Part shown: positions 1 through 11,242 of the stretch, piece after piece
Layout: every line of letters begins with the position of its first letter
How positions within the stretch are numbered: position 1 is the first letter of the stretch
Assembly: GCA_023459755.1 (NCBI GenBank)
Contig: JAEWSS010000326.1
Span: 1 to 11,242 of the forward strand
Origin: Verrucomicrobiota bacterium
GTDB taxonomy: Bacteria > Verrucomicrobiota > Lentisphaeria > Victivallales > Victivallaceae
DNA length: 11,242 nt
Reading direction: 5' to 3'
The notes under the pieces: model-generated
Seen by the model: only the letters and a program-made list of their open reading frames with translations
What the model was told of the DNA's origin: nothing
Database searches by the model: none
Program-made: the position numbers and the translations under genes

Positions 1-292
1 GGGTGACATCAAGTTTGAACTTGATGATCTTCATGAGCTTTTCAATTTCCGACGCGCTGGTCTGAACTCTGGAATAATGTTGATTTACTCCCGACCTGAT
101 AATTTTCATCAGCTGAATATTATGGGCGGTTTTTCTGCGATATTCCGGCAGGAGCGTCATCAATTCCCTGCCGGCGTCAACTGTGACGCGTTCAGAATTA
201 ATATAGTACCCGGCGCAAAAAATTGCGATTACGGCAAGTATGACGGCAAAAAATATTTTTCCCCCGCCGGAAATGCGTCTAAGCGCATTCAT
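1..292 (-). CDS. N-terminal part of an unrecognised single-pass membrane protein (cut off by window edge)
   Basis: The minus strand from ATG at 292 is open to the window edge for 97 codons. The product starts MNALRRISGGGK, followed by one strongly hydrophobic segment at about residues 13-31 (IFFAVILAVIAIFCAGYYI). A polar, charged stretch follows (about residues 32-97, including ELMTLLPEYRRKTAHNI and SEIEKLMKIIKFKL), which could be helical or coiled-coil. This looks like a type II signal anchor with the rest outside the cytoplasm. An AGGAG lies upstream, 13 bases from the ATG, which is a little long, and an in-frame TGA just upstream excludes an ATG further out. A promoter-like pair at 340-367 fits a short leader. 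I do not recognise the family. The C-terminus is outside the window, so no function is assigned. Confidence 0.6.
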   Translation of the reverse strand, partial: MNALRRISGGGKIFFAVILAVIAIFCAGYYINSERVTVDAGRELMTLLPEYRRKTAHNIQLMKIIRSGVNQHYSRVQTSASEIEKLMKIIKFKLDVT

Positions 293-339
293 AATATTTC
301 AAACGCTCCTGATTTATATGCGTAAAAAGCGGTCTAATT

Positions 340-367
340 AATATAGCATGATGTGATGTTTTTACAA
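340..367 (-). promoter_or_regulatory. Predicted sigma70-type promoter for the leftward membrane-protein gene
   Basis: Read on the minus strand there is a -35-like TTGTAA (362-367) and a -10-like TATATT (340-345), separated by 16 bases. It sits in the only markedly AT-rich part of this intergenic region, about 50 bases upstream of the ATG at 292. The match is 4 of 6 and 5 of 6 to consensus by eye. The position is plausible but no start site is known. Confidence 0.4.
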
Positions 368-653
368 CAAAAGAGTTTTTTTATTGCCCGGTTCATGGCG
401 GCGGAGGACGCCTTGAGCTGGAGCGCCCGAATCCGCCGGGGGCAGGGGAGGTCATAGTCGCCCCGCGGCAAAAGGAGGCCGCACCGCATGGATTTTCCGG
501 GCGGAGACTCAGCATATCGCCACATGTTCCGGCGTCGGGTATCGCGTCCGATGTTGCTGAAAAGAGGTTTTGGGGGAGGGCGCGAACCGTCAACCCGTCA
601 TATTGCGGGACGCCGGCTGGTAAGACCGGCTGACCGGAACCTCGTCGTGATTT
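368..653. other. Intergenic region with no supportable gene
   Basis: This GC-rich stretch lies between the RHS stop codon and the promoter of the leftward membrane-protein gene. Short open frames exist on both strands, but none resembles a protein family. One plus-strand ATG at 488 has an AAAGGAGG (471-478) nine bases upstream, but its frame soon runs antisense into the RHS 3' end. Weak inverted repeats are visible: GCCGG/CCGGC at 612-630 and CCCG/CGGG at about 595-610. They could form hairpins in the RHS transcript, but no U-tract follows, so I do not call a terminator. Confidence 0.5.
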
Positions 654-3600
654 TCACACCAGGAGTGATAGTACGCCATTTTTTTCCTCAATGGAATAAC
701 CGTTTTTGCTTTGGCCGTATTCAAAAGAACAGAGCAAAGCGTCATTGTTATAGATTTCAATTTGAAGTCCGTCGAGTGTCGCCGTGTCGTCAACCGCCAT
801 CAAGTCAAAGCCGGACGTACTGTTTGCCACTTCGATTTTCAACAATTTGTCGCCGTCGGCAAAGCCGAATCCCTCGGCGTATGAACCGTATTCAACCTTT
901 ATTGTCGAAAACTCAAAGTCTCCGCCATAGGTCACGTTGCTCGATCCGGAAAACGAGACCGCGTCGAAATTCTTTAAATTGGCTGAAAATTCACCGTTGA
1001 AGTTATCAAACGCCAGCGTTCGCATGCCGGATACCGTTCCGGTGATGACTCCGTCACCCGACACTGTTCCCAGCGTCAGATTTTCGCCAAGTCCGGTAAA
1101 TGTAATGGTTGAATTTCCCTTGACCAGCGAGGCGCCGCCCTTTATGGAGTGCGCCGGATTGGCGCCGCCGCCGTAGATGTTGCCGAGAACGGTGACAACC
1201 GACGATGCTGAAATTTTTATCTCGGTATCGCCGAGAACGGTCGATACTCCGCCGTCATAGGCATACCCGCCGCCAAAGATGTCGCTGGCGATTGTGGAGT
1301 TTTCGATGGAAATTTTCACCGACTTTACGGTGGCCGTCACCCCGGAATTTTGTGCCTGCGCTCCGCCGACCACCCGGCTGATGGTTGCGCCGTTGACCGA
1401 GATCGCAATATCATTTGCGGTCAGCATTTCGCCAACCGCGGTTCCGCCTCCGACCACCCATGCCGAAGTGCCTTTGCCGGCGGCGATCAATTTCTGGTTG
1501 TCGGACTGCGCGATGGTGTTGATGGTTAAATTAACGTCATGTATCGCCACACTTTTTGACACGGCGCGCGAACCGCCGTAAATCACTCCCGTATAGCCGC
1601 CGGCGCTGATTGTAAGGGCGATTGCACCACCTACGGAAACGTCATTGCCGCCGCCGTAAACGTTGCACGGCGAGGCCTCGGCATTAAGCGCAACAAATGC
1701 GGACACTCCGCCGGCAATATCGGTCTTGGCCGCGGCGATGATCCCTTTTACCCGAATGCTTTTGGCGTTTAGAGAACAATTTCCGCTGGCATCAACCGTA
1801 CCGAAAAAGTCGGTGAATTTGAAATTGGTATTGTGTTCAAGGGTATCGCTCCAGGCGCCGATGTTGCCGGCAAGGTCGTTTGCCCGGACCCGGAACTGAT
1901 AGAGGGCGGCCTCCGCGATAAATTCAGCGGAAACGAGCGGCGAGAGGGTGAGCCAGCGCGTCCAGCTTTTGCCGCCGGCTAAACGATATTCGACATCATA
2001 TCCGGCGATGCCGGAGGTGGCGTCTTTTCCGCTCCAGCTGATGGTGGTCAACACGCCGTCGAGTCCGGCAATCTCCGGAAGATCGGAGTCCACCGTGTTC
2101 AGGGTGGTTGGCGTTTCGATGGGATCGTTGAAGTCGAAGTAGATTTTTGCGGTGTTGGTTATTTCCGTTCCGCTGCTCAGGTCTGATTTGGCGTTTATGG
2201 TATAATTGATATATCCTTCGCCGGTGCCGATGCTGTCGTTGATGGGGAGCAGACCGTTTTGCAGGTCCTGCAGCATGAAGCCGGATTCGGGATCGACGCC
2301 CATGAATTCGGCGACGAGCTGGGTGATGCCGGTCTCCTCGTCGGTCACGAGATTGATCGAAATCGTGGCGGTGACGGTATAATCCAGCACTTTCAGCTTG
2401 ACCGTGCCGTTGTAGGAGTCGCGTCCGTCGCCGACCTCAAAGTAGTTTCCGGCGATGCAGAAATTCCGCAGTTCAAAGCTGTCGAGGTCGTACTTTGCAG
2501 AGTCGAGCGTATCGAAAACGCGCACCCACTGCGCCGGAGCGGTGGCGAACTCCGGATCGTTCTCGAACTCGACCTTGTAAGAGAGTTGCGCCCCCGCCGT
2601 GACAAAGCCTTTTTCGCCCGCCCCCTCCGACACCGTCTTGTCGTTCGGGTCGACCGACCCGGATGTGTCGCTGGTGACCGAAAGGGTGACTGCTGCCGTA
2701 TTTTTACTTATCTCTCCGTCCGCGTCAACAACGGTCAATTTTATGGTAAAGCTGTTTCCGGCGGCAACTCGTACAGAGCCATATGTCCATTCATAGCAGT
2801 AGGAGCCGTCGGCTTCTTTTATTCGGTTGACCGTAATTGTCCGACCAGAATCATTATCGTCTCCCAGCGACCAGATATATTTGCCGATAGCGTTATTTTT
2901 TCCAAAGGCTTGTGATGCGAGGCCGTTTACGGAAAAAGAATGAGAATTGTCATTTTCTCCGGTGAATGAATATGATTGATTGTCACCGGCATTGGCAATC
3001 GGCGCAACATCATCGTAAGCAATGGTTGTTACGGCGACGTTCCATATGCCTAGCCCGTCGGAAATGCGGACGCCGGCGGTATTGCCCGCGTACTGCTTAT
3101 CTGCGACAGCAAGCCCAACGTATTTCACTTTTTCTTCATATGTTACAGATACAGGCAGTGAGCTTTCAGTGCCAATTGACTTCTTGTAACGATATTTCCC
3201 GGTGTCTTCATTTTTCTCCAATTCAAACCAGATATAACTTCCAATGCCGAATTGTCCGTCTTTTTGGTTGAACCCGACTTTATCCTGTGATTCAGAGCCG
3301 TCAAGCGTTACCAGCAAAACACCTTTTTCATCATATTCCTTACTTTTTTCCTTGATAATAGCAAACTCTGGAAACGCGTTATAACGGAAAGTATATGTGT
3401 TTCCTGAAACATCATAGTCTCCGGTTCCTTCGCCTAAATCAGCTTTTGCTTTTGCGTTCTGTTGGTCGATAAAATCATAACTTTTTAAAAATTTTAAAAG
3501 CATAGATGGAGAATTAGACCCAGCGCTCTTGTCGAACAGTGAGTTAGCAGGGCCAAAAATCCTAAACCCGAAAGGAACACTATACTTCGCCGTTTCCAGT

Positions 3601-6600
3601 GCTCGGCCCACAGCTAAGCTGCACCAATTAATTGCCCAGATAGAAGAGAAACTGCTTTTATTAAAATCAACAATATAGGCCGACATTTTTTCTTCCATTT
3701 TCTGATCTGCATATATTGAAAATGATTTATATTTGCTATTGGCGTCATAGTCCCACGCATGGCTGGCAGAGGAGGAAGGAAACAGGGGGGCTTGGGCCGT
3801 AATGTTATCTATGCCGATTTGGGATGACAATCTATTGTGATTAACGTTCATTGCGGCATGCCAAACCCCAGTGCCTGTATCATCAATATATATTCCTGTA
3901 TGGCATCCGTTTACATCAAAATTAGTGACGGTGTTATTGTTACAATACGCATACAAATTATCGCCTCCGCTGATTCCGATCGGGTCGGGGGAAATCCAGC
4001 GGCCGGTTTCGGGATCGTAGTTGCGGGCGCGGACAAAATAGGTTCCGGAGTCATTTTGCATCAGGCCGTAGCCGCCGACATAGGTGAAGTCGTTGGCAAC
4101 GCCTTCGGTCGCGGCAAGCACATTGCCCCACGGATCGTAGCTGTAGGTGTTCACCGCCGCGCCGTCCGCGCCGCTTACGGATACGGTTGTCCCCAGGGCG
4201 TCGGCGTTGAAGTAGTATTCGCCGCCGTTCCTGTCCGTGAAGCCGGAGAGGAGATTGCCCTGATAGTAGGTACGGTTCCAAGCTCCATCGGCGTATTCGG
4301 CGATAATGTTGCCGTTGCGATCAACCGTCCAGCTGGTGGTGACGCCGTTGGTGGCGGAACTGATTCGATTGCCGAGAGCGTCGTAACCGTATGTCCAGGT
4401 CTGTCCGGTGGATTTCAGCGTTTCCGTGGCGACGCGGTTGTCCGCGGTCCATGTGCAGGTGCGCTTTTCGTCTTCCAGGAGATTGCCGTTCGCGTCGTAA
4501 ACGTAAGTAAAGCCGTTGGCGCTGACGATCTGATTCAGATTGTTATACGTGTAAGTCGTGGTGATGCCGTTTTCGGTGGCGGTCAGGCGGTTGCCCATGG
4601 CGTCGTAGGTATAGGCAAGATTCTGCGTGACCGCGCCGGAGTCGTCGGTAAAAATCGCGCCGGTGAGCTGGTTGTTGACATCGTAGGTGTACGCCCACGC
4701 GCCGGACTCCGTTTCCATCGCAACACGGGAGACTTCGGTGTCATAGGTGTAGTGCCGATAGTTTTCAAGTTTGCCGGCCGTTGTGTAGTTGTCAATCGCG
4801 GTCACTTCGCCGTAGGAATTGTACGAATAGGTCGTATAACTCCCGTTGCCTTTGCTCTCTTTGACGAGACGGCCGTCGGCATCGTAATCGTAGTCGATAA
4901 TCAATGCGCCGGATTCGTCGGTGAGTTTATCATAACCGCCGTTCACCGTATAGGTGTAGTTGACCGCGTGGCCGAGTTCATCGGAATAACTCAAGACCCG
5001 GCCGTCCGCATCGTAGGTATAAGCAATGCTCCGTCCGTCGGTGTAACTCTGCCGCGTCAGATTGCCGCTCGCATCGTAGTTGAACGAAATATCGTTCGCC
5101 GTGAGCGTGTAGCCGTCGGCATTGTAGGTGTATGCGATGTTTCTGCCGTCGGAATAGGCGACATTGCTGTAATTGCCGTTGGCATCGACTGTGTAGGTTG
5201 CGGTTTGACCACCGCGCCCGGTCCATGCGGAAAGATTGCCGTCCGCATCGTAGGTGTACGACTCAAACGTGCCGTCCTGATAGGAGATTTTTGTCAATGC
5301 GTTGTCGGCATTGTAGATGTATTCGGTCACATTGCCGTTGGCGTCAGTGAATTTGGTCAATGCGCCGCTGTCGTTGTAGAGATAGAAGCTGGTTTCACCC
5401 GCCGGATTGGTGACGGAGGCGCGGTTGCCGTTCGCGTCAATGGTATAACTGGTGGTTTTGCCGTTGACGGTTTCGCTTGTCCGCACGCCGTCGGCGTTAT
5501 AGGTGTAGCTGTAAACGTTGCCGCGCGCGTCGGTATATCCGGTGAGACTGCCCGCTTCGTCATAAGTGTACAGTTCCGTAACGCCGCCGGAAATGATGGC
5601 TGACACATGACCGTTGGCATCGTAGGTGTAACTTGTCACCTTGCCCGCCGCGTCTTTCAAACTGGCGATGGTGCCGTCCGCGTTGTAGGTGTACAGCGTT
5701 CCATCCGCATACAAGGCGGATGCCTTGCTGCCGTCGGCATTGTAGGTGTAAGTGGTGATGCCGCCGTCGGGGGCGGTTTCCGAAATTAGCTGACCAGACG
5801 AATTGTAATTGCAGCCGGATGTTTCGCCGTTGCGGGTGACGCTGTAATAGACGCGGTTGCCGTCCGCGTCGTAGCCCATAATGTAGCAGTCGGTTGTCGT
5901 ATCAGACTGCGGCAGGACGTTGCCTGCCATGTCCTTTTTGAAATACTTGATGTTGTCGATCACGAAATACCGGCTTGGATCGTCCACGTCGATCTTATAG
6001 CCGCCCTCATCCGTGAGCGTATAAGTGGTGGTGACGCCGTCCTTGAGATACTGATACGAAACAAGATTTTCCTCGGAATCATATCCCGCAACGTAATATT
6101 CGCCCGCGACATCGTTCTGTCCCAGAATGTTGCCTTCGGCGTCGGTTTTGTAGTAGGTGATGTCGTCCACCACATAATAGTTCTGGTTGGATTTCGGAGC
6201 ATAGATCGCGTTGAATTGGAGGTTGGAAAAATCGAGATTGCCGGAATACCCGACATTAAATTCGAAATCGGAGAATGTAAAGATAGAGGAAAGTGCATTG
6301 CCCGCCGAGTCTTTGCCGCTCGCAAACCGACCGTCTTTATCGAAGGTGTAAGTATACAATTCTCCTGTAATATCATTTTTGATCTTTGCGATATTGCCGT
6401 CGGTGTTGTAATAGAGCGTGACGGCGCCGCCGTCGGAGCTGGTGAGTTTCACATCGCCCGCATCGCCGTAGACGAGCGTGATGGTTTTTCCGCCGCGTGT
6501 CACGGAAGTCAGACGTCCCGCCGCATCGTAAGAATAATTTTCCACCTGGCCGTCAGCTGTAGTATACTTGGTGAGCGAGTGTTCGAGCGTCGCAAAATAT

Positions 6601-8807
6601 TCGTAATTTTCCGCAGCTCCTGAAGCGGAGTTCGTTACTGAAACCAGATCGCCGTCCTCGGAATATTTATAGCTGATTGTCGTTCCGGAATTATCGTGAA
6701 TGCTCGTAATGTATCCAGTCGCCGTGTCGCGCGAAATCACCAGATATTCGCCGGTCACGGAATTGGTCAATCGGATTAATCTGCCGCTGGTGTCGTAAGA
6801 ACACGAAATACGCTCGTTTGTTTTACTCGTAACGCTCAACAGCCGTCCGTTGGCGTCGAACTGTTTTACCGTACCGTTCGCCTCGGTGAGTTTGTATCCG
6901 GTATTGTTGGTCTTCATCATAGAACCGTCACCGTTCACCGTTTGATAGCTGTTGGTATAGGTCGGCTGATAGAGGCGCGCATTCTCCCCTTCAATGAGCG
7001 TTAGATCGCCGTCGGAGTCAACAGAGAGTTTCACGTCCCAGTTGCAGCTCCAGCCGTAACCGAAGGAGCCCTCCGCATTGCGCCCGATCAGATCGGAAGC
7101 ATAAGTGCGGGTGAATTTCATCGCCAGTGTGCCGATGTTTTTGACAATATCCGTCGCTTCGGCAAGGTCGTTGAACGGTTGCATCGTGCCGGATTTCTGC
7201 ATCACCTCAAACGCCAGCAGTTCCGAAGTCGAACTGACGAAAGCGCGGTTGCCAAGCTCATTCAAATATTGCAGGTTGCCGACCACCATTTGGTAATAGC
7301 CGCCCCATGTGCCGCCGAACTCAATGGTAAACGCTTCGGTCATTGCGCTTTCAAATCCGGTTGAATATAGGTTGTTTGCAAAAACCTTGCTCCAGTCCAG
7401 CGGTGTCGTGTCGTCGGAATAAAGGCAGGTTACGTTCCAGTTGATATGGGAGTCTCCGAAATCCCAGTCATCCGTTCGCCAGCCGGTATAGGTGATTGGA
7501 ATGCGGATGCTTTCTCCGGGCCGGATGGTTCCGGCATTTTCTCCGCTGACAAAGAACGACAGCGAATCGGAGAATCCCGCCGGAATGCTCGACACCCAGA
7601 ACCCCTGATTGACTTTGGAACTGTCGAGCGTCAGAATCGCGCCCATGGTCTCCGAACCGTCCGCATGCGATTGAGTCGGAGTGAAGAACACCAGCGGCGC
7701 GTCAATTGCGGTGGTTCCGGTATTGGAACAGGTTAGATAGAGTGTTGAAACCGCATGTCGTCCAACGGTTCCCGGCGCGTAGAACGAATACTCGAATTTG
7801 CCTTGGCCGGGGCCGGTGATGTTGACTGCGTTTTCGCTTGTCACGGTGGTTTCGTCGATGAGTTTCACGGTATATTCGCCGTTGGCGAGAGTATCCGCGC
7901 CGACTGTGACTACAAGCGTTGAGCTTCCGGAATATAAAATGCTTTCCGGTGTGAATTCATTGCCGGCCGCATCGATAAGCGTGACGGCGGTGGATTTTGT
8001 GAAGTTGGTTCCGTTGACGGTCAGCGTGATTGCGGAAGTGTTGTCCTGCGAGGACTGCATGATTTTGTCGATGGCGAGCGGTGATTTTTCCGCCGTCAGG
8101 GTGTAGTCGAATGACTCCGAAACTCCTTTGGCGTAGACCATCACATAGACGTTGCGGGCAGCGATGCCGCCGGATAGCCGCAGCGTCCCGTCGGTGATGC
8201 GCTGAAGTTTGGTGTCATATTTTTCTCTGGTCGGGGCGTATCCATAACCGACATAAATTTCCATATTGGCCGCATCGCTCAAACTGTCAAGCGAAACATT
8301 GACGGATTCGCCGGCATTCTGAGTGAATTTATAGACGGCGAAATCGCCGGACATCGTCACCTTTTCCGTTACGGCGGCGCCAAGCGTCAGCGACGGGATC
8401 GTGACGGTGATTCGTGTTGCGATCAGGTTTTGCGCGGCTTCGGCGGCGGAGACGCCGGAATCCTCGTCATGATAGATATCGGAACGCACGAGAAGATAGT
8501 AACTTCCCTCCGCCGCGCCGGAAAGCGCGATATTCGCGCTGCCGGAAAGCGTTTGCCCCGCCGGCAGCCCGTTATTGTGGGTATATGTCGCCAGCAGGGT
8601 GTCGGAAATGTTCCACTTGTCGTCAACTGACAGATACACGCCGTCCGTCCAGCTTCCGGAAAGCGCACTGCCGCTTTCGTTGGCGATATTCCACGAATTG
8701 ACCAGACGGTTCAAGATTCTGCCGCCGGGTGCGGGGAACGCGGAACGCTTTGCCGCGAAATGCACCGCCTGCCAGCTCTGCACCGCGAATTGTCCGGCGA
8801 AGATCAT
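654..8807 (-). CDS. Giant multidomain RHS/YD-repeat surface protein, 5'-truncated
   Basis: A single frame of 2717 codons. Approximate domain order by residue: 36-130 CARDB-like, beginning inside its first strand (SWNIANESG, SWTDGVYLS); 140-237 PPC-like; 238-320 IPT/TIG-like; 330-560 further beta-rich modules; 575-590 start of the RHS shell (FGYGW); 640-1557 about 30 YD repeats; 1558-1635 RHS core; 1636-1790 probable papain-like domain; 1800-2045 two PKD-like domains; 2055-2238 a 'DPND...FEND' module; 2238-2325 FN3-like; 2330-2717 Gly-rich bead domain. This architecture points to a secreted, cell-surface adhesin or RHS delivery shell. No signal peptide is present because the 5' end is missing: residues 1-35 are antisense to the 4Fe-4S gene and look artefactual, so authentic coding starts near 8705. 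No immunity gene is evident downstream. Whether this truncated copy is expressed is uncertain. Confidence 0.85.
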   Translation of the reverse strand: MIFAGQFAVQSWQAVHFAAKRSAFPAPGGRILNRLVNSWNIANESGSALSGSWTDGVYLSVDDKWNISDTLLATYTHNNGLPAGQTLSGSANIALSGAAEGSYYLLVRSDIYHDEDSGVSAAEAAQNLIATRITVTIPSLTLGAAVTEKVTMSGDFAVYKFTQNAGESVNVSLDSLSDAANMEIYVGYGYAPTREKYDTKLQRITDGTLRLSGGIAARNVYVMVYAKGVSESFDYTLTAEKSPLAIDKIMQSSQDNTSAITLTVNGTNFTKSTAVTLIDAAGNEFTPESILYSGSSTLVVTVGADTLANGEYTVKLIDETTVTSENAVNITGPGQGKFEYSFYAPGTVGRHAVSTLYLTCSNTGTTAIDAPLVFFTPTQSHADGSETMGAILTLDSSKVNQGFWVSSIPAGFSDSLSFFVSGENAGTIRPGESIRIPITYTGWRTDDWDFGDSHINWNVTCLYSDDTTPLDWSKVFANNLYSTGFESAMTEAFTIEFGGTWGGYYQMVVGNLQYLNELGNRAFVSSTSELLAFEVMQKSGTMQPFNDLAEATDIVKNIGTLAMKFTRTYASDLIGRNAEGSFGYGWSCNWDVKLSVDSDGDLTLIEGENARLYQPTYTNSYQTVNGDGSMMKTNNTGYKLTEANGTVKQFDANGRLLSVTSKTNERISCSYDTSGRLIRLTNSVTGEYLVISRDTATGYITSIHDNSGTTISYKYSEDGDLVSVTNSASGAAENYEYFATLEHSLTKYTTADGQVENYSYDAAGRLTSVTRGGKTITLVYGDAGDVKLTSSDGGAVTLYYNTDGNIAKIKNDITGELYTYTFDKDGRFASGKDSAGNALSSIFTFSDFEFNVGYSGNLDFSNLQFNAIYAPKSNQNYYVVDDITYYKTDAEGNILGQNDVAGEYYVAGYDSEENLVSYQYLKDGVTTTYTLTDEGGYKIDVDDPSRYFVIDNIKYFKKDMAGNVLPQSDTTTDCYIMGYDADGNRVYYSVTRNGETSGCNYNSSGQLISETAPDGGITTYTYNADGSKASALYADGTLYTYNADGTIASLKDAAGKVTSYTYDANGHVSAIISGGVTELYTYDEAGSLTGYTDARGNVYSYTYNADGVRTSETVNGKTTSYTIDANGNRASVTNPAGETSFYLYNDSGALTKFTDANGNVTEYIYNADNALTKISYQDGTFESYTYDADGNLSAWTGRGGQTATYTVDANGNYSNVAYSDGRNIAYTYNADGYTLTANDISFNYDASGNLTRQSYTDGRSIAYTYDADGRVLSYSDELGHAVNYTYTVNGGYDKLTDESGALIIDYDYDADGRLVKESKGNGSYTTYSYNSYGEVTAIDNYTTAGKLENYRHYTYDTEVSRVAMETESGAWAYTYDVNNQLTGAIFTDDSGAVTQNLAYTYDAMGNRLTATENGITTTYTYNNLNQIVSANGFTYVYDANGNLLEDEKRTCTWTADNRVATETLKSTGQTWTYGYDALGNRISSATNGVTTSWTVDRNGNIIAEYADGAWNRTYYQGNLLSGFTDRNGGEYYFNADALGTTVSVSGADGAAVNTYSYDPWGNVLAATEGVANDFTYVGGYGLMQNDSGTYFVRARNYDPETGRWISPDPIGISGGDNLYAYCNNNTVTNFDVNGCHTGIYIDDTGTGVWHAAMNVNHNRLSSQIGIDNITAQAPLFPSSSASHAWDYDANSKYKSFSIYADQKMEEKMSAYIVDFNKSSFSSIWAINWCSLAVGRALETAKYSVPFGFRIFGPANSLFDKSAGSNSPSMLLKFLKSYDFIDQQNAKAKADLGEGTGDYDVSGNTYTFRYNAFPEFAIIKEKSKEYDEKGVLLVTLDGSESQDKVGFNQKDGQFGIGSYIWFELEKNEDTGKYRYKKSIGTESSLPVSVTYEEKVKYVGLAVADKQYAGNTAGVRISDGLGIWNVAVTTIAYDDVAPIANAGDNQSYSFTGENDNSHSFSVNGLASQAFGKNNAIGKYIWSLGDDNDSGRTITVNRIKEADGSYCYEWTYGSVRVAAGNSFTIKLTVVDADGEISKNTAAVTLSVTSDTSGSVDPNDKTVSEGAGEKGFVTAGAQLSYKVEFENDPEFATAPAQWVRVFDTLDSAKYDLDSFELRNFCIAGNYFEVGDGRDSYNGTVKLKVLDYTVTATISINLVTDEETGITQLVAEFMGVDPESGFMLQDLQNGLLPINDSIGTGEGYINYTINAKSDLSSGTEITNTAKIYFDFNDPIETPTTLNTVDSDLPEIAGLDGVLTTISWSGKDATSGIAGYDVEYRLAGGKSWTRWLTLSPLVSAEFIAEAALYQFRVRANDLAGNIGAWSDTLEHNTNFKFTDFFGTVDASGNCSLNAKSIRVKGIIAAAKTDIAGGVSAFVALNAEASPCNVYGGGNDVSVGGAIALTISAGGYTGVIYGGSRAVSKSVAIHDVNLTINTIAQSDNQKLIAAGKGTSAWVVGGGTAVGEMLTANDIAISVNGATISRVVGGAQAQNSGVTATVKSVKISIENSTIASDIFGGGYAYDGGVSTVLGDTEIKISASSVVTVLGNIYGGGANPAHSIKGGASLVKGNSTITFTGLGENLTLGTVSGDGVITGTVSGMRTLAFDNFNGEFSANLKNFDAVSFSGSSNVTYGGDFEFSTIKVEYGSYAEGFGFADGDKLLKIEVANSTSGFDLMAVDDTATLDGLQIEIYNNDALLCSFEYGQSKNGYSIEEKNGVLSLLV
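657..1820 (-). other. C-terminal Gly-Gly-Gly bead domain of the RHS protein
   Basis: Residues about 2330-2717. From about 2380 to 2560 short glycine beads recur at irregular spacing of about 25-45 residues: VYGGGND, IYGGSRA, VVGGGTA, VVGGAQA, IFGGGYA and IYGGGAN. Between them lie Val/Ile/Thr/Ser strands such as ISVNGATISR and VKISIENSTI. This is the look of a beta-solenoid, as in secreted adhesins. The last 150 or so residues (from LAFDNFNGEF to the end) form a separate, bead-free beta-rich tail that may be a sorting or attachment domain. No LPXTG or other known sorting signal is seen. Confidence 0.55.
2690..3965 (-). other. AT-rich module inside the RHS gene
   Basis: By hand count, 3661-3720 has 17 G/C of 60 and 3481-3540 has 21 of 60, while 4081-4140 in the adjacent RHS core has 36 of 60. 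Codon choice shifts with it, with many A/T-ending codons. The left edge falls near 2690 and the right edge at the end of the RHS core near 3965, so the block carries the papain-like domain and the two PKD-like domains (about residues 1614-2040). The pattern suggests that this segment was acquired separately from the flanking coding sequence. No flanking direct repeats were found by eye. Confidence 0.55.
3438..3902 (-). other. Probable permuted papain-like (NlpC/P60- or LRAT-type) domain directly after the RHS core
   Basis: Residues about 1636-1790 begin HTGIYIDDTG and continue VWHAAMN, then about 80 residues later have AINWCSLAVGRAL. The order His (H1636, also H1650) before Cys (C1729, in an N-x-C-S-x-x-V setting) is that of circularly permuted papain-like enzymes such as the YiiX and LRAT-like families. 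Those hydrolyse amide or ester bonds in peptides or lipids. The position, immediately after the RHS core, is where toxin or effector cargo usually sits. The call is from motif order only: H-x-G-I-Y, a second His motif, and a Cys at the start of a predicted helix. The substrate cannot be told. It could also be an inactive or structural domain. Confidence 0.45.
3903..4136 (-). other. RHS core (RHS-associated conserved domain)
   Basis: Residues about 1558-1635 carry the hallmark motifs in order: YDPWGNVL, then GGYGLMQNDSGTYFVRAR, NYDPETGRWISPDPIG and ISGGDNLYAYCNNN, ending FDVNGCH. In RHS proteins this segment seals the cage and contains aspartates of a self-cleaving aspartyl protease; variable C-terminal domains follow it. 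Here the usual final DPxG is DVNG, with Asp kept and Pro lost. The composition changes to AT-rich immediately afterwards, which is typical of an RHS C-terminal exchange point. Confidence 0.9.
4137..6890 (-). repeat. RHS/YD-repeat array within the giant protein
   Basis: About 30 degenerate units of the form YTY(N/D)A(D/N)G.....T occur between about residues 640 and 1557, for example YTYNADGTIASL, YTYDANGHVSAI and YTYDADGNLSAW. They are visible in the DNA too, as recurring variants of gccgtcggcattgtaggtgta (near 5113, 5488, 5672 and 5730). In known RHS/Tc toxins and teneurins such repeats build a hollow beta-cage that encloses a C-terminal cargo. Spacing is irregular near 5760-6180, where a different 70-residue module is inserted. 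Confidence 0.9.
5760..6179 (-). repeat. Tandem duplication of a 70-residue module inside the YD-repeat array
   Basis: Two adjacent units exactly 70 codons apart start at 6179 (YYVVDDITYYKTDAEGNILG) and 5969 (YFVIDNIKYFKKDMAGNVLP). They share a Y-(Y/F)-V-(V/I)-D-(D/N)-I-x-Y-(Y/F)-K pattern, then D-x-x-GN-(I/V)-L-x-Q, and a later GYD...N.V. Similarity is clear over the first 45 or so residues and fades toward the ends, where the second copy returns to YD-like sequence. The copies have diverged at DNA level, so the duplication is not recent. I do not recognise the module as a named domain. Confidence 0.7.
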
Positions 8808-9186
8808 CGTTCCGGCTCCCGGCGGCGGCGGCCCGGTGTCGCTGGATTTGAGCCGCGGCGCGTGTCAATTTGACTGCAACCGCTGTTCGCAACTCTGCCC
8901 GACCGGAGCGATTCTTCCGCTGACGCTGGCCGCGAAACAGCAAACGAAAATCGCGGAGGCGAAATTCAATCCGCGAAACTGCATCGTCTTTCAGGAGGGG
9001 GAACCATGCGGCAAATGTGCCGGGGTTTGTCCGGTTCACGCGATTTCGCTTCGCAGAAACGGAACGCCGCGCCCGGTCGATACCGCGCTCTGCATCGGTT
9101 GCGGCGCGTGCCAAAACGTCTGTCCGGCGCAGGAAAAAGCGATGACCGTTCATGAAATTGAAACTCAGATTCGACTGGAGGCGTGA
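8575..9186 (+). CDS. Four-cluster 4Fe-4S ferredoxin-type protein (NapG/MauM-like), N-terminus missing
   Basis: The open frame is 203 codons. From about residue 46 it matches the C-terminal half of large ferredoxin-type electron-transfer proteins, starting at the signature LPPGAGNAERF. Four cysteine sets are seen: C63/C66/C69/C73-P, C97/C101/C104/C108-P, C136 with C145/C148/C152-P, and C173/C176/C179/C183-P. That makes up to four 4Fe-4S clusters, for passing electrons between redox partners. The first 42 or so residues are antisense to the RHS gene and resemble no ferredoxin, so the usual N-terminal part (Tat signal or membrane-anchored region in relatives) is absent. ATG 8575 is the frame's only ATG before the domain; a TTG at 8698 would give a 163-residue form. 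It heads the rightward operon with tatA, tatC and an exported oxidoreductase. Function of the truncated copy is doubtful. Confidence 0.75.
   Translation: MWVYVASRVSEMFHLSSTDRYTPSVQLPESALPLSLAIFHELTRRFKILPPGAGNAERFAAKCTACQLCTANCPAKIIVPAPGGGGPVSLDLSRGACQFDCNRCSQLCPTGAILPLTLAAKQQTKIAEAKFNPRNCIVFQEGEPCGKCAGVCPVHAISLRRNGTPRPVDTALCIGCGACQNVCPAQEKAMTVHEIETQIRLEA
8700..8712. other. Breakpoint where two opposed genes are both 5'-truncated
   Basis: On the minus strand recognisable CARDB-like sequence (SWNIANESG) begins near 8702-8705 with nothing authentic upstream. On the plus strand the recognisable ferredoxin sequence (ILPPGAGNAERF) begins near 8707-8712. Both families normally have long N-terminal extensions. 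The two truncations therefore meet within about a dozen bases, and each frame runs on as a meaningless antisense extension. No transposase, terminal inverted repeat or obvious target duplication is visible at the point. It is either a real recombination junction or a chimeric assembly join. Confidence 0.65.
9177..9181 (+). promoter_or_regulatory. Ribosome binding site for the LarE-like mini-ORF
   Basis: A perfect GGAGG lies nine bases upstream of ATG 9191, overlapping the last codons of the 4Fe-4S gene. It is the main reason to take the mini-ORF seriously and implies translational coupling to the ferredoxin gene. Confidence 0.5.
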
Positions 9187-9190
9187 TACG

Positions 9191-9295
9191 ATGGACCACT
9201 ATAAAGACCTCGGCTTTCAATTTGTCACCCTTGATCTGGCGGGCTTCCATTCGGGATGCTTCGATCAACCAACCCACCCAACGACGGAGGTGTAA
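9191..9295 (+). CDS. 34-residue mini-ORF resembling the C-terminus of LarE (sulfur transferase)
   Basis: The ORF begins at ATG 9191 with GGAGG upstream, four bases after the 4Fe-4S stop codon. It ends at TAA 9293-9295, one base before the tatA ATG. Its sequence, LGFQFVTLDLAGFHSG, resembles the conserved tail of the ATP-dependent sacrificial sulfur transferase LarE, recalled as 'GF-x-YVTLDLxGYRSGSMNE'. LarE is normally about 270 residues with a PP-loop ATPase domain, none of which is present here. Its Arg before Ser-Gly is His in this copy, and the terminal SMNE is replaced by CFDQPTH. So it is either a relic of a deleted larE gene or a small peptide that happens to keep this tail. Its in-frame stop lies next to the tatA ribosome binding site, so it may also serve translational coupling. 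The similarity is from memory and unscored. Confidence 0.45.
   Translation: MDHYKDLGFQFVTLDLAGFHSGCFDQPTHPTTEV
9286..9290 (+). promoter_or_regulatory. Ribosome binding site for tatA
   Basis: GGAGG lies six bases upstream of ATG 9297, within the last codons of the mini-ORF. It supports this start over the in-frame ATG at 9183, whose 38 extra residues do not resemble TatA. Confidence 0.7.
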
Positions 9296-9296
9296 C

Positions 9297-9515
9297 ATGT
9301 CACTCGGATTTACGGAAATCATTCTGATCGCGCTCTTTGTATTGCTCATTTTCGGAGCGAAACGCATCCCCGAACTCGCGCGGGCGTTCGGTCGTGCGTC
9401 ATATGAATTCAAGAAAGCGAAAAACGCTCTGGCCGGCGAGAGTCAGGAACTGATCGACGCGGCGGAAAAGTCCGCCGAAAAAGAAGATAAAAAAGCAGAA
9501 AAAAAGAACGCATGA
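9297..9515 (+). CDS. tatA: Sec-independent protein translocase subunit TatA
   Basis: 72 residues, the usual size of TatA. The N-terminus MSLGFTEIILIALFVLLIFG is a short transmembrane helix. It is followed by the hinge and amphipathic helix FGAKRIPELARAFGRASYEFKKA, the family hallmark (FG-x3-PEL...G...FKKA), and then an acidic/basic, Lys/Glu-rich cytoplasmic tail (EKSAEKEDKKAEKKNA). TatA oligomers form the protein-conducting element of the twin-arginine system, which exports folded cofactor-containing proteins. I see only one TatA-type gene and no TatB, which suggests a minimal TatA-TatC system. The start at 9297 is chosen for its GGAGG and because the longer frame from 9183 adds non-TatA sequence. 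Its stop overlaps the tatC start (ATGA). Confidence 0.92.
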   Translation: MSLGFTEIILIALFVLLIFGAKRIPELARAFGRASYEFKKAKNALAGESQELIDAAEKSAEKEDKKAEKKNA

Positions 9516-10222
9516 GCGAAAACGATAACACGTTGATCTCCCATCTGGAAGCGCTGCGCCGTACGCTGATCGCCTGCGTTGCGGTCACGGCGCTGGCGTA
9601 TCCGGTCGGATTCTTCGTGTCGCCGTATGTCATCAACTTTCTCGTGCAGTGGAGTTTCCCTGAAAGCATCGGAAAACTTCACTACTTCGCTCCGATGGAG
9701 GTGTTCTGGGTGCAGTTGAAACTCGCGCTGATTCTGGCGCTCGGCATCGCGTATCCGTGGAACGTATGGCAGCTCTGGCGTTTCCTGCTGCCCGCCTTGT
9801 ACAAGGGCGAACGCAAGGCGCTCGGCTGCTGGGTGGTCTTGGCAACGGTGCTGTTCCTTGGCGGCGTGGCGTTCTGCATCGGTGTGATTCTGCCTTTGCT
9901 GATGAATTTCTCCGGTGGGTTCGCCACGCCGGAACTCCAGCCGATTCTAGGACTTGCAAATTTTTTGAATCTCGCCGGATGGCTGATGCTCTCTTTCGGC
10001 GTGATGTTCCAGTGGCCGGTTCTGGTGCTGCTGGCGGTGCGGTTCGGGGTGATTTCCGCTGAAACCCTTGCAAAGAAGCGCCCGTATATTATGACGGTGA
10101 TTTTGATCGTTGCGGCGATTCTCACTCCGCCTGACGTGGTGAGCCAGATCATGCTGGCCGTACCGACCTGGCTCTTGTTTGAACTTGGATTGTTTTTAGC
10201 CAAACGAATGGAGAAAAAATAG
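9512..10222 (+). CDS. tatC: Twin-arginine translocase receptor subunit TatC
   Basis: 236 residues, typical for TatC. Hallmarks are the N-terminal SHLEALRRTL (residues 10-19; family H-x2-ELR-x-R), PMEVFWVQLK (61-70), PWNVWQLWRFLLPALYKGER (82-101), with E100 matching the essential Glu of E. coli TatC, and the C-terminal LTPPDVVSQ. Six membrane helices are expected and visible as hydrophobic blocks at about 17-41, 66-90, 104-130, 150-176, 188-205 and 207-230. TatC recognises the RR signal of the substrate and recruits TatA. It overlaps tatA by four bases (ATGA) and has no clear ribosome binding site of its own, so it is probably translationally coupled to tatA. The next gene starts two bases after its stop. 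Confidence 0.94.
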   Translation: MSENDNTLISHLEALRRTLIACVAVTALAYPVGFFVSPYVINFLVQWSFPESIGKLHYFAPMEVFWVQLKLALILALGIAYPWNVWQLWRFLLPALYKGERKALGCWVVLATVLFLGGVAFCIGVILPLLMNFSGGFATPELQPILGLANFLNLAGWLMLSFGVMFQWPVLVLLAVRFGVISAETLAKKRPYIMTVILIVAAILTPPDVVSQIMLAVPTWLLFELGLFLAKRMEKK

Positions 10223-10223
10223 A

Positions 10224-11242
10224 ATGAACCGACGTGATTTTTTGAAAAGCGCACTGACATTGGCCGCTCTTGCCCCGATGACCCGCCTCGCGGCGAAGGC
10301 CGGAGCGGACGGTGACAAGGCAACCGACATTGCCGAAGGCGGACAGGTCACCCGCCGACGCTATAAAAATACCGGGATGACCCTGCCGCTGCTCGGTTTC
10401 GGTTGTATGCGCCTTCCGCAGATTTCCCCGGATAACCCGGCAGTTGACGATGCCACCGTTCAGAAAATGGTTGACAGGGCAATGAAAGGCGGCTGCAATT
10501 ATTTTGATACCGCCTACATGTATCACGACGGCGAAAGCGAACGCTGTCTTGGCAGACTGCTGAAAGCGTATCCGCGGGATTCTTATTATCTTACGGATAA
10601 AATGCCCGCATGGTTTGCAAAGAACTCCGGCGACATTGAGCGCATTTTCAAGGAACAGCTTGCCCGCTGCGGAACCGACTATTTTGATTTTTATATGCTG
10701 CATGCGCTGGATGCGAACAACTGGGCGCTGTCTGAAAAGTTCAAGGCATACGAGTTTCTGGAACGGATGAAAAAAGAAGGAAAAATACGAAAACTGGGCT
10801 TCTCATTTCACGATTCGCCCGAAGTCCTTCAGAAAATCGTTGATGCCAGGCAGTGGGATTTTGCCCAGATACAGCTTAATTATCTTGACTGGGAGCTTTA
10901 TCGCTCACGCGAACAGTATGAAATTCTGACCAAGGCGGGGATTCCGGTTATTGTAATGGAGCCTCTGCGCGGCGGTTCGCTCGCCACGTTGAGTCCGGAC
11001 GCGGTTGCCATTTTGAAAAAAGCCGCACCGGACGCGAGTGCGGCGGCATGGGGGCTACGGTATGTTGCAAGTCTGCCCAATGTGCTTTGCGTTCTTTCCG
11101 GTATGTCGCTGCCCGAACACATGGAGGACAACATAAAAACGTTTTCGCCGTTGGCTCCTCTGACCGCCGTCGAACGCGAAACTCTCGACCTCGCGGTCAA
11201 GGAGTATCGCAAACACCTGGCGGTTCCGTGCACCGCCTGCCG
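10224..11242 (+). CDS. Tat-exported aldo/keto reductase with C-terminal ferredoxin motif (partial)
   Basis: Open to the window edge for 339 codons. The N-terminus MNRRDFLKSALTLAAL is a twin-arginine signal (R3R4-x-F-L-K), with an AAKAGA region near residue 23 for cleavage. The aldo/keto reductase TIM-barrel signatures are GFGCMRLP (58-65) and the catalytic tetrad D95, Y100 (FDTAYMY), K126 (TDKMP) and H160 (MLHA). The layout matches the predicted oxidoreductases COG1453, recalled as having a C-terminal 4Fe-4S motif; the window ends in VPCTACR, the start of that cysteine cluster. The reaction is NAD(P)H- or ferredoxin-linked carbonyl or similar reduction, with unknown substrate. GGAG ends ten bases before the ATG, and it starts two bases after tatC. 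Because the Tat system exports folded cofactor proteins, it is the probable substrate of the adjacent TatAC. The remaining C-terminus is outside the window. Confidence 0.88.
   Translation, partial: MNRRDFLKSALTLAALAPMTRLAAKAGADGDKATDIAEGGQVTRRRYKNTGMTLPLLGFGCMRLPQISPDNPAVDDATVQKMVDRAMKGGCNYFDTAYMYHDGESERCLGRLLKAYPRDSYYLTDKMPAWFAKNSGDIERIFKEQLARCGTDYFDFYMLHALDANNWALSEKFKAYEFLERMKKEGKIRKLGFSFHDSPEVLQKIVDARQWDFAQIQLNYLDWELYRSREQYEILTKAGIPVIVMEPLRGGSLATLSPDAVAILKKAAPDASAAAWGLRYVASLPNVLCVLSGMSLPEHMEDNIKTFSPLAPLTAVERETLDLAVKEYRKHLAVPCTAC

Follow-up and report, generated by a model that had tools for sequence, protein, structure and literature searches.

An 11,242-nt stretch of DNA (contig JAEWSS010000326.1, analysed here in full and referred to as the window) carries two oppositely transcribed genes that both appear to lose their 5′-ends at one and the same point. 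Does this point mark a rearrangement, an assembly mistake or a genuine pair of genes? An earlier note had placed the two truncations at 8690–8720 and taken them as the sign of an inversion or deletion breakpoint, or of an assembly chimera. Comparison with relatives bore this out and narrowed the join to approximately 8694–8697. Most likely, the locus represents an ordinary rearrangement in one strain or an assembly mistake, rather than any novel organisation of genes.

The plus-strand gene at 8695–9186 (163 codons plus stop) corresponds to the 3′ part of a gene for a NapH-like membrane polyferredoxin, as indicated by its Fer4 domains and by its identity to P0120, an intact protein of 435 amino acids encoded on a public contig of 80 kb. 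All 163 residues are identical to P0120 from the codon at 8695–8697 (E), while directly upstream of 8695 the agreement falls to 3 of 20 residues. Since the identity to the intact P0120 is complete, the same or a sibling species probably carries the ferredoxin gene whole. The cluster-binding C-terminal part of this NapH/NapF-like protein is thus shared without change, but the 272 codons found ahead of it in P0120 are absent from the window. The Pfam matches agree: the C-terminal 4Fe-4S dicluster domains expected of such polyferredoxins are present in the window, but the N-terminal Fer4_5 domain is absent. P0120 has Fer4_5 together with a NapH-like N-terminal half (TIGR02163 and TIGR00402, below the NCBIfam cut-off). 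The earlier claim that the ferredoxin is truncated was correct; its placement of the start inside the conserved LPPGAG segment can be refined, as the remaining part begins before that segment, at ELTRRFKILPPGAG.

Matches to this ferredoxin at E ≤ 1e-20 were found in 104 of 197 genomes of the class, many of them distant. When the full-length L001 protein was used as the query, the N-terminal half lay directly upstream at all 44 loci inspected; 14 loci of one set recurred among the 30 of the other, leaving 30 distinct places (30/30), the top-ranking of over 100 matches across the 104 genomes. A few of these places have frameshifts or a stop. Further, all 120 matches longer than 350 amino acids aligned from beyond their own residue 100, although these had been picked with the full-length query. 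A 186-residue frame in genome G186 was considered as a natural short form and rejected: the match stops at position 3560 and the contig ends at 3567, so this is a gene cut by the contig end.

The minus-strand gene at 654–8693 (2,679 codons plus stop, with no stops within these codons) is the 3′ part of a gene for an RHS-repeat/CARDB-type giant protein, the 5′ part of which is missing. Its Pfam matches were PF05593, PF24595 and PF20148, and it has RHS repeats (PF05593, in 14 stretches), DUF6531 and DUF7619; the resemblance to CARDB was judged by eye and from the Pfam lists of some RHS matches. The last homologous codon is that for W at 8691–8693. At 13 of 13 genomic loci of relatives the frame runs on upstream through a conserved (V/I/L)-x-W motif, where the window has N-S-W. 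Of 62 matches, 28 were aligned; in the 15 alignments listed among these, the similarity begins somewhere between residues 494 and 1892 of the related protein. The window thus shares RHS repeats and DUF7619 with the giant RHS-repeat proteins of Lentisphaeria but lacks roughly 490–1890 N-terminal residues (15 alignments listed). The Lentisphaeria relatives P0032–P0037 were 57–67% identical over the 400 residues compared, and no RHS protein with more than 67% identity was returned within the length range searched.

How sharp is the join? The codon for the G that precedes E in P0120 cannot match the window at 8692–8693. On the other side, the V, I or L of RHS relatives stands against AAT (N) in the window, from which RHS sequence is expected to end by 8697 at the latest. 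Judged from the residues of P0120 and from the RHS relatives, the bases common to the two sides would number no more than about 4 (CGAA, 8694–8697). Two sequences, each contiguous elsewhere, therefore adjoin at one point, which is what defines a breakpoint, real or artefactual. Seven inverted pairs were found in 8300–9300, none with an arm at 8690–8700, and the join itself is free of inverted repeats. It is touched by a direct repeat (15 bases, 80% identical, 8691–8705 with 8783–8797), probably by chance. The join was seen in one contig only. A viral origin was considered and rejected: viral contigs contained no stretch matching the exact 32-base junction, and neither protein had a confirmed relative among them.

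The earlier note had also stated that both frames remain open through the join by antisense read-through, and this they do. The RHS frame continues through the ferredoxin antisense strand to an ATG at 8807 (8694–8807, minus strand), and the ferredoxin frame through the RHS antisense strand to a TTG at 8575 (8575–8694, plus strand), where there is no similarity to P0120. The former means little, since the 30 codons needed are open in 11 of 14 relatives. Less usual is the run of 39 open codons that the ferredoxin frame needs across from the RHS gene, attained by just 1 of 13 relatives. As evidence, open antisense frames count for little; both extensions are spurious, and neither fusion frame is a designed gene. 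That both frames are open through the join, one of them in this less usual way, is nevertheless what could be said for two natural short forms, or for a conserved head-to-head overlapping gene pair. Such an arrangement is very improbable given the N-terminal half of the ferredoxin in all 30 distinct places, the 120 long matches aligning beyond residue 100 (full-length query) and the 13 RHS loci with a continuing frame. No homologue that begins naturally at these residues was found among those examined, and none of the relatives examined had the head-to-head overlap, this ferredoxin being absent at E ≤ 1e-3 from all five RHS loci of 15–20 kb; these are the two outcomes that the earlier note had named as refuting it.

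To the right of the truncated ferredoxin gene lie tatA, tatC and an aldo/keto-reductase-like gene (9297–11240, plus strand), colinear with L001; the reductase was recognised only below the cut-offs. A larB-larC-larE deletion scar is present at 9191–9295. On the left flank, a 97-residue frame at 2–292 matched none of 197 genomes and no Pfam family, in searches that had no positive control. Neither missing part was found inside the window: the N-terminal half of the ferredoxin gave only weak matches (E of 0.01 or worse), and the RHS N-terminal parts tried gave none at E ≤ 0.1.

A giant repeat-protein gene, a sharp join and a partner with an intact alternative might suggest programmed DNA inversion (phase variation), switching the RHS protein by a cut in the ferredoxin gene. 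The absence of an inverted repeat at the join argues against it. No recombinase was recognised among the six window frames scanned. In addition, one side is an electron-transfer gene, and no second case occurs in the 30 ferredoxin places. The probability of this explanation is very small. There is just as little reason to expect a real recurrent switch, a strain-level rearrangement carried by a minority of the population, that parts the RHS protein from its long N-terminal region and disables the membrane polyferredoxin. Open-licence literature yielded nothing linking Victivallis with RHS repeats, or Lentisphaer with inversion.

Metagenome assembly is known to suffer from chimeric contigs (PMC7299287). 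The joining of distant pieces, from one genome or from two, may have been the work of the assembler, or may have happened in a library or amplification molecule that was itself a chimera, the living cell being unbroken. P0120 provides an intact version of the ferredoxin whose corresponding part is identical, both fragments are undamaged right up to the join, and the RHS N-terminal region was not found in the near-ferredoxin genomes tried. The head-to-head orientation and tiny overlap also resemble the chimeras described in PMC7299287 and PMC1855051; inverted joins are the commonest look of amplification chimeras in PMC1855051, which counts 406 inverted among 475. The window differs from them in that both pieces suggest one and the same bacterial class and, judging from the relatives, no long stretch is shared at the join. 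A repeat-driven assembler misjoin would call for a shared stretch of at least k-mer length; P0120 and the RHS relatives suggest about 4 bases at most. Codon usage was alike on both sides, although this test has little power (in each direction, the own half was ranked top for 4 of the 11 loci completed), and its use to tell one genome from two was set aside. A chimeric contig is a serious prospect, with a probability a little short of one half.

The hosts of the RHS relatives and those of the ferredoxin relatives seemed at first not to match, which spoke against a real event. The RHS N-terminal region had no match in any of 11 genomes with near ferredoxins (66–86% identical), a set without a positive control. 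It was matched in 21 of 197 class genomes, G188 and G055 not among them, and the best of these, G050, is absent from the genomes matched at E ≤ 1e-20 by this ferredoxin or by this TatC. This host mismatch was dropped, as relatives of the RHS C-terminal part occur in G007 and G055, both of which have near ferredoxins. They are located near contig starts, so the absence of RHS sequences from near-ferredoxin genomes may reflect assembly gaps. Of the eleven best RHS matches, the three that are named (P0034, P0035 and P0041) all belong to Victivallales or Lentisphaeria; the ferredoxin's close relatives do too, wherever their host is named.

A recent event in the sampled strain, joining internal parts of two unrelated Lentisphaeria-type genes without homology, has about an even chance of being correct; between this illegitimate joining and a chimeric contig the choice is close, the former being slightly favoured. 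It is preferred because the named relatives on both sides are Lentisphaeria-type, an agreement rarely to be expected if pieces from a mixed community were joined at random, because the join appears to have no k-mer-long shared stretch, and because codon usage is alike, within the low power of that test. The absence of decay (no stops, 163/163 identity) is expected of an artefact or a very young event. Like illegitimate (non-homologous or microhomology-mediated) deletion or inversion junctions, the locus has a sharp join with, as estimated, 0–4 shared bases and two truncated genes, one of them intact elsewhere with an identical remaining part; unlike them, it is known from one contig only. The illegitimate joining could have been a recent deletion if the RHS and ferredoxin genes were divergent neighbours. 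Alternatively, the join would be one end of an inversion or translocation. The ends would have been sealed by illegitimate, possibly microhomology-assisted, joining, leaving both genes as stumps: the ferredoxin would have lost its membrane part, and the RHS protein the long region at its N-terminus.

The case is mostly a caution about mechanical gene calling, which gives an RHS protein of 2,717 amino acids (from the ATG at 8807) and a ferredoxin of 203 (from the TTG at 8575). Both N-termini are nonsense, read from the antisense strand of the partner gene. Should the join be real, the strain would have lost a membrane polyferredoxin with relatives that are widespread in its class.

Positions 654-8807 of the window (minus strand) form an RHS frame of 2,717 aa, which has RHS repeats as well as DUF6531 and DUF7619. 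On its right lies a 4Fe-4S ferredoxin frame of 203 aa (8575-9186, plus strand), and beyond this come tatA, tatC and a gene resembling aldo/keto reductases, cut off by the window's end. The RHS and ferredoxin frames overlap head to head from 8575 to 8807. As the earlier note described, both are open by antisense read-through: the RHS frame across the ferredoxin antisense as far as the ATG at 8807, and the ferredoxin frame across the RHS-gene antisense, its start at TTG 8575 being a mere placement by a mechanical gene caller. The openness of the RHS frame means little, since the 30 codons required are open in 11 of 14 relatives; that of the ferredoxin frame is less usual, the required 39 codons being open in only one of 13 relatives. 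Downstream of the RHS gene, a 97-aa frame (2-292, minus strand) extends past the window edge; its N-terminus looks membrane-like by eye, and it matched no Pfam family and nothing in the 197 Lentisphaeria genomes searched.

The closest DNA relatives of the ferredoxin (80 loci, L001-L014 studied closely and L015-L019 translated only) lie mostly in genomes named Lentisphaeria, Lentisphaerae or Victivallales/Victivallaceae. Of the 14 close loci, 10 gave frames of 441-526 aa; three (L004, L006 and L008) have an interrupted gene, and in L013 a contig start truncates it. When searched with the full protein of L001, a locus colinear with the window's right-hand side, all 44 loci had the N-terminal half immediately upstream. 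These amount to 30 distinct places, as the 14 DNA-search loci recur among the 30 from the search of the 197 genomes; these in turn rank highest among over 100 ferredoxin matches, in 104 of the 197 genomes, the remainder being assessed by frame length alone. The earlier claim that the ferredoxin is truncated thus stands. A short frame in G186 was rejected as a natural short form; the contig end cuts it. Among related draft genomes, the membrane polyferredoxin gene is broken by frameshifts in L004, L006, L114 and L124 and by a stop in L008.

The best protein partner was P0120, an intact 435-aa NapH-like membrane polyferredoxin encoded on a contig from NCBI that is 80,448 bases long. Between 8695 and the stop codon the window is identical to P0120 at 163 of 163 residues; of the 20 residues just ahead of 8695, 3 agree. 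This suggests that a whole copy of the gene exists in the same species or a sibling one, and that 272 residues, those standing ahead of this part in P0120, are missing from the window. A Pfam scan found Fer4_5 in P0120 and not in the window. P0120 itself is without six residues, including two cysteines (at EIVGKCATVC), present in all six of the other full-length proteins aligned.

On the RHS side, a query made of the 400 residues next to the join matched 62 proteins, the four best being 60-67% identical and 3,081-4,486 aa long. Alignments (28 of the 62 matches) began at the relative's residue 494 to 1892, as taken from 15 rows among the matches listed, and all 13 genomic loci examined had a reading frame that ran on upstream through a conserved (V/I/L)-x-W. 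These results bear out the proposed 5′ truncation of the RHS gene. In the window, the W of this motif lies at 8691-8693, with N (codon AAT) two residues ahead. RHS/DUF7619-type pieces also occur near contig starts in draft genomes of the class (G007:C25, G055:C111 and G003:C261), a pattern that would fit frequent breaks in assembly at genes of this type.

The ferredoxin sequence should reach no further left than 8694, because P0120 has G ahead of E, and the RHS sequence no further right than 8697, because V/I/L stands in the relatives at the position of the window's AAT. Judged from relatives and not from the parents' DNA, the two sides would overlap by 0-4 bases, inside the interval 8690-8720 in which the truncations had been said to meet. 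No inverted repeat was found at the join. A direct repeat does touch it (15 bases, 80% identity, 8691-8705 with 8783-8797), which is probably coincidental.

The gap from the ferredoxin to tatA contains, at 9191-9295 (plus strand), MDHYKDLGFQFVTLDLAGFHSGCFDQPTHPTTEV, a 34-codon fusion of a larB start and a larE end. Its first nine residues are similar to the beginning of two frames, LarB in L005 and a LarB-like one in L008; the remainder resembles the LarE end in L002. These three loci retain some of larB, larC and larE (above the NCBIfam cut-off are LarB of L005 and both LarC and LarE of L002), and in L001 all three are missing from this interval. The segment looks like the scar of a larB-larC-larE deletion (nickel pincer cofactor genes), joined at shared L-G-F codons.

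That the join is a real, recent illegitimate one would be an evenly balanced proposition. In favour of a real rearrangement, relatives of the two sides belong to one bacterial class, the sides share no stretch of k-mer length, and their codon usage is alike, in a test with little power to tell genomes of the class apart (in each direction, a locus's own half ranked first in 4 of 11 cases, the window not among them). Against it, both stumps are undamaged, the RHS proteins obtained within the length range searched did not exceed 67% identity, and the long N-terminal region of the RHS relatives was absent from 11 of 11 genomes tried with near ferredoxins, a set with no positive control. The same query matched 21 of the 197 class genomes. 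Since C-terminal RHS relatives are present in G007 and G055, both with near ferredoxins, that absence may reflect assembly gaps. A chimera has somewhat less than an even chance of being correct. According to the count given in PMC1855051, most chimeras that arise in amplification (406 of 475) are inverted joins, and the window's join could be one if the sample was amplified.

The join is an ordinary breakpoint. In the window, the RHS protein starts within a CARDB-like domain, as had been noted (the domain is named by resemblance and from the Pfam lists of some matches), and the ferredoxin begins just before its LPPGAG segment, not inside it as had been claimed. Whether the join is real or chimeric, neither of the fusion frames should be interpreted as a gene.
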